Assembly (NCBI GenBank): GCA_029289235.1
Contig: JARFTZ010000062.1
Span: 1-64,000 of the forward strand
Direction: 5' to 3'
Length of the DNA: 64,000 bases
DNA from: Gammaproteobacteria bacterium
GTDB lineage: Bacteria > Pseudomonadota > Gammaproteobacteria > Burkholderiales > Rhodocyclaceae
Part shown: piece after piece, positions 1-64,000 of the stretch
Numbering within the stretch: the stretch's first letter is position 1
How the letters are laid out: the number at the start of each line of letters is the position of its first letter
The notes under the pieces: model-generated
Told to the model about the DNA's origin: nothing
The model's database searches: none
Seen by the model: only the letters and a program-made list of their open reading frames with translations
Program-made: the position numbers and the translations under genes

Positions 1-1
1 C

Positions 2-442
2 CTGATCGGCGCCTACCTGTTCTTCGTCATCGCCAACATCGTCACCGGCAACTGGTGGCACTTCGTCCCCAGGCCGCCCGGCATCCTGCGCCGCATCCTC
101 ATCCAGGCCCGCTGGTACGGGATCGGCATCTTCCGCGGCGAACCGCACCCGCACCACCCCTCGCCGGAGGAACACTTCAACGCCCTGCAGGCCATCACCT
201 ACTGGAAGGTCATGTACCTGCTCCTGCCGGTGAACCTGCTCACCGGGCTGATCTACCTCTACCCCGAGTTCGCCCCGGACACCCTGTTCGGCTTCGACGG
301 CCTGCTGCCGATTGCCCTCACGCACTACCTGTCCGCGGTGGCACTGCTGCTCTTCCTGCTCTCGCACATCTACCTCGGCACCACCGGCAAGACCGTCGGG
401 CAGATGTTCAAGATGATGATCACCGGCTGGCACGAGCACTGA
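2..442 (+). CDS. Membrane cytochrome b subunit (cytochrome b561 / thiosulfate-reductase-like), C-terminal part
   Basis: The reading frame is open from the window edge, so the N-terminus is missing. The visible 146 residues hold hydrophobic segments near the start, in the middle (LLLPVNLLTGLIYLY) and near the end (THYLSAVALLLFLLSHIYLG). The last has two histidines spaced as for a haem b ligand pair. The FRGEPHP motif followed by a proline- and histidine-rich loop is typical of the di-haem cytochrome b that anchors thiosulfate, formate or tetrathionate-type oxidoreductases and exchanges electrons with the quinone pool. A c-type cytochrome follows, so the pair probably belongs to one respiratory complex whose catalytic subunit lies upstream of the window. 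The exact partner enzyme cannot be told from this fragment. Confidence 0.75.
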   Translation: MIGAYLFFVIANIVTGNWWHFVPRPPGILRRILIQARWYGIGIFRGEPHPHHPSPEEHFNALQAITYWKVMYLLLPVNLLTGLIYLYPEFAPDTLFGFDGLLPIALTHYLSAVALLLFLLSHIYLGTTGKTVGQMFKMMITGWHEH

Positions 443-466
443 GCCATGTCGAGACGAACCGAAAAC

Positions 467-567
467 CCACCGCAAAGGCGCGAAGGGGCGAAGATTTCGC
501 AAAGAAGAGCCCGAACCACACGGGATTTCCTTCGCGTTTCCTTTGCCCCTTCGCGCCTTTGCGGTGG
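467..567. repeat. Perfect 23-bp inverted repeat, dispersed-palindrome type
   Basis: Positions 467-489 and 545-567 are exact reverse complements (arm begins ccaccgcaaaggcgcgaag) separated by 55 bp. It fills most of the gap between the cytochrome b and cytochrome c genes and ends just before the cytochrome c ribosome-binding site. The arms read as the recurrent peptide-like strings RKGAKG and LRAFAVG in spurious reading frames, which I recall from many proteobacterial genomes as a dispersed non-coding palindrome. No second copy was noticed in this window. Confidence 0.7.
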
Positions 568-601
568 ATGTTGGTAATTGTTTTTTTCCAAGGAGACCTC
601 C

Positions 602-940
602 ATGAACCCATCCCTGCTCCTCGCCACCGCCGGCCTGACCGCCACCCTGCTCAGCGCGCCCGTCCAGGCTCTCGACGCCGCCGCGGCGGAAGCGCTGGCC
701 AAGAAGGAAGGCTGCCTGAAGTGCCACGCCGTGGACAAGAAGAAGGACGCCATCTCGCTGAAGGATATTGCCAGGAAGCACGCCGGCAAGGCGGACGGCG
801 AGGCGAAGATCCTGGCGCAGATCACCACCGGCCAGAAGGTCAAGCTCGAGGACGGCTCCGAGGAGGAGCACAAGACCGTCAAGTCCAAGGATCAGGCCGC
901 GCTCTCCAACATGATCCAGTGGATCCTGTCGTTGAAGTAG
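602..940 (+). CDS. Small periplasmic c-type cytochrome
   Basis: 112 residues. A signal peptide (about residues 1-23, hydrophobic core then PVQA) directs it to the periplasm. One haem-binding CLKCH motif lies about 16 residues into the mature protein. The ATG at 602 is chosen because AAGGAG (590-595) sits just upstream; an in-frame upstream start would add residues before the signal peptide. No methionine stands in a typical class I ligand position. The only other histidine is in EEEHKTVKS, so the distal ligand is uncertain. It follows a membrane cytochrome b and is followed by a terminator, so it is probably the electron-transfer partner of that complex. Confidence 0.85.
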   Translation: MNPSLLLATAGLTATLLSAPVQALDAAAAEALAKKEGCLKCHAVDKKKDAISLKDIARKHAGKADGEAKILAQITTGQKVKLEDGSEEEHKTVKSKDQAALSNMIQWILSLK

Positions 941-970
941 ACCCCGAAAAAGCCCGATTCCCCCGAACAG

Positions 971-996
971 GCCCCGGCTCGCCGGGGCTTGTCGTT
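971..996 (+). terminator. Intrinsic terminator after the cytochrome c gene
   Basis: gccccgg (971-977), a four-base loop, then ccggggc (982-988), followed by a T-rich stretch (ttgtcgttt). It separates the cytochrome genes from hypF. Confidence 0.6.
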
Positions 997-1116
997 TCTC
1001 CGTGGTCATTCGGTGGTTGGTGTTCAATTGGTGATACCACGAATTCACCTGGCCAAGGTCATGCGCTAGAATCCGCCGCTCTGAAGTGCTATGCCAATAC
1101 AGTATCGAGAGCCCCC

Positions 1117-3438
1117 GTGTCCAGTTCCGAAAACCCAGGCAGTATTCATTGCCAGCGCATCCGCCTGACCGGCGTCGTCCAGGGCGTCGGTTTCCGTCCG
1201 TTCGTCTGGCGCCTCGCCAAGGAGTTGCGCCTCACCGGCTGGGTACGCACCGATGCCAGGGGGCTGGAGATCGAGGTACGCGGTCCGCACATGAAGATCG
1301 ACAGCCTGGTCGACCGACTGCGCCGCGAGGCGCCGCCCTTTTCACGCATCGACTCGGTACAGCGTCGGTCTGCCGAGCCGGAAGACATCGCCGACGACTT
1401 CGCGATCATCGATAGCCTTGGCGGCCGCACGGCGACGATGATCGGGCCGGATACCGCTGTCTGTCGCAATTGCCAGGCCGACATGTTCGATCCGAAAGGG
1501 CGGCGCTGGCGCTACGCCTTTACCAGCTGCGCCCATTGCGGGCCGCGCTTCTCGATCTGCCACGACCTGCCGTTCGACCGGGAGCGCACCAGCTTCCGGG
1601 CTTTTCCGGCCTGCAAAAAATGCCGCGGCGAATTCGAGCGCCCTCATGACCGGCGGCTGCACACCGCCGGCATCAGCTGCCCGAAATGCGGGCCGCAGCT
1701 GTCACTGCTCGATCCGCTTGGGAAGCCCATTCACGGCGATGCGCTCGCGAATGTCCTCGCGCTGCTGAAAGAGGGAAAGATTCTGGCCATCAAGGGACCG
1801 GGCGGCTTCCAGCTGATGTGCGATGCGCGCAATGTCGAAGCGGTCGCCGCGCTGCGCGTGCGCAAGCGCCAGGCGGCACGGCCGTTCGCAGTGATGTTCG
1901 CCAACGCGTTGTCGGCGACGGCCTGCGTGCACGTCAGCGTCGGCGAACCGGGGCTGCTGAATCTGCCGGAGCGGCCGATCATCCTGTTGCGCAAGCGCCA
2001 CCGCTGCGACGCCGCACTGCCGGGCGTGGCGCCCGACCTGGCCTGGCTCGGGGTGATGCTGCCGGCCTCGCCGCTGCACTACCTGCTGTTCCACGAGGCT
2101 TCGGGCCGGCCGGAAGGGACGGATTGGCTCGACCGGGCGGAAGAACTGGCCCTCGTCGTCACCAGCGGCAACCCGGCCGGCGAACCGCCGGCGATCGGCA
2201 ATACGGAAGCTCTTGAACGCCTGGCCGGAATCGCCGACGCTTTCCTGATGCACGATCTCGAACTCGCCACTGGCGCCGAGGACAGCATCGCCTGTTCCGG
2301 ACCCGGCGGATTGCAACTGGTGCGCCGCTCACGCGGCTACGCGCCGCGTTCGGTCAAGCTGCCGTTCGCCACTGCACCAATCCTCGCCGTCGGCGCCCAC
2401 GACAAGAGCACGGTCTGTGCCACGCGGGGCAACGAAGCCTTCCTGTCGCCGCACATGGCCAGTCTCGTCGATGCGTCATCGACGGAGGCCATCGGACTGG
2501 CGGCCGCTCACCTGTTGCAACTGCTCGACGTCTCGCCGTCGCTGATCGCCCATGATCTCGACCCACGGAGTCCGGCGACGCGTCTGGCTGTCGCGCTGGC
2601 GGAAGAGCGCAACCTTCCGTTGCTGGCGGTGCAGCACCATCACGCGCATGTCGCGGCGATCCTCGCCGAACACCACGTCGAGGGACCGGTCTATGCGCTG
2701 GCGCTCGACGGATTCGGCATCGGCAACGACGGCCAGCCGTGGGGTGGCGAGTTGCTTCGGGTGGATGGCGCGTCGTTCGCCCGACTGGGGCATCTCGCCC
2801 CGCTCGGACTCTGCGCCGGCGACCCCGAGAACGGACAGCCCTGGCGACTGGCGGCGGCAGTCCTGCAAGCCCTCGGGCGCGGCAGCGAAATCGAACGCCG
2901 CTTTGCCACACAACCCGAGGCGGCACGGATCGCCGCCGATCTGGCCAGCGGCGCCGGCATCCAGCCGACGACGAGTCTCGGCCGGCTGCTCGATGCGGCG
3001 GCAGGACTGCTCGCCATCTGTCCGGTGGCGCGCTTCGGCGGGCAGGGCGGGCTGCTACTCGAAGGGCTGGCCGAGCATCAGGGCGAGGTGGCGCCGTTGC
3101 CCGGCGGCTGGCGGATCGAGGGCGGCTGTCTTGACCTGCTGCCGTTGTTTGCCGCACTGGCCGACGAGAAGAATGTGCAGCACGGCGCGGCGCTGTTCCA
3201 TGCGACACTGGCCGCCGCGCTCGCCGAATGGTTGCTCGCTGTCGCGCCGGTCGGCACGACCGTGGCGGCCGGCGGCGGCTGCATGCAGAACCAGGTGCTG
3301 GGTCGCGGGCTGCGCGACCGCCTGGGCAACGCCGGCTTCCACCTGATCGAGGCGCGCCGCATCCCCCCCAACGACGGCGGCATCGCCCTCGGGCAAGCCT
3401 GGATCGCCCAGCACACGCTGCGGGGGCCGACGGCCTAA
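1117..3438 (+). CDS. hypF: Carbamoyltransferase HypF ([NiFe]-hydrogenase maturation)
   Basis: Makes the thiocarboxamide on HypE that supplies the CN ligands of the [NiFe]-hydrogenase active site. The 773-residue length and full domain order fit HypF. An acylphosphatase domain carries VQGVGFRPF at about 21-29. Two zinc-finger units begin at Cys116/Cys119 and Cys166/Cys169. A YrdC-like domain follows, then a Kae1/TobZ-like carbamoyltransferase domain with HHHAH at 507-511 and GGGCMQNQ near the end. A GTG at 1117 is used as start; the frame stays open far upstream but that stretch crosses the cytochrome genes. No other hyp or hydrogenase gene is in the window. The stop overlaps the convergent rlpA stop by 4 nt. 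Confidence 0.93.
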   Translation: MSSSENPGSIHCQRIRLTGVVQGVGFRPFVWRLAKELRLTGWVRTDARGLEIEVRGPHMKIDSLVDRLRREAPPFSRIDSVQRRSAEPEDIADDFAIIDSLGGRTATMIGPDTAVCRNCQADMFDPKGRRWRYAFTSCAHCGPRFSICHDLPFDRERTSFRAFPACKKCRGEFERPHDRRLHTAGISCPKCGPQLSLLDPLGKPIHGDALANVLALLKEGKILAIKGPGGFQLMCDARNVEAVAALRVRKRQAARPFAVMFANALSATACVHVSVGEPGLLNLPERPIILLRKRHRCDAALPGVAPDLAWLGVMLPASPLHYLLFHEASGRPEGTDWLDRAEELALVVTSGNPAGEPPAIGNTEALERLAGIADAFLMHDLELATGAEDSIACSGPGGLQLVRRSRGYAPRSVKLPFATAPILAVGAHDKSTVCATRGNEAFLSPHMASLVDASSTEAIGLAAAHLLQLLDVSPSLIAHDLDPRSPATRLAVALAEERNLPLLAVQHHHAHVAAILAEHHVEGPVYALALDGFGIGNDGQPWGGELLRVDGASFARLGHLAPLGLCAGDPENGQPWRLAAAVLQALGRGSEIERRFATQPEAARIAADLASGAGIQPTTSLGRLLDAAAGLLAICPVARFGGQGGLLLEGLAEHQGEVAPLPGGWRIEGGCLDLLPLFAALADEKNVQHGAALFHATLAAALAEWLLAVAPVGTTVAAGGGCMQNQVLGRGLRDRLGNAGFHLIEARRIPPNDGGIALGQAWIAQHTLRGPTA

Positions 3439-4433
3439 CGCGTGACGAACGTCGGCTTGTAGCCCAACGCCAGGCGAATCCGCTCGGCCACCCGTTCGGC
3501 ATCGCTGCGGCTCGGGTACGGACCGAGGTGAACGCGGTGGATGCCGCCGCTGGCCTGGATCTGGATGCCCTCGCCCAGCCAGTCGAGCTCCCGCGCCAGA
3601 TGCGAACGCAGGCTCTCCGCATTGTCGGCATTGGAAAAGGCGCCCAGTTGCAGGAAGAGCCCCCTGGCTTCGCCGTTGACCGCGTCGGCGGCTTTTGTCG
3701 TCGCCGCTCCGTCAACCGCAAGCTGCGCCATCAATTGTTCGAAGTCGCTCTGATCAGCAGGCGGGGCGGGAGGCTTCACCGGCAGCGGCGGCTGCCGCGC
3801 TTCGGCGTAGAGCGGCGAGGTCGGTCCGGTCGGCAGCATGGCCTCGACCTCGACCAGCGTGCTGCCGTTGTTGACGTAGCCGAGACGGTGGGCCGCGGCG
3901 TAGGAGAGGTCGATGATCCGGTCGGCGTGGAACGGGCCGCGGTCATTGACGCGCACGATCACCGTCCGGCCGTTGCCGACGTTGGTGACCCTGACGTACG
4001 ACGGCAGAGCCAGCGTCGGATGTGCGGCGGTCATCGCGAACATGTCGTACGTTTCGCCGATCGAGGTCTTCTGGCCGTGAAACTTCTTGCCGTACCAGCT
4101 GGCGATGCCGCGCTGGCGCACGGGCTTCAGGCGCGTGTTCGGCACGTAGGACTTGCCGAGGACTTCATAAGGGCGGTTGGCGAAGCGATGCAGCGGTTCC
4201 AGCTGCGGCTGCGCGTCGGGAATGTCATCGAGGTTGTCGGGGATGTCGTCGGCCGGGCCGTCGTCCTTGTAGTAGCCGCCGCCGCGCTTCTGGACCACGG
4301 TGGACTTGCGCGCCGATGCCGGACTGGCCCCGGAGCCCGGATCGGCTATGCGCGTCGGCTGACCGCCGCAACCCGCCAGTATCAGGAACAGGCTCAGGAC
4401 GGCAATCCGCACTCCCCGCTGTGCGCATTTCAT
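3435..4433 (-). CDS. rlpA: Septal ring lytic transglycosylase / rare lipoprotein A
   Basis: 332-residue outer-membrane lipoprotein. The signal ends in a lipobox with Cys22 (ILAGC). The RlpA double-psi beta-barrel domain (about 108-205) starts at GIASWYGKKFHGQKTSIGE and includes VRVNDRGPFH. A linker rich in Pro and Ala leads to a C-terminal SPOR domain (about 255-332), which binds glycan strands lacking stem peptides at the division site. The known activity of the family is cleavage of such naked glycans. It is the last gene of the mreBCD-mrdA-rodA run and starts 10 nt after the rodA stop. Confidence 0.93.
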   Translation of the reverse strand: MKCAQRGVRIAVLSLFLILAGCGGQPTRIADPGSGASPASARKSTVVQKRGGGYYKDDGPADDIPDNLDDIPDAQPQLEPLHRFANRPYEVLGKSYVPNTRLKPVRQRGIASWYGKKFHGQKTSIGETYDMFAMTAAHPTLALPSYVRVTNVGNGRTVIVRVNDRGPFHADRIIDLSYAAAHRLGYVNNGSTLVEVEAMLPTGPTSPLYAEARQPPLPVKPPAPPADQSDFEQLMAQLAVDGAATTKAADAVNGEARGLFLQLGAFSNADNAESLRSHLARELDWLGEGIQIQASGGIHRVHLGPYPSRSDAERVAERIRLALGYKPTFVTR

Positions 4434-4443
4434 CTATCGAGCC

Positions 4444-5574
4444 TCACTGCTTGACCAGCATCCGGTGCGACTGGATGCTCATCAGGATGCCGACGCCGAG
4501 GAAGAGCGTCACCAGCGCCGTGCCGCCGTAGCTCATGAACGGCAGGGGCACGCCGACGACCGGCAGGATGCCGCTGACCATGCCCATGTTGACGAAGGCG
4601 TAGGTGAAGAAGCTGAGGGTGATCGAGCCGGCCAGAACGCGCGCGAACAGGGTCGAGGCGTTGGCGGTGATCATCAGCCCGCGGGCGATGAGCAGCAGGT
4701 AAAGCGCGACGAGGATGCAGTTCCCGACCAGCCCGCGCTCTTCGGAAAAAACGGCGAAAATGAAGTCGGTGTGGCGTTCCGGGATGAACTCCAGGTGCGT
4801 CTGGGTACCTTGCAGCCAGCCCTTGCCGAACGGCCCGCCGGAACCGATGGCGATGGTCGACTGGATGATGTGGTAGCCCGAGCCAAGCGGGTCGGAGCTC
4901 GGGTCGATCAGCGTCATGATGCGTTTCCGCTGGTAGTCGTGCAGCATGCTCCAGATGAAGGGCGCGGCGGCGATCCCGGCGGCAAGCATGCCGAAAATGA
5001 TCTTCCACGGCAGACCGGCAAAAAAGATCACGTAGAAACCGGCGGCGCCGACGAGCAGCGCCGTGCCGAGATCCGGCTGCTTGGCGATCAGGACGAAGGG
5101 CACGAGAAGCAGCAGCCCGGCGACGGCGTAATGACGCAGCCGCAACGTCGCCTCGTATTTGTGGAAGTACCAGGCGAGCATCAGCGGCGTCGCAATTTTT
5201 AGGATTTCCGACGGCTGGATGCGGGTGATGCCGATCGACAGCCAGCGGCGCGCGCCGTTGATCTTGATGCCCATGACGAACACCAGCACCAGCAGGACGA
5301 TGCCGACCAGGTAAAGCGGGACGGCGAAGCGCATCAGTTTCTGCGGCGGCAACTGCGCAATGAGCCACATGACCACGATCCCGACACCCATGTTCATCAG
5401 CTGCCCGGCGGTCCGGTTGCTCGCGTAGGCTGTCGCGCTGTAGATGGTCGCCAGACCGAAGGCCATGATCACCAGGGTGATGGTCAGCAGCGGACCGTCG
5501 AGATTGGCGACCAGCCGCCGCTGGAAACGCCGGAACCAGTGATGCTGCTGCTGGATGATCGGATTAGTGTTCAT
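4444..5574 (-). CDS. rodA: Rod-shape SEDS peptidoglycan glycosyltransferase RodA
   Basis: 376 residues with about ten hydrophobic segments; SEDS-family motifs include GITRIQPSE and the PFMSYGG loop near the C-terminus. RodA polymerises glycan strands with its partner transpeptidase PBP2 in the elongasome at the inner membrane. The start at 5574 (MNTNPI) is preferred to an upstream one because GGAGAG lies just before it; it overlaps the end of mrdA by 11 nt, suggesting translational coupling. Confidence 0.95.
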   Translation of the reverse strand: MNTNPIIQQQHHWFRRFQRRLVANLDGPLLTITLVIMAFGLATIYSATAYASNRTAGQLMNMGVGIVVMWLIAQLPPQKLMRFAVPLYLVGIVLLVLVFVMGIKINGARRWLSIGITRIQPSEILKIATPLMLAWYFHKYEATLRLRHYAVAGLLLLVPFVLIAKQPDLGTALLVGAAGFYVIFFAGLPWKIIFGMLAAGIAAAPFIWSMLHDYQRKRIMTLIDPSSDPLGSGYHIIQSTIAIGSGGPFGKGWLQGTQTHLEFIPERHTDFIFAVFSEERGLVGNCILVALYLLLIARGLMITANASTLFARVLAGSITLSFFTYAFVNMGMVSGILPVVGVPLPFMSYGGTALVTLFLGVGILMSIQSHRMLVKQ

Positions 5575-7471
5575 CGCTCTCCACCGCCGCTTCGTCTTCC
5601 TTGGCCGCACCGAGCGGCGATTTTCCAAGCAGGTAGTAGTCCAGCACCATGCGCGCGATCGGCGCGGCCGATTGGGAGCCGAAGCCGCCGTTCTCGACCA
5701 GCACCGCCAGGGCGATCTTCGGCTGCTCGGCCGGGGCAAAGGCGATGAACAGCGCGTGGTCGCGCAGTTCTTCTTTGATCTTGTGTGCCTTGTACTCCGC
5801 TCCCTTGAGGCTGAACACCTGCGCCGTGCCGGTCTTCCCGCCGGAAACGTATTCCGCGCCGGCGAAAGCCCTGGCGCCGGTGCCTTCCTTGTTGACGCCG
5901 ACCATGGCTCTCTTGATCGTCTCGATGTTCTGCTTCTTCCATGGCAGGACGCGCAGCGGCTCGGGCTCGATCAGGGTCTTTTCGCCGCTGCGGCTGTCGG
6001 TGATGTGGCGCACGAGATGCGGCCGGTACAGCACGCCATCGTTGGCCAGCGCTGCCATGGCCTGCGCCAGCTGGATCGGCGTGTAGGCGTTGTACCCCTG
6101 GCCGATGCCGATCGAGATCGTCTCGCCGCCGAACCATTTCTGCTGCTCGGGCTTGCGGAAACGGCGCTTCTTCCATTCCGGCGAGGGCAGCACGCCAACC
6201 GACTCGCCGTCGATGTCGATGCCGGTCTTGCTGCCGAAGCCGATCGGTGCCATGAAGCGGGCGATGCTATCGATCCCCATGTCATTGGCCAGCATGTAGT
6301 AATAGGTGTCGCAGGATTCCACGATCGACTTGTACATGTCGACCATGCCGTGCCCGCCCTTCTTGTCATCGCGGAAGGTATGTCCGCCGAAGGTGAAGGA
6401 TCCCGGGTCTGCGATGGCTTGCGCCGGCGTGCGCTTGCCGGTTTCGAGGGCCGCGAGGGCCATGAACGGCTTGAACGTCGATCCCGGGGGATAGGCGCCG
6501 TTCAGCGCGCGGTTGACCATCGGCCGGTTGGGCGAATTGTTGAGCTGGTCCCAGTCTTCCGAACGGATGCCGTCGACGAACAGGTTGGGGTCGAAGGTCG
6601 GCGTGGACACCAGCGCCAGGATGCCGCCGGTGGACGGCTCGATGGCGACGAGGGCGCCGCGCCGCTCGCCGAAGGCCTTCTCGGCGATTTCCTGCAACTT
6701 GATGTCGAGCGTCAGGGTCAGGTTGTTGCCCGGTGTGGGGGGCGTCCGCGAGAGGTTGCGCACGGCCCGCCCGCCGGCGTCGATTTCCACCTTCTCGTAG
6801 CCGGTCTGGCCGTGCAGGTGAAACTCGTAGGACTTCTCCAGGCCGGTCTTGCCGATGTGCTCGGAGCCTTTGTAGTTGGCCGATTCGCCCTTTTCCTCGA
6901 TGGCCTCCAGGTCCGTTCTGTTGATCCGGTTGATGTAGCCGATGGCGTGCGCCGCGACCGGGCCGAGCGGATACTGGCGAAAAAGGCGCGCCTTGACCTC
7001 GACGCCGGGAAAACGGAAGCGATTGGCGGCAACACGGGCGACCTCTTCGTCGGAAAGGCGGGAGCGGATCGGCAAGCTCTCGAACGAGCGGCTTTCTTCG
7101 AGCAGCTTGCGGAAACGCCGTTTGTCCTTCGGCTGGATTTCCACCAGTTCGCCAAGTTTTTCGATGGTCGCGTCGAGATCATCGACTTTCGACGGCGTGA
7201 TTTCGAGCGTGAAGGCCGAATAGTTGCGCGCCAGAACGATGCCGTTGCGGTCGGTGATGACGCCCCTGTCGGGCGGGATCGGCACCAGCGAGATGCGATT
7301 GTCCTCGGCGCGGGTTGAATAGTACTCGTGCTGGACAACCTGCAGGAAAGCGAAGCGCCCGATCAGCGCGCCGAATGCCAGCACGACCACCCCGGCGGCG
7401 CAGAGCACGCGGAAACGGAAGCGCTGCAGGTCACCGTCCTGGTGGGCTGGCGAAGTGGTGCGAATCAACAC
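5564..7471 (-). CDS. mrdA: Penicillin-binding protein 2 (elongation transpeptidase)
   Basis: 635 residues, the class B PBP that cross-links peptidoglycan made by RodA during side-wall growth. An N-terminal membrane anchor (about 20-45) is followed by the PBP dimerisation domain and then the transpeptidase domain. The active-site motif STFK places the catalytic serine at about residue 331, SCDTYYY is the SxD motif, and KTGTAQ lies near residue 546. The start is GTG at 7471. It is fourth in the mreB-mreC-mreD-mrdA-rodA-rlpA operon. Confidence 0.95.
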   Translation of the reverse strand: MLIRTTSPAHQDGDLQRFRFRVLCAAGVVVLAFGALIGRFAFLQVVQHEYYSTRAEDNRISLVPIPPDRGVITDRNGIVLARNYSAFTLEITPSKVDDLDATIEKLGELVEIQPKDKRRFRKLLEESRSFESLPIRSRLSDEEVARVAANRFRFPGVEVKARLFRQYPLGPVAAHAIGYINRINRTDLEAIEEKGESANYKGSEHIGKTGLEKSYEFHLHGQTGYEKVEIDAGGRAVRNLSRTPPTPGNNLTLTLDIKLQEIAEKAFGERRGALVAIEPSTGGILALVSTPTFDPNLFVDGIRSEDWDQLNNSPNRPMVNRALNGAYPPGSTFKPFMALAALETGKRTPAQAIADPGSFTFGGHTFRDDKKGGHGMVDMYKSIVESCDTYYYMLANDMGIDSIARFMAPIGFGSKTGIDIDGESVGVLPSPEWKKRRFRKPEQQKWFGGETISIGIGQGYNAYTPIQLAQAMAALANDGVLYRPHLVRHITDSRSGEKTLIEPEPLRVLPWKKQNIETIKRAMVGVNKEGTGARAFAGAEYVSGGKTGTAQVFSLKGAEYKAHKIKEELRDHALFIAFAPAEQPKIALAVLVENGGFGSQSAAPIARMVLDYYLLGKSPLGAAKEDEAAVESDEH

Positions 7472-7490
7472 GGCGGCAGTCCTGGATGCG

Positions 7491-8012
7491 TCAGATCGGA
7501 CGGTTGTCGTCGCGGTCGACCGGCTGGAATTGGGGCAGCAGCAGCACGAAGGTCAGCGGCGCCCACAGCGCGGCGCCGACGAACGGCCCGACGAAATAAT
7601 CAAGTCCGGGCAGGACGATACCCGGCATGGCGCGGGCGAGGTACTGCACGCCCTGGACGACGAGCAGCAGAGGGAGAATGTGCAGCGCCTGCTTGGCGAG
7701 CGGGAACCAGAGCACCCGCCGCGCAATCGCCGAACCGGCGTATGCGGCAAGAACATAGGCCAGCGCGTGTTGCCCGAGGACACCGGCGTCGGCGACGTCC
7801 ATGATCAGTCCGAGCAGGAATCCGGCGCCCATGCCGACCCGGCGTGGCTCGCGAATGCACCAGAAAAGCAGGACGAGCGCGACCCAGTCGGGCATCCAGG
7901 GCCAAGCGGAGGTCGGCAGGAAATTCAGCAACAGCGCGACGAACAGGCTGAACGCGATGAACCAGGGGCGGACCGGCAGGAGGATTCGCGAGGAATAGAA
8001 GGTCGGCTGCAT
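7491..8012 (-). CDS. mreD: Rod shape-determining membrane protein MreD
   Basis: 173 residues, mostly hydrophobic, with about five membrane segments. It bridges MreC and the cytoplasmic MreB filament in the elongasome. Recognised mainly by length, hydrophobic pattern (FSLFVALLLNFLP near the N-terminus; GFLLGLIMDV) and position between mreC and mrdA. It begins 4 nt after the mreC stop. Confidence 0.9.
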   Translation of the reverse strand: MQPTFYSSRILLPVRPWFIAFSLFVALLLNFLPTSAWPWMPDWVALVLLFWCIREPRRVGMGAGFLLGLIMDVADAGVLGQHALAYVLAAYAGSAIARRVLWFPLAKQALHILPLLLVVQGVQYLARAMPGIVLPGLDYFVGPFVGAALWAPLTFVLLLPQFQPVDRDDNRPI

Positions 8013-8016
8013 CCGC

Positions 8017-8934
8017 TCAGTCCCTTTTCAGTCGGCGCTTGGTTGTCGGCCTCTTCAGCGCCTTCGCGGCTTCGGGAGCCTTCAATTCCTCAGGAACCGG
8101 CATGACCTCGCGCGGGTCGAGGATCATGACCTCGCCGAAATGCTCCACCCACGCCAGCGGCGCGCAGTGGATTCGAGCGAAGGAGTAGGAGGTGTCGCGC
8201 TCGATGTGCACCACCTTGGCGACCGGCAACCCGCGCGGGAAAACGCCGTCGAGGCCCGACGTCACCAGCGTGTCGCCATTCTGCACGTCCGCGCTCGCCG
8301 GCAGGAAACGCAGATCGAGTTGTCCGTCACCCAGCCCGAAGACCACCGAGCGCTGGCCGGTGCGCAGGATCTGGACCGGGATGGCCTGGTCCTTGTCGGT
8401 GATCAGGGTAATTTCCGCAACGAAGGGGAAGACCCGCGTCACCTGACCGACAACCCCGGCGTCGTCAACCACCGGCTGCCCGGCCGACAGTTTGTCCTGC
8501 AGCCCCTTGTCGACGATCACCCGCCGCGAGAACGGGTCGCGCGCGGCGTAAATGACCTGCGCAACCTGCCCGCTCACCTTCTGCCGTTCGCGCACGTCGA
8601 GCAATTTTCTCAGCCGCTCGTTCTCCGCTTCGAGCTGGCGGGTACGCAGGATGGTTTCGGCATTGACCAGCTGGGCGCGCTTCAGCCGCGCGTTTTCATC
8701 CTCGAGACGCGACAGGCTGGAAAAATAGCCGGCGGAATTCTGCAGGAATTCGACCGGAGCGTGCGCAGCCTGCTGCAACGGGTGCGTGAAGAAGGAAATC
8801 CCCTGACGCAGCAATTCCAGCGTCTGGAAACGCGAATCGACGAACAGCAGGGCCAGCGAGAGCATCGTGTAGAACGACAACTGCGCCAGCGGTGCCGGGC
8901 CGCGTTTGAAAAACGGAGGCGGCTGATGATCCAT
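8017..8934 (-). CDS. mreC: Rod shape-determining protein MreC
   Basis: 305 residues. A single N-terminal membrane helix (about 20-40) is followed by a coiled coil (about 70-110, LSRLEDENARLKRAQLVNAE) and the periplasmic beta-barrel core. MreC is the bitopic scaffold that activates PBP2/RodA. The C-terminus ends in a basic tail (KALKRPTTKRRLKRD). About 109 bp separate it from mreB, with no strong terminator, so the operon probably continues through. Confidence 0.93.
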   Translation of the reverse strand: MDHQPPPFFKRGPAPLAQLSFYTMLSLALLFVDSRFQTLELLRQGISFFTHPLQQAAHAPVEFLQNSAGYFSSLSRLEDENARLKRAQLVNAETILRTRQLEAENERLRKLLDVRERQKVSGQVAQVIYAARDPFSRRVIVDKGLQDKLSAGQPVVDDAGVVGQVTRVFPFVAEITLITDKDQAIPVQILRTGQRSVVFGLGDGQLDLRFLPASADVQNGDTLVTSGLDGVFPRGLPVAKVVHIERDTSYSFARIHCAPLAWVEHFGEVMILDPREVMPVPEELKAPEAAKALKRPTTKRRLKRD

Positions 8935-9043
8935 GCGATTCGGGGCCAGAAAGGCGGGCGGGGAGAAAATGAAACGGCGAGACCGCAGGATTATCCCACA
9001 GTCTCGGCCGCCTTCAGCTACGCTTCGGATGCGTCAAGGACGT

Positions 9044-10093
<1,050 letters not shown>

Positions 10094-10186
10094 CTATCCT
10101 GAAAGCTCCGCCGTGGCTGCGGACTGCAAAGCATTTATGATACCTTATAAGGCTTCCCGATTTCACATCTCACTGATTTCTCAGTC

Positions 10187-10474
10187 ATGTCGCTCACCTT
10201 GGAACAAGTCCGGCGGGTTGCCCATCTGGCCCGGATTGAAATCAGCGACGCCGAGGCGGAAAGCACCCTCGGCCACCTGAACGGAATATTCTCCCTGATC
10301 GAAGAAATGCAGGCGGTCGATACCCGCGGCGTCGAGCCGATGGCGCACGCCCAGGATCTGGCGCAGCGCCTGCGCGAAGACCGGGTGACCGAAACGAACC
10401 GCCGCGACGCTTATCAGGCCGTGGCCCCGGAAACGGAAGCCGGGCTGTTCCTGGTGCCGAAGGTGATCGAATGA
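10187..10474 (+). CDS. gatC: Aspartyl/glutamyl-tRNA amidotransferase subunit C
   Basis: 95 residues of the small GatC subunit that wraps around and stabilises GatA in the tRNA-dependent amidotransferase making Gln-tRNA(Gln) and/or Asn-tRNA(Asn). The family motif [10 protein letters not shown] is near the N-terminus. The stop overlaps the gatA start (ATGA). Confidence 0.94.
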
Positions 10475-11925
10475 TCGAACGCAGCCTCTCTTCTCTCTCC
10501 AGCGCGCTGGCTGCCGGGGAAATCTCCAGCGTCGAGCTGACGCAGCTCTATCTCGAGCGCATCGCCCGGCTCAACCCGACGATCAACGCCTACGTCACCG
10601 TCGATGCTGAAAAGAGCCTGGCGCAAGCCAGGGCGGCCGATGCGCAACGCGCCGCCGGCCAGGGTGGACCGTTGACCGGCATACCACTGGCACAGAAGGA
10701 CATCTTCTGTACCAAAGGCTGGCTGACCACCTGTGGTTCGAAGATGCTCGGCAACTTCGTCAGCCCCTACGACGCCACGGTGATCGAGCGCTGCAACGCG
10801 GCCGGCGCGGTCATCCTCGGCAAGACGAACATGGACGAATTCGCCATGGGTTCGTCGAACGAAACGTCGTTCTTCGGCACGGTCAAGAACCCGTGGGATA
10901 CGGCCTGCGTTCCCGGCGGCTCGTCCGGCGGCTCGGCAGCGGCCGTGGCGGCACGACTGGCGCCGGCGGCGACCGGTACCGATACCGGCGGCTCGATCCG
11001 CCAACCGGCGGCCCTGTGCAACCTGACCGGCTTGAAACCGACCTACGGCGTCGTTTCGCGCTACGGCATGATCGCCTTCGCCTCTTCGCTCGACCAGGGC
11101 GGGCCGATGGCGCGCTCCGCAGAGGATTGCGCGCTGCTGCTCAACACCATGGCCGGTTTCGACGAGCGCGATTCGACCAGTCTCGACCGCCCGTCGGAAG
11201 ACTACTGTCGCGATCTGGAAAAGCCGCTGGCCGGCCTGAAGATCGGCCTGCCGAAGGAATTCTTCGGCGAAGGTTGCGCGCCGGAAGTCATGGCGCTGGT
11301 CGAAGCGGCGATCGCCGAATACCGCAAGCTCGGCGCCGACACCGTCGAGGTCAGCCTGCCGAACATGAAACTCTCGGTGCCTGCCTATTACGTGATCGCG
11401 CCAGCGGAGGCGAGTTCGAACCTGTCGCGCTTCGATGGCGTGCGCTACGGCTACCGCGCCCCCGAGTATGCCGATCTCAACGACATGTACAGCAAGACCC
11501 GGGCGCAGGGCTTCGGCGCCGAGGTCAAGCGCCGCATCCTGATCGGCACTTACGTGCTCTCGCACGGCTACTACGATGCCTACTACCTGCAGGCGCAGCG
11601 CATCCGTCGCCTGATCGCCAACGATTTCGTCGAGGCTTTCAAGCACTGCGACGTGATCATGGGGCCGACCAGTCCGACAACGGCGTTCCGCCTCGGCGAA
11701 AAGGCCGCCGACCCGGTGCAGATGTACCTCTCGGACATCTACACCATCGCCGTCAACCTCGCCGGCCTGCCGGGGATGTCGATTCCCTGCGGTTTCGCCG
11801 GCGGCTTGCCGGCGGGTCTGCAGATCATCGGCGATTATTTCAGCGAAGCGCGCCTGCTGAACGTGGCGCACCGTTACCAGCAGGCGACCGATTGGCACCT
11901 GCGGCAACCGGCCGCGCTGGACTGA
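10471..11925 (+). CDS. gatA: Aspartyl/glutamyl-tRNA amidotransferase subunit A
   Basis: 484 residues, an amidase-signature enzyme that releases ammonia from glutamine for GatB. The Ser-cisSer-Lys site is visible: the lysine in IPLAQKDIF and the serine-rich [13 protein letters not shown], with [13 protein letters not shown] supplying the nucleophile. Length and sequence are ordinary. It overlaps gatC by 4 nt and is followed 9 nt later by an unrelated lipoprotein gene. Confidence 0.96.
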
Positions 11926-11934
11926 TCCGTACCG

Positions 11935-12477
11935 ATGAAGCGGTTTCTTGCCGTCGCTGCAGCGTTCCTGCTGGCGTCCTGTGCGACACAGGAGCCGGTG
12001 ACGCCGCCTTCCTCGGCGGACAACACACCGGCTGCCGAGACACCGCCGGCCCCGAGGAGCACGGCACGCAGCGACAGGATTGAATCGCAACCGCTCAAGC
12101 ATCTCGTCGGACGCAAGCTCAAGCCGATTCCGGACAAGGAACTCAACGTCCGGACCCGCTGCGCCTTCAAGGATGTGCAGGGCGGGCGCGGCAGCATGGA
12201 CTTGCAGGTAACCAGGGCCGAGGTCAAGCGGTTCGTTGCGGAAGTAACCATTCCCGAACAGGGAGTCTGCCGCTTCGACATGAAGCAGTTCGAGCAAACC
12301 GCGCGGATGCCGAACGTCGTCCTGCACGACAAGGGCAGCGCCTGCACGGTACGGATGTGGGAGCAGGGAAAAGGCGTCACGGTGGCGTTCAACGGTTGCC
12401 AGGCCCGTTGCAGCGGCGATGCGTTCAGCTATCTGTGGCCGATTCTGGTCGATACGCGCAGCGGCCGCTGCGCCTGA
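11935..12477 (+). CDS. Putative lipoprotein of unknown function inside the gat operon
   Basis: 180 residues. The signal peptide ends in a lipobox (FLLASC, Cys about 17), followed by a Pro/Thr-rich linker (about 20-40) and a globular domain (about 50-180). The globular part holds several cysteines, including CQARCSG and a C-terminal RSGRCA, which suggests disulfides in the periplasm. It lies 9 nt after gatA and 19 nt before gatB, same strand, so it is very likely co-transcribed with them. I do not recognise a characterised family, and nothing in it suggests a role in tRNA amidation. Confidence 0.8.
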   Translation: MKRFLAVAAAFLLASCATQEPVTPPSSADNTPAAETPPAPRSTARSDRIESQPLKHLVGRKLKPIPDKELNVRTRCAFKDVQGGRGSMDLQVTRAEVKRFVAEVTIPEQGVCRFDMKQFEQTARMPNVVLHDKGSACTVRMWEQGKGVTVAFNGCQARCSGDAFSYLWPILVDTRSGRCA

Positions 12478-12496
12478 AAATAGTGAGTAACAAGCG

Positions 12497-13948
12497 ATGA
12501 AACAGTGGGAAGTGGTGATCGGCATCGAGACGCACGTGCAACTCTCGACGCAGTCCAAGATTTTCTCGGGCAGTTCGACCGCCTTCGGCGCCGAACCCAA
12601 CGTCCAGGCCAACGCCGTCGATCTGGCGCTGCCCGGCGTGCTGCCGGTGCTGAACAAGGGCGCCGTCGAATGTGCGATCCGCTTCGGCCTGGCGGTTGAC
12701 GGCGAAGTGGCACCGAAATCGGTTTTCGCGCGCAAGAACTACTTCTATCCCGATCTTCCCAAGGGCTACCAGATCAGCCAGTACGAACTGCCCGTCGTGG
12801 TCGGCGGCAAGGTGGCGATCCAGGTCGGCCAGGGTGACGCGGCGACCGAAAAGGTAATCACCCTGACGCGCGCCCACCTGGAAGAAGATGCCGGCAAGTC
12901 GCTGCACGAGGATTTCCACGGCAAGACGGGGATCGACCTCAACCGCGCCGGCACGCCGTTGCTCGAAATCGTCACCGAGCCGGACATGCGCTCATCGGCC
13001 GAGGCGGTGGCCTACGCCAGGGCGCTGCACGCGCTGGTGCGCTGGATCGGCATCTGCGACGGCAACATGCAGGAAGGCTCGTTCCGCTGCGACGCCAACG
13101 TCTCGGTGCGGCCGGTCGGGCAAAAGGAATTCGGCACGCGGCGCGAGATCAAGAACCTCAATTCCTTCCGCTTCCTTCAGCAGGCCATCGACTACGAGGT
13201 GCAGTGGCAGATCGCCCACATCGAGGACGGCGGCCGCGTCGAGCAGGCCACAGTGCTGTTCGATCCCGACACCGGCGAAACCCGCGCCATGCGCTCGAAG
13301 GAAGACGCGCACGACTACCGCTATTTTCCCGATCCCGACCTCCTGCCGCTGCTCATCGACCGCGACTGGGTCGAGCGCACGCGTGCCGCGATGCCGGAAC
13401 TGCCGACCGCCAAGAAGCAGCGCTTCGTCGCCGATTACGGACTGTCCGCCTACGACGCGACAACGCTGACGGCTTCGCTCGAGGTGGCCGACTTCTACGA
13501 GGCGACGGTGACTGTTGCCGGCAAGGCTGCGGCCAAGCCCTGCGCCAACTGGGTCATGGTCGACCTCGCCGCGCGCCTGAACAAGGACGGCAAGGAACTC
13601 GCCGATTCGCCCGTTTCGGCAGAGCAACTGGGCGGCCTGGTGGCGCGTATCGCCGACAACACCATCTCCAACAACATTGCCAAGAAGGTCTTCGAGGCGC
13701 TGTGGAGTGGTGAAGGTCAATCGGCCGACGAGATCATCGAGAAGCAGGGCCTCAAGCAGATCACGGATACCGGGGCCATCGAGGCTCTGATCGATGGCGT
13801 GCTGGCGGCCAATGCCGCGATGGTCGCCGAGTTCAAGGCGGGCAAGGAGAAGGCCTTCAACGCACTGGTCGGTCAGGCGATGAAGGCGACCAAGGGCAAG
13901 GCCAATCCGCAGCAGGTCAACGAACTGCTGCGCAAAAAGCTGGGCTGA
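12497..13948 (+). CDS. gatB: Aspartyl/glutamyl-tRNA amidotransferase subunit B
   Basis: 483 residues. The N-terminal kinase/cradle domain starts with [15 protein letters not shown] and contains [15 protein letters not shown] and [13 protein letters not shown]. The C-terminal YqeY-like tail binds the tRNA (ends with [11 protein letters not shown]). It activates misacylated Glu/Asp-tRNA by phosphorylation and transfers ammonia from GatA. Last gene of the operon. Confidence 0.96.
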
Positions 13949-13984
13949 GTTTGACCTGAATGACCGCCCCCGCCGCCGGGCGGG

Positions 13985-14629
13985 CTAGCGGACGCCCCGG
14001 CGCCGCTGCAGATCGAGGAAACGGGCACGATCCTCGTCGTACTTGGCTTGGATGGCACCGATTTCCTTGCGCTTGGCCTCAATGATCGATTGCTGGGCCC
14101 GGATCGCGTACTCCGTATCGAGCAGCCCCTTCTTGACTTCCGGCGGCAGCGTCTTCTTCCTGTAGAACTCCGCCTCGTTCTCGAATTTTTTGCGCTGGAC
14201 GCGGATTTCCGCGATGCGGGCTTCCGCTGCCTTGATCGACTTGTCGACATCGTCGAGGGCACGCTTGCGCATGGCCTCGATGTCCCCCACGTTGGCGTAG
14301 GTGTTGAGCAAGGCCTGATCCTGACGCTGCTGTTCCTTCTGGCGCGCCTCCTCTTCCTTGCGCTGCTCCTCTTCGGCCACCCGCTGGGCGCGCTGCTCCG
14401 CCGTCAACGGGGCGTCGACTTCGCGTACGGTCTGGCCTGATTGGCCCAATTCACGGTAGGCGCGTCCGTAACACTCGCGGGGCAGCGTGTCGCCGCAAAC
14501 CTGTTTGCCGGATGCGTCGGTGCAGCAGAAGAACTTGCCGCTGCCGGTTGCCGGCGCGCCTTGCGCCGCCGTCGCCAGGGCGACCGCGGCGCAAAGACAA
14601 AGACACCTAACGACTCTTGGCCACGCCAT
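13985..14629 (-). CDS. Secreted DUF4124-like coiled-coil protein
   Basis: 214 residues from the ATG at 14629; an ATG at 14662 would overlap pyrE by 56 nt and place charged residues before the signal peptide. Neither start has a clear ribosome-binding site. After the signal peptide comes a cysteine-containing DUF4124-like segment ([23 protein letters not shown]). A long Glu/Gln/Lys/Arg-rich region from about 75 onward is predicted to be coiled coil. Function unknown; probably periplasmic. It follows pyrE on the same strand and converges on gatB. Confidence 0.75.
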
Positions 14630-15254
14630 AGTTCTGGCGATAACGCGCGACCGCGGCTTCATGCGCGGAAAAATCCGGGCGCTGCCGCAGGAAAGCCATC
14701 AAATCGTCGAGCGTCGCCACGGCGACGACCGGAATGCCATAGTCCTGCTCCACTTCCTGCACGGCGGACAGTTCCCCCGTTCCTCGCTCCATTCGGTCCA
14801 GCGCGATGACGACGCCAGCCGGCGTCGCCCCGGCCGCACGGATGATTTCCACCGATTCGCGCACCGAGGTGCCGGCGGAAATCACGTCGTCGATGATCAA
14901 AACGCGACCGGCCAGCGGAGTGCCGATGATGTTGCCGCCCTCACCGTGGTCCTTGGCTTCCTTGCGGTTGAAGGCGAACGGCAGGTTGCGGCCGGCGCGC
15001 GCCAACGCCAGCGCGGTGACGGAAACCAGCGGAATACCCTTGTAGGCGGGGCCGTACAACATGTCGATGGCGATACCGCTGGCCTGAATGGCCTGGGCGT
15101 AGAATTGCGACAGGCGATCAAGCGCGGCGCCGTCGTTGAACAGGCCGGCGTTGAAGAAGTACGGAGAAAGCCGCCCTGCCTTGGTCTTGAATTCGCCGAA
15201 GCGCAAGACGTTCTGCGCGAGGGCGAACTCGATGAATTCCTGGCGAAAATCCAT
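14607..15254 (-). CDS. pyrE: Orotate phosphoribosyltransferase
   Basis: 215 residues. Converts orotate and PRPP to orotidine 5'-monophosphate in pyrimidine synthesis. The PRPP-binding motif is [13 protein letters not shown] (about 120-132), and [11 protein letters not shown] and [13 protein letters not shown] are characteristic of PyrE. It diverges from the exonuclease III gene across a 54-bp gap. Confidence 0.95.
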
Positions 15255-15308
15255 TGATACACTGCCTTTTTGTTTGACTGTCGGGGCCGCGAACGGCCCG
15301 GAGTGGCT

Positions 15309-16082
15309 ATGTTACGCATCATCACCTTAAATCTCAACGGCATCCGTTCAGCCTGGCGCAAGGGCGCTCATCAGTGGCTGGCAGCGCAATCAGCCGATGT
15401 CGTCTGCCTGCAGGAACTGAAGGCGCAATTGCCCGATCTGTCCGAGGACATGCGTCAGCCGGAGGGATTTCACGCCTTCTATCACTGCGCGGAAAAGAAG
15501 GGCTACAGCGGGGTCGGCTTGTGGTGCCGCGAGGAACCGGATGACGTCGTCGAGGGAATCGGCGAGCGCGAGTTCGACGCCGAAGGCCGCTATCTGCGCG
15601 CCGATTTCGGCAATCTCTCGGTGATCTCGCTCTATGTGCCGTCCGGATCAAGCTCACCGGAACGGCAGGAGGCCAAGTTCCGTTTTCTCGATCTCTTGTT
15701 CCCGCACCTTGTCGCACTGCGCGCGAGCGGGCGAAATATCGTCATCTGCGCCGACTGGAATATTGCCCACCAGGAAATCGACCTGAAGAACTGGCGCTCG
15801 AATCAGAAAAACTCCGGATTCCTGCCGGAAGAGCGTGCGTGGGTCGGTCGGGCGCTCGAGGCGGGCTGGGTCGATGCGTTCCGGAAATTGCATCCGGAAG
15901 CCACCGAAACGGCCTACACGTGGTGGTCCAACCGCGGGCAGGCCTGGGCGAAGAACGTTGGCTGGCGTCTGGACTACCAGTTGGTGACGCCTTCACTCGC
16001 CGAAAAAGCCGTCGAGGCGAGAGTTTTCAAGGATCAGCGCTTTTCGGATCACGCACCGCTGAGCATCGATTACTCCCTCTGA
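15309..16082 (+). CDS. xth: Exodeoxyribonuclease III
   Basis: 257 residues of the AP-endonuclease/exonuclease III family for base-excision repair. Motifs in order: [17 protein letters not shown] (metal-binding Glu), DWNIAH (catalytic Asp/Asn) and [10 protein letters not shown] (catalytic His) at the end. The ATG at 15309 begins exactly where the family does; an earlier in-frame start has no homology. Divergent from pyrE. Confidence 0.94.
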
Positions 16083-16243
16083 GAGCGATACGCGACTGCC
16101 GTTGCAATTGCATCAGAATGGCGAGAGATTCTGCCCACGACGCCGGTTTTACATTGATTCGCGCAGCTAATTTGGATAACGTGAACGGGCGCGCCCGCCG
16201 TATGGCGCGGTGCGGTTTTTCCACATACGCGATGAGGTGTCCT

Positions 16244-16564
16244 ATGTCCGAAGTGTCTGATTTCCCCAGCAACAGCAAAGAAAAACTCGTTTCCGACATG
16301 AAGGTCGTCGTATCGGATGCCGAGGAAATCCTGCGTGCCACGGCCGGCGTCGCCGGCGACAAGATCGGCGAACTGCGCGAACGTATCCTCGATCGCCTGC
16401 ACGACGCCAAGATTCGCCTCGCCGATGCGGAGGAGATGCTGGTCGATCGTACCAAGGCTGCGGCCCGTGCGACTGACGACTACGTCAACGACAATCCCTG
16501 GCGCGCCGTTGGCATCGCTGCAGGCGTCGGGCTGCTGCTCGGCATTCTCATCGGCCGCCGCTAG
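16244..16564 (+). CDS. DUF883 / ElaB-YqjD-like membrane-anchored protein
   Basis: 106 residues. A long amphipathic helical region (about 10-80, VVSDAEEILRATAGVAGDKI) precedes NPWRAVGIAAGVGLLLGILIG, the C-terminal membrane anchor of the ElaB/YqjD family. Members in E. coli bind ribosomes at the inner membrane in stationary phase; that role is only inferred here. Start at 16244 is supported by GAGG upstream. It opens a four-gene cassette of small envelope proteins. Confidence 0.88.
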   Translation: MSEVSDFPSNSKEKLVSDMKVVVSDAEEILRATAGVAGDKIGELRERILDRLHDAKIRLADAEEMLVDRTKAAARATDDYVNDNPWRAVGIAAGVGLLLGILIGRR

Positions 16565-16575
16565 ATCGTCCGGGG

Positions 16576-16986
16576 ATGAGAGAGAGTCAAGGAGCGGAGG
16601 CAGGTGGCCTGCTTTCCGCCCTGAGAAACATCGCGGCAACGTTGCTGGCAACCGGGAGAACGCGCCTTGAGTTGCTCGCCAACGAACTGGAGGAGGAAAA
16701 GCTGCGCGCCATGCGGTTGCTCATGGTCGCGCAAGGCATGCTTTTCTGCTTTGGTGTCGGGATTCTCCTGGTCGTCGCATTCCTGGTCGCGCTCTTCTGG
16801 GAGCAGCGGGTGGCCGTTCTCGGCATTTTCGCGCTGCTCTTCCTCGTGCTCGGCGGAGCCTGCCTGGCCGGACTCCGCCAGGCCGCACGCCGGCCGCAGA
16901 AGCCCTTTTCCGCCAGCCTCGCCGAATTGCAGGAAGACCTGCACCAACTGAAAACACTGGCCGGACATGAACCGCCCGCTCGATGA
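16576..16986 (+). CDS. YqjE/DUF1469-type holin-superfamily membrane protein
   Basis: 136 residues. An N-terminal amphipathic segment (TRLELLANELEEEKLRAMR) is followed by two adjacent membrane helices (about 52-80 and 85-105), the pattern of the YqjE (phage holin family, DUF1469) group. It lies 11 nt after the DUF883 gene and overlaps the next gene by 20 nt. Despite the family name there is no phage gene nearby. Function unknown. Confidence 0.87.
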   Translation: MRESQGAEAGGLLSALRNIAATLLATGRTRLELLANELEEEKLRAMRLLMVAQGMLFCFGVGILLVVAFLVALFWEQRVAVLGIFALLFLVLGGACLAGLRQAARRPQKPFSASLAELQEDLHQLKTLAGHEPPAR

Positions 16987-17287
16987 CCTTCTGCTCCGCC
17001 GCGGGCGCCTGATCGAACGCATCGCCAGCCAGCGGGAAACGTTACGGCAGGACTTCGTTCCGGTCAGCCAGGCGCTCGGCAAGGTCGACTCGGCGGTGGC
17101 CGCTGTTCACTCCGCGGCGGCCAGCATCCGTCGCCACCCTGTCATGGCGTCGGCGGCCGTGGCCGTACTGTTCTGGGCGAAGGGCAAGTCGCTGTTGCGC
17201 TGGGGCGGAAAAGCCTTTTCCCTGTGGCAGAGCTGGCGGCTGGTTCAGGCGACCATCGCCGATTGGGGTGGGCGCGTCCGCATGTGA
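16967..17287 (+). CDS. YqjK-like protein
   Basis: 106 residues. The N-terminal LLLRRGRLIERIASQRETL and a single hydrophobic stretch (HPVMASAAVAVLFWAKG) match the YqjK-like group found with ElaB/YqjD and YqjE. It overlaps the upstream gene by 20 nt, and its ATGTGA end gives the next gene its GTG start. Function unknown; probably part of the same membrane assembly. Confidence 0.8.
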   Translation: MNRPLDDLLLRRGRLIERIASQRETLRQDFVPVSQALGKVDSAVAAVHSAAASIRRHPVMASAAVAVLFWAKGKSLLRWGGKAFSLWQSWRLVQATIADWGGRVRM

Positions 17288-17625
17288 GCCCGCCGAACAC
17301 CGGAGAGAAGACCGACGCCAACGCAGACGCCGAAGGTTTCGTTGCCCGCCTGGTCGGTTCGCAGAAGCGGCAGGCGAATGATCTTCTGGCCGATATCCTG
17401 CGCATGCGCGGCTTGATGCCGCTGCTCATGAAGCATCGCAACGGCGGCCGCTGGACCCGCCAGGAGAAAGCAGAGTTGCTGACGCAACTGCGCATCCTGT
17501 CGCGGGTCTCCCCGGCCTTGTTGCTCCTGCTTCTGCCCGGATCGGCGCTGTTACTTCCTGCTTATGCCTGGTGGCTCGATCGCCGGCGCCGGCCGCGCAC
17601 GATGGCGATCGACAAGCATCGCTGA
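17284..17625 (+). CDS. Small LETM1-like membrane protein
   Basis: 113 residues from the GTG at 17284, which overlaps the preceding stop by 4 nt. After a charged N-terminus (about 1-55) comes WTRQEKAELLTQLRILSRVS, then a hydrophobic hairpin containing ALLLLLLP and LLLPAY. This resembles the core of the LETM1 domain (TRxE, LxRxxP, then a Pro-bounded membrane segment ending LLLP), which in mitochondria belongs to a cation/proton exchange factor. The match is by eye and the protein is far shorter than LETM1. Last of the four-gene cassette, ending just before the convergent uracil-glycosylase gene. Confidence 0.7.
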   Translation: MSPPNTGEKTDANADAEGFVARLVGSQKRQANDLLADILRMRGLMPLLMKHRNGGRWTRQEKAELLTQLRILSRVSPALLLLLLPGSALLLPAYAWWLDRRRRPRTMAIDKHR

Positions 17626-18366
17626 TTACGCGTCGTCCCAGATTCCCTGAACGAGCAACTGTTTCGTCGCGGCCTCGGCCCAGCCGCGGTTGGCTGCCGG
17701 GCTGGCGGGGCTGGGGTGCAGCACCTTGCCGATCCGGAGATCCCTGTCAGCGAGCGCCACGGCCGCCCGGGCTTCCGCAAAGCCGCCGATGCCGATGACC
17801 CACGCCGGTTGCAAGACGTCGACAAGCGAGCGCAGGTGGCGGTCGCAGGCCGCGTAAAGCGGTTCCGTTTCGGAGGCCGGCAACTTGTCGGGCGTGACGT
17901 TGCGTCCGCCGTCAAAGAAGGCCAGCGGACAGTAGTTGGCCACGAAATGCTCGGCGAAAAAGGACTCGGCATTGCCGAAGCGCTGCTGAAAGAGTCCCCA
18001 CAGTCGGCGGCCGCTGACCTCGGAGCGCGTGCACGCGAAGCCCTCGACCGGCCGCTTCGGGTTCTCAAGGGCGGGTTTTTCGACAGGCGCCTCGATGCCC
18101 ATCCAGTCGCGGGCGGCGGCAATCTCGCCGAAGGGGATGCCGCACTGCACCATGCCGAACGGCCCGGGGTTCATGCCGATGAAGACGACGCGCTTGCGAT
18201 CGTTGCCGAAGCGCTGCAGGTATTGTTCGTGCGGCGCCCAGGCGTAATCGAGCGGGTTGTAGAGGTGCGTTACCGGTGCGGAGAAGCGCATTCGGCCGAC
18301 CTCGTCGGACAGCGTCTTTGCCGCAGCGATCAGGCGTGCGGCGGTCGGGTTTGTACTGGTTTTCAT
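17626..18366 (-). CDS. SMUG1-type uracil-DNA glycosylase
   Basis: 246 residues. The motifs NPLDYAWAPHEQYL, VVFIGMNPGPFGM and FGEIAAARDWMG match single-strand-selective monofunctional uracil-DNA glycosylase (SMUG1), and HPSPASPAANRGW is the C-terminal catalytic loop with the histidine. It removes uracil and oxidised pyrimidines from DNA. The start at 18366 overlaps the ampG stop (ATGA), so it is translated from the met operon transcript or its distal part. Confidence 0.88.
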   Translation of the reverse strand: MKTSTNPTAARLIAAAKTLSDEVGRMRFSAPVTHLYNPLDYAWAPHEQYLQRFGNDRKRVVFIGMNPGPFGMVQCGIPFGEIAAARDWMGIEAPVEKPALENPKRPVEGFACTRSEVSGRRLWGLFQQRFGNAESFFAEHFVANYCPLAFFDGGRNVTPDKLPASETEPLYAACDRHLRSLVDVLQPAWVIGIGGFAEARAAVALADRDLRIGKVLHPSPASPAANRGWAEAATKQLLVQGIWDDA

Positions 18367-19871
18367 CGAGAGTCTTTTGCGTTTTCGGAAAGCGCGACAA
18401 GCGGGATTCTCATCCACCACACCATGACGACGCCGGGCAGGGCGACGAACACCGAGAACAGATAGAACGCCTGCCAGCCGATGCTCTCGGTGAGTACGCC
18501 GGCGACCGGGCTGACGTAGATGCGTCCGACGGCGGCCAGCGCGGAGAGCAGGGCGTAGTGTGTCGCGGTAAAGCGGCTGTTGCACAGCGCCATCAGCAAG
18601 GCAACCAATGCCACGGTGCCCATGCCGCCGGTGATGTTCTCGGCGGCGACGACGGTAAGCAACAGGAAGTCCAGTGAAGCGGCCTCGCGCAGGGATACGA
18701 TTATCCAGTCGAACGGTGGCACGGCGACGCTGCCCCAAGCGCCCTTGCCGAGCACGGCGATCAGGTAAAAGCCGAGGTTCGACAGGAGTTGTAGAACGCC
18801 GAACAGCAGCAGCGCACGGTAGAGGCGCAGGCGCAACATCAGTGCGCCGCCGACGATCGCGCCGAAAATCGTCAGCCAGATGCCGATGATCTTGTTGGCG
18901 ATGCCGACCTCGGCCTGCGAGAAAGCCAGTCCCTTGAGCAGGAAGGCGGTAGTCAGGCTGCCGGCGAAGGCGTCGCCGAGCTTGTAGAGGACGATCAGCA
19001 GCAGGAACAGCGCGGCGCCCGGCTGCGCGAAATAGCTGGCCAGCGAGGCATTGAGCGTCTCGAAGCGCACCAGGCGGGCGAACCACCAGGCCAACGGCAG
19101 GGCGGCGGCGATCTCGGCGAGGACGAAAAGCAGTTGAATCCAGTGATTTCCGCCGTCCGGGTCGAGTCCGAACAGGATCAATACCGAGCGCGCCAGGTAA
19201 TAGCCGGCGAAGACGCCGCCGAGCATGGCGACGAACCCGGCGATTTCCCGGCCGGCACTGGAGGCCAGCGGCTTCGACTCGCTATGGACGGGAGGCAGCA
19301 GGAACAGCGAAAGGGCGGCGGCGGCGCCCATGATCGTTCCCATCAGCGCGTAAACGCGGGGCCACGACTGCCACTGGTCGGCCCAGATCAGCGCGATGCC
19401 ACCGGAAACGATCATCGCCAGGCGGTAGCCGAAAACGTGCAGCGAGGCACCGAGGCCGTGTTCGGCCTTGTCGCTGAGCACGTCGGCGCGGTAGGCGTCG
19501 ACCACGACGTCCTGCGACGCGGAAAGAAAGGCGAGCAGCACGGCCCACTGGGCGAAAAGCATCGGCTGGCGGCTCGGCGAAAGGCTGGCCATGACGAACA
19601 GAACGAGCGCCAACCCTCCTTGGCTCACCACCACCCAGCCGCGCCGCCGGCCGAGCCAGGGCGGCTCGAAGCGGTCCATCAGCGGCGCCCAGAGGAACTT
19701 GAAGGTGTAGGGCACACCGACGAGGCCGAAAAAGCCGATCGTCGCGATGTTGACGCCGTCGACGGCCAGCCAGGCCTGCAGCGCCTGGCCGGTCAGCGCC
19801 AGCGGCAGCCCGGAGGCGAACCCGAGAAGAAGCACCGCCGCCAGGCGGTGGCTGCGGCCCAGAGCGCGCAT
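18363..19871 (-). CDS. ampG: AmpG-family MFS permease
   Basis: 502 residues with 12-14 hydrophobic segments. The N-terminal LLLGFASGLPLALTGQALQAW and LWAPLMDRF are typical of AmpG, the proton-driven inner-membrane importer of GlcNAc-anhydromuropeptides for cell-wall recycling. Start chosen at 19871 (MRALGRS), just downstream of the metW stop; longer versions have no homology. Substrate is inferred from the family. Confidence 0.85.
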   Translation of the reverse strand: MRALGRSHRLAAVLLLGFASGLPLALTGQALQAWLAVDGVNIATIGFFGLVGVPYTFKFLWAPLMDRFEPPWLGRRRGWVVVSQGGLALVLFVMASLSPSRQPMLFAQWAVLLAFLSASQDVVVDAYRADVLSDKAEHGLGASLHVFGYRLAMIVSGGIALIWADQWQSWPRVYALMGTIMGAAAALSLFLLPPVHSESKPLASSAGREIAGFVAMLGGVFAGYYLARSVLILFGLDPDGGNHWIQLLFVLAEIAAALPLAWWFARLVRFETLNASLASYFAQPGAALFLLLIVLYKLGDAFAGSLTTAFLLKGLAFSQAEVGIANKIIGIWLTIFGAIVGGALMLRLRLYRALLLFGVLQLLSNLGFYLIAVLGKGAWGSVAVPPFDWIIVSLREAASLDFLLLTVVAAENITGGMGTVALVALLMALCNSRFTATHYALLSALAAVGRIYVSPVAGVLTESIGWQAFYLFSVFVALPGVVMVWWMRIPLVALSENAKDSR

Positions 19872-19875
19872 CCGC

Positions 19876-20514
19876 CTACGCCCGGCCGAGCCGGTAGAAG
19901 GCCAGGCTGCCGTTGAGATTCGGGTCGTCGGTGACCGGTTGGCCGAAGGCATCGAAGGCCAGGCGTTCGCGGACCGCGATGCCGAGCTTGTCGCAGAGCG
20001 CCTCGAAGTCGGCGATGGTGAAGAAGCGCACGTTCGGCGTGTCGTACCACTCGTAGGGCAAGTCTTCGGAGACCGGCATGTGCCCGGAGGCGATGGCCTC
20101 GCGGTTCACCCGGTAGGCGAAGTTGGGAAAGCTGACGATGGCCTCGTCGGCGACGCGCAACATCTCGTTGAGGATGCGCTCGGTGCTGTGCATCGCCTGC
20201 AGCGCCTGCGAGATGATCGCGTGGCTGAACGAACGGTCCTCGAAGCCGGACAGCCCGCCTTCGATGTCGATCTGGATCACGTCGACGCCGTTGCGGATGC
20301 AGCCGAGCACGCTCTCATGCGCGATCTCGACGCCGTAGCCGGTGATCCGTTTGCTTTCGTTGAGGTAGCGCAACAGGCGGCCGTCGCCGCAGCCGAGGTC
20401 GAGGACGTGTTCGCCTTCGGGAATCCAGTGGGCGATCACCGCGAAATCGAAGCGCTCGCGCTCTTTGGCAGTCAGCGGAGTCAGCGGGGCTCCGCGCGGT
20501 CGAATGGGCGTCAT
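19876..20514 (-). CDS. metW: Methionine biosynthesis protein MetW
   Basis: 212 residues with the class I methyltransferase-fold motif [13 protein letters not shown]. MetW accompanies MetX in many proteobacteria and is needed for, or boosts, homoserine acylation by MetX. Its start overlaps the metX stop (ATGA), so the two are translationally coupled and share the riboswitch-controlled transcript. Confidence 0.93.
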
Positions 20515-21638
20515 ACCTTGATGTTCTCCAGATAGGCGCGCAGCACCGCGTGGTAGTGCGCATCGTCGAGCAGGAAGGAGTCGTGGCCGGCGTCGCAGTC
20601 GATCTCGGCGTAAGCGACGCGACGCCGGTTGTGCATCAGCGCGAAGACGATCTCGCGCGAGCGGGCCGGCGAGAAGCGCCAGTCGGTGGTGAAGCTGGCG
20701 ACCAGAAAACTGGCGCGGGCGCGGGCGAAGGCCGCGGCGAGGTCGCCGCCGTAGGCGTAGGCCGGGTCGAAGTAGTCGAGCGCCTTGGTCGTCAGCAGAT
20801 AGGTGTTGGCGTCGAAGAAACCGGCGAACTTGTCACCCTGGTAGCGCAGATAGGATTCGACCTCGAAGTCGACGCCGTAGCTGAAACTGTGCTCGCCGTT
20901 GCGCAGGTTGCGGCCGAATTTTTCGTCCATCTGGTCGTCGGAGAGGTAGGTGATGTGGCCGATCATGCGCGCCAGGCGCAGGCCGCGCGTCGGCACGACG
21001 CCGTGTTCGGCGTAGTGGCCGCCGTGGAAATCGGGGTCGGACAGGATGGCCTGGCGGGCGACCTCGTTGAAGGCGATGTTCTGCGCCGAGAGCTTGGGCG
21101 CCGAGGCGATGGCGATCGCATGGCGGATGCGCTCGGGAAACTCGAGCGACCATTCGATGGCCTGCATACCGCCGAGGCTGCCGCCGATGACCGCGGCCCA
21201 GGTGTCGATACCCAGATCGTCGGCCAGGCAGGCTTGCGCCGCGACCCAGTCCTCGACGGTCACCAGCGGGAAGTCGGCACCGTAGCGCTTGCCCGTCTCC
21301 GGGTTGATCGACAACGGTCCGGTCGAGCCATAGCAGCCGCCCAGATTGTTGACGCCGATGACGAAGAACTTGTTGGTGTCGAGCGGCTTGCCCGGGCCGA
21401 CCAGGTTGTCCCACCAGCCGACGCTGTTCGGCTTGTCGGCATAGGTGCCGGCGACATGGTGGCTGCCGGACAGAGCGTGACAGACCAGCACGGCGTTCGA
21501 GCGGGCAGCGTTGAGCGTGCCGTAGGTTTCATAGACGAGTTCGAACGACGGCAATTGGCCGCCGCCCTTCAGCGCCAGCGGCGCGTTGCGGCAGAAGCGT
21601 TGCGGGGCAACGTTGCCGACGGAATTCTCGAGTGACAT
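20511..21638 (-). CDS. metX: Homoserine O-acyltransferase MetX
   Basis: 375 residues, alpha/beta-hydrolase fold. The nucleophile elbow is [12 protein letters not shown] and the Asp-His part ends in [12 protein letters not shown]. It acylates homoserine as the first committed step of methionine synthesis. Family members use acetyl-CoA or succinyl-CoA, and many proteobacterial MetX proteins with MetW are succinyltransferases, so donor specificity is left open. Its leader (21639-21753) carries a SAM-II-type aptamer and a terminator. Confidence 0.94.
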
Positions 21639-21651
21639 GGCGTTCGTACCG

Positions 21652-21692
21652 AAAAAACAAAAGCCCAGTCGGCTATGGAAGGCGGACTGGGC
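21652..21692 (-). terminator. Intrinsic terminator in the metX leader (riboswitch expression platform)
   Basis: On the minus strand an 8-bp perfect stem GCCCAGTC/GACTGGGC (21685-21692 with 21663-21670) with a 14-base loop is followed by ttttgttttttc (21651-21662). It lies between the aptamer and the metX start, so its formation would stop transcription before metX. An alternative hairpin at 21682-21701 shares its 5' arm. Confidence 0.85.
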
Positions 21693-21697
21693 AGTCT

Positions 21698-21753
21698 CCG
21701 CTTTAGCCGTATTTGTTGAGCGCCCGCAAGCTGATCGTTCAAATCGGCGCTAG
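21698..21753 (-). promoter_or_regulatory. SAM-II-type (SAM-alpha) riboswitch aptamer
   Basis: Read on the minus strand, helix P1 is AGCGCC (21746-21751) with GGCGCT (21719-21724). The P1 loop holds ATTTG (21740-21744), which pairs with CAAAT (21711-21715) downstream of P1, giving an H-type pseudoknot. The conserved downstream GCTAAAGC (21700-21707) and the loop GCTTGC are present. These are the hallmarks I know for SAM-II, which binds S-adenosylmethionine and lies in front of metX/metA genes. A covariance search was not possible here. Confidence 0.82.
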
Positions 21754-21759
21754 GGGGCG

Positions 21760-21788
21760 AAATTACCGCCGCCCCCCGGAAAAGTCAA
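21760..21788 (-). promoter_or_regulatory. Sigma-70 promoter of metX-metW
   Basis: Minus strand: -35 TTGACT (21783-21788), 17-bp spacer, -10 TAATTT (21760-21765). The predicted start, about 21753, falls at the first base of the aptamer P1 helix. It sits immediately downstream of the ptsI stop. Confidence 0.65.
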
Positions 21789-21799
21789 ATGACCGGCGG

Positions 21800-23545
21800 T
21801 CATTGCTGCCAGGCATTGAGCCGCTCGATCTGCTCTTCGATCTTGGCCGACTCTTCCAGCCGGATGATCTTGCGGACGATCGGTTCGATTTCCGAGATGT
21901 CGCTCTGCTTGATGCGTTGCTTGACCGCCGGAATCTGCGCCGGGAACATCGAGAACTGGCGCAGCCCCATGCCCAGCAGCAAGCGGGTGAACATCGGGTC
22001 GCCGGCCATTTCGCCGCACATCGAGACCGGGACGCCGGCCTTCTCGGCGCTGCCGATGATGTGCGACAACAACATCAGCACGGCGGGGTGCAGCGGGTCG
22101 TAGAGATTGGCGACCTGCTCGTCGGTCCGGTCGATGGCCAGCGTGTACTGGATCAGGTCATTGGTGCCGATCGACAGGAAATCCAGGCGGCGCAGGAAGA
22201 TGCCGATGGCCAGCGCAGCCGCCGGCACTTCGATCATGCCGCCGACCTCTATGTTCTCGTCGAACGCGATTTTCTGCCCGCGCAGGCTCGATTTCGCCTG
22301 CTCCACGGCAGCCAGCGTCTGGTCCACCTGGAAAGCGTGCGAGAGCATCGGCACCAGGATCTTGACCTTGCCGAACTTCGACGCGCGCAGGATGGCGCGC
22401 AGCTGGGCCTGGAAAACCTTCGGCTCGGCAAGCGAGAGGCGGATCGAGCGCAGACCGAGTGCCGGGTTGTCGCGCCGGCGCTCCTCGGCCAGGTCCTCGG
22501 AAACCATCTGCTTGTCGTTGCCCAGGTCGAAGGTACGGATGGTCAACGGGCGGCCTTCCATGCCCTTGACCGCCTTGCGGTAGGCTTCGAACTGTTCGTC
22601 CTCGCTCGGCATGTCGCCTCGCCCGAGGAAGATGAACTCGGTACGGAACAGACCGACACCGTCGGCGCCGCACTCGATGACCGCCTCGACGTCCTCCGGC
22701 TCCTCGATGTTCGCCAGCAGGTCGATCTTGATCTTGTCGAGTGTCGTGGCGCGCGCGGTCTTGAGCAGCTTGAGCTTCGATTTCTCGATCTCGTACTGGC
22801 TGCGGCGCAGTTCGTATTCCTCGAGGATGCGCCGGTCGGGATTGACGATGACCACGCCACGCGTGCCGTCGACGATCAGCGTTTCCTTGTCGCGGATCAG
22901 CGCCCGCGCGTTGTGCAGGCCGAGCACCGCCGGGATGCCCATGCCGCGGGCGAGGATCGCGGTGTGCGAGGTGGCGCCGCCAACGTCGGTGACGAAGGAG
23001 GCGAAATTGTGATCCTTGAAGGCCATCACGTCGGCAGGCGAAAGATCGTGCGCGACGACGATCACGTTCTCGCCTTTGACGCCCTTGAGCTTGCTGACGT
23101 GGTCCGGGTGTTCGCTCAACTCGCGGACGACGCGTTCGACCGCCTGGCGGACATCGTAGCTGCGCTCGCGCAGGTACTGATCCTCGACATGCTCGAACTG
23201 TTCGACCAGCACCTGCATCTGCTGCACGATCGCCCATTCGGCATTGCAACGGCGCTCCCGGATGATCTGCTTGGGGACTTCCGAGAGCTCCGGGTCCTCC
23301 AGGATCATGCGGTGCAGGTCGATGAAGGCGCGCATGTCGGCCGGCGACTTTTCCAGGCTGCCTTTCATCGTGGCGAACTCGGCACGGACGCGCTGCATCG
23401 CCGCCTCGAAACGCGCGACTTCCTTTTCGACCATGCGCGGGGCAATGACCAGATGCGAGACCTCCAGGGTCGCCTGCGAGATCAGGTGCGCCTGGCCGAT
23501 GGCGATCCCTCCCGATACCGGCAGCCCGTGCAAGGTGAAGCTCAT
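21800..23545 (-). CDS. ptsI: Phosphoenolpyruvate-protein phosphotransferase (PTS enzyme I)
   Basis: 581 residues. The phosphorylated histidine is in GGATSHTAILARG, and the PEP-binding barrel carries FRTEFIFLG and CGEMAGDP. Enzyme I passes phosphate from PEP to HPr. The ATG at 23545 is used; a GTG 21 nt upstream lies within ptsH. The ribosome-binding AAGGAGAG is inside the end of ptsH. No sugar permease or EIIA gene is adjacent, so a regulatory rather than sugar-uptake PTS is likely. Confidence 0.95.
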   Translation of the reverse strand: MSFTLHGLPVSGGIAIGQAHLISQATLEVSHLVIAPRMVEKEVARFEAAMQRVRAEFATMKGSLEKSPADMRAFIDLHRMILEDPELSEVPKQIIRERRCNAEWAIVQQMQVLVEQFEHVEDQYLRERSYDVRQAVERVVRELSEHPDHVSKLKGVKGENVIVVAHDLSPADVMAFKDHNFASFVTDVGGATSHTAILARGMGIPAVLGLHNARALIRDKETLIVDGTRGVVIVNPDRRILEEYELRRSQYEIEKSKLKLLKTARATTLDKIKIDLLANIEEPEDVEAVIECGADGVGLFRTEFIFLGRGDMPSEDEQFEAYRKAVKGMEGRPLTIRTFDLGNDKQMVSEDLAEERRRDNPALGLRSIRLSLAEPKVFQAQLRAILRASKFGKVKILVPMLSHAFQVDQTLAAVEQAKSSLRGQKIAFDENIEVGGMIEVPAAALAIGIFLRRLDFLSIGTNDLIQYTLAIDRTDEQVANLYDPLHPAVLMLLSHIIGSAEKAGVPVSMCGEMAGDPMFTRLLLGMGLRQFSMFPAQIPAVKQRIKQSDISEIEPIVRKIIRLEESAKIEEQIERLNAWQQ

Positions 23546-23552
23546 GGCGGAC

Positions 23553-23822
23553 TTACTCTCCTTCACCGAACTTGTCCGCGATCAGCTTCAGGATGGCGTC
23601 GAGCGCCTCCTGCTCGTCGTCGCCGGTGGTTTCGATCACCACCTTGGAACCCTTGCCGGCAGCCAGCATCATCACGCCCATGATGCTTTTCGCGTTGATC
23701 CGGCGCGACCCTTTTTCCATCCAGATTTCGCAATCGAAGCTCCCGGCCAGTTGGGTCAGTTTGGCCGAGGCCCGGGCATGCAGGCCCAGTTTGTTGACGA
23801 TTTCTGTTTCAGCGCGTGCCAT
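23553..23822 (-). CDS. ptsH: Phosphocarrier protein HPr
   Basis: 89 residues. The active-site histidine is in LGLHARASAKL (about residue 16), and the regulatory serine region is AKSIMGVMMLAAGKG. It relays phosphate from enzyme I to EIIA proteins. It lies 7 nt ahead of ptsI. The 110 bp upstream, where an EIIA gene stands in many betaproteobacteria, hold no EIIA. Confidence 0.95.
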   Translation of the reverse strand: MARAETEIVNKLGLHARASAKLTQLAGSFDCEIWMEKGSRRINAKSIMGVMMLAAGKGSKVVIETTGDDEQEALDAILKLIADKFGEGE

Positions 23823-23932
23823 GCGGAAGTCCTGTCGGTCGGTAAATGATGCGTTGGGGGGCGTCGTTCATTCGCTGTTCATTTTAAGGGATTCGCGGCG
23901 ATGCGGGCAGACGCGACACGCATTTGCAACGC

Positions 23933-24988
23933 TCATTCGGCCGGCGGAAGCGCGATTTCCCGCAAAGTTGGCTTGCCGCCCGGGAAGCCCAGGCGTTCGC
24001 GCATCTTGGGGCTGACTTCGATCGTCCCGTCGGCGGCGATCCGCAAAACATGGTCGACGTTCAACCGGGTGGCGAGTTCCGCCCAGCGCTCGCCGGCAAT
24101 GAACAGCGGCTTCGACGCAACGTCGGACAGGGTTCCGGCGGCCTGGCGCGGCGTGACCAGCACGGTCAACGCCTGGGTGTGCGTCACCGGCTCGCCGGCG
24201 CGCGGGTCGAGCAGGTGACAGTAGCGCTTGCCGTCCAGTTCGAAATAGCGCTGGTAGTCGCCAGACGTGCCGATCGCCTCGCCGTCGCGCAACTTCAGGG
24301 TGGCGAACGGTCCCGGCTGGCGCGGATGCTGGATGCCGATGCTCCACGGCGTGCCGTTCTTGCTGCCGAGGGCCATCACGTTGCCGCCGATGTTCACCAG
24401 CGCGTTCGTCACGCCGTGTTCGCGCAGGATGGCGACGGCGCGCTCGAGCGCGTAGCCTTTCAGGTAGCCGCCAAGGTCGATGGCCATCTGCCGCGAGCGG
24501 CTGCCGACGCGGTTGCCGTCGAGCGTCAGGTCGGCAATCCCGGTCGGGTGGCTTCTCCAGGCGGCAAGCTGCTCGGGATCGGGCAGCGCGGGCTTGTAGT
24601 CGTCGGCATGGAAGCCCCAGAGGCGAATGAGCTTGCCGATGCCTGGGTCGAAAAGCCCGTCGCCGAGCGCGGAAAGGCGTTGCGCGTCGCGGAGCAGGCC
24701 AGCCATTTCGTCGCTGACCGTCAGTGTTTTTCCTTCCTCCAGGGCGCTGTTGAGATCGCTGAGTTCGGAGGGCCGCCAGGCGTGATAGGTACGGTGCAGG
24801 CGGTCGAACTCGCGCAGCACCGCCGAGGCCGCCGGACGCGCTTGAGCTTCTTCAACGCCGGCGACGAGGATCTCGACGCGCGTCCCGAAGACGAAGGATT
24901 CCTGATGATGCAACGGGGCCTTGCCGCAGCCAGAAAGGAACAGAATTAGAAGCCCGAAAAGGGCGGAAATCAGGGGGTTACGTCTCAC
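23933..24988 (-). CDS. apbE: FAD:protein FMN transferase (ApbE family lipoprotein)
   Basis: 351 residues from a GTG at 24988 that overlaps the gshB stop (GTGA). The signal peptide ends in a lipobox (FLSGC). ApbE motifs: FGTRVEI near the start, IDLGGYLKGYALE and NIGGNVMALG in the middle, and HLLDPRAGEPV with SDVASKPLF towards the end. It attaches FMN covalently to threonines of membrane flavoproteins such as Na+-NQR or RNF subunits in the periplasm; no such target gene is in the window. Confidence 0.93.
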   Translation of the reverse strand: MRRNPLISALFGLLILFLSGCGKAPLHHQESFVFGTRVEILVAGVEEAQARPAASAVLREFDRLHRTYHAWRPSELSDLNSALEEGKTLTVSDEMAGLLRDAQRLSALGDGLFDPGIGKLIRLWGFHADDYKPALPDPEQLAAWRSHPTGIADLTLDGNRVGSRSRQMAIDLGGYLKGYALERAVAILREHGVTNALVNIGGNVMALGSKNGTPWSIGIQHPRQPGPFATLKLRDGEAIGTSGDYQRYFELDGKRYCHLLDPRAGEPVTHTQALTVLVTPRQAAGTLSDVASKPLFIAGERWAELATRLNVDHVLRIAADGTIEVSPKMRERLGFPGGKPTLREIALPPAE

Positions 24989-25968
24989 GATACGTCGTTT
25001 TCCTTCGGGGGTGGCTCCACTGCGTCGCCGCAAGCGGCCTCGACGGCCTTGATATACATCGCGGCGGCATCGAAACCGGTCTGCTGGCAGATTTCGACCA
25101 TGCAGGTCGGGCTGGTGACGTTGATCTCGGTAAGCCAGTCGCCGATCACGTCGATGCCGACGAAGAGCAGGCCGCGCGCCGCGAGCACCGGCGCCAGCGC
25201 TTCGGCGATCTCCCGGTCGCGCGCGCTCAGCGGTCGCGCTTCGCCCCGGCCGCCGGCGGCGAGATTGCCGCGCGTCTCGCCGGCCATCGGGATGCGCGCC
25301 AGGCAGTACGGAACGACTTCGCCGCCGATGATCAGGATACGCTTGTCGCCCTGGGTGATCTCCGGGATGAAGCGTTGGGCCATGATCGTCCGCCGGCCGT
25401 TGTGGGTCAGCGTCTCGATGATCACGTTGCGGTTGGGGTCGTCGTCGCGCACGCGGAAGATCTGGCTGCCGCCCATGCCGTCGAGCGGCTTGAGTACGGT
25501 GTCGCGGTGGGTGCCGATGAACTCCTTGATGATGCTGGCCTCGCGGGCAACCAGCGTCGGCACGGCAAACCCGGCGAATTCGGCGACGGCGAGCTTCTCC
25601 GAGTGGTCGCGCAGGGCGCGCGGACTGTTGAAGATGCGTGCCCCGTCGGCTTCGGCCAGTTCCAGTAGCCAGGTGCTGGTCACGTATTCCATGTCGAACG
25701 GCGGATCCTTGCGCATGATCACCGCGTCGAAACCGCGCAGGGGACCGATCATCGCTTCCCCTTCGACGTACCAGTCGGAATCGGTTTCGAGCAGCACAAG
25801 GTGGGTGGCTTCGGCGCACACACCATGTTGCGTGGTCCAGTGCAGCGACGGCTGCTGGATCGTCCATACCGAATGGCCCGCCGCCTGCGCTGCGCGCATC
25901 ATGGCGATGCTGGAATCCTTGTAGGGCTTGAGTTCGTCGAGCGGGTCAACGATGAAGGCGATGCGCAT
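24985..25968 (-). CDS. gshB: Glutathione synthetase
   Basis: 327 residues, prokaryotic ATP-grasp enzyme joining gamma-glutamylcysteine and glycine. MRIAFIVDPL marks the start; KPLDGMGGSQIFR is the ATP-binding loop and EINVTSPTC the metal-binding end. The start at 25968 follows the gshA stop by 2 nt; the frame extends upstream into gshA without homology. Confidence 0.95.
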   Translation of the reverse strand: MRIAFIVDPLDELKPYKDSSIAMMRAAQAAGHSVWTIQQPSLHWTTQHGVCAEATHLVLLETDSDWYVEGEAMIGPLRGFDAVIMRKDPPFDMEYVTSTWLLELAEADGARIFNSPRALRDHSEKLAVAEFAGFAVPTLVAREASIIKEFIGTHRDTVLKPLDGMGGSQIFRVRDDDPNRNVIIETLTHNGRRTIMAQRFIPEITQGDKRILIIGGEVVPYCLARIPMAGETRGNLAAGGRGEARPLSARDREIAEALAPVLAARGLLFVGIDVIGDWLTEINVTSPTCMVEICQQTGFDAAAMYIKAVEAACGDAVEPPPKENDVS

Positions 25969-25970
25969 GC

Positions 25971-27254
25971 TCACTCCTCCTGCGGTTCGGTACGTTCGAG
26001 TTCCAGTGAAGCGGCCAGCAGCGCCAGGCGGGCGACGACGCCGTAGGCGTAGAAGCGGTTCGGCGCGGCGTCCGGCGTCAGGCAGCAATCGGGCAGCGAG
26101 CAGCTGGTTTCGAACGCCAGCGGCTCGAAGTGCATTCCGGGGGCGTTGAGGTTTTCGTCGTTGCCACGCCCGGTGTGGACACGGTAGAAACCGCCGACCA
26201 CGTAGCGGTCGATCATGTACACCACCGGCTCGGCGACGCCGTCGGAAACCTGCTCGCGGGTATGCACGCCTTCCTGGATGATCACCTGCGAGACGCTCGC
26301 CCCTTCCTTGATCACCGACATCTTGTTGCGCTGGCGGCGGTTCAGGCCGACGACCTCGGAAGCATCCTTGACCGTCATCACGCCCATGCCGTAGGTGCCG
26401 GCGTCAGCCTTGACCACCACGTAGGGCGTGTCGTCGATGCCGTACTCCTTGTATTTCTCGCGGATCAGGGTCAGCACGCCGTTGACGTTCGCGGCGAGAC
26501 AATCCTCGCCCTGCCGTTCATGGAAATCGATGCTGTCGCAGACCGAGAAATAAGGGTTGATCTGCCAGGGGTCGATGCCGACCAGCCGGGCGAACTCGCT
26601 GGCTACCTCGTCGTAGGCTGTGAAGTGGTTCGACTTGCGGCGCGTTGCCCAGCCAGCATGCAGCGGCGGCAGGATGAACTGCTCGTTGAGGTTCTGCAGG
26701 ATTTCCGGGACGCCGGCGGTCAGGTCGTTGTTGAGAAGAACGGCGCAGGGGTCGAAATCGGCGAGACCGATCCGGTAACGCGTGCGCAGCAGCGGTTCGA
26801 GCAACAGCGTGCCACCATCCGGCAACTCGACCGGGGTCGGCTTGTCGATTTCCGGCAGCAGCGAGCCGACCCGCACGTTCAGCCCGGTCATGCGCAGGAT
26901 GGTCACCAGTTGCGCGACGTTCTGCAGGTAGAAGCGGTTGCGCGTGTGGTTCTCGGGGATCAGCAGCAGGCTCTTGGCCATCGGGCAGATCTTGTCGATC
27001 GCTGTCATCGCCGCCTGCACGCACAGCGGCAGGAAGGCCGCGTTGAGGTTGTTGAAGCCACCGGGGAACAGGTTCATGTCCACCGGCGCCAGCTTGAAGC
27101 CGGCGTTGCGCAGGTCGACCGAGCCGTAGAACGGCGGCGTGTGCTCCTGCCATTTACCGCGCAGCCAGCGCTCGATGTCCGGCGTGGCGTCGAGGAATTT
27201 CTTTTCCAGTTCGAGCAATGGCCCGGTCAGGGCCGTCGTCAGGCGAGGAACCAT
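25971..27254 (-). CDS. gshA: Glutamate-cysteine ligase (proteobacterial gshB-linked type)
   Basis: 427 residues of the glutamate-cysteine ligase type found beside gshB in betaproteobacteria, unrelated in length to E. coli GshA. Motifs: GSVDLRNAGFKLAPVDMN near residue 45 and VVKADAGTYGMGVMTVKDA near residue 270, which is ATP-grasp-like. First step of glutathione synthesis. Start at 27254 has GGAG 8 nt upstream. A GC-rich hairpin (27274-27298) lies just upstream of the ribosome-binding site. Confidence 0.92.
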   Translation of the reverse strand: MVPRLTTALTGPLLELEKKFLDATPDIERWLRGKWQEHTPPFYGSVDLRNAGFKLAPVDMNLFPGGFNNLNAAFLPLCVQAAMTAIDKICPMAKSLLLIPENHTRNRFYLQNVAQLVTILRMTGLNVRVGSLLPEIDKPTPVELPDGGTLLLEPLLRTRYRIGLADFDPCAVLLNNDLTAGVPEILQNLNEQFILPPLHAGWATRRKSNHFTAYDEVASEFARLVGIDPWQINPYFSVCDSIDFHERQGEDCLAANVNGVLTLIREKYKEYGIDDTPYVVVKADAGTYGMGVMTVKDASEVVGLNRRQRNKMSVIKEGASVSQVIIQEGVHTREQVSDGVAEPVVYMIDRYVVGGFYRVHTGRGNDENLNAPGMHFEPLAFETSCSLPDCCLTPDAAPNRFYAYGVVARLALLAASLELERTEPQEE

Positions 27255-27317
27255 GTTTGCATCTCCTTCCAGTCCGGCGGGAAGGGACTCCCGGCCGGCG
27301 CCTCCAGCGCACAGGCG

Positions 27318-28589
27318 TCAGAAGCAATTCTTCAGTTTATCCCACCAGCTTTGTTCGCCGGGAGAGAGAAAGGAACGAAAGACCTTGGGCAAGGGCGTTT
27401 GTTCAAGACTGCGCTGGGTGAACAGGAAGCGGCCGTCGCAGACGAAACCGAGATCGGCCCAATCGACCGCATTGAGCGCGGCGGCCAGCGCATGCGCATC
27501 GACATGGGGGTGCTTCGGGAAAATTGCAAGCACCGAGCCGTCGTAGTGAAGGCAGTCATGGACGAAAAAGGGCTGCGACCGGCGCGTCTTGTTGTTCACG
27601 TAGACCCGGGGCAGGTCGGACTGGTAATAGCCGCGCCCCCATTGCCACCAGTTCGTTTCGTCGTAGTTGCGGATGCGCCGGGCGAGCAGGCGTTCCTTGT
27701 GCGGCAAAAGCACGCGCGGCGCGGGCTGCCCCGCCTCGCACCAGATCATCCGCCGCGTCTGGCCGTCGGCCGCCGTGCTCGAACAGACGAAATCACGGTT
27801 GCCGTAGTAATTGCTGGTGTAGATGTCGTCGGCCCCGGAAACAGCACCGACCTTGACGAAGGCGATGTCGGCAAGATGCAGCGGGTAATCGCCGCGCGTG
27901 AACAGCAGGTAGCCTCCGCTTTCGACGAAACGCCGCGTTTCCCAGCACGGTGCCAGCAGGCCGGCAACGCCATCGCCCTGTTCGAGTGCGGCATACCGGG
28001 TTGTGCGCGACAGGTCGCCTTTCTGAAAGCGCCAGATCGCGCAGTTCGGCGTCGCGTCGTCGAACAGGTGCGTGTCGCCGAGATCGATGAAATCGGTGAT
28101 CGTCCCGGCGGCAAAAAGCAGTCGGTTGAGCGGCACGGCCGAGGTGGCCTTGAGCAGGTCGCGCGGGGTGATGAAGATCAGTTCGCCACCGGGTTCGAGG
28201 AGGCGCAGACACTTCTCGATGAAAAACAGGTACAGATTGGCCCGCCCATCGAGCACTGAGCCGCGCGCCAGTCGTCGCGTACCGGGGTCGATGTCCTGAT
28301 AGCGGACGTAGGGCGGATTGCCGATGATCGTGGCGAACCGCTCGTCGTCGGACAGTTCAAAGAAATTCATCACTTCCGCACCGGGCGGTGCATGGCGCGG
28401 GTCGATCTCGATGCCGAGCGCACCCCGAAAATGCTTGAGGAAAGCACCGTCGCCACAGGCCGGTTCGAGCACGCGCCCGCGGTTGCGTACCAGCGCCACC
28501 ATACAGTCCACGATGACGGCCGGCGTGAACACCTGCCCGAGGGCGGCTACGTCATAGTCGTCGCGTAAAGCGGTGGAAACGGCAGGCAT
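27318..28589 (-). CDS. N6-adenine-specific DNA methyltransferase (solitary)
   Basis: 423 residues from the ATG at 28589; the frame stays open to 28685 and no start has a strong ribosome-binding site. QVFTP, the SAM motif VLEPACGDGAFLKHF and the catalytic NPPYVRYQD place it in the TaqI/Eco57I-like N6-adenine group. The C-terminal half would be the target-recognition domain. No restriction endonuclease or specificity gene is adjacent, so it is either an orphan regulatory methylase or a relic of a restriction-modification system. Target site unknown. Confidence 0.85.
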   Translation of the reverse strand: MPAVSTALRDDYDVAALGQVFTPAVIVDCMVALVRNRGRVLEPACGDGAFLKHFRGALGIEIDPRHAPPGAEVMNFFELSDDERFATIIGNPPYVRYQDIDPGTRRLARGSVLDGRANLYLFFIEKCLRLLEPGGELIFITPRDLLKATSAVPLNRLLFAAGTITDFIDLGDTHLFDDATPNCAIWRFQKGDLSRTTRYAALEQGDGVAGLLAPCWETRRFVESGGYLLFTRGDYPLHLADIAFVKVGAVSGADDIYTSNYYGNRDFVCSSTAADGQTRRMIWCEAGQPAPRVLLPHKERLLARRIRNYDETNWWQWGRGYYQSDLPRVYVNNKTRRSQPFFVHDCLHYDGSVLAIFPKHPHVDAHALAAALNAVDWADLGFVCDGRFLFTQRSLEQTPLPKVFRSFLSPGEQSWWDKLKNCF

Positions 28590-28753
28590 GCGAGGAGAAG
28601 GGGCGTGGTCGATCGCAGGAGTATACCGCCCTTCCGGTGCCATGCCACGAAGGCAAGCGCGGGGAGCGTATCGGCACTCGCGCAAGGATGCAGACAGGAA
28701 AACGGTGATGAGGTAAATTACGTCTTGGCAAGGTGGCCTGACCAGGGACGGGT

Positions 28754-29752
28754 ATGAGACAAAATACTATGAGCCGCCGGGGATGGGGGGCGTTTGCCCT
28801 CGGGTTGGCAATGACCGGCCTGTTTTCCTCTGCGGAAGCGAAGGATCTGGCGTTGGCAGAGATTCATCCGCCCGGTCACATCATCGTCAAGGCGGAGGAG
28901 CTTTTCGCCAGCCGACTGGCCGAACTGACCCGCGGTGAACTCGCTGTGAACATCAAACATAGCGCCCAACTCGGCAACGAAGAAAAGTCCTGGGAGAGCG
29001 TGCGCAACGGCTCGGTCGACGTGGTCCGGATCAATCTCGGCGGGATGGTCAAGGACATTCAGTCGGCACGGTTGCTGAGCTTGCCGTATCTGTTCCGCTC
29101 GCGCGAGCACATGTGGCGCGTGCTCGGCGGCGATTTCGGGAAGCGTGTCAAGGCGGAGGTCGAGAAAACCGGCGCTGTCGTGCTCGCCTATTACGACAGC
29201 GGCGCCCGGTCGTTCTACACGACGCATAAGCCGATTCAGAAACGCTCGGATTTCAACGGCTTGCGCATCCGGGTGCAGGACTCGCCGGTGTACAAGGATC
29301 TGATTTCCGAGCTGGGCGGAACACCCGTGGTCGTTTCGTACGAAAAGGTCAACGAGGCGTTCAGCAAGGGCGAGATCGACGGCGCCGAGAACAACCTTCC
29401 CTCCTACGTCTCCAGCGGGCATCACCAGTATGCCCGCTACTACAGCATGGACGAGCACTCGTCGGTGCCGGAAATCCTCCTGATGTCCAAGAAGTCCTGG
29501 GACACGCTGACAGCGGAGCAGCAGAAGGCGGTGACGACCGCGGCCGCGGAGTCGTCCGCCTACATGAAAAAATTGTGGGCGGAATCGGAAGCCCAGGCGC
29601 TGGCGAAAGCCCGCAAGGAGGGCGCGGTGATTCTGGAAAAGCATCAGGTCTACTTGAGCGGCATAGAAACGTACGCGGTCAAGGTCTACTCGAAATACGT
29701 GACGAACTCCGAGGATCTGGGGGTCATCCTCGACATCTTGCGTTCCGAATAG
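28754..29752 (+). CDS. TRAP transporter substrate-binding protein (DctP family)
   Basis: 332 residues. Signal peptide (about 1-29, ends AEA) then a DctP-type binding protein, with SVDVVRINLGG, the arginine-bearing FNGLRIRVQDSPVY and GEIDGAENNLPSY. It would bind an organic acid in the periplasm. No DctQ or DctM membrane genes follow; instead two 2-dehydropantoate reductase genes do, so it is an orphan or works with a distant permease. Ligand unknown. Confidence 0.88.
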   Translation: MRQNTMSRRGWGAFALGLAMTGLFSSAEAKDLALAEIHPPGHIIVKAEELFASRLAELTRGELAVNIKHSAQLGNEEKSWESVRNGSVDVVRINLGGMVKDIQSARLLSLPYLFRSREHMWRVLGGDFGKRVKAEVEKTGAVVLAYYDSGARSFYTTHKPIQKRSDFNGLRIRVQDSPVYKDLISELGGTPVVVSYEKVNEAFSKGEIDGAENNLPSYVSSGHHQYARYYSMDEHSSVPEILLMSKKSWDTLTAEQQKAVTTAAAESSAYMKKLWAESEAQALAKARKEGAVILEKHQVYLSGIETYAVKVYSKYVTNSEDLGVILDILRSE

Positions 29753-29778
29753 CCGGTCAACGACGGCAAGGAGGCGAC

Positions 29779-30699
29779 ATGCGTTTATTGGTATTGGGGG
29801 CGGGAGGAATCGGCGGCTATTTCGGCGCGCGGATCCACGCGGCGGGGGGCGACGTCACCTTCCTCGTGCGTCCGGCACGAGCGGCCGCTTTGCGCGAGAA
29901 CGGCCTGAAGGTGTTCAGCCCGCACGGGGATCTGCATATCGTTCCGAAGGTGCTGACCCGTGACGAACTGCGCGAACCCTTCGACGCGTTGATCCTCTCC
30001 TGCAAGGCCTACGACCTCGATGCGGCGATGGACGACATCGCCCAGGCCGTCGGGCCGCTGACCTTGTTGCTGCCGCTGCTCAACGGTGTCTCGCACATCG
30101 ACCGCCTCGCGGCCCGCTACGGACGCGAGCGCGTCCTTGGCGGCGTCGCGCAGGCAGCGCTGCTGGTGACGCCGGAGGGCGACATCCGCCATTTCAACAC
30201 CACGCACCGGTTGATCACCGGCGCGTTTGGCGAAACGCCGGACGGTCTGCCTGAATTGGCCCGCCTGATCGCGGCTTCGGGCGTCGATTTCATCCTCGCC
30301 GACGACATCGAGCAGGCAATGTGGAACAAGTTCGTCTTCTGGTCGGCGCTGGCGGGGGCAACCTGTACCTTGCGCGCGAACATCGGGATCATCCTGCAGA
30401 CCCTTGGCGGCGAAGAGTTCGTCACCGGCCTGATTGCCGAATGCGCCCGCGTCGCCGAACGGGCCGGGCACGCGCTGACGGTCCCGCAGCTGTCCACCTG
30501 CCGGGAGTTGTTGACCGAAAGCGGTTCCGTTCTCGAAGCATCGATGTTGCGAGACATCGAGCGCGGCAACCGGACCGAGGCGGAATTCACGCTTGGCGAC
30601 CTGGTCGAGCGTGCCCGGGCGTATGACATCAACGCCCATTGCCTGCGCCTCGCCTATACGCACATGCAGGCCTACGAAATTCGCCGCCAATCCCGCTGA
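29779..30699 (+). CDS. panE: 2-dehydropantoate 2-reductase (ApbA/PanE family), copy 1
   Basis: 306 residues. The NADPH-binding LVLGAGGIGGYFGAR is at the N-terminus. The catalytic lysine is in LSCKAYDL and the substrate-binding region includes MWNKFVFW. It would reduce ketopantoate to pantoate for coenzyme A synthesis, but the family includes other 2-keto-acid reductases. The start at 29779 has AAGGAGG upstream. It lies 26 nt after the TRAP binding protein and is followed by a close paralogue. Confidence 0.85.
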   Translation: MRLLVLGAGGIGGYFGARIHAAGGDVTFLVRPARAAALRENGLKVFSPHGDLHIVPKVLTRDELREPFDALILSCKAYDLDAAMDDIAQAVGPLTLLLPLLNGVSHIDRLAARYGRERVLGGVAQAALLVTPEGDIRHFNTTHRLITGAFGETPDGLPELARLIAASGVDFILADDIEQAMWNKFVFWSALAGATCTLRANIGIILQTLGGEEFVTGLIAECARVAERAGHALTVPQLSTCRELLTESGSVLEASMLRDIERGNRTEAEFTLGDLVERARAYDINAHCLRLAYTHMQAYEIRRQSR

Positions 30700-30796
30700 A
30701 GCGTGCCCGGCACGCCAAGGAAGACGGTAAAGTAGCGTCACGACGCCGGTTGCTTCTGCGAGGGGCGCAGCCAGGGCCGGCGGATTTCTCGGGGAG

Positions 30797-31741
30797 ATGA
30801 AGATGCGGGTGCTGGTGCTGGGAGCGGGGGGAATCGGCGGCTATTTCGGGGCCCGAATGCAGGCGGCGGGCGGTGACGTGACCTTTCTCGTGCGACCGGC
30901 ACGCGCCGCGCAACTGCGCGAGAAGGGTTTGCAGGTGTTCAGCCCGCTCGGCGATCTGCAACTTGTCCCGAAAGTCGTCACCCAGGAGGAATTGCACGAG
31001 GCTCGCGAGGTCTACGACGTCATCGTGCTGACCTGCAAGGCCTTCGACCTGCCCTCGGCGATGGAGGCGATCGCGCCGGCCGTCGGCGAACAGACGGTGA
31101 TCGTGCCCCTGCTCAACGGCGTTCGTCATATCGACACGCTGGTCGGGCGCTTCGGCGCAGGCCGTGTGCTGGGCGGCGTGGCCCTGATTTCGGTAACGCT
31201 GGCGCCGAGCGGCGAAGTACGCCACCTCAACCAACTGCATCGCTTCACCATCGGTTCGCTCGGCTGGCGTCCATCGCCGTGGCGGGAGCCGTTCGCCAGG
31301 CTGATGGAGTCCTCCGGCGTCGATTTCGTGCTCTCCGACAACGTCGGCCAGGCGATGTGGGACAAGGTGGTGTTCCTCGCCACGCTGGCCGGAGCGACGT
31401 GCCTGATGCGTGCCAGCGTCGGCGTCATCATGGGCACGCTGGCCGGCGAAGGCTTCATCAACGGGCTGCTCGACGAATGCGCTGCGATCGCCGCCGCGAA
31501 CGGCCGCAAGCTGGCGGATACGCAACTGACGGTATTCCGCAACATGCTGACCGACCGCAATTCGCCGCTGGTCGCCTCGATGCTGCGCGATGTCGAGGCC
31601 GGCAAGCCGACCGAGGCGGATCATATCCTCGGCGACATGGTTGCCTGGGGAGAAAGCAAGCAGGTGGCTACGCCGCTGCTACGCCTCGCCTACTCCCACC
31701 TGCAGGCGTATGAACGCCGCAGGCAGGCCGAGGCGGGCTGA
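30797..31741 (+). CDS. 2-dehydropantoate 2-reductase (ApbA/PanE family), copy 2
   Basis: 314 residues, colinear with copy 1 across its length. It shares the N-terminal GAGGIGGYFGAR and the following TFLVRPARAA, and has LTCKAFDL for the lysine motif and MWDKVVFLATLAGATC. It is a tandem duplicate that has diverged most in the C-terminal half. Which copy is the true PanE cannot be decided. It converges on ahpF with a 6-nt gap. Confidence 0.84.
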   Translation: MKMRVLVLGAGGIGGYFGARMQAAGGDVTFLVRPARAAQLREKGLQVFSPLGDLQLVPKVVTQEELHEAREVYDVIVLTCKAFDLPSAMEAIAPAVGEQTVIVPLLNGVRHIDTLVGRFGAGRVLGGVALISVTLAPSGEVRHLNQLHRFTIGSLGWRPSPWREPFARLMESSGVDFVLSDNVGQAMWDKVVFLATLAGATCLMRASVGVIMGTLAGEGFINGLLDECAAIAAANGRKLADTQLTVFRNMLTDRNSPLVASMLRDVEAGKPTEADHILGDMVAWGESKQVATPLLRLAYSHLQAYERRRQAEAG

Positions 31742-31747
31742 TTCCCG

Positions 31748-33307
31748 CTACTCGGGGACCGAGGAACGAATCAGGTAATCAAAGGCCGAGAGCGAGGCCT
31801 TGGCCCCCTCGCCCATGGCGATGATGATCTGCTTGTACGGCACCGTCGTGCAGTCACCGGCGGCGAATACTCCAGGCATCGAGGTCTGGCCGCGACTGTC
31901 GACCTCGATCTCGCCGCGCGGCGAGAGGTTGAGCGTCCCCTTCAGCCAGTCGGTGTTCGGCAACAGGCCGATCTGCACGAAGATGCCTTCGAGTTCGATC
32001 GTGTGCTTCTCGCCGCTCGCGCGGTCCTTGTAGACCAGGCCGTTCACCTTCTCCCCGTCGCCGGTCACCTCGGTCGTTTGCGCCTGGGTGATGATCGTGA
32101 CGTTGGGCAGGCTGCGCAGCTTGCTCTGCAGTACCGCGTCGGCACGCAGCGCCGGATCGAATTCGAGCAGCGTGACATGGGCGACGATGCCGGCCAGGTC
32201 GATGGCCGCCTCGACTCCCGAGTTGCCGCCGCCGATCACCGCCACGCGCTTGCCCTTGAACAGCGGGCCGTCGCAGTGCGGGCAGTAGGCCACGCCGCGG
32301 GCCTTGTATTCCTGCTCGCCGGGCACGTTCATGTTGCGCCAGCGCGCGCCGGTGGACAGGATCACCGTCTTGCTCTTCAGCGTCGCGCCGCTGGCCAGGC
32401 GCACTTCGGTCAGGCCGTCGGGGCAGCTTGAGAGCGCCTCGGCGCGCTGCAGGTTCATGATGTCGACTTCATAGTCGCGCACGTGCTGTTCGAGTCCGGC
32501 GGCCAGCTTCGGCCCGTCGGTTTCCTTGACCGAGATGAAGTTCTCGATCGCCAGCGTGTCGAGCACCTGGCCGCCGAAACGCTCGGCAACCACGCCGGTA
32601 CGCACACCCTTGCGCGCCGCGTAGATGGCTGCCGCGGCGCCGGCTGGGCCACCGCCGACGACGAGCACGTCGAACGCTGCCTTGGCCGCGATCTTTTCGG
32701 CTTCGCGCGCGGCGGCGCCGGTATCGATCCTGGCGATGATTTCTTCGAGCGTCATCCGCCCCTGGCCGAACGGCTCGCCGTTCAGATAGATGGTCGGAAC
32801 GGCCATGATTTGGCGTTCCTCGACTTCCTTCTGGAACACCGCGCCATCGATCATCGTGCTGCTGATGCCGGGGTTGAGTACGGCCATCAGGTTGAGCGCC
32901 TGGATCACATCCGGGCAGTTGTGGCACGACAGTGAAATGAAGGTCTCGAAGCGGAACGAACCGGAAATCGCGCGGATCTGCTCGATCGTTGCCGCCTCGA
33001 CCTTCGGCGGGTGGCCGCCGGTCTGCAACAGGGCGAGAACCAGCGAGGTGAATTCATGGCCCAGCGGAATGCCGGCGAAACGGATCCGGGCGGACTCACC
33101 CGGGCGGCCGACGGTGAACGATGGGCGACGGGCGTCGTGGCCGTCCAGACGGATCGCGACCTTGTCCGACAGTTGGTCGATGTCTTCCAGAAGGGCGTGA
33201 AGTTCCTGCGATTTGGTGCTGTCGTCGAGCGAGGCGACGAGTTCGATCGGCTGCTGCAGGCGCTCCAGATACGCTTTGAGCTGACCCTTGATGGCGGCGT
33301 CGAGCAT
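31748..33307 (-). CDS. ahpF: Alkyl hydroperoxide reductase subunit F
   Basis: 519 residues. The N-terminal thioredoxin-like domains contain SCHNCPD. A pyridine-nucleotide disulphide reductase core follows, with [17 protein letters not shown] for FAD, YCPHCDG as redox-active cysteines, and [10 protein letters not shown] for NADH. It reduces AhpC with NADH. The ATG at 33307 has GGGAGA upstream. It lies 99 nt after ahpC on the same strand. Confidence 0.95.
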
Positions 33308-33406
33308 TCTTTTTCTCCCTATGAAGCGGATTGGCAATGAACAAACGATGAAACGGGCGGTACGTCCGGGCCCCGGCTTGCGCCGGGGCGACGGTCAGCG
33401 AGAGAC

Positions 33407-33973
33407 TCAGATCTTGCCGACGAGGTCCAGCGACGGGGCGAGCGTCGCTTCGCCTTCCTTCCACTTGGCCGGGCAGACTTCGCCCGGGTGCGAAGCGACG
33501 TACTGCGCGGCCTTGACCTTGCGCAACAGTTCGGAGGCGTCACGGCCGATGCCGCCGGCGTTGATTTCGATGATCTGGATCTTGCCCTGCGGATCGATCA
33601 CGAAGGTGCCGCGCTCGGCGAGGCCGGCTTCCTCGATCATCACGCCGAAGTTGCGGCTGATCACGCCGGTCGGGTCGCCGACCATCACGTACTGGATCTT
33701 TTTGATCGTATCCGACGCGTCGTGCCAGGCCTTGTGGGTGAAGTGGGTGTCGGTGGAGACGCTGTAGATCTCGACGCCCAGCTTCTTGAATTCATCGTAG
33801 TTGTCGGCGAGATCGCCCAGTTCGGTCGGGCAGACGAAGGTGAAGTCGGCCGGATAGAAGAACACCACCGACCACTTGCCGCGCAGATCGGCGTCGGAGA
33901 CGGCGACGAACTTGCCGTTGTGGTAGGCGGTGGCGTTGAACGGAAGGACTTCGGTATTGATCAGCGATTTCAT
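33407..33973 (-). CDS. ahpC: Alkyl hydroperoxide reductase subunit C (peroxiredoxin)
   Basis: 188 residues, typical 2-Cys peroxiredoxin. The peroxidatic cysteine is in [10 protein letters not shown] and the resolving cysteine in [10 protein letters not shown]. It reduces hydrogen peroxide and organic hydroperoxides, recharged by AhpF. The start at 33973 has a strong AAGGAG site. A possible OxyR half-palindrome lies about 100 bp upstream. Confidence 0.97.
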
Positions 33974-34068
33974 TGTTTTATCTCCTTGGGTGGGTTGTCT
34001 ATCGAAGCGACGGATGAATGGTAGAAGGTCCGAAGCCATTTTTGAAATTGATTGTATAAATACTTTCA

Positions 34069-34083
34069 ATAGCCACAGACTAT
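34069..34083 (-). promoter_or_regulatory. Possible OxyR-type site upstream of ahpC
   Basis: ATAG-N7-CTAT (34069-34083) matches the outer bases of one OxyR half-site. On the minus strand it is followed at once by TTGAAAG and then TACAAT, so it would overlap the -35 of an ahpC promoter, the usual OxyR activation position. A second half-site with proper spacing is not convincing. Confidence 0.35.
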
Positions 34084-34257
34084 GAACCCCTCGAGAGAAC
34101 AAAGGGGCTGCCGGGTTGGTCGCGGAACGGTCGATTTGGTTCCCGGACCAGCCTTTGCGCAAACCATTCGGCCGCCAGCCGGTCTTAGCGATGAACCACA
34201 AGTACGGCTCATGTACAATACGGCCCTTTTTTAATCAACGACTTCCGAGGTTTTTGA

Positions 34258-35877
34258 GTGCTCGTCGCCGCCAACATCACCATGCAGTTCGGGGCCAAGC
34301 CCCTGTTCGAGAACGTCTCCGTCAAGTTCGGCGAGGGTTACCGCTACGGTCTGATCGGCGCCAACGGCTGCGGCAAGTCGACCTTCATGAAGATCGTCGC
34401 CGGCGAACTGGAGCCGAGCGCCGGCAACATTTCCAAGGACGCGCACGAGCGCATGGCCTACCTGCGCCAGGACCAGTTCGCCTTTGAAGACCAGCGCGTC
34501 ATCGACGTCGTGATGATGGGCCACCAGGAGATGTGGGCGTGCATGCGGGAAAAGGACGCGATCTACGCCAACCCGGAAGCGACCGAGGAAGACTACCTGC
34601 ACGCCGCCGAACTCGAACACAAGTTCGGCGAATACGACGGCTACACCGCCGAGGCGCGTGCCGGCGAACTGCTGCTCGGCGTCGGCATCCCCTCGGACAA
34701 GCACTTCGGGCCGATGAGCGAGGTCGCGCCGGGCTGGAAACTGCGCGTACTGCTGGCGCAGGCGCTGTTCGCCAACCCCGACATCCTGCTGCTCGACGAA
34801 CCGACCAACAACCTAGACATCGCGACGATCCGCTGGCTGGAGAACGTGCTCAACGACCGCAACAGCACGATGATCATCATCAGCCACGACCGCCACTTCC
34901 TGAACCAGGTGTGCACGCACATGGCCGACCTCGACTACGGCAAGATCACCGTGTACCCGGGTAACTACGACGACTTCATGGAAGCCTCGTCGATGGCGCG
35001 GCAGCAGCAGAAGAACGCCAACGAGCGCGCCAAGGAGCGCATCGCGGAACTGCAGGAATTCGTCCGCCGCTTCTCGGCCAACAAATCCAAGGCCAAGCAG
35101 GCCACCAGCCGGATGAAGCTGATCGACAAGCTGAAGCCCGAGGACATCAAGCCGTCGTCGCGGCAGTATCCGTGGATCCGCTTCGAATACGACGAGAAGG
35201 AAAAGCTGCACCGCCAGGCCTTCGAGATCGAGAACCTTTCGTTCGGCTACGACGGCGGTCCAAAGCTCTTCAACAATTTCGACCTGTCGCTGAATGCCGG
35301 GGACCGCCTGGCCGTGATCGGCGAGAACGGTGTCGGCAAATCGACGCTCCTCAAGCTGCTGGTCGGCGACCTCACGCCGCAGCATGGCGAAATCCGCTGG
35401 ACGGAGAAGGCGCGCTTCGGCTACTACGCGCAGGACCATGCCGAAGACTTCAAGAGCGACACGCCGCTCACCGAATGGGTCGCCGAATTCGCCCGCGCGA
35501 ACGCCGCCGAGGGCGAGGATCTCGAAACGCTGATTCGCGGCACCCTCGGCCGCCTGCTGTTCTCCGGCGACGAGGTCAGGAAACCGGTCAACGTCATCTC
35601 CGGCGGCGAGCAGGGACGCATGATCTTCGGCAAGCTGATGCTGATGAAGCCCAACGTGCTGATCATGGACGAACCGACCAACCACCTTGACATGGAGTCG
35701 ATCGAATCGCTGAACACCGCGCTGGAAAAATTCAAGGGCACCCTGGTCTTCGTCTCGCACGACCGCGAGTTCGTTTCCTCGCTGGCCACGCGCATCCTGG
35801 AAATCCGCACCGACGGGACGATCGTCAACTACCTTGGCACCTACGAGGAATACCTCGCCAGCCAGGGCATCGAATAA
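34258..35877 (+). CDS. ybiT: ABC-F family ATPase YbiT
   Basis: 539 residues with two ATP-binding cassettes. Walker A motifs are GANGCGKST and GENGVGKST, and both cassettes have the DEPTN(N/H)LD Walker B. Residues in the linker and both domains follow E. coli YbiT almost throughout (for example [20 protein letters not shown]). ABC-F proteins bind the ribosomal E site and relieve stalled translation; YbiT's own substrate is not settled. GTG start at 34258. Divergent from ahpC over a 284-bp gap that also contains an imperfect hairpin (34114-34153). Confidence 0.93.
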
Positions 35878-35899
35878 CCGCGCTGCACCCCTGACCGCG

Positions 35900-36460
35900 A
35901 TGCTGCGCCGGTTGTCCTCGCTGATCCTGCGCAGTATCGGCTGGCAGCCTGTCCTCGCGCCGCCGCCTTCGCCGAGAACGGTGGTGCTGGTCTATCCGCA
36001 CACGTCGAACTGGGACTTCCCGCTGGGCATGCTGTTCCGCTCCTGGTGCGGCATCCGCTTCCACTGGGCGGGAAAAGACTCGCTGTTCCGCGGCCCGTTT
36101 GGCTGGCTGTTCGTCCGGCTGGGCGGCATCCCGATCAACCGTCGCGAACCGAACGGAACGATCGCCCGGCTGGCGGACGCCTTTGCGCGGCAAGAAACGA
36201 TCCACCTGTGCATCGCGCCCGAAGGCACGCGCGCCCGCGTCGAGCACTGGAAAAGTGGTTTCTACCACCTGGCCCGCAACGTCGGCGTCCCGGTCGGACT
36301 GGGCTTCATCGACTATCGCAGGAAGTGCATCGGCGTCGAGTGCTGGATCGAACTGACCGGCGACAAGGCGCAGGATATGGCGCGCATCCGCGCCTACTAC
36401 GCGGGTATCTCTGCGCTACGCGCGGAAAATGCCAGTCCGGTTCGGCTGAAGGAGCCGTGA
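35900..36460 (+). CDS. PlsC-like lysophospholipid acyltransferase family protein
   Basis: 186 residues. The acyltransferase motif HTSNWDFPLG (HX4D) is near residue 35. GGIPINRRE and APEGTRARVEHWKSGFYHLA are the substrate-binding blocks of the glycerol-phosphate acyltransferase fold. It probably acylates a lysolipid at the inner membrane, but it is shorter than PlsC and may have another acceptor. It begins 22 nt after ybiT, probably co-transcribed. Confidence 0.85.
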   Translation: MLRRLSSLILRSIGWQPVLAPPPSPRTVVLVYPHTSNWDFPLGMLFRSWCGIRFHWAGKDSLFRGPFGWLFVRLGGIPINRREPNGTIARLADAFARQETIHLCIAPEGTRARVEHWKSGFYHLARNVGVPVGLGFIDYRRKCIGVECWIELTGDKAQDMARIRAYYAGISALRAENASPVRLKEP

Positions 36461-36461
36461 G

Positions 36462-37067
36462 CTATTTGCCCGGCTCCCTGGCCGCGGCTTTGGCTTCCGC
36501 CTTGGCGCGTTCCCTGGCTTTCTTTTCGATCTGTTCAGCGTGCTTCCTTGCGCGCTTCTCCTGTTGCGCCTGGCGCTTTGCCTGCTCCTCGGCCAGCTTC
36601 TTGCGGTTTTCCTCCGCCTTGCGTTCCCTGTCGGCCTGTTTTTGCGCGCGCTCGGCGGCCTTGGCCGCTTCCTCCTCGCGGTAACGTTCAGCGCGCTCCC
36701 CTTGCTCGGCCTCGCGCGCCGGTCGCTCGGCCTCACGTTGCGCCTTTTCGGCCTCGACCTCGTTGCGGTGCGCCTCGCGCTGGAAGTCGCGCGCCGGCGC
36801 GTCGAGCTGGCGGGCGTCGATGATCGCTTGCGTATAACGCCTCTTGGCATCAACCAGGCAGTCGTTGACCAGAATCTTCTGATAACAGGCGGCTTGCTCC
36901 GTGGCGTAACGCTTTTCGGCATCGTTACGCATTGTCTCGGCGAGTTTTCGCTGCGCTTCCGCCTGCTCCAGCGTCTGCGGCACAGGGGCCGCTTTCGTTT
37001 CAGCGGATTGCCCCCAAGCGGGCGAAATGGTCAGCAATGAAAGCAGAGCAATAGTTCGGCGCAGCAT
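36462..37067 (-). CDS. Secreted Lys/Glu-rich coiled-coil protein of unknown function
   Basis: 201 residues. A signal peptide (1-19, ending AWG) is followed by CYQKILVNDCLVDAKRRY with two cysteines. From about residue 100 to the end almost every residue is Glu, Lys, Arg, Ala or Gln, a long predicted coiled coil. The start at 37067 has a good AAGGAG site. Convergent with the acyltransferase gene. It resembles in layout the two DUF4124-type proteins elsewhere in this window, but I see no clear homology to a known function. Confidence 0.75.
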   Translation of the reverse strand: MLRRTIALLSLLTISPAWGQSAETKAAPVPQTLEQAEAQRKLAETMRNDAEKRYATEQAACYQKILVNDCLVDAKRRYTQAIIDARQLDAPARDFQREAHRNEVEAEKAQREAERPAREAEQGERAERYREEEAAKAAERAQKQADRERKAEENRKKLAEEQAKRQAQQEKRARKHAEQIEKKARERAKAEAKAAAREPGK

Positions 37068-37146
37068 GAGCAGGTCTCCTTCGGGACGCTAATCTATCAG
37101 AATTCCAGGAGGTGTTCGTTGCGCGCCGGCCTGCTTCGCAGCTGGA

Positions 37147-37184
37147 CTTTCGTGCCTTTCGGGTTAGGCTGAACAGCACGAAAG
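37147..37184. repeat. 9-bp inverted repeat upstream of tRNA-Gln
   Basis: ctttcgtgc (37147-37155) and gcacgaaag (37176-37184) are exact reverse complements with 20 bp between. It lies in the 186-bp gap between the coiled-coil gene and the tRNA-Gln promoter, which otherwise holds nothing I can name. Confidence 0.5.
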
Positions 37185-37253
37185 AAACGTCGCGGATCGC
37201 CAGGTCAGACGACACCAATGCGTAGACCGCTTGCGCCAACGAAACAGTCCTGT

Positions 37254-37281
37254 TTGTATTTGAAAAAAAAACCTGTATAAT
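37254..37281 (+). promoter_or_regulatory. Promoter of tRNA-Gln (and perhaps prs)
   Basis: -35 TTGTAT (37254-37259), 16-bp spacer with an A-tract, and a consensus -10 TATAAT (37276-37281), about 40 bp before the tRNA 5' end. Confidence 0.7.
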
Positions 37282-37320
37282 CCGCGCCTCGCTCGTTTGA
37301 TGCCTCAGACGAGCAATTGC

Positions 37321-37397
37321 TGGGGAGTCGCCAAGTTGGTCAAGGCACCGGATTTTGATTCCGGCATTCGAAGGTTCGAATCCTTCTTCCCCAGCCA
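37321..37397 (+). tRNA. tRNA-Gln(TTG)
   Basis: Full cloverleaf with an encoded CCA end. The acceptor stem is TGGGGAG with CTTCCCCA, the anticodon loop TTTTGAT gives TTG, and the T-loop is GGTTCGAATCC. It stands directly ahead of prs, a common betaproteobacterial arrangement. It fits with gatCAB in this genome, which may make Gln-tRNA(Gln) by amidation. Confidence 0.96.
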
Positions 37398-37413
37398 TCC
37401 GGTTTCTTCCAGT

Positions 37414-37437
37414 CGGGCAGGTAACCTTACCTGCCCG
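37414..37437 (+). terminator. Strong hairpin between tRNA-Gln and prs
   Basis: cgggcaggtaa (37414-37424) and ttacctgcccg (37427-37437) form an 11-bp perfect stem, followed by a weak T-rich tract (tattgctttc). It may be a partial terminator or a processing signal releasing the tRNA from a tRNA-prs transcript. Confidence 0.55.
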
Positions 37438-37471
37438 TATTGCTTTCAAGCAGCGCCCCGGGATTTTTGCT

Positions 37472-38422
37472 ATGGCCTACGATAGCCTGATGGTCTTCAC
37501 CGGCAATGCCAATCCGAAATTGGCCGCCGATGTCGTCAGACGACTTAATATCTCACTCGGCCGAGCCAAGGTGGGTCGTTTCTCCGACGGCGAGATTTCC
37601 GTCGAAATCCAGGAGCATGTGCGCGGGCAGGACGTCTTCATCCTGCAATCGACCTGCGCGCCGACCAACGAAAACCTGATGGAGCTGCTGATCATGGTCG
37701 ACGCGCTGAAGCGCGCCTCGGCCGGACGGATCACCGCCGCCATCCCCTATTTCGGCTACTCCCGGCAGGATCGTCGCGTTCGATCGGCACGCGTGCCGAT
37801 CGCCGCCAAGCTGGTGGCCGACCTTCTGGCCGCCGCGGGCGTGCAGCGGGTGCTGACCATGGACCTGCACGCCGAACAGATCCAGGGATTCTTCAACATC
37901 CCGGTCGACAACATTTATTCGCTGCCGATCATGCTGGCCGATGTCTGGAAGCAGGATTTCGACGGCCTGATGGTCGTCTCGCCCGACGTCGGAGGCGTCG
38001 TGCGCGCGCGAGCACTGGCCAAGCGCCTCGAGTGCGACCTGGCGATCATCGACAAACGCCGCCCGAAGGCCAACGTTTCCGAGGTGATGAACATCATCGG
38101 CGACGTCGCCGGGCGCACCTGCGTGCTGATGGACGACATGGTCGACACCGCCGGCACCTTGTGCAAGGCCGCGGCCGCGCTCAAGGAGCACGGCGCGAAA
38201 AAGGTGCTGGCCTATTGCGTGCATCCGGTGCTCTCCGGGGCGGCAGTCAGTCGCATCAACGATTCGGCGATCGACGAACTGGTGGTGACCGATACCATCC
38301 CGCTGTCCGAAGACGCCCAGAAATGCTCACGCATCCGCCAACTTTCGGTGGCCGATGTGCTGGCCGAGACGATCCGCCGCATCAGCAACGAGGATTCGGT
38401 GTCGTCACTGTTCATCGAATAG
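37472..38422 (+). CDS. prs: Ribose-phosphate pyrophosphokinase
   Basis: 316 residues, usual PrsA length. Makes PRPP from ribose 5-phosphate and ATP, feeding pyrE in this window among others. Motifs: [20 protein letters not shown] (flexible loop), the [11 protein letters not shown] region, and the PRPP-binding [13 protein letters not shown]. The start at 37472 is the family start; the frame continues upstream through the tRNA without meaning. Confidence 0.97.
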
Positions 38423-38434
38423 TTTTTCCCCATA

Positions 38435-38461
38435 CCCTGCCTGGTCGCGGGCGGGGTTTTA
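38435..38461 (+). terminator. Weak hairpin after prs
   Basis: ccctgcc (38435-38441) pairs with ggcgggg (38450-38456), including one G-T pair, followed by tttta. Probably an attenuator within a prs-rplY transcript. Confidence 0.35.
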
Positions 38462-38479
38462 CTTCAACCAGGAGTTGTC

Positions 38480-39085
38480 ATGCAATTTGAACTGAACGCG
38501 CAAGCGCGCACACTGCAGGGGTCCGGAGCGAGCCGCCGCCTGCGTCGCGCCAAAAAAGTCCCGGCCATCATCTACGGTGGTTCCGTCGCACCGGAAATGG
38601 TCGAGCTCGACCATAACGATCTTATTCTCGCCTTGGCGAAAGAGGCGTTCCACTCTTCTGTCATCACGCTGAAGGTCGAAGGCAAGGCCCAGACCGTCCT
38701 GCTGCGCGATGCCCAGATGCACGCCTACAAGCGGCAAGTCCTGCATGCCGACTTCCAGCGCGTCGACACCACGCACGCCGTGCACCAGAAGGTGCCGCTG
38801 CACTTCATCAACGCCGAGGCTGCACCGGGCGTCAAGCTCGCCGGCGGCACGGTGTCGCACGCGATGAACGAAGTCGACGTGACCTGCCTGCCGCAGGATC
38901 TCCCGGCCTTCATCGAAGTCGACCTGAAGGATCTGCAGGCCGGTCAGACGCTGCACGTTTCGCAGCTCGTTTACCCGCAGGGCGTCAAGCCGGTCATGCA
39001 CGGCAGCGACGATCCGGTCGTCGTGGCCATCACCGCCAAGAAGGCGGCTGCAGCCGAAGGCGAAGAAGCCGCTCCTGCTGCCTGA
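38480..39085 (+). CDS. rplY: 50S ribosomal protein L25 (Ctc form)
   Basis: 201 residues, the long Ctc form: an N-terminal L25 domain (about 1-92, with VPAIIYGG) that binds 5S rRNA, plus the C-terminal TL5-like domain (about 100-185). It ends in an Ala/Glu-rich tail. AGGAG upstream of the ATG. Part of the prs-rplY-pth-ychF run. Confidence 0.95.
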   Translation: MQFELNAQARTLQGSGASRRLRRAKKVPAIIYGGSVAPEMVELDHNDLILALAKEAFHSSVITLKVEGKAQTVLLRDAQMHAYKRQVLHADFQRVDTTHAVHQKVPLHFINAEAAPGVKLAGGTVSHAMNEVDVTCLPQDLPAFIEVDLKDLQAGQTLHVSQLVYPQGVKPVMHGSDDPVVVAITAKKAAAAEGEEAAPAA

Positions 39086-39108
39086 TCCATCGCCATCTCG
39101 ATGTGACA

Positions 39109-39145
39109 AGCCGTCGCCGGTTCATGCCGCGACGGCTTTCCGTTT
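39109..39145 (+). terminator. Intrinsic terminator between rplY and pth
   Basis: agccgtcgc (39109-39117) and gcgacggct (39129-39137) make a 9-bp perfect stem followed by ttccgtttt. The pth gene begins 27 bp later, so pth-ychF may have its own promoter or depend on readthrough. Confidence 0.65.
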
Positions 39146-39171
39146 TGGAGCTTCCGATTCGTGAGTAGCGC

Positions 39172-39741
39172 ATGCCCGCCCCGCGCCTGATCGTCGGCCT
39201 CGGCAATCCCGGCGCCGAGTACGAGGACACCCGCCACAACCTCGGCTTCTGGTTCGTGGACCGGCTGGCCGCGGACCTGCGCGTCACGCTGGCGTCACAA
39301 AGCAAATTCCACGGCATCGTCGGGCGCAGCGGTGATCTGTGGCTGCTCAAGCCGTCGACCTTCATGAACCGCTCCGGCCTGGCGGTGCTGGCGCTGGCGA
39401 ACTTCTACAAGATCCTGCCGAACGAAATCCTTGTCGTCCACGATGAACTCGACCTGCCTCCGGGCGGGATACGCATCAAGCAGGGTGGCGGCAACGGCGG
39501 GCACAACGGCCTGAAGGACATCCAGTCTCATCTGGGCACACCGGACTTCTGGCGCCTGCGCCTCGGCATCGGCCATCCCGGCGACCGCAACGAAGTCATC
39601 AACTACGTTCTCAAGGCCCCTCGCCGCGAGGAACAGGAACAAATCGACCGGGCGCTCGACCGCTGCCTGCTGGCCTGGGCAAAGCTCGGCGCGGGCGACT
39701 ACGCAACAGCGCAACAGGCCCTGCACGGCAAGGCCGCCTGA
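39172..39741 (+). CDS. pth: Peptidyl-tRNA hydrolase
   Basis: 189 residues. Releases peptides from peptidyl-tRNA dropped by ribosomes. Motifs: [20 protein letters not shown] at the start with the catalytic histidine, [15 protein letters not shown] (catalytic Asp) and [13 protein letters not shown]. Confidence 0.96.
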
Positions 39742-39776
39742 ATGCTAAACGAATTGCAACGAACAGGATTATTACC

Positions 39777-40868
39777 ATGAGCCTCAAATGCGGAATCGTC
39801 GGCCTGCCCAACGTCGGCAAGTCCACCCTCTTCAACGCGCTGACCAAGGCCGGCGTGGCGGCGGAAAATTATCCCTTCTGCACAATCGATCCGTCGGTCG
39901 GTGTCGTCGAGGTGCCGGACAAGCGCCTCGCCGCGCTCTCGGCCATCGTCAAGCCGCAGCGCGTGGTTCCCGCAGTGACCGAGTTCGTCGATATCGCCGG
40001 CTTGGTCGCGGGTGCCTCGAAGGGCGAAGGACTGGGCAACCAGTTCCTGGCCAACATCCGCGAGACCGACGCGGTGCTGCACGTGGTGCGCTGCTTCGCC
40101 AACGACAACGTGATTCACGTTTCCGGCAGCGTCGATCCGATCCGCGACATCGAGGTCATCGACACCGAACTGGCGCTCGCCGACCTCGCCACCGTCGAGA
40201 AGGCGCTCAACCGCTATCGCAAGCCCGCCAGCGCGGGCGACAAGGAGGCCAAGCTGCTGGTCGCCGTGCTGGACAAGTGCTACGCCCAGCTCGATCAGGG
40301 CAAGCCGGTGCGCGCCCTCGACCTGTCCAAGGAGGAATGGGCCAACCTCAAGCCGTTCTGCCTGATCACCGCCAAGCCGGTGCTCTACGCCGCCAACGTG
40401 GCCGAGGACGGTTTCGAGAACAACCCGCAGCTCGATGCGGTGCGCGCGCACGCCGCCGCCGAGGGCGCCGAGGTCGTGGCCATCTGCGCCTCCATCGAGG
40501 CTGAAATCGTCGAGCTGGACGACGAGGAAAAACAGATGTTCCTCGCCGATCTCGGGCTGGAAGAGCCGGGACTCGACCGCCTGATCCACACCGCCTACCA
40601 CCTGCTCGGCCTGCAGACCTACTTCACCGCAGGGGTCAAGGAAGTACGCGCATGGACGATCCACAAGGGTGACACCGCGCCGCAAGCCGCCGGCGTAATC
40701 CATACCGATTTCGAACGCGGCTTCATCCGTGCGCAGACCATTTCCTTCGACGACTTCATCACCTACGGTGGCGAGCAGGGTGCCAAGGAAGCAGGGAAGA
40801 TGCGCTCCGAAGGCAAGGACTACGTGGTCAAGGATGGCGACATCCTCAATTTCCTCTTCAACGTCTAA
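39777..40868 (+). CDS. ychF: Redox-regulated ribosome-binding ATPase YchF
   Basis: 363 residues of the Obg-like P-loop family that prefers ATP. G1 is [13 protein letters not shown]3 is [17 protein letters not shown], and the C-terminal TGS domain ends in [15 protein letters not shown]. It follows pth by 35 nt, a pairing seen across proteobacteria. The hipBA insertion begins just after it. Confidence 0.96.
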
Positions 40869-40900
40869 TCGCCTTCCATATCATATAAAAGTCATTACAA

Positions 40901-40935
40901 TAGTCCTTAACTGTATATTTAGGCGTTAAGGACTA
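40901..40935 (+). promoter_or_regulatory. Palindromic operator and promoter of hipBA
   Basis: TAGTCCTTAAC (40901-40911) and GTTAAGGACTA (40925-40935) are a perfect 11-bp inverted repeat with a 13-bp centre. The centre contains a -10-like TATATT (40914-40919), so protein bound at the repeat would cover the promoter. The right arm ends 5 bp before the hipB start, as expected for autorepression by HipB. The region is clearly AT-richer than its surroundings. Confidence 0.75.
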
Positions 40936-40940
40936 TTTAG

Positions 40941-41252
40941 GTGACTTTTTTACTTTCGACTCCTGCGGAAATCCTGCACACCCTGGGGGCACGTCTGCGG
41001 GAGCAGCGCCTTGCCCAGTCGCTGACGCAGCGCGAACTGGCGCAGATGGCCGGGCTGTCGTTGGGTGCGCTGCGCAAACTCGAGACCGATGGCCAGTGCT
41101 CGCTGGAAACGCTGGTTCGCGCCGCGCAGGCGCTCGGGCTACAGGAGGCGCTGGATGATCTCTTCGTCCTCAAACGGCAATCCATCGCCCAGATGGAACA
41201 GATTGACGCCGTCAGTCGACGCCGGCGCGCGCCGCGCAAGAAGACCTCATGA
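40941..41252 (+). CDS. hipB: XRE-family antitoxin HipB
   Basis: 103 residues from a GTG at 40941. A helix-turn-helix domain spans about 12-70 (LTQRELAQMAGLSLGALRKL). The C-terminal tail is very basic (SRRRRAPRKKTS). It overlaps hipA by 4 nt (ATGA). By family it neutralises HipA and represses the operon at the palindrome just upstream. Confidence 0.88.
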   Translation: MTFLLSTPAEILHTLGARLREQRLAQSLTQRELAQMAGLSLGALRKLETDGQCSLETLVRAAQALGLQEALDDLFVLKRQSIAQMEQIDAVSRRRRAPRKKTS

Positions 41253-42472
41253 AGCAGCTCACCGTGCATTATTGCGGCTGGGGCGAGGACTGGCCGCTGG
41301 GGCGACTGGCCGATGACGGCCGAACCCTGCTCTTCGAATATTCCCCCGAGGCTGTGGCTCAGGGTTTGGAGTTGTCACCGCTGCATTTGAAGCTGCGTGC
41401 CGATGCCTACGGGAGCTTTCCGTCCCACCTGCATCGCCTCCCGGGCCTGATCGCCGACAGCCTGCCCGATGGCTGGGGTTTGCTGCTGATGGACCGCCTG
41501 TTTCGTCAACATGGCGTGCGTCATCCCGGACCGCTGGACCGGCTGGCCTTCATTGGTGAGCGTGCCATGGGCGCTTTGCGCTTTGTTCCGGCGAGCGAAA
41601 CCGGCGCCCAGGAACCCGACTGGTCCTTGCTGGCGCTGGCCGAACAAAGCCGGCGCGCGCTGGCCGGCGAGGCGGGTGCCGCCCTGCGCGAACTCGCGCT
41701 CACTGGCGGCTCGCCGCAAGGCGCCCGGCCCAAGGCATTGGTGCAGTACGACGCAGCCACCGGGCAAGTCAGTACCCGTCCTGATGCGCCCGGCAGCCCT
41801 TGGCTGGTCAAGTTTCCCGCGCAGAACGAGCACAAGGAGGTCTGCGTCATCGAGCAGCTCTACGCCGAGTTGGCTCGTGATTGCGGACTGGATGTGCCCG
41901 AAAGCCGTTGGTTTGACCTTGCTCCCGAACTGGCCGCATTCGGCGTCGCACGCTTCGACCGCGAAGATGGGCAGCGCGTCCCGGTGCATAGTCTGGCCGG
42001 ATTGCTGCAGGTGGATTTTCGCCTGCCGTGTGCCACCGACTACACCGCCTTCCTGCGGGCCACCCGTTTCCTGACGCGTGACGAGCGCGAAGTGGAGAAA
42101 GCCTACGCACGCGCCGTCTTCAATGTGCTCTTCCACAACCGGGATGACCATCCCAAGAACTTCGCCTGGCGCCTCGGGCGTGACCGGCGCTGGCGGCTGG
42201 CGCCGGCCTTCGATCTGACCTTCAGCGAAGGACCGATGGGTCAACACCACCTGGACGTGTGCGGCGAAGGGGCCGCGATCGAACGCCGGCATCTACTGTG
42301 CCTGGCGAAGGAGGGGGGAGTCTCGACGAAAGAGGCTGAGGAGGTCATCGACCGGATGTTGCTGCAGGCAACATCACTGGCTGAGCGGTTTGAGCGCGTT
42401 CAGATTAGGCGGCCTATGGCACAGGAGATAAAATCGGCCATTGACGCCTGTTGTCGGCGCCTGGAGCGCTGA
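41249..42472 (+). CDS. hipA: HipA-family serine/threonine kinase toxin
   Basis: 407 residues. An N-terminal HipA subdomain (with DSLPDGWGLLLMDR) is followed by the kinase domain. The nucleotide-binding loop GGSPQGARPKALV, LVKFPAQNEHKE, and the catalytic and metal-binding HNRDDHPKNFAW and APAFDLTFSEG are all present, so it looks intact. E. coli HipA phosphorylates glutamyl-tRNA synthetase and induces dormancy; here the next gene is the GltX paralogue gluQ, which is suggestive only. Confidence 0.88.
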   Translation: MKQLTVHYCGWGEDWPLGRLADDGRTLLFEYSPEAVAQGLELSPLHLKLRADAYGSFPSHLHRLPGLIADSLPDGWGLLLMDRLFRQHGVRHPGPLDRLAFIGERAMGALRFVPASETGAQEPDWSLLALAEQSRRALAGEAGAALRELALTGGSPQGARPKALVQYDAATGQVSTRPDAPGSPWLVKFPAQNEHKEVCVIEQLYAELARDCGLDVPESRWFDLAPELAAFGVARFDREDGQRVPVHSLAGLLQVDFRLPCATDYTAFLRATRFLTRDEREVEKAYARAVFNVLFHNRDDHPKNFAWRLGRDRRWRLAPAFDLTFSEGPMGQHHLDVCGEGAAIERRHLLCLAKEGGVSTKEAEEVIDRMLLQATSLAERFERVQIRRPMAQEIKSAIDACCRRLER

Positions 42473-42513
42473 ATCCGAGAATGCCACAATTGCCCCAGAT
42501 CACAATTGAACGT

Positions 42514-42532
42514 ACTCAGCACTGAGTTTTTT
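42514..42532 (+). terminator. Intrinsic terminator after hipA
   Basis: actca (42514-42518) and tgagt (42523-42527) with a four-base loop, followed by five further T residues. It isolates hipBA from gluQ. Confidence 0.65.
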
Positions 42533-42546
42533 GAAGGAGCAGCTTA

Positions 42547-42597
42547 GTGACTAGTTTTGTCAATGACTTACAAGCGCAATCGCGCTTCAACGTCTGA
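42547..42597 (+). other. 16-codon reading frame overlapping the gluQ start
   Basis: A GTG at 42547 lies 7 nt after a strong AAGGAG (42534-42539) and runs 16 codons to a TGA at 42595-42597, in a different frame from gluQ and overlapping its first codons. It may be a leader peptide coupling translation to gluQ, or a remnant. No function can be assigned. Confidence 0.35.
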
Positions 42598-43561
42598 CGC
42601 CGTTCCGGCGGCGCAAGCCGGTCGCTATCGCGGCCGCTTCGCCCCGTCGCCGACCGGCCCGCTGCACTTCGGCTCACTGGTCGCCGCGGTCGGCAGCTAT
42701 CTCGACGCGCGCGCCAACGGCGGCGAGTGGCTGGTGCGCATCGAGGACATCGACGCGCCGCGCACGGTGCCCGGTGCAGCCGACGGCATCCTGAGGACGC
42801 TTGAAGGCTTCGGTTTCGAGTGGGACGGCGAAGTGGTATGGCAGAGCCGCCGCCTCGATCTCTATCACGCCGCACTGGTGCGTTTGCAGCTCGCCGGACT
42901 GGCGTATCCCTGCGCCTGCTCGCGCAGCGAGATTGCCGCGTCGGCAAGCCGCCCGTCCGTCGACGGGGGCTTGCTCTATCCCGGCACCTGCCGCGCCGGG
43001 CTCAAGGAGGGCGTGGCGGCGCGCGCCTGGCGACTGCGCGTCCCCGACAGGGAGTTCATCTTCCATGACTGCATCCAGGGCCAGGCGCGCCAGAATCTGG
43101 AAAAGGATGTCGGCGATTTCGTATTGCTGCGGGCCGACGGGCAATACGCTTACCAACTGGCGGTCGTCGTCGATGATGCCGACCAGGGAATCAATGCGGT
43201 GGTGCGCGGCGCCGACCTTCTCGATTCGACGGCACGACAGATCTGGCTGCAACAATGCCTGGGTGCTTCGACACCGACTTACGCGCACTTGCCCGTCGCG
43301 GTCAACGCGGCGGGCGAAAAGCTCTCCAAGCAAACCAGGGCGCCCGCCATCGATCCGGTGGACGGGGTGGATCTGCTGCGCCGCGTGATGCGTTTTCTCG
43401 GGCAGGCGGAGTACCCTGAGCGGAACGCCGGGTCGCTGCGCGAATTCTGGGAGTGGGCGATTGCAACCTGGGATGTGGCCGGAGTTCCTTCCACGCGAGC
43501 GGTTTCCTTGGCCGAAACCCGCTGTTCCCAGTCTTCAGTCGAAAGAGAGCAGCGCCGATAG
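42563..43561 (+). CDS. gluQ: Glutamyl-Q tRNA(Asp) synthetase
   Basis: 332 residues. It is a GltX-like catalytic core without the anticodon-binding domain, with the HIGH-type motif APSPTGPLHFGS, zinc-ligand CAC...C region and KLSKQT for KMSKS. It transfers glutamate to queuosine in tRNA(Asp). The first ATG (42563) gives about 20 residues before YRGRFAPSP that the family does not need, and has no close ribosome-binding site, so the true start is uncertain. Its end overlaps the convergent EEP gene by 27 nt. Confidence 0.9.
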   Translation: MTYKRNRASTSDAVPAAQAGRYRGRFAPSPTGPLHFGSLVAAVGSYLDARANGGEWLVRIEDIDAPRTVPGAADGILRTLEGFGFEWDGEVVWQSRRLDLYHAALVRLQLAGLAYPCACSRSEIAASASRPSVDGGLLYPGTCRAGLKEGVAARAWRLRVPDREFIFHDCIQGQARQNLEKDVGDFVLLRADGQYAYQLAVVVDDADQGINAVVRGADLLDSTARQIWLQQCLGASTPTYAHLPVAVNAAGEKLSKQTRAPAIDPVDGVDLLRRVMRFLGQAEYPERNAGSLREFWEWAIATWDVAGVPSTRAVSLAETRCSQSSVEREQRR

Positions 43562-44299
43562 CGCGGCGTGATCGGAGATGCGCGACCAGGGGGCACCGGA
43601 ATGCACCTGGGCCTGTTTGACCGCAAAGCCCCGCGCATAGATCCGGTCGAGGCGAAGCACCGGATGTTTCGCCGGAAAACTGCGGCCGGGCGATCCACAT
43701 TCGCCGCCTTCGCCGGCGAATATCTCGCACAGGCCGAGGCGGCGCGCCAGCCGCGTATCGGCCTCATTGCGCCAGTCGTTGAAATCGCCGGCGATGATCA
43801 GCGGCGCACCAGGCCCGGCAACATCCTCCAGATAAGCCGCCAGCGCGTCCATTTGCCGTCGCCGCGAGCGGGCGAAGAGGGAAAGGTGCACGCAAACGCA
43901 ATGGACTGGCGCCGGAGCCCCCGGAATATTGATCCGGCAGTGGAGCAAACCGCGGCGTTCGAAGCGCAGGTGCGTGACGTCCTGGTTGAAGGCGTGTTCG
44001 ATCGGGAAGCGCGAGAGGATCGCGTTGCCGTGGTGCCCATGATCGTACGCCACGTTGCTCGCGTACGCCGTCGCCTGCCAGACCTCGGCGGCAAGGAAGT
44101 CATGCTGCGGCTGCTCCGGCCAGTTGTCGAACCGCTCGGCATGCAGACTGTGCGCGCCCTGGACCTCCTGCAGGAAGACGATGTCCGCGCCGAGCCGGCG
44201 CAACTGCTCGCGCAGTTCATGCACCATCATGTGCCGGTTGAACTGCGAGAAGCCCTTGTGGATGTTGTAGGTGACGATGCGCAGGCCGGATTTCTTCAT
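43535..44299 (-). CDS. Endonuclease/exonuclease/phosphatase family protein (YbhP-like)
   Basis: 254 residues. EEP-fold motifs: RIVTYNIHKG at the start, DIVFLQEVQG (metal-binding Glu), IIAGDFNDWRNE and SDHAALSALL (catalytic His). The family cleaves phosphodiesters in DNA, RNA or lipids; the substrate is unknown. It is not exonuclease III, which is present elsewhere in the window. It starts 5 nt after the nadA stop, so the two are probably co-transcribed. Confidence 0.85.
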   Translation of the reverse strand: MKKSGLRIVTYNIHKGFSQFNRHMMVHELREQLRRLGADIVFLQEVQGAHSLHAERFDNWPEQPQHDFLAAEVWQATAYASNVAYDHGHHGNAILSRFPIEHAFNQDVTHLRFERRGLLHCRINIPGAPAPVHCVCVHLSLFARSRRRQMDALAAYLEDVAGPGAPLIIAGDFNDWRNEADTRLARRLGLCEIFAGEGGECGSPGRSFPAKHPVLRLDRIYARGFAVKQAQVHSGAPWSRISDHAALSALLSFD

Positions 44300-44304
44300 G
44301 GCGC

Positions 44305-45402
44305 TCACGATACCGCGAGCATCCTCTCCAGCGCCAGCTTGGCCTCGGCAAGTTCGTGTGCGGGAACGCGGATGGGGTTGACCACATGGCCGGCGGCGAG
44401 GTTGTCGAGCGTCCATGCCAGGTGCTGCGGGTCGATGCGCTGCATGGTCGAGCACATGCACACCGTCGGGGCCATGAACTGGACGACCTTGCCTTGCGGC
44501 TTCACTTCCTCGGCCAAGCGGTTGACCAGGTTCAGTTCGGTGCCGACCAGCCAGCGGGTGTTGGCCGGCGCCTCCTTGACGATCTTGACGATGTGCTCGG
44601 TCGAACCAACGTAGTCGGACAGCTGACAGACCTCGAAACTGCATTCCGGATGGGAGATGACGAGCCCGTCCGGATGCTCGCTGCGGAACTTGCGGATGTG
44701 CGCCGGCTGGAACATCTGATGCACCGAGCAGTGTCCCTTCCAGAGCAGCAGTCTGGCCTTGCGGATCTGCTCGGGAGTGAGCCCGCCGAGTTCGAGATCG
44801 GGGTCCCAGACAAGCATCTCCTCAAGCGGAATGCCCATCGTGTGTCCGGTCCAGCGTCCAAGGTGCTGGTCGGGAAAGAAGAGAATCTTCTCGCGCTGGC
44901 CAAATGCCCATTCGGCGATGGTGCGCGCATTCGACGACGTACAGACGATACCGCCGTGCCGCCCACAGAAGGCTTTCAGGTCAGCGGCCGAGTTGATGTA
45001 GGTGACCGGGGTGAATTGTTCTTCCGCATTCAACACTTCGTTCAGTTCGCGCCAGCAACGTTCGACTTTCGCCAGGTTGGCCATGTCGGCCATCGAACAT
45101 CCCGCGGCAAGATCGGGAAGGATCGCCGTCTGTTGCGACGTGGACATGATGTCGGCCACTTCGGCCATGAAGTGCACGCCGCAGAAGACGATGTACTCGG
45201 CATCGGCCTGCGAGGCCAGACGGGCAAGTTTCAGCGAATCGCCGGTCAGGTCGGCGTACTGGTAAACGTCCGCACGCTGATAGTGATGGCACAGAATCAC
45301 GACCTTGCTGCCCAGTTTTTCACGGGCAGCGCGAATCCGCACATGGCACTCGGCGTCGGTCATCTGGCTGTACGGGGCGAAATCGATGCAGGGGGTGTTC
45401 AT
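44305..45402 (-). CDS. nadA: Quinolinate synthase A
   Basis: 365 residues. Condenses iminoaspartate with dihydroxyacetone phosphate to quinolinate for NAD synthesis, using a [4Fe-4S] cluster. Cluster-ligand cysteines are in FCGVHFMAE, in the SHPECSFEVC region and near MCSTMQRIDP; VILCHHYQRADVYQ is the family N-terminal block. Start at 45402 has GAGAG upstream. nadB and nadC are not in the window. Confidence 0.95.
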   Translation of the reverse strand: MNTPCIDFAPYSQMTDAECHVRIRAAREKLGSKVVILCHHYQRADVYQYADLTGDSLKLARLASQADAEYIVFCGVHFMAEVADIMSTSQQTAILPDLAAGCSMADMANLAKVERCWRELNEVLNAEEQFTPVTYINSAADLKAFCGRHGGIVCTSSNARTIAEWAFGQREKILFFPDQHLGRWTGHTMGIPLEEMLVWDPDLELGGLTPEQIRKARLLLWKGHCSVHQMFQPAHIRKFRSEHPDGLVISHPECSFEVCQLSDYVGSTEHIVKIVKEAPANTRWLVGTELNLVNRLAEEVKPQGKVVQFMAPTVCMCSTMQRIDPQHLAWTLDNLAAGHVVNPIRVPAHELAEAKLALERMLAVS

Positions 45403-45449
45403 GAAAAAATCTCTCGGAGAGCCGGAGGAAAATTCCGGGGTGAAAGTGA

Positions 45450-45911
45450 TCAACTGTGCCAGGGCAGTCCGGCAAACCGCCAGCCGCCCAGTTTTCCGCG
45501 TTGGCCACTGGCGTCGACGTTGCCCTCGAAGCCTTCGAGCACGTTGTAGCACGCACTGAAACCGGCTTCGGTGGCCAGGCAGGCGGCATTGTGCGAGCGG
45601 ACGCCGCTGCGACAGATGAACATGACAAGCGACTCGGTATCGACCTGGCGTTTGAGTTGGGCGAGAAAATCGGGATTCGGCTGACCGCCGGGATACCCCT
45701 GCCATTCGATCTCGACTCCCCCCGGAATGCGGCCGACCCAGTCCCACTCGGCGCGGGTGCGAACGTCGACAAGCCTGGCTCCGGGGGCGTTCTGCCACAC
45801 GGCCCAGGCCTCGGCGGGAGTAAGAGCCCCGGCGTACGGCAGGTCGAGCTCGGCCGCGCGGTCTTTTGCCCGTTCAAGTATTGCGGAAAGGGTTCCCATC
45901 TGTGGCTGCAT
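45450..45911 (-). CDS. Rhodanese-like sulfurtransferase domain protein
   Basis: 153 residues, a single rhodanese domain with LVDVRTRAEWDWVGRIPG and the active-site loop FICRSGVRSH containing the catalytic cysteine. It could carry persulfide sulfur in the cytoplasm. It lies just upstream of nadA on the same strand, so sulfur supply or protection for the NadA cluster is possible but unproven. The ATG at 45899 is an alternative start. Confidence 0.88.
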   Translation of the reverse strand: MQPQMGTLSAILERAKDRAAELDLPYAGALTPAEAWAVWQNAPGARLVDVRTRAEWDWVGRIPGGVEIEWQGYPGGQPNPDFLAQLKRQVDTESLVMFICRSGVRSHNAACLATEAGFSACYNVLEGFEGNVDASGQRGKLGGWRFAGLPWHS

Positions 45912-46048
45912 ATGAGGGTGTGAGGGGAGAGAGTATAAACCGTGATTGACTTTAGTTCCTCAGTTGAGGCAATGCCGGGCGGCCATAGGTTCCGACGGCG
46001 CGGACTGATCGCACGGTTTCTGCACCAAACGCAAGCCGATGGTGCGCA

Positions 46049-46097
46049 CGCACCTTTGTAGTGCGCTATTCTTCATCAAATGCACTATTGTGGTGAT
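46049..46097 (+). promoter_or_regulatory. Two NtrC-type enhancer sites upstream of glnA
   Basis: Site 1 is GCAC-N7-GTGC (46050-46064, extended by one more paired base on each side). Site 2 is TGCAC-N6-GGTGA (46081-46096), close to the E. coli consensus. Their centres are 32 bp apart, three helical turns, as at E. coli glnA. They lie about 70-110 bp upstream of the sigma-54 promoter. The rest of the 328-bp gap before glnA shows no gene. Confidence 0.78.
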
Positions 46098-46160
46098 ATT
46101 AGGACCGCACCAGAGAAGGGTAGTTGCGCATCTCGTTGCGGTTCGCTGGTGTGTATTGGG

Positions 46161-46176
46161 TGGCATGGTTTCTGCT
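46161..46176 (+). promoter_or_regulatory. Sigma-54 promoter of glnA
   Basis: TGGCATGGTTTCTGCT: the GG of the -24 element and the GC of the -12 element are separated by exactly 10 bp, as the sigma-54 holoenzyme requires. Transcription would start near 46188. Confidence 0.8.
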
Positions 46177-46239
46177 AGTACCCAGAGCACTTTTTCATTG
46201 TTGCCGGAATGACCGGTACTCGCCGAGGAGACTTTGCAA

Positions 46240-47655
46240 ATGGCAAGCCCGCAAGACGTTATCAAGATGGTCAAGGAAAACGAGGTCAAGTTCGTCGATT
46301 TCCGTTTCACTGACACCCGTGGCAAGGAACAGCACGTTACCGTGCCCGTCAGCGCGTTCAGCGAAGACAAATTCGAGAACGGCCACGCATTCGATGGCTC
46401 GTCCATCGCCGGCTGGAAGGGTATCCAGGCGTCCGACATGCAACTGATGCCCGACCCGGACACCGCCTACATCGATCCGTTCTTCGACGAAACCACGCTG
46501 GTTCTCACCTGCGACGTCGTCGATCCCGCTGACGGCCGTGGCTACGACCGCGACCCGCGCTCGATCGCCAAGCGCGCCGAAGCCTATCTCAAGTCGTCCG
46601 GCTTGGGCGACACCGCCTACTTCGGTCCGGAACCCGAATTCTTCATCTTCGACGGCGTCGAATGGTCGGTCGACATGTCCGGCTGCAACCTGAAGATCCA
46701 TTCCGCCGAAGCGGCCTGGAATTCGGGCGAGAAGAACGAAGGCAACGGCGCCACCGGCCACCGTCCGGGCGTGAAGGGCGGCTACTTCCCGGTTCCGCCG
46801 GTCGACAGCCTGCACGACATCCGTTCCGCCATGGTGCTGACGCTCGAATCGCTCGGCGTGCCGGTCGAAGTGCACCACCACGAAGTCGCCAACGCCGGCC
46901 AGTGCGAAATCGGCACAGTGTTCAACACCTTGGTCAAGCGCGCCGACTGGACGCAGATCCTCAAGTACGTCGTGCATAACGTCTCGTACCAGTATGGCAA
47001 GACGGCGACCTTCATGCCCAAGCCCATCGTTGGCGACAACGGCTCCGGCATGCACGTGCACCAGTCGATCTGGAAGGACGGCAAGAACCTGTTCGCCGGC
47101 AACGGCTACGCCGGCCTGTCCGAGATGGCGCTGTTCTACATCGGCGGCATCATCAAGCACGCCAAGGCACTGAACGCGATCACCAACCCGGGCACCAACT
47201 CGTACAAGCGCCTGGTTCCGCACTACGAAGCGCCGGTCAAGCTGGCCTACTCGGCGAAGAACCGCTCGGCCTCGATCCGCATCCCGCACGTCGCTTCCGA
47301 CAAGGCCCGCCGTATCGAGACCCGCTTCCCGGATCCGATCGCCAACCCGTACCTGTGCTTCTCGGCCCTGCTGATGGCCGGTCTGGACGGCATCCAGAAC
47401 AAGATCCACCCGGGCGATGCCGCTGACAAGAACCTGTACGATCTGCCGCCGGAAGAAGACGCGAAGATCCCGACCGTTTGCGCCAGTCTCGAAGAAGCCC
47501 TGGCCGCCCTCGACAAGGATCGCGACTTCCTGACCCGTGGCGGTGTCTTCTCCAACGAATGGATCGACGCCTACCTCGAGCTGAAGATGGACGAAGTCAA
47601 CAAGGTGCGGATGACGACCCACCCGGTCGAGTTCGAGCTGTACTACAGCTGCTAA
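46240..47655 (+). CDS. glnA: Glutamine synthetase type I
   Basis: 471 residues. Assimilates ammonia into glutamine; forms a dodecamer. Motifs: [34 protein letters not shown], the ATP-binding [16 protein letters not shown], and the adenylylation-site region NLYDLPPEE with its tyrosine. The ATG at 46240 has GAGGAG 9 nt upstream. Control by NtrC and sigma-54 is shown by the upstream sites, and by adenylylation from the conserved tyrosine. Confidence 0.98.
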
Positions 47656-47673
47656 TCGCCTTGCGACCAGGGA

Positions 47674-47702
47674 AAGGACGGGGTATTCCCCGTCCTTTTT
47701 TA
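47674..47702 (+). terminator. Intrinsic terminator of glnA
   Basis: aaggacgggg (47674-47683), four-base loop, ccccgtcctt (47688-47697), then a run of T. Strong 10-bp stem, so glnA is mainly monocistronic. Confidence 0.9.
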
Positions 47703-47799
47703 TCGCTCGCGGTAACCGCCATTGCATTGTCTTTGCCCGACCCATCCAATACACTGACGGCCGGATCCGAGGCTTTTCCGGCAATTACAAGGGAATAGG

Positions 47800-48279
47800 A
47801 TGATGGCGTTTTTACCCCGGCTTTGCGTTTCAGGGATGCTCTTGGCAGCCGTCCCGATGGTGTACGCGGATGTCATGTATCAGTGTGTTGATGCCCAAGG
47901 GCACAAGACGTTTTCCAACGTCAGGATATCGACGCCCGGCATGAAATGCTCGCCGATGGATCTCGGTCCGGCGACGACCGTCCCGCCGACACGGCCTGCC
48001 AGCAGCGCTCCCTCGCCAGCGAACTTTCCCAAGGTCGGCGAGAACGACCAGAAAGCGCGCGACACCGACCGGCGGCGCATACTGGAAAACGAACTGGCGG
48101 CCGAGCAACAGAATCTCGAATCTGCAAAAAAGGAACTTGCCGCTCAAGAGGCCGTCCGCACCGGTGATGAACGCAACTATCAACGGGTTCTCGATCGCCT
48201 TGAACCCTTCAAGAACAAGGTGGCGCTGCATGAGCGCAATATCGAAGCGATCCAGAAGGAACTCGACAAGCTGCGCTGA
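47800..48279 (+). CDS. DUF4124-domain secreted coiled-coil protein
   Basis: 159 residues. Signal peptide (about 1-23, ending VYA) then the DUF4124 segment YQCVDAQGHKTFSN, a second cysteine in GMKCSPMD, a Pro-rich linker and a coiled coil (about 90-159). It lies between glnA and glnL, 23 nt ahead of the kinase gene, and is probably co-transcribed with it. Function unknown; periplasmic. Confidence 0.83.
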   Translation: MMAFLPRLCVSGMLLAAVPMVYADVMYQCVDAQGHKTFSNVRISTPGMKCSPMDLGPATTVPPTRPASSAPSPANFPKVGENDQKARDTDRRRILENELAAEQQNLESAKKELAAQEAVRTGDERNYQRVLDRLEPFKNKVALHERNIEAIQKELDKLR

Positions 48280-48302
48280 GCGCGCTCCGGTTGCGAGCAT
48301 CC

Positions 48303-49394
48303 ATGAGTGAGCATTCGAACAGTCCCTTCAGCGGCCTGGATCTGCTCTCGTCCTCGGTCATCCTGCTCGACGAAAAGCTGTCCATCCGCTACCTGAACTC
48401 CGCAGCCGAGGATCTGCTGGCGATCAGCGGAAAAACCGTCGCCGGTGCAAAGTTCTGCGACGTCACGGGTTGCCCGGCAACCTTGCTCGAAGCACTCGAC
48501 AACGCCTTGCAACACGGCTGGGGACATAGCGGGCAGAACATTGAAATCCAGCGCAACGACGAACTGCGCCTGCAACTGAACTGCACGGTCAACCGTATAG
48601 ACGCCGGCGATGTCCGGCTGCTCGTGGAACTCTGGCCGATCGACCAGCAGATCAAGGCGACCCGCGAGGAGCGATTGCTTGAACAGCAACTGGCCAACCG
48701 CGAGTTGATCCGCAATCTGGCGCACGAGATCAAGAATCCGCTCGGTGGCATTCGCGGCGCGGCGCAGTTGCTCGAACACGAACTGAACAATCCCGCACTG
48801 CGCGAATACACCCAGGTCATCATCAAAGAGACCGATCGCCTGCAGGATTTGATGAAACGCCTGCTCTCGCCGCATCGGCCGATGCAACCGGGCGCGGTGA
48901 ACATCCACGAGATTCTCGAACGCGTACGCAGCCTGCTGAAGGCGGAATTCCCCAAAGCGCTGATGATTCGCCGCGATTACGACACCAGCCTGCCCGAACT
49001 GATCGGCGATCGCGAGCAATTGATCCAGGCCGTGCTGAACATCGCGCGCAACGCGGCACAGGCGATCATGAACCGCCCGGAAGCGGATGCCGAGGGCCAG
49101 ATTACCTTCCGCACGCGCGTGGCCCGGCAGGTCACCCTGGCGAAGAAGCGTTTTCCACTGGCGATCGAACTGCAGGTCATCGACAACGGGCCGGGAATTC
49201 CGGAAGACATCCGCGAGCGGATGTTCTATCCCCTGGTTTCCGGACGGGAAGGGGGCAACGGTCTTGGCCTGACGCTGGCACAGAATTTCGTGCTGCAGCA
49301 TCAGGGGACCATCGAATGTCAGAGCCGTCCGGGCTACACCTGCTTCACGCTGCGCATGCCGCTGACTCTCGGCGACGGGAAGACAGCGGGTTGA
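48303..49394 (+). CDS. glnL: Nitrogen regulation sensor kinase NtrB
   Basis: 363 residues. An N-terminal PAS domain (about 12-115) is followed by the histidine-kinase dimerisation motif NLAHEIKNPLGGIRGAAQLL with His141 and the ATP-binding domain (NIARNAAQAI; DNGPGIPEDI; GNGLGLTLAQNF). No membrane segment, as expected for the soluble NtrB that PII controls. ATG at 48303 preferred over a TTG 12 nt upstream. Confidence 0.95.
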   Translation: MSEHSNSPFSGLDLLSSSVILLDEKLSIRYLNSAAEDLLAISGKTVAGAKFCDVTGCPATLLEALDNALQHGWGHSGQNIEIQRNDELRLQLNCTVNRIDAGDVRLLVELWPIDQQIKATREERLLEQQLANRELIRNLAHEIKNPLGGIRGAAQLLEHELNNPALREYTQVIIKETDRLQDLMKRLLSPHRPMQPGAVNIHEILERVRSLLKAEFPKALMIRRDYDTSLPELIGDREQLIQAVLNIARNAAQAIMNRPEADAEGQITFRTRVARQVTLAKKRFPLAIELQVIDNGPGIPEDIRERMFYPLVSGREGGNGLGLTLAQNFVLQHQGTIECQSRPGYTCFTLRMPLTLGDGKTAG

Positions 49395-49433
49395 TGGCAA
49401 GCTATTTGCTACAGCCTTCCCATCCTGATCACG

Positions 49434-50876
49434 ATGCCTGAGAAGAACATGAAACCTGTGTGGATTGTCGACGACGACAAGTCGATTCGCTGGGTGCTGG
49501 AAAAGACCCTGTCGCGCGAACAGACGCCGTTCAAGAGCTTCGCCTCGGCGACCGAGGCGCTGGCGCAACTCGATGCCGGCACCGAACCGCCGCAGGTCCT
49601 GGTTTCCGACATCCGCATGCCCGGCGAGTCCGGGCTGGATCTGCTGAGGAAGGTCAAGGAGCGCTTCCCCACGCTGCCGGTCATCATCATGACCGCCTAC
49701 TCCGATCTCGACAGCGCCGTGGCCGCTTTTCAGGGCGGCGCGTTCGAATACCTGCCGAAGCCGTTCGATGTCGATCAGGCGCTGGAACTGATCCGCCGGG
49801 CCATCGACGAGAGCATGCACCAAGGCGGTGCATCCGACGAGCTGGGCATGGTGCCGGAAATCCTCGGCAAGGCGCCGGCGATGCAGGAAGTCTTCCGCGC
49901 CATCGGCCGGCTCAGCCAGTCGTCAGCGACGGTGATGATCACCGGTGAATCGGGGACCGGCAAGGAACTGGTCGCCCGCGCCCTGCACCGGCACAGCCCG
50001 CGCGCGGACAAGCCGTTCATTGCCATCAATACCGCGGCGATCCCCAAGGATCTGCTCGAGTCCGAACTGTTCGGCCACGAACGTGGCGCGTTCACCGGCG
50101 CGGCCACGCAGCGGCGCGGGCGTTTCGAGCAGGCGGAGGGTGGCACGCTGTTTCTCGACGAAATCGGCGACATGCCGGCCGAACTGCAGACGCGCCTGCT
50201 GCGCGTACTCTCCGACGGCAATTTCTATCGCGTCGGCGGCCATTCGCCGATCCGCGCCAACGTCCGCATCATCGCCGCCACGCACCAGAATCTCGAAGCC
50301 CGGGTCAAGGACGGCCTGTTCCGGGAAGATCTCTTCCATCGCCTCAACGTCATCCGCGTTCGCCTGCCGAGCCTGCGCGAACGGCGCGAGGACATCCCCA
50401 TCCTGGCGCGCCACTTCCTGCAGAAGAGCGCGCAGGAGCTCGGCGTCGAGGCCAAGCGGATTTCCGACGCGGCGCTGCGGCAGCTTTCGTCGCTCGACTT
50501 TCCGGGCAACGTCCGGCAGCTGGAAAACGTCTGCCACTGGCTGACCGTCATGGCGCCGGGGCAACTCGTCGATCTCGGCGATTTGCCGCCCGAACTGCGC
50601 GAGTCGGCACCGGCCTCAGGCGGTGCCACCGACTGGGAAGGCGCGCTTGCGCAGGTGGTTGACCGCATGCTGACGTCGAACGAAGGGCAGGTGCACGAGA
50701 AACTGACCAACGTTTTCGAGCGCATCCTGATCAGTCGCGCACTGATGCATACCGGCGGACGGCGCATCGAGGCGGCGCTGGCACTGGGCATCGGCCGCAA
50801 TACCATCACGCGCAAGATTCAGGATCTCGGCCTTGACGGCGGACGCTCGGACGAAACGGAGCAGGTCGCCGGATAA
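49434..50876 (+). CDS. glnG: Nitrogen regulation response regulator NtrC
   Basis: 480 residues. Receiver domain with phospho-acceptor Asp in LVSDIRMPGE (residue 59, or 54 if the ATG at 49449 is the start). A sigma-54-activating AAA+ domain follows with Walker A GESGTGKE and the sigma-54 loop ELFGHERGAFTGA. The C-terminal Fis-type helix-turn-helix ends near AALALGIGRNTITRKIQDLG. It would bind the two sites at 46049-46097 to activate glnA. Confidence 0.96.
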   Translation: MPEKNMKPVWIVDDDKSIRWVLEKTLSREQTPFKSFASATEALAQLDAGTEPPQVLVSDIRMPGESGLDLLRKVKERFPTLPVIIMTAYSDLDSAVAAFQGGAFEYLPKPFDVDQALELIRRAIDESMHQGGASDELGMVPEILGKAPAMQEVFRAIGRLSQSSATVMITGESGTGKELVARALHRHSPRADKPFIAINTAAIPKDLLESELFGHERGAFTGAATQRRGRFEQAEGGTLFLDEIGDMPAELQTRLLRVLSDGNFYRVGGHSPIRANVRIIAATHQNLEARVKDGLFREDLFHRLNVIRVRLPSLRERREDIPILARHFLQKSAQELGVEAKRISDAALRQLSSLDFPGNVRQLENVCHWLTVMAPGQLVDLGDLPPELRESAPASGGATDWEGALAQVVDRMLTSNEGQVHEKLTNVFERILISRALMHTGGRRIEAALALGIGRNTITRKIQDLGLDGGRSDETEQVAG

Positions 50877-50911
50877 TCGGCGATAATGGCGCCCCCAAAA
50901 GGTGCCGTCCG

Positions 50912-51721
50912 ATGTCCGATTCCTCTTCACTGCTGATCGATCCTTCGCGTCTGGCTGAACCGCTCGCCGAAGCGCGCGGTCGGTTTCACGTTGTCGCGCT
51001 GGCCGAATGCGCTTCGACCAACACGGTTCTGCTGCGGCTTGCCGAGGACGGCGCGCCGTCGGGTACCGTGGTGGTCACCGACCGGCAAACCGCCGGGCGG
51101 GGCAGTCGCGGGCGGACCTGGATGGCGTCGCCGGAATCCAGTCTGACCTTCTCGGTGTTATGGGCCTTCCCCGGCGGGCTGGAGCGCCTGTCCGGACTGT
51201 CGCTGGCGGTCGGCGTCGCCGTCGTGCAGGCGCTGGGGCGTTGTGGCGCGGCAGGCGTCCAGCTGAAATGGCCGAACGATATCCTTTACGGCCATGCCAA
51301 GCTTGGCGGCATCCTGGTGGAACTGCATGCGGATGAACAGGGCGCCAAGGCGGTCATCGGCATCGGCCTGAACCTCCGTCTGCCTGAAAGCATCGGCGCG
51401 CCGAGTGTTGCCGCGCTTCCCCCCGCCGCACTGGCGCAGATCGTCGCCGACCTTCCCGAACGGCACCTGTTGTTTTCGCATTTGCTGCGCGCCCTGGCAG
51501 AAACCTTCGACCGCTTCGTCAGCGGTGGATTTGCGGCTGTCCGCGCCGACTGGCACGCCTGCCACGCCTGGCAGGAGCGGCCGGTGCGCCTGCTGCGCGA
51601 AGGGCGCGTCGACAAGGAGGGCGTCTGCGAGGGAGCGGATCTCGATGGCGCGTTGCTCGTACGCACGGTTGAAGGAATCGAACGTTGCCTCTCCGGCGAC
51701 GTCTCGCTCAGGCCGCTATGA
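50912..51721 (+). CDS. birA: Biotin-[acetyl-CoA-carboxylase] ligase
   Basis: 269 residues. Attaches biotin to the carboxylase carrier protein. Catalytic motifs: the glycine-rich TAGRGSRGRTWMASP, LKWPNDILYG and KLGGILVEL. It lacks the N-terminal winged helix of E. coli BirA, so it is probably not a repressor. The stop overlaps the coaX start (ATGA). Confidence 0.93.
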   Translation: MSDSSSLLIDPSRLAEPLAEARGRFHVVALAECASTNTVLLRLAEDGAPSGTVVVTDRQTAGRGSRGRTWMASPESSLTFSVLWAFPGGLERLSGLSLAVGVAVVQALGRCGAAGVQLKWPNDILYGHAKLGGILVELHADEQGAKAVIGIGLNLRLPESIGAPSVAALPPAALAQIVADLPERHLLFSHLLRALAETFDRFVSGGFAAVRADWHACHAWQERPVRLLREGRVDKEGVCEGADLDGALLVRTVEGIERCLSGDVSLRPL

Positions 51722-52440
51722 TCGTCGCCATTGACGCCGGCAACTCCCGCATCAAGTGGGGATGCCATGACGGAATCACCTGGAAGGAGCGCGGCAACGT
51801 TCCGACCGATGAAGCCGAACGCCTCGCCGACGTTGCCGCGCGCTGGCCGCGGACGGCACGCGTCGTCGCCTGCAGCGTCGCCGGACCGGCCGTTGAAACG
51901 GCGGTGCAGAACGCGCTGGGCTTGAGCGGTCTCGCGGTGCAATGGGTGCGTCCGGAACCCTCGGCACATGGCGTCCGCAATGGCTATGAACAACCGGAGC
52001 GCCTGGGCGCCGATCGCTGGGCAGCGCTGGTCGCAGCCCGTCACAAGGTGGCCGGCCCGTGCGTGGTAGTCTGCTCCGGCACTGCGACAACGGTCGACTG
52101 GCTCGATGGCACAGGAAGTTTCCGCGGCGGCCTGATCCTGCCCGGCATGCATCTGATGCTCACCGCGCTGGCCCGGGGAACCGCCCAATTGCCGCATGCG
52201 CGCGGGGTTTTCCGCGACGAGCCGCGCAATACCATGGATGCCATCGTGTCCGGCTGCCTGCATGCGCAGGCCGGCGCCATCGAGCGCATGTACGCCAAGG
52301 CGGCGACGGAAGAACCCGCGGTAATCTGCATGCTGACGGGCGGAGCAGCCCATCGGCTGGCACCCTGCCTGGGAGTGCCGTGCCGGGTCGAGGAAACACT
52401 TGTTCTCGACGGCCTGCTGCAATACGCCTCCGCAACCTGA
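51718..52440 (+). CDS. coaX: Type III pantothenate kinase
   Basis: 240 residues. The N-terminal AIDAGNSRIKWG is the ASKHA phosphate-binding loop; GADRWAALVAA and VVCSGTATTVDWLD are the further CoaX motifs. First step of coenzyme A synthesis from pantothenate; coaE, the last step, is about 2 kb downstream, and PanE-type enzymes are also in the window. Confidence 0.94.
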   Translation: MIVAIDAGNSRIKWGCHDGITWKERGNVPTDEAERLADVAARWPRTARVVACSVAGPAVETAVQNALGLSGLAVQWVRPEPSAHGVRNGYEQPERLGADRWAALVAARHKVAGPCVVVCSGTATTVDWLDGTGSFRGGLILPGMHLMLTALARGTAQLPHARGVFRDEPRNTMDAIVSGCLHAQAGAIERMYAKAATEEPAVICMLTGGAAHRLAPCLGVPCRVEETLVLDGLLQYASAT

Positions 52441-52506
52441 GCAGGCGGGGGCGCCAGCCTCTATACTTCGGCTTTTCCGTTTTGGCATCCCTTTACCGGA
52501 GTTCAC

Positions 52507-53871
52507 ATGGAATCGCTGCGCTTTGTCCTTCCCCAATCCGAAATACCGACGCACTGGTACAACGTGGTCGCCGACATGCCCAACGCGCCGCTGCCACCGC
52601 TCGGCCCGGACGGCAAGCCGGCGACGCCCGAGCAGATGGGGGCCATCTTTCCGATGGCGATTCTGGAGCAGGAGATGTCGTCCGAACGCTGGATCCCGAT
52701 CCCGCAGGAAGTGCGCGAAATCTATCGCCTGTGGCGCCCCTCACCGCTCGTGCGCGCGGCCCGGCTTGAGGAAATGCTCGGGACGCCGGCGAAGATCTAT
52801 TACAAGAACGAGGGCGTCTCGCCGGCAGGATCGCACAAGCCGAACACCGCTGTGCCGCAGGCGTACTACAACCGGCAGGCGGGCATCCGCCGGATCACCA
52901 CGGAAACCGGGGCCGGGCAGTGGGGCTGCTCGATGGCGCTGGCCGGACAGATGTTCGGCGTGGACGTGCGCGTGTACATGGTCAAGGTCAGCTACCAGCA
53001 GAAACCCTACCGGCGCTCGATGATGCAGACCTGGGGTGCCGAAGTGTTCGCCAGTCCGTCGGAAATGACCCAGACCGGGCGTGATACGCTGGCCCGCGAT
53101 CCGGGCAACATGGGTTCCCTTGGCTTGGCGATTTCCGAGGCGGTCGAGGAAGCGGCGTCCCGCGCCGATACCAACTATGCGCTAGGTTCGGTGCTCAACC
53201 ATGTGGCGCTGCACCAGACGATCATCGGCCTCGAAGCGAAAAAGCAGTTCGAGATGGCCGGCGACTGGCCGGACGTGGTTTTCGCGCCCTGCGGCGGTGG
53301 TTCCTCGTTCGCCGGGATGGCCTTCCCCTTCCTCGCCGACAATGCCGCCGGCGGGCGCAACGGCCGGATGGTGCGCCTGGTGGCCGTCGAGCCGACCTCA
53401 TGCCCGTCGCTGACCAAGGGCAAGTACGCCTACGATTTCGGCGATTCGTCCGGCTTCACGCCACTGATGAAGATGTTCACCCTCGGCCACGATTTCATGC
53501 CGCCGGGCATCCACGCCGGCGGCCTTCGCTATCACGGCGCATCGCCGCTGGTCTCGCAGCTTTACCACGAAGGCTTGATCGAGGCGGTGGCCGTGCCGCA
53601 GCTGGCAACGTTCGAGGCCGGCGTGATGTTCGCCCGCGCCGAGGGCGTCGTGCCGGCCCCCGAGTCGTGCCACGCCATCCGCGCTGCCATCGACGAGGCA
53701 CTGCGCTGCAAGCAGAGCGGCGAGCCGAAAACGATCCTGTTCAACCTGACCGGGCACGGGCATTTCGACATGGCATCCTACGATCGCTATTTCGCCGGCG
53801 AACTGGAAGATTTCGATTATCCGCAAGAAGCCATCCGGCAATCGCTGGAGCATCTGCCCAACGTCGGCTGA
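52507..53871 (+). CDS. Tryptophan synthase beta-like protein, TrpB2 type
   Basis: 454 residues, longer than the usual TrpB. The PLP lysine is in GSHKPNTA (Lys111), the phosphate-binding loop is PCGGGSSFAG, and ETGAGQWGCSMALAG and GGLRYHGASP are typical of TrpB2. No trpA or other trp gene is near. TrpB2 proteins can make tryptophan from indole and serine without TrpA; whether this one does so in the cell is unknown. Confidence 0.9.
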   Translation: MESLRFVLPQSEIPTHWYNVVADMPNAPLPPLGPDGKPATPEQMGAIFPMAILEQEMSSERWIPIPQEVREIYRLWRPSPLVRAARLEEMLGTPAKIYYKNEGVSPAGSHKPNTAVPQAYYNRQAGIRRITTETGAGQWGCSMALAGQMFGVDVRVYMVKVSYQQKPYRRSMMQTWGAEVFASPSEMTQTGRDTLARDPGNMGSLGLAISEAVEEAASRADTNYALGSVLNHVALHQTIIGLEAKKQFEMAGDWPDVVFAPCGGGSSFAGMAFPFLADNAAGGRNGRMVRLVAVEPTSCPSLTKGKYAYDFGDSSGFTPLMKMFTLGHDFMPPGIHAGGLRYHGASPLVSQLYHEGLIEAVAVPQLATFEAGVMFARAEGVVPAPESCHAIRAAIDEALRCKQSGEPKTILFNLTGHGHFDMASYDRYFAGELEDFDYPQEAIRQSLEHLPNVG

Positions 53872-53913
53872 CGTTGGGGATGATTGCTTGGATCAAGGGA
53901 TGAGAGGGCAATA

Positions 53914-54618
53914 ATGCGTATCTTCGTTTTCCTGTTGTTTCTGGCCAATCTGCTTTTCTTCGCCTGGACGCGGGGTTACTTCGGCGTCACGGAGAGTGCC
54001 GATGCGTTTCGTGTCGGTCAGCAGCTACGGGCCGATCAGGTACGCATTGTCTCCAACGACGTCCCGCCGCCGGAATCTGCCCGCCCGGAGAAGAACGTTG
54101 CCAAGCCCGAGGAGAAGGCGTCAGCAGAGCCAGCCTCGGCCGAACGCTGTGTCCAGTTGGCCGAATTGCCGCCGGCCGAGGCCGATCGCCTGGAAGCCGC
54201 CTTGTCGGAATCTCTCCCTGGCGTAGCATCAAGGCGCACCAACTTTCCGGGCACAGCGAGCTTCTGGGTCCATATTCCGCCACTGAAAACCAAACGCGAT
54301 GCCGAGAACAAAGCCGGGGAACTGAAGAATCTCGGCGTCAAGGAGTACTTCATCGTGCAGGAGAACGGCGCCAATCAGCTGGCCATTTCGCTGGGGCTGT
54401 TCTCCTCGTCGGATGCGGCGACGGCGGCACTTGCGGCGCTGCGCGAGAAAGGGGTGCGCTCCGCCCGCATCGCCGAACGACAGATCAAGCCGGCGGTGGC
54501 GCAACTGGAACTCCGCGCACCGGAAGCCAAAGCGGCGGAACTCGATCAATGGTTGTCCCAGGCGGCGCCGGACGCGCGTCGCAACGCCTGCAAGTTGCGC
54601 AACGCGTCGGGACAATGA
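53914..54618 (+). CDS. SPOR-domain inner-membrane protein
   Basis: 234 residues. A single N-terminal membrane helix (MRIFVFLLFLANLLFFAW), a Pro/Glu-rich periplasmic linker, then a SPOR-like fold (about 80-165, with FWVHIPPLKTKRDAENKA and LGLFSSSDAATAAL). It would bind denuded peptidoglycan. The stop overlaps the coaE start. Start at 53914 is where the membrane helix begins. Confidence 0.82.
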   Translation: MRIFVFLLFLANLLFFAWTRGYFGVTESADAFRVGQQLRADQVRIVSNDVPPPESARPEKNVAKPEEKASAEPASAERCVQLAELPPAEADRLEAALSESLPGVASRRTNFPGTASFWVHIPPLKTKRDAENKAGELKNLGVKEYFIVQENGANQLAISLGLFSSSDAATAALAALREKGVRSARIAERQIKPAVAQLELRAPEAKAAELDQWLSQAAPDARRNACKLRNASGQ

Positions 54619-55241
54619 GCTTCGTCGTCGGAATGACGGGGGGGATCGGCAGTGGCAAGACCACCGTCGCCAACCTTTTTGCCGAGCTTGGCGCAGCCGT
54701 CATCGACACCGACGCGATCGCGCACGAACTCACCGGTGCGCGGGGGGCGGCGATGCCAGACATTGCCCGCGCCTTCGGCGAGGGTGTTTTGCAGGCGAAC
54801 GGAAGTCTTGATCGCGTGGCGATGCGGCAACTCTGTTTTTCCGACCCCACTGCGCGCAAACGCCTGGAATCCATCCTGCATCCGCTGATCCGCAGCGAGA
54901 GCATAGCCCGCTGCCGACGGGCGGATTACGCACCCTATGTGATGCTGGTCGTGCCATTGCTCATCGAGTCCGGAGCCTACCGCGAACACATTGACCGGAT
55001 TCTGGTCATCGACTGCGCCGAGTCGGTACAAGTGGCTCGGGTCATGGTGCGCAGCCGCCTGTCCGCCGACGAGGTCCAGGCCATCATGGCGACCCAGGCG
55101 AGTCGTGAGGAACGCCGGGCGGCGGCTGACGACGTGCTGACGAATGACGACGGCCTCGATGAACTGCAGCCACAAGTCCTTCGCCTGCATCACCGTTATG
55201 TCGAATTCGCCAGGAAGGCTCCTGTACGGGAAGATACTTAA
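54615..55241 (+). CDS. coaE: Dephospho-CoA kinase
   Basis: 208 residues. The P-loop is GMTGGIGSGKTT, the substrate-binding region IDTDAIAHEL, and VPLLIESGA is the CoaE block in the middle. Final step of coenzyme A synthesis. It overlaps the upstream SPOR gene by 4 nt and leads into zapD-yacG, as in many proteobacteria. Confidence 0.95.
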   Translation: MSFVVGMTGGIGSGKTTVANLFAELGAAVIDTDAIAHELTGARGAAMPDIARAFGEGVLQANGSLDRVAMRQLCFSDPTARKRLESILHPLIRSESIARCRRADYAPYVMLVVPLLIESGAYREHIDRILVIDCAESVQVARVMVRSRLSADEVQAIMATQASREERRAAADDVLTNDDGLDELQPQVLRLHHRYVEFARKAPVREDT

Positions 55242-55317
55242 GGCGGACTGTTGAGATTTGTTCGCAAATGTCTCAGAATGCAGGCAATTTCATCCATTTT
55301 CCCTCCCCGGCGGCAAT

Positions 55318-56079
55318 GTGATTACCTACGAATACCCCTTCAACGAGCGCATCAGGACACTGTTGCGTCTGGAGGATTTATTCGAGAAGGCGTCCTACTT
55401 CATACAGCAGGACGGGCCGCGCGAGCATCATGTTGTCCTTCTGTCGCTGTTCGAGATTCTTGAAGTCGCCGGACGCGCCGATCTGAAGCTCGACCTGATC
55501 CAGGAACTGGAGCGGCAACGCCAGTCGTTGCTTGCCTTCCGCAACAACCCGGAGATCTCCGAAGAAGCGCTTTCCGGGGCGCTTTATGAAATCGAGCAAT
55601 CCTCCGCCGCGCTGCTGGCCATGACCGGAAAAATCGGTCAGTACCTGCGCGAAAACGACTGGCTGATGGCGATCAAGAGCCGCGCCGTGATCCCTGGTGG
55701 AGTCTGCGAATTCGATCTGCCCTCCTACCACTACTGGCAACACCAGGACACAAAAACCCGGCAGGACGCGCTGCGGGGATGGTTGAAGCCACTGATTCCG
55801 CTGCGTGACGGCTTGTCGATCGTCCTGCGTTTGCTGCGCGCCAGCGGAACACCGGAAAGCCAGTTGGCCAAGGGCGGGTCGTTCCAGCTGATGCTCGGCG
55901 GCAGCACATCGCAAATGGTGCGCGTCTCGCTCAAGGAGCCGTTGCCGTTCGTCCCGGAAATCAGCGCCAACAAGTACGCACTGAACATCCGCTTCATCCG
56001 CCAGGATCTCGAAGCGCGCCCGCGGCAGCCCGACGCGGCGGTCGACGTGCCGTTCGAAATCGTGTTCTGCAACTTGTAA
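55318..56079 (+). CDS. zapD: Cell division protein ZapD
   Basis: 253 residues from the GTG at 55318, giving the family start [20 protein letters not shown]. All-alpha N-terminal region then a beta domain, as in ZapD (YacF), which bundles FtsZ filaments at the Z-ring. An upstream in-frame start at 55258 adds residues with no homology. The stop and the yacG start share one base (TAATG). Confidence 0.93.
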
Positions 56080-56276
56080 TGCCGGCGAAAGTGACGAAAG
56101 TTCGCTGCCCGCAGTGTGGCGGCGAGTCGCTGTGGAGTCCGGAGAACAAGTTCCGGCCGTTCTGCTCCGAGCGCTGCAAGCTGATCGACCTCGGCGCCTG
56201 GGCTTCCGAGAGCTACCGCGTGCCAGTGCAGGAAGAATCGGTCGATCCGCTCGCCGAACCGCACAAACCCGAATAG
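56079..56276 (+). CDS. yacG: DNA gyrase inhibitor YacG
   Basis: 65 residues. A zinc-binding CPQCGG...CSERC motif ([28 protein letters not shown]) matches YacG, which binds GyrB and inhibits DNA binding. Last in the coaE-zapD-yacG run, convergent with the Nudix-ThiE gene. Confidence 0.93.
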
Positions 56277-56293
56277 TCCGTTCGTAGTCCGTC

Positions 56294-57238
56294 CTACCAG
56301 CCGCTCAGCATGGCGATCCCGTGGGCCCCGTGCGCCTTTGCCGTGGATAGCAGCGTACCGCGCATTCCCCCCAGCGCGTAGGCCGGAAGAGTCAGACGCT
56401 CGACAAGCTTGCCGAACTGCGCCCAGCCCATCCCCGGAGCATCCGGGTGGCTGGCCGTCGGCAGGACCGGGCTCAGAACAACGAAGTCCACGCCGAGATC
56501 GGTTGCGCGCTGGAGATCATCGGCGGTATGGCAGGAGGCCGCGACCCAGTCGGCACCGGGACGGCGCGCCAGCGTACTGAGCGCGTGCGATGGCAAATGT
56601 ACGCCGTGCGCACCGACTGCCCGCGCAAGCGGTTCGTCGTCGTTGATGAGGACGCGGGCGTCACCGAACAGGCGAGTACGGGCCATAACCTCTTCGGCAA
56701 ACCGCAGCCGCTCGGCCGCCGGAAGCGACTTGTCGCGAATTTGCAGCAGCCGGATACCGTTATGCAACCCACGATCGATTCGCGCGAGTTCGCTTTCGAC
56801 GCCGTTGGTCTCCGCATGGGTGATGGCATAAACGTCCGGCAAGGCGAGGGCGCGCAGGATCGGGCCATTCGCCGGAAGCACCGGCTCGACCCGGGGCGTC
56901 TCGCCAACACGGGTCCAGACGGCGCCGGTGTGTTCGTGCGGATGAATCACGCCACGCCAAGCGGTAACACGGAAAAACTTCAGGCGCACATGGGCGTGCG
57001 GGTAGGTGAATTCACGACAGAGCCACGGAGCGGCCTGCAGGATGTCGATTTCCAGTTCCTCGCGCAACTCGCGAACAAGGGCGTCGTGAAACGACTCACC
57101 GGCTTCCAGCTTGCCACCGGGAAATTCCCAGTAGCCGGCGTACACCTTGTCCGGCGGACGTTGCGCCAGGAGGTATTCCTTGCCGCCCGCCGTTTCCCGC
57201 AGCAGGATGGCTGCGGAGACTTCGACCGTCCGGTTCAT
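56294..57238 (-). CDS. Nudix hydrolase fused to a ThiE-like domain
   Basis: 314 residues. The N-terminal MutT-like domain (about 1-130) carries the Nudix box GGKLEAGESFHDALVREL followed by REELEID. The C-terminal domain (about 130-314) is thiamine-phosphate-synthase-like, with LLQIRDKSL and ADDLQRATDLGVDFVVLSPV. The first part would hydrolyse 8-oxo-dGTP or a related nucleotide; the second may act on a thiamine intermediate or be regulatory. Start overlaps the upstream ATPase stop by 4 nt. Confidence 0.9.
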   Translation of the reverse strand: MNRTVEVSAAILLRETAGGKEYLLAQRPPDKVYAGYWEFPGGKLEAGESFHDALVRELREELEIDILQAAPWLCREFTYPHAHVRLKFFRVTAWRGVIHPHEHTGAVWTRVGETPRVEPVLPANGPILRALALPDVYAITHAETNGVESELARIDRGLHNGIRLLQIRDKSLPAAERLRFAEEVMARTRLFGDARVLINDDEPLARAVGAHGVHLPSHALSTLARRPGADWVAASCHTADDLQRATDLGVDFVVLSPVLPTASHPDAPGMGWAQFGKLVERLTLPAYALGGMRGTLLSTAKAHGAHGIAMLSGW

Positions 57239-58131
57239 CGGCCGCGCCTTGTCCGGGCCTTCTGGTGCGCTCCGGCCCAGTCCTTGGCGAACTGCCAGGC
57301 AACCCGACCGCTACGCGAGCCGCGTTGCAGCGCCCAGTTGAGCGCATCGCGTTCGGCACGGGCGATTTCCGCGTCCTTGCAACCGAGTTCGCCCAACCAG
57401 TGGGCGACGATGTTCAGGTAGGCATCCTGGTCGAACGGGTAGAACGACAGCCAAAGGCCGAAACGTTCGGAGAGCGAAACCTTCTCCTCGATGGCTTCAC
57501 CCGGATGGATCTCCTCGCCGACGCGGTGCGTTTCGAGGTTCTCCTCGAAATACTCCGGCATCAGATGGCGGCGGTTCGACGTCGCATAGATCAGCACGTT
57601 CTCGGGTGCGGCGGCGATCGAGCCATCGAGGACGACCTTCAGGGCCTTGAACGTGGCGTCGCCAGCATCAAAGGAAAGGTCGTCGCAGAAGATGATGAAG
57701 CGTTCCGGGCGATTTTCGATCAGGTCGACGATGTCGGGCAGATCGACGAGATCGTGTTTTTCCACCTCGATGATCCGCAAGCCATCCGAGGCGTACTCAT
57801 TGAGCAATGCCTTGATCAACGAAGATTTCCCCGAGCCGCGCGCACCGGTCAACAACACGTTGTTGGCCGGCTGGCCGGCGACGAACTGGCGGGTGTTGGC
57901 GTCGATCCGCGCCTTCTGCTCGTCGATATCCTGCAGGTCCTGCAGGCGGATTGGCGCGGGGCGCGAGACGGGCTGCAGGTAACTGGCCGAACCGCGCTTG
58001 CGCCAGCGGAAAGCAATCGCTGCATCCCAGTCCGGCATAGGCGAGGCGGGCGGCAGCAGCGGTTCGATGCGTTCCAGCAGTTTTTCGGCACGGGCAAGAA
58101 AGGCGGCGAGTTGGGGAAGGGCGTCGCTCAT
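57235..58131 (-). CDS. DUF815-family P-loop ATPase
   Basis: 298 residues. Walker A is TGARGSGKSSLIKA (about 100) and Walker B IIFCDDLSFD. ATSNRRHLMPEYFEEN and SERFGLWLSFYPFDQDAYL identify the DUF815 AAA-like group. Function not established. The start at 58131 is where homology begins; it is divergent from mltA across about 50 bp and coupled to the Nudix-ThiE gene. Confidence 0.88.
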   Translation of the reverse strand: MSDALPQLAAFLARAEKLLERIEPLLPPASPMPDWDAAIAFRWRKRGSASYLQPVSRPAPIRLQDLQDIDEQKARIDANTRQFVAGQPANNVLLTGARGSGKSSLIKALLNEYASDGLRIIEVEKHDLVDLPDIVDLIENRPERFIIFCDDLSFDAGDATFKALKVVLDGSIAAAPENVLIYATSNRRHLMPEYFEENLETHRVGEEIHPGEAIEEKVSLSERFGLWLSFYPFDQDAYLNIVAHWLGELGCKDAEIARAERDALNWALQRGSRSGRVAWQFAKDWAGAHQKARTRRGR

Positions 58132-58180
58132 CGGGGCGGTATACTCGATCGGTCGGGAAACGTTGAACTTTAGCCAAACC

Positions 58181-59413
58181 ATGACCAAAAGCCAAACAAG
58201 AATCCTGCCGCGCGGACTGATCGTTCTGCTCGGCCTTTTGCTTTCCGCCTGCGCCACCGTGAAGGAGCCGGTCGTTGCCACCTGCCCGGTCTGCCCCGTC
58301 TGTCCTGGCGTAACGACCGTCGAAGCCCCGCCGCCGGCCCAGCCGCTGCAAGCGGCACGGTGGAACGACCTCCCGGGGTGGAGCGACGACGATCTTTCCG
58401 CCGCCTGGCCGGTGTTCCTGCAGTCCTGCCGCGGAATGACCAGCAAGCCGCACTGGCCACAGTGGCGCGCGGTTTGCGACGAAGCGCGCAATCAGCCGGG
58501 CAAGGACACGCGGGCCATCCGCAAGTTCTTCGAAAGCCGCTTCGCGCCCTTCCTGCTGACCAATCCGGACGGTTCCACCCAAGGCACGGTCACCGGCTAC
58601 TACGAGCCACTGCTACGTGGCTCACGGACCCGAAGCGCGAAACATGCTTATCCGGTACTGGGCGTACCGCCCGACCTGCTCACCATCGATTTGTCGGAGG
58701 TGCGGCCCGATCTCAAGAACATGCGCCTGCGTGGCCGTCTCGTCGGCAACCGCGTCGTGCCCTACTATTCGCGCGCCGAAATTGCGGAGCGCGGATTGGA
58801 AAAGGCGTTTCCGGAGCGCGTCCTGCTTTGGGTGGACGACGCAGTCGAACTGTTCTTCCTGCAGATTCAAGGCTCGGGACGCGTTAAGCTGCCGGATGGA
58901 CGATTCGTACGTCTCGGCTACGCTGACCAGAACGGCCATCCCTACAAGGCAATCGGGCGCGTTCTTGCCGACTGGGGCGAGATTCCCATCGAGCAGGTAT
59001 CGATGCAAAACATTCAGTCCTGGGCGCGTGCCAACCCGGTACGCCTTGGCGAACTGCTCAACACCAACCCCAGCTACGTTTTTTTCCGCGAAATGCCGCT
59101 CAAGGGAAACGGCGAAGAAGGGCCGCAAGGCGCTCTCGGCGTCCCCCTGACCCCCGGGCGCAGCATTGCAGTCGATCCACGCCACGTTCCGTTGGGCGCT
59201 CCGGTATTCCTTGCGACGACACGGCCGAACTCAAGCGAACCGCTCTCGCGACTGATGCACGCACAAGACACGGGCGGGGCGATACGCGGCGTAGTACGTG
59301 CCGACTTTTTCTGGGGATTCGGCCCGGACGCGGGTGCCGAAGCCGGGCGGATGAAGCAGTCCGGGCAGATGTGGGTGCTTCTGCCGCGAGAAGCGGCCAC
59401 AACTCAAGACTGA
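58181..59413 (+). CDS. mltA: Membrane-bound lytic murein transglycosylase A
   Basis: 410 residues. Lipoprotein signal with lipobox LLSAC (Cys about 25), followed by an unusual cysteine cluster (TCPVCPVCPG, about 36-45). The MltA double-psi barrel includes VTGYYEPLLRGS, LFFLQIQGSGRV and the 3D domain with HAQDTGGAIRG and RADFFWGFG, whose aspartates are catalytic. It cleaves glycan strands to anhydromuropeptides, the substrate of the AmpG permease in this window. Confidence 0.94.
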   Translation: MTKSQTRILPRGLIVLLGLLLSACATVKEPVVATCPVCPVCPGVTTVEAPPPAQPLQAARWNDLPGWSDDDLSAAWPVFLQSCRGMTSKPHWPQWRAVCDEARNQPGKDTRAIRKFFESRFAPFLLTNPDGSTQGTVTGYYEPLLRGSRTRSAKHAYPVLGVPPDLLTIDLSEVRPDLKNMRLRGRLVGNRVVPYYSRAEIAERGLEKAFPERVLLWVDDAVELFFLQIQGSGRVKLPDGRFVRLGYADQNGHPYKAIGRVLADWGEIPIEQVSMQNIQSWARANPVRLGELLNTNPSYVFFREMPLKGNGEEGPQGALGVPLTPGRSIAVDPRHVPLGAPVFLATTRPNSSEPLSRLMHAQDTGGAIRGVVRADFFWGFGPDAGAEAGRMKQSGQMWVLLPREAATTQD

Positions 59414-59553
59414 TACATTTTCCTGCGACCATTGTTCGATGAGCAACGGTATGTGTGTGACCGGCGCCGCAGCCTAGAGTGAGCTGTTCTGCGGCCAACC
59501 TGGCAGACTGTCTGCACGTCCCGCTTAAGAGGGCTGTCACGCCCAGAAAGGAC

Positions 59554-59581
59554 AAAGGCCTGTGCCTAAGCACAAGCCTTT
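59554..59581 (-). terminator. Hairpin after the tRNA-Lys pair
   Basis: aaaggcctgtgc (59554-59565) and gcacaagccttt (59570-59581) form a 12-bp stem with one mismatch and a four-base loop, 8 bp downstream of tRNA-Lys(CTT) on the minus strand. The trailing T tract is weak. Confidence 0.65.
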
Positions 59582-59589
59582 GATTATTC

Positions 59590-59665
59590 TGGTAGGGCGT
59601 GTAAGGATCGAACTTACGACAAACGGATTAAGAGTCCGCTGCTCTACCAACTGAGCTAACGCCCC
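59590..59665 (-). tRNA. tRNA-Lys(CTT)
   Basis: 76 nt on the minus strand with encoded CCA. The acceptor is GGGGCGT with ACGCCCT, the D-arm TAGCTCAGTTGGTAGAGCA, the anticodon loop gives CTT, and the T-loop is GTTCGATCC. Second gene of a two-tRNA transcript. Confidence 0.96.
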
Positions 59666-59700
59666 ACAGCACCAAGGACACGCACGGCATCCGAGGTGTT

Positions 59701-59776
59701 TGGTAGGTCGGGGGAGGTTCGAACTCCCGACCAACGGATTAAAAGTCCGCTGCTCTACCGGCTGAGCTACCGACCC
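59701..59776 (-). tRNA. tRNA-Lys(TTT)
   Basis: 76 nt on the minus strand with encoded CCA. The acceptor is GGGTCGG with CCGACCT, the anticodon loop ACTTTTAAT gives TTT, and the T-loop is GTTCGAACC. The anticodon arm is nearly identical to the neighbouring tRNA-Lys(CTT). First gene of the pair, 18 bp after the promoter -10. Confidence 0.96.
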
Positions 59777-59794
59777 AAAAAACAAGAGCGGACA

Positions 59795-59823
59795 ATTATA
59801 TTGGCCGGATCATTCTCTGTCAA
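59795..59823 (-). promoter_or_regulatory. Full-consensus sigma-70 promoter of the tRNA-Lys pair
   Basis: Minus strand: -35 TTGACA (59818-59823), 17-bp spacer, -10 TATAAT (59795-59800), all twelve bases at consensus. The discriminator region is not especially GC-rich. The divergent CDF gene begins 33 bp beyond the -35. Confidence 0.9.
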
Positions 59824-59855
59824 CGAGCGTGCCTCATTTTTGCGATAATGCTGCG

Positions 59856-60755
59856 ATGAGCCATCAATCCCTCAAACGCTTTGCGTGGCTATCAATTGCC
59901 GCTGCGCTGAGTACCATCGCGCTGAAGACGGCGGCCTGGTGGCTGACCGGCTCGGTCGGACTGCTCTCCGACGCACTGGAGTCCCTGGTCAACCTGGCCG
60001 GCGCGATGATGGCGCTGGCGATGCTTGGCATTGCCGAACAGCCTGCCGACGATCAACATGCCTACGGTCACGGCAAGGCAGAGTACTTCTCCAGCGGTTT
60101 CGAAGGACTGCTGATCCTGTTCGCTGCTGCGGCGATTGGTGTGTCGGCGGTGGAACGCCTCCTGAACCCCCAACCGTTGTCGGATGTCGGCATCGGTCTT
60201 GTGGTCTCGGTCGTCGCGTCGCTGATCAATTTCTTCACTGCCCGCGTCCTTCTCGCCGCCAGCCGCGAGCACCACTCGCTGACACTTGAAGCCGATGCCC
60301 ACCATCTGCTGACCGATGTATGGACTTCGGCCGGGGTTATTTTCGGCGTCGGCGCCGTCACATTGACAGGCTGGTTGTGGCTCGACCCGCTGATCGCCTT
60401 CCTGGTCGCCCTGAACATTGTGTGGACTGGCTGGAAACTCGTGCACCGTTCGACTTCCGGGCTCATGGATCAGGCCTTGCCGTCCGAAGATCACGCCCGC
60501 GTCGAGGGCATCCTTGCGCGCTATCGGGACGAAGGTATCGATTTCCATGCGCTGCGCACCCGCGAATCGGGCGCACGCCGCTTTGTCGAGATGCACGTTC
60601 TGGTTCCCGGCGCCTGGACCGTTCGGCATGGGCATGACCTCGCCGAACGCGTGGAAAGCGACATCCGCGACGCCCTGCCACGTACCACGGTGATCACCCA
60701 TCTCGAGCCGCTGGAGGATCCGGTTTCGCACGAGGACATCGCGCTTGACCGATAA
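59856..60755 (+). CDS. Cation diffusion facilitator (CDF) metal exporter
   Basis: 299 residues from the ATG at 59856; a GTG 27 nt upstream is the alternative. Six membrane helices, with metal-binding [12 protein letters not shown] in helix 2, [15 protein letters not shown], and HHLLTDVW in helix 5, then a cytoplasmic C-terminal domain with further histidines. It expels divalent metal (zinc or iron likely) in exchange for protons. The exact metal is not decidable. Confidence 0.92.
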
Positions 60756-61701
60756 GACGTGGCGTCGTTGGTCAAATGCTGTCCTGGTGAGCATCGTCGC
60801 GGGGGCGTCTTTGACCAGCTCACAGCCCGCGCTGGCCTGGGGGGCTGCCGGACATCGCATCATCGCAGCGATCGCCTGGGAAAATCTTCAACCGGGGCCC
60901 CGGGACAAGGTCACTTCGCTGCTGCGCAAGCATCCCGAACACGACCGCTGGATGCGCCGGCCGGGGCGCTCCGACAACGCCCGCAAGGTTTTTGTCGAGG
61001 CGTCGACCTGGGCCGACGAAATCCGTCAGGACACCCGTTTCTATTCGGCAGGCAAGAACGATCCCACGCCGACCCTTCCGGGATTTCCCGATATGGAACG
61101 GCGCGACGATTGGCATTACGTCAATATTCCGCTCAATGGCCCACCAGACGGCCGGCGGCTCTCCGGACAAATCGAGCGCAGCTTGCCCGAACTGGCCAGA
61201 ACGCTGGCTGCATCGAGCGACGACCACGAACGCGCCTATGCCTTGCCCTGGCTCATCCATCTCGTCGGCGACGCGCATCAGCCTTTGCATACCAGCGCAC
61301 GAATGAACGCACAGCGGAAGTGGGAGAAGGGGGGAAACTCCCGGAAAATCAACAACCCGTTCAATTCACGCAAGCCGTTGACGACACTGCACGCGTTCTG
61401 GGATGACCTGCCGGGACCACCGTGGTTGCGCGGGGAACGGCTTGACCGGGCCGTTCGGGCGCTACTCGCCACCTACTCACGCCCTATCCCCGGAACATCA
61501 AGCGGGCAATGGATCATTGAAAGCTGGTCACTCGCGCGGGAGCACGCTTATCCACTGGGTACCGAGCCGGTGCCCGAGATCACGCCGGCGTTTTACGAAA
61601 ACAGCCGGGAAATCGCCAACCGCCGCATCACGGAAGCCGGGTATCGGCTGGCCGATCTGCTGAACCGAACCCTCGACCCGAGAGGGCCTGCTCAGCGATA
61701 G
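60745..61701 (+). CDS. S1/P1-type zinc-dependent nuclease
   Basis: 318 residues from a TTG at 60745 inside the end of the CDF gene; no ATG gives a complete signal peptide. Cleavage after LA would leave a mature protein starting [10 protein letters not shown], so the N-terminal tryptophan and the histidine five residues on can bind zinc as in P1 nuclease. Further ligands: the aspartate in STWADEI, the histidine in DWHYVN, and [11 protein letters not shown]. Secreted hydrolysis of single-stranded nucleic acid is expected. Its end overlaps convergent htpX by 10 nt. Confidence 0.88.
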
Positions 61702-62546
61702 CCGCGTGCCAGGGCACGCAAACGGGCAACCCGTTCTTCAGTGGCCGGGTGAGTACTGAACAGGTTCGCGATCCCGCCGCCGTGCAGCGGATTCATGATC
61801 ATCATCTGCGCAGTGGCCGGATGTTCTTCCGCCGCGATCATCGGAATCCCGCGTGCGTAGTGGTCGATCTTGGTCAGCGCGTCGGCCAGCGCGTTCGGAT
61901 CGCCGCAGATTTCGGCACCACCGCGGTCCGCGTCGAATTCGCGCGCCCGCGAGATGGCCATCTGGATCAGCGACGCGGCGATTGGCGCGAGGAGCGCAAC
62001 GGCAATGGTGGCGATCGGATTCGCCGGCCGGCCTTCGGAATCGCGTCCGCCGAAGAACATCGCGAAGTTGGCCAGGGCCGAGATGGCTCCGGCCATCGTC
62101 GCCGAAATCGTCGAAATCAGGATGTCGCGATGCTGCACGTGCGCCAGTTCGTGGGCCATTACCCCGCGGATCTCGCGCGCCGAGAGAAGGTTCAGGATTC
62201 CCGTCGTCGCGGCTACCGCCGCGTTTTGCGGATTGCGGCCGGTCGCAAAGGCATTCGGCTGTGCCTCGTCGATCAGATACACCCGCGGCATTGGCAGCCC
62301 CGCCCGCTGCGCCAGTTCCCGCACCATGGCGTAAAACTGGGGTGCCGAGGTTTCATCGACTTCCTGCGCGTTGTACATGCGCAGCACCATCTTGTCAGAA
62401 AACCAGTAGGCGAAGAAATTCATCGCGCCGCCGAAGATGAGCGCCATGACCATCCCGTTGGCTCCGCCGATATACCCGCCGATCGCCCCGAACAGGGCCA
62501 CGATAGCCGCCATCAGGACGGTCGTCTTCAACCAGTTACCGAGCAT
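61692..62546 (-). CDS. htpX: Heat-shock membrane metalloprotease HtpX
   Basis: 284 residues. Two N-terminal membrane helices, then the zinc-binding [10 protein letters not shown] (HExxH) about residue 130 and two more hydrophobic segments. The third ligand lies in [10 protein letters not shown]. It degrades damaged inner-membrane proteins together with FtsH. AAGGAG lies upstream of the ATG. Confidence 0.95.
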
Positions 62547-62624
62547 TGCTGGAATCTCCTTCCGATCTGCAAATGCGGAACCATCCGCTCCGCCCGCGAT
62601 TAGATGGGGCGGGGCGCGGAAAAT

Positions 62625-63548
62625 TCAAGGCGTCGAGGAAAACACGGCTCCCGGCGACAACGCGTTGCCAGAAAGGAACTGCGCAGCAGAGAGACGCTTG
62701 CCCCCGGCCTTCTGCAACTCGCCAAGGCACAACGCGCCATCACCGCAAGCGACGACGATCCCGTGCCGGTCCGCCGCCAGAACAGTTCCTGGCGCTGCCC
62801 CACCCGGAACGGCAACAGCCCGCCAGATTTTGACCGGAACCCCTTCGAGCACTGTCGCTGCACCGGGGAACGGATTGAATGCGCGAACCTTGCGCTCGAT
62901 CTCGGCCGCTGGCAGGCGCCAATCCAGCAAAGCTTCAGCCTTTTCGATCTTGGCGGCGTAGGTGATTCCCGTGTCGGATTGAGGGACTGCGGGGAGAGGA
63001 ATTTTCTCCAGAGCGTTGACGATCAGTCGCGCGCCGAGATCGGCCAGTTTGTCGTGCAGCGATCCCGCCGTCTCGTCGGATGCGAGCGGCAGACGGTCGG
63101 AGAGCAGCACCGGCCCGGTATCCAGCCCAGCCTCCATCTGCATGATGCATACGCCCGTCTCGGTATCGCCTGCGAGGATGGCTCGCTGGATCGGCGCGGC
63201 GCCACGCCAGCGCGGCAGCAACGACGCATGGATATTGAGACAGCCGTAGCGTGGCAGATCCAGCACCGCTTGCGGGAGAATCAGTCCGTAAGCCGCAACG
63301 ACCATCACCTCGGCGCCAACCGCGTGCAATCGCTCCTGGACCGCCGGATCCTTCAGTGTCAGAGGCTGGAATACCTCGATCCCCGACGCGAGCGCGAGTG
63401 CCTTCACGGGAGAAGGCCGCAGTGTCATGCCGCGTCCTGACGGCCTGTCCGGCTGAGTGAGCACCAACGCCACCTGATGCCCTGCGGCGAGAATGGCTGA
63501 CAAAGACTGCGCGGCGAATTCGGGCGTTCCGGCAAAGATGAGCTTCAT
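62625..63548 (-). CDS. fmt: Methionyl-tRNA formyltransferase
   Basis: 307 residues. Motifs: [15 protein letters not shown] at the start, [20 protein letters not shown] with the catalytic Asn/His, and GLDTGPVLL with the catalytic Asp. It formylates initiator Met-tRNA, using 10-formyl-tetrahydrofolate. The start overlaps the def stop (ATGA). Confidence 0.96.
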
Positions 63549-64000
63549 GCGGTGATCTTCGCCTGTTTGGCCAGCTTGGCCTTGATGCGGGTCTGCTTGA
63601 GTTGGGAAAGGTGCTCGACGAAGACCTTGCCGTCCAGGTGATCGATCTCGTGCTGAAGGCAGACCGCGAGCAGGCCGTGTGCCTCGATCGTTCTTTTCTC
63701 GCCCTTGAGGTCGAGGTAATGTACCCGCACATTCTCCGCGCGTTCGACTTTGTCGTAGATCCCGGGGACCGACAGACAGCCTTCTTCGCACACCTGTAAT
63801 CCATCCTTCTCGGCGATTTCGGGATTGATGAGCGTCAGCAACTCATCGCGGGTTTCCGAAATGTCGATCACGATTACCCGCTTATGGACATCCACCTGTG
63901 TTGCCGCAAGGCCGATTCCGGGAGCTTCATACATCGTTTCTGCCATGTCGCGGGCTAGCCGCTTTATGCCTTCGTCAATTTCCAGGACAGGTGCGGCGAC
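63545..64000 (-). CDS. def: Peptide deformylase (N-terminus outside the window)
   Basis: 152 residues are visible, and the frame is open at the window edge, so a short N-terminal part is missing. The three deformylase motifs are present: [17 protein letters not shown] (metal-binding Cys) and HEIDHLDG (two metal-binding His and the catalytic Glu). It removes the formyl group from new proteins and stands ahead of fmt, the usual def-fmt pair. Confidence 0.96.

Follow-up and report, generated by a model that had tools for sequence, protein, structure and literature searches.

The minus strand of the window (the whole 64,000-nucleotide stretch of DNA analysed here) carries, from 21788 to 21653, a promoter of the form TTGACT-17-TAATTT followed by a SAM-II aptamer of 54 nt, a terminator hairpin with an 8-bp stem and a T-run (the U-run of the transcript), all of which lie ahead of metX-metW. 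The ATG of metX is at 21638, 14 nt beyond the T-run. The features of the locus are as follows.

21760..21788, minus strand: promoter, with TTGACT at 21788-21783, a 17-nt spacer and TAATTT at 21765-21760
21698..21751, minus strand: SAM-II aptamer, with P1 formed by 21751-21746 and 21724-21719 and the conserved stretches GATTTGA, GCTTGC and GCTAAAG
21751-21746 and 21724-21719, minus strand: P1 strands AGCGCC and GGCGCT, respectively, read from the sequence
21707-21700, minus strand: conserved GCTAAAGC, read from the sequence
21698..21708, minus strand: switch strand GGCTAAAGCGG, within the aptamer, proposed 5' strand of an antiterminator
21671..21686, minus strand: proposed antiterminator 3' strand TCCG.CTT...TAGCC, from the MFE structure predicted for the transcript that stops at 21671
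21686-21683, 21681-21679 and 21675-21671, minus strand: segments of that 3' strand, from the MFE fold
21653..21692, minus strand: intrinsic terminator, hairpin 21692-21663 and T-run 21662-21653
21692-21685 and 21670-21663, minus strand: terminator arms GCCCAGTC and GACTGGGC, respectively, read from the sequence
21701-21682, minus strand: second hairpin proposed in an earlier note, read from the sequence
20511..21638, minus strand: metX (homoserine O-succinyltransferase family; 664.7 bits with NCBIfam NF047916, cut-off 560), first of the genes presumed to be regulated
19876..20514, minus strand: metW, overlapping the end of metX (TIGR02081, 245.4 bits, cut-off 189.5)

The promoter, aptamer parts, terminator, T-run and second hairpin described in the earlier note are all found on the minus strand where it had placed them and, as judged from sequence, its view of a promoter-aptamer-terminator unit that would control metX-metW is supported.

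Identity of the aptamer

Comparison with Rfam using Infernal, as the earlier note had suggested, returned a full-length match to RF00521 (SAM_alpha) at 21760-21682, with an E-value of 5.7e-6 when 401 nt were searched with all 4227 families and 1.3e-5 for the genome; the score of 33.5 bits, however, is below the curated gathering score of 36. With default settings, Rfam reported only three tRNAs in the window and no SAM-II. Other families considered over the leader (BjrC80, Bp2_287, SECIS_4, SAM-II long loop, BcKCsr2 and Six3os1_3) are all far under their Rfam cut-offs. Among the related aptamers, RF01726 (SAM-II long loop) scores 14.2 bits on the window against a cut-off of 44, and RF01826 (SAM-V) has no match at E ≤ 10 within 21500-21900. 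The window shares with RF00521 the aptamer sequence, P1, the position just past a promoter, the terminator and the methionine genes, but the CGGCC/GGCCG that flanks P2 in the RF00521 consensus is, by eye, absent from the window and from 42 aligned aptamers. A covariance model, R1, was built from these 42 aptamers, which come from relatives' genomes and the window and score high by construction; the window aptamer, itself part of the training set, scores 76.9 bits. The RF00521 match, the pairing of P1, the presence of R1 in 68 of 80 metX leaders and the methionine targets (see below) all support the SAM-II identity given in the earlier note, and the window element is very probably a real and typical SAM-II, ordinary as a single riboswitch of a known class. 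R1 has only two strong matches in the genome of the window, the next being at 20.1 bits (E 0.035). The second SAM-II copy (L004 1510-1620; G000:C48:87714-87791), also with a terminator, lies before metH, and scores 45.6 bits with RF00521, over the cut-off.

Across the alignment, 96.8% of P1 cells are paired and both sides have changed at two of the six pairs. GAUUUGA, UUGC and GCUAAAG are invariant or at least 90% conserved in the 42 aptamers; GATTTGA, TTGC and GCTAAA are, we take it, the stretches that contact SAM in the crystal structure. The true P2 strands are presumably the GCUU and AAAGC stretches, which hardly vary across the same aptamers. The earlier note had instead assigned the pseudoknot to ATTTG/CAAAT. 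That pairing is supported in part, but its fifth pair is broken in 12 of the 42 aptamers and double changes are absent from all five pairs, and in the predicted ligand-free folds the two strands belong to an alternative hairpin that excludes P1; we have rejected it as the pseudoknot. Relative to shuffles, neither the whole 112-nt leader (z -1.08; 23 of 200 as good) nor the aptamer alone (z 0.53) folds better, with a folding program that cannot form pseudoknots.

Distribution, targets and flanking signals

To survey the leaders of metX, loci were chosen by their MetX protein regardless of what preceded it, taking the 80 nearest of 308 metX loci, all from named genomes and mostly from Rhodocyclales such as Propionivibrio. 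R1 matches upstream of metX in 68 of these 80 (67 full-length and one partial with an insertion), and a terminator follows in all 68; the earlier note had proposed such a survey of related metX leaders. Fifteen of the 68 leaders are identical to R1 training loci or to the window, and without them the count is 53 of 65. The element was not found with R1 in the remaining 12 of 80. One of these (L088, about 1420-1500) is a decayed metX leader that has lost the 5' part of the aptamer and kept GGCTAGAGCGG and the terminator, and inspection of the 11 others by eye showed no recognisable trace of the element.

Beyond metX, R1 was compared with 200 genomes of the order, 274 of the class and 200 of the phylum, and at E ≤ 0.001 it matches 147, 134 and 40 of them, respectively; here we take the order to be Burkholderiales (betaproteobacteria) and the class to be Gammaproteobacteria in GTDB. 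All but three (G000, G165 and G282) of the 134 class genomes are listed under another order. By comparison, RF00521 exceeds its cut-off in 37 of the 200 order genomes and reaches E ≤ 0.001 in 88; in the class the two figures are 25 and 89 of 274, and among 59 relatives they are 16 and 36.

Of 273 sources, 268 were searched with R1 (L039, L152, L214, L220 and L226 were omitted as repeats), and 256 of these have a match at E ≤ 0.01; this figure includes contig repeats, and the distinct leaders number 235. The first downstream frame, assigned by blastp or by motif, is a methionine or SAM gene at 238 of the 256 loci, repeats included. Targets assigned by blastp are metX (94), metZ (91) and metH (18), and those assigned by motif are metK (13), metX (12), metF, metN and metA (three each) and metZ (one), with 18 others. 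One representative each of metH, metZ, metK, metF, metN and metA fits its name in NCBIfam; those of metH and metN are below the whole-protein cut-off, the metH frame being cut by the locus end. One element (74.2 bits) precedes a threonine ammonia-lyase gene (L229 225-1430, minus strand).

Upstream of the aptamer, 189 of the 235 distinct leaders have TTGAC at a distance of 25-55 nt from P1, compared with 11 of 663 control windows placed farther upstream. When leaders are aligned on TTGAC, allowing a one-base spread, the -10 region has T at position 1 in 75%, A at position 2 in 74% and T at position 6 in 72%. The TAATTT of the window agrees with the sigma-70 consensus at three of six positions, and a consensus promoter scan of the window did not include TTGACT-17-TAATTT among its calls.

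Downstream, the terminator stretch of the window folds at -18.4 kcal/mol, versus -6.85 (sd 1.87) for its shuffles (z -6.18; 0 of 200 as good), and a terminator scan of the window did not include 21653-21692 among its calls. Under a loose rule (hairpin energy at or below -9 kcal/mol and five T in eight), a terminator was found at 242 of the 255 loci where the sequence runs on for 100 nt or more past the aptamer, versus 72 of 255 dinucleotide shuffles of the same stretches. An earlier count gave 51 of 52 sources, out of 55 and without L049, L050 and L052, in which L010 is cut at the contig end and the call for L025 is weak. The earlier note had called a termination platform notable for SAM-II in an apparent betaproteobacterium. 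Terminators with SAM-II had already been published by Corbino 2005 (PMC1273637) and, for alpha- and beta-Proteobacteria, by Barrick & Breaker 2007 (PMC2258182), and 222 of the 235 distinct leaders here have one. The 13 loci without a terminator include metZ leaders like those of L171 and L238, in which a C-run directly after CGCTTTAGC could pair with a G-run upstream of the start codon; read by eye, the same switch strand may act there on translation, freeing or masking the ribosome site.

Tandem copies are present at 14 of the 256 loci (L007, L015, L052, L056, L175, L176, L204, L209, L234, L239, L247, L262, L265 and L267). At these the first copy has a terminator and the second, near the start codon, is diverged (often GATTTAA and GACAACTTGC), often with a C-run and a G-run that form a hairpin across the ribosome site. 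Tandem arrangements of SAM-II that mix platforms have already been published (PMC9481103). Some tandem loci precede genes outside methionine metabolism, encoding an OsmC-like protein (L175) or an AAA/MoxR ATPase (L267), and the downstream proteins of L204, L209 and L234 have no Pfam match; at L265 the scan took a frame 266 nt downstream and not a nearer ATG. In one genome of the class (G305; L247 and L265) R1 matches 10 times, and several of the matches form tandem pairs. In other variants the P1 3' strand is separated by an additional stem or stretch from the A-rich stretch that precedes GCTAAAG (L273 324-420, minus strand; L140; L015 1673-1742; L280 311-380; and L293).

A candidate antiterminator and the proposed switch

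In the window leader the proposed antiterminator helix pairs GGCUAAAGCGGA with UCCG.CUU...UAGCC. Every 11-mer of the aptamer was tested, without preference, for complementarity to the terminator 5' arm and loop relative to shuffles of the arm. The smaller set held 34 leaders, or 35 with the window (L025, the window near-copy L039 and leaders more than 93% alike were left out), and the larger one held 130 of 242 leaders, leaving out terminator halves more than 85% alike and leaders without GCTAAA. GGCUAAAGCGG is the one segment that stands out in the 35 leaders, and it does so again in the 130 non-redundant ones, where its mean z against terminator 5' halves is -1.58 with 61% below -1. Most of the remaining 11-mers lie close to zero, and a single small dip, of -0.65, falls at CAGCUUGCGGG. 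A Watson-Crick helix of at least 7 is present in 27 of the 130 leaders, compared with 1.6% of shuffles, and 61 of the 130 pass p ≤ 0.05 individually. The signal differs by target, with a mean z of -2.02 for metZ, -1.68 for other genes, -1.19 for metH and -0.91 for metX, the weakest, in which 11 of 35 leaders are at p ≤ 0.05. Covariation in the helix is weak: base -1 is paired in 27 of 76 cases against 20.3 expected (P 0.047), and the values for bases -2, +7 and +8 are P 0.31, 0.17 and 0.03, respectively. In family f74, three copies of which were read, CGTTTTAG is in the terminator of all three, and the aptamer has GCTAAAACGA in two copies, a compensating change against CGCTTTAG/GCTAAAGCG, and GCTAAAGCGA in one (L291, L292).

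Folding of partial transcripts of the window, without pseudoknots and without ligand, predicts that those ending from 21680 to 21674 hold GCGGA/TCCGC, that those ending at 21671 and 21668 hold P1 together with the full antiterminator, and that from 21665 on the terminator wins. The second hairpin of the earlier note, GCGGA/TCCGC, does appear in these predictions, but it makes up only half of the longer antiterminator. This antiterminator is not as strong as the completed terminator and, in the window leader, occupies just two bases of the terminator 5' arm, and therefore the decision would have to be kinetic. On this sequence-based reading, the element is very probably a transcriptional OFF switch of the SAM-II class that governs metX-metW. 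Transcription would start just before P1, as the promoter suggests. With SAM bound, the 3' strand GGCUAAAGCGG would be held in the aptamer, and once polymerase had passed 21663 the hairpin GCCCAGUC/GACUGGGC with its U-run would form and transcription would end. Without SAM, GGCUAAAGCGG would pair with UCCG.CUU...UAGCC of the terminator 5' arm and loop immediately after their synthesis, and polymerase would read into metX.

The same parts could be read as a SAM-II aptamer followed by a constitutive terminator, with attenuation all the time and SAM acting elsewhere, for example on translation. This has been proposed for the S. meliloti metA leader, where a SAM-II aptamer is followed by a terminator not predicted to be SAM-responsive (PMC9373788), and the occupation of just two bases of the terminator 5' arm by the window antiterminator fits such a terminator as well. 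However, a constitutive terminator needs no complementarity to the switch strand, yet the family shows it well beyond shuffles, and no link is obvious between the aptamer and the start codon, 60 nt beyond its end. We regard this arrangement as improbable. Ranked below it is an antiterminator formed not by the GCUAAAG strand but by the P1 3' strand (GCGGGCGC), as was proposed for metXZ by Leyn 2014 (PMC4239095). This strand is GC-rich, its GCGGGC is nearly invariant, and its raw duplex energies with the terminator halves are no weaker than those of the GCUAAAG strand; against dinucleotide shuffles, however, its mean z is about 0 to +0.6 (offsets -23 to -17), as opposed to the value for GGCUAAAGCGG given above, and with no excess over shuffles it was set aside.

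Least probable of these readings, and very unlikely, is that a SAM-II-like RNA senses another ligand. Leyn 2014 took metXZ to be a new element (PMC4239095), and SAM-I variants with altered ligand are known (PMC10853860). Against this, R1 also matches ahead of metA and metZ in genomes from elsewhere in the phylum, outside this class, and the near-invariance of GATTTGA, TTGC and GCTAAA, our presumed SAM contacts, argues for the ligand being SAM.

Relation to RF02424 and the metXZ element

In a Burkholderia sRNA study Bp2_Cand287, Rfam RF02424, was placed upstream of methionine genes (PMC3521395), and published tables enter RF02424, Bp2_287 or Bp2_Cand287 as sRNA or ncRNA. RF02424 matches were examined at 30 loci (L055-L064, L293 and L294-L312), comprising 10 matches in 94 class genomes and 20 of the 41 listed matches in 200 order genomes, and at all 30 R1 and a terminator lie on the opposite strand. 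Twenty-nine of the 30 matches are below RF02424's own cut-off. The window itself has only an opposite-strand match of 19 bits to RF02424, against a cut-off of 70. The sole match over the cut-off, at 107.5 bits (L293 1501-1703), reads on the strand opposite RF02424 as a SAM-II aptamer in which a hairpin is inserted after P1 and ahead of the A-rich stretch; GCCCGC...GCGGGCTTTTTT follows, and then a frame that resembles metZ by eye. R1 matches the first 32 positions only, and there is no RF00521 match at E ≤ 1. The RF02424 consensus starts with AAAAA and a hairpin, which is the terminator read backwards. The RF02424 matches lie antisense to SAM-II and its terminator, and the Rfam family RF02424 (Bp2_287) is probably in reverse orientation.

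SAM-II has been termed most common in Alpha-, Beta- and Gammaproteobacteria (PMC2704228), and Leyn 2014 reported SAM_alpha only in Rhizobiales and Rhodobacterales (PMC4239095). The same study described, as new and separate from SAM_alpha, a metXZ element in 35 betaproteobacterial genomes, before metXW and metZ, with six conserved regions of sequence, a possible pseudoknot and terminators (PMC4239095). The window occurs in just this setting (metX-metW, Rhodocyclaceae relatives and a terminator), and shares with metXZ, as far as the published text describes it, the position before metXW or metZ in betaproteobacteria, a possible pseudoknot fold and the terminator that follows (PMC4239095). The likeness is one of genes, taxa and layout in the text, and by this match the metXZ element is probably SAM-II. 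Neither metXZ nor RF02424 was found to be equated with SAM-II in the accessible portions of the open-licence literature searched. Apparently new are the position of RF02424 opposite SAM-II, the gap between the RF00521 cut-off and R1, and the measured antiterminator.

Collectively, we consider it likely that this RNA is a main and largely uncatalogued SAM sensor in Burkholderiales and many other orders of the class, that metXZ and RF02424 are both SAM-II, and that GGCUAAAGCGG doubles as the antiterminator, with terminator loops that have evolved to mimic its complement. The difference between the RF00521 cut-off (37 of 200 order genomes) and the tuned model (147 of 200) marks a blind spot in riboswitch annotation, and two RNAs separately published as new are probably reconciled with a known class. 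The switch would be simple and testable, in that one strand is either in the SAM aptamer or disabling the terminator.
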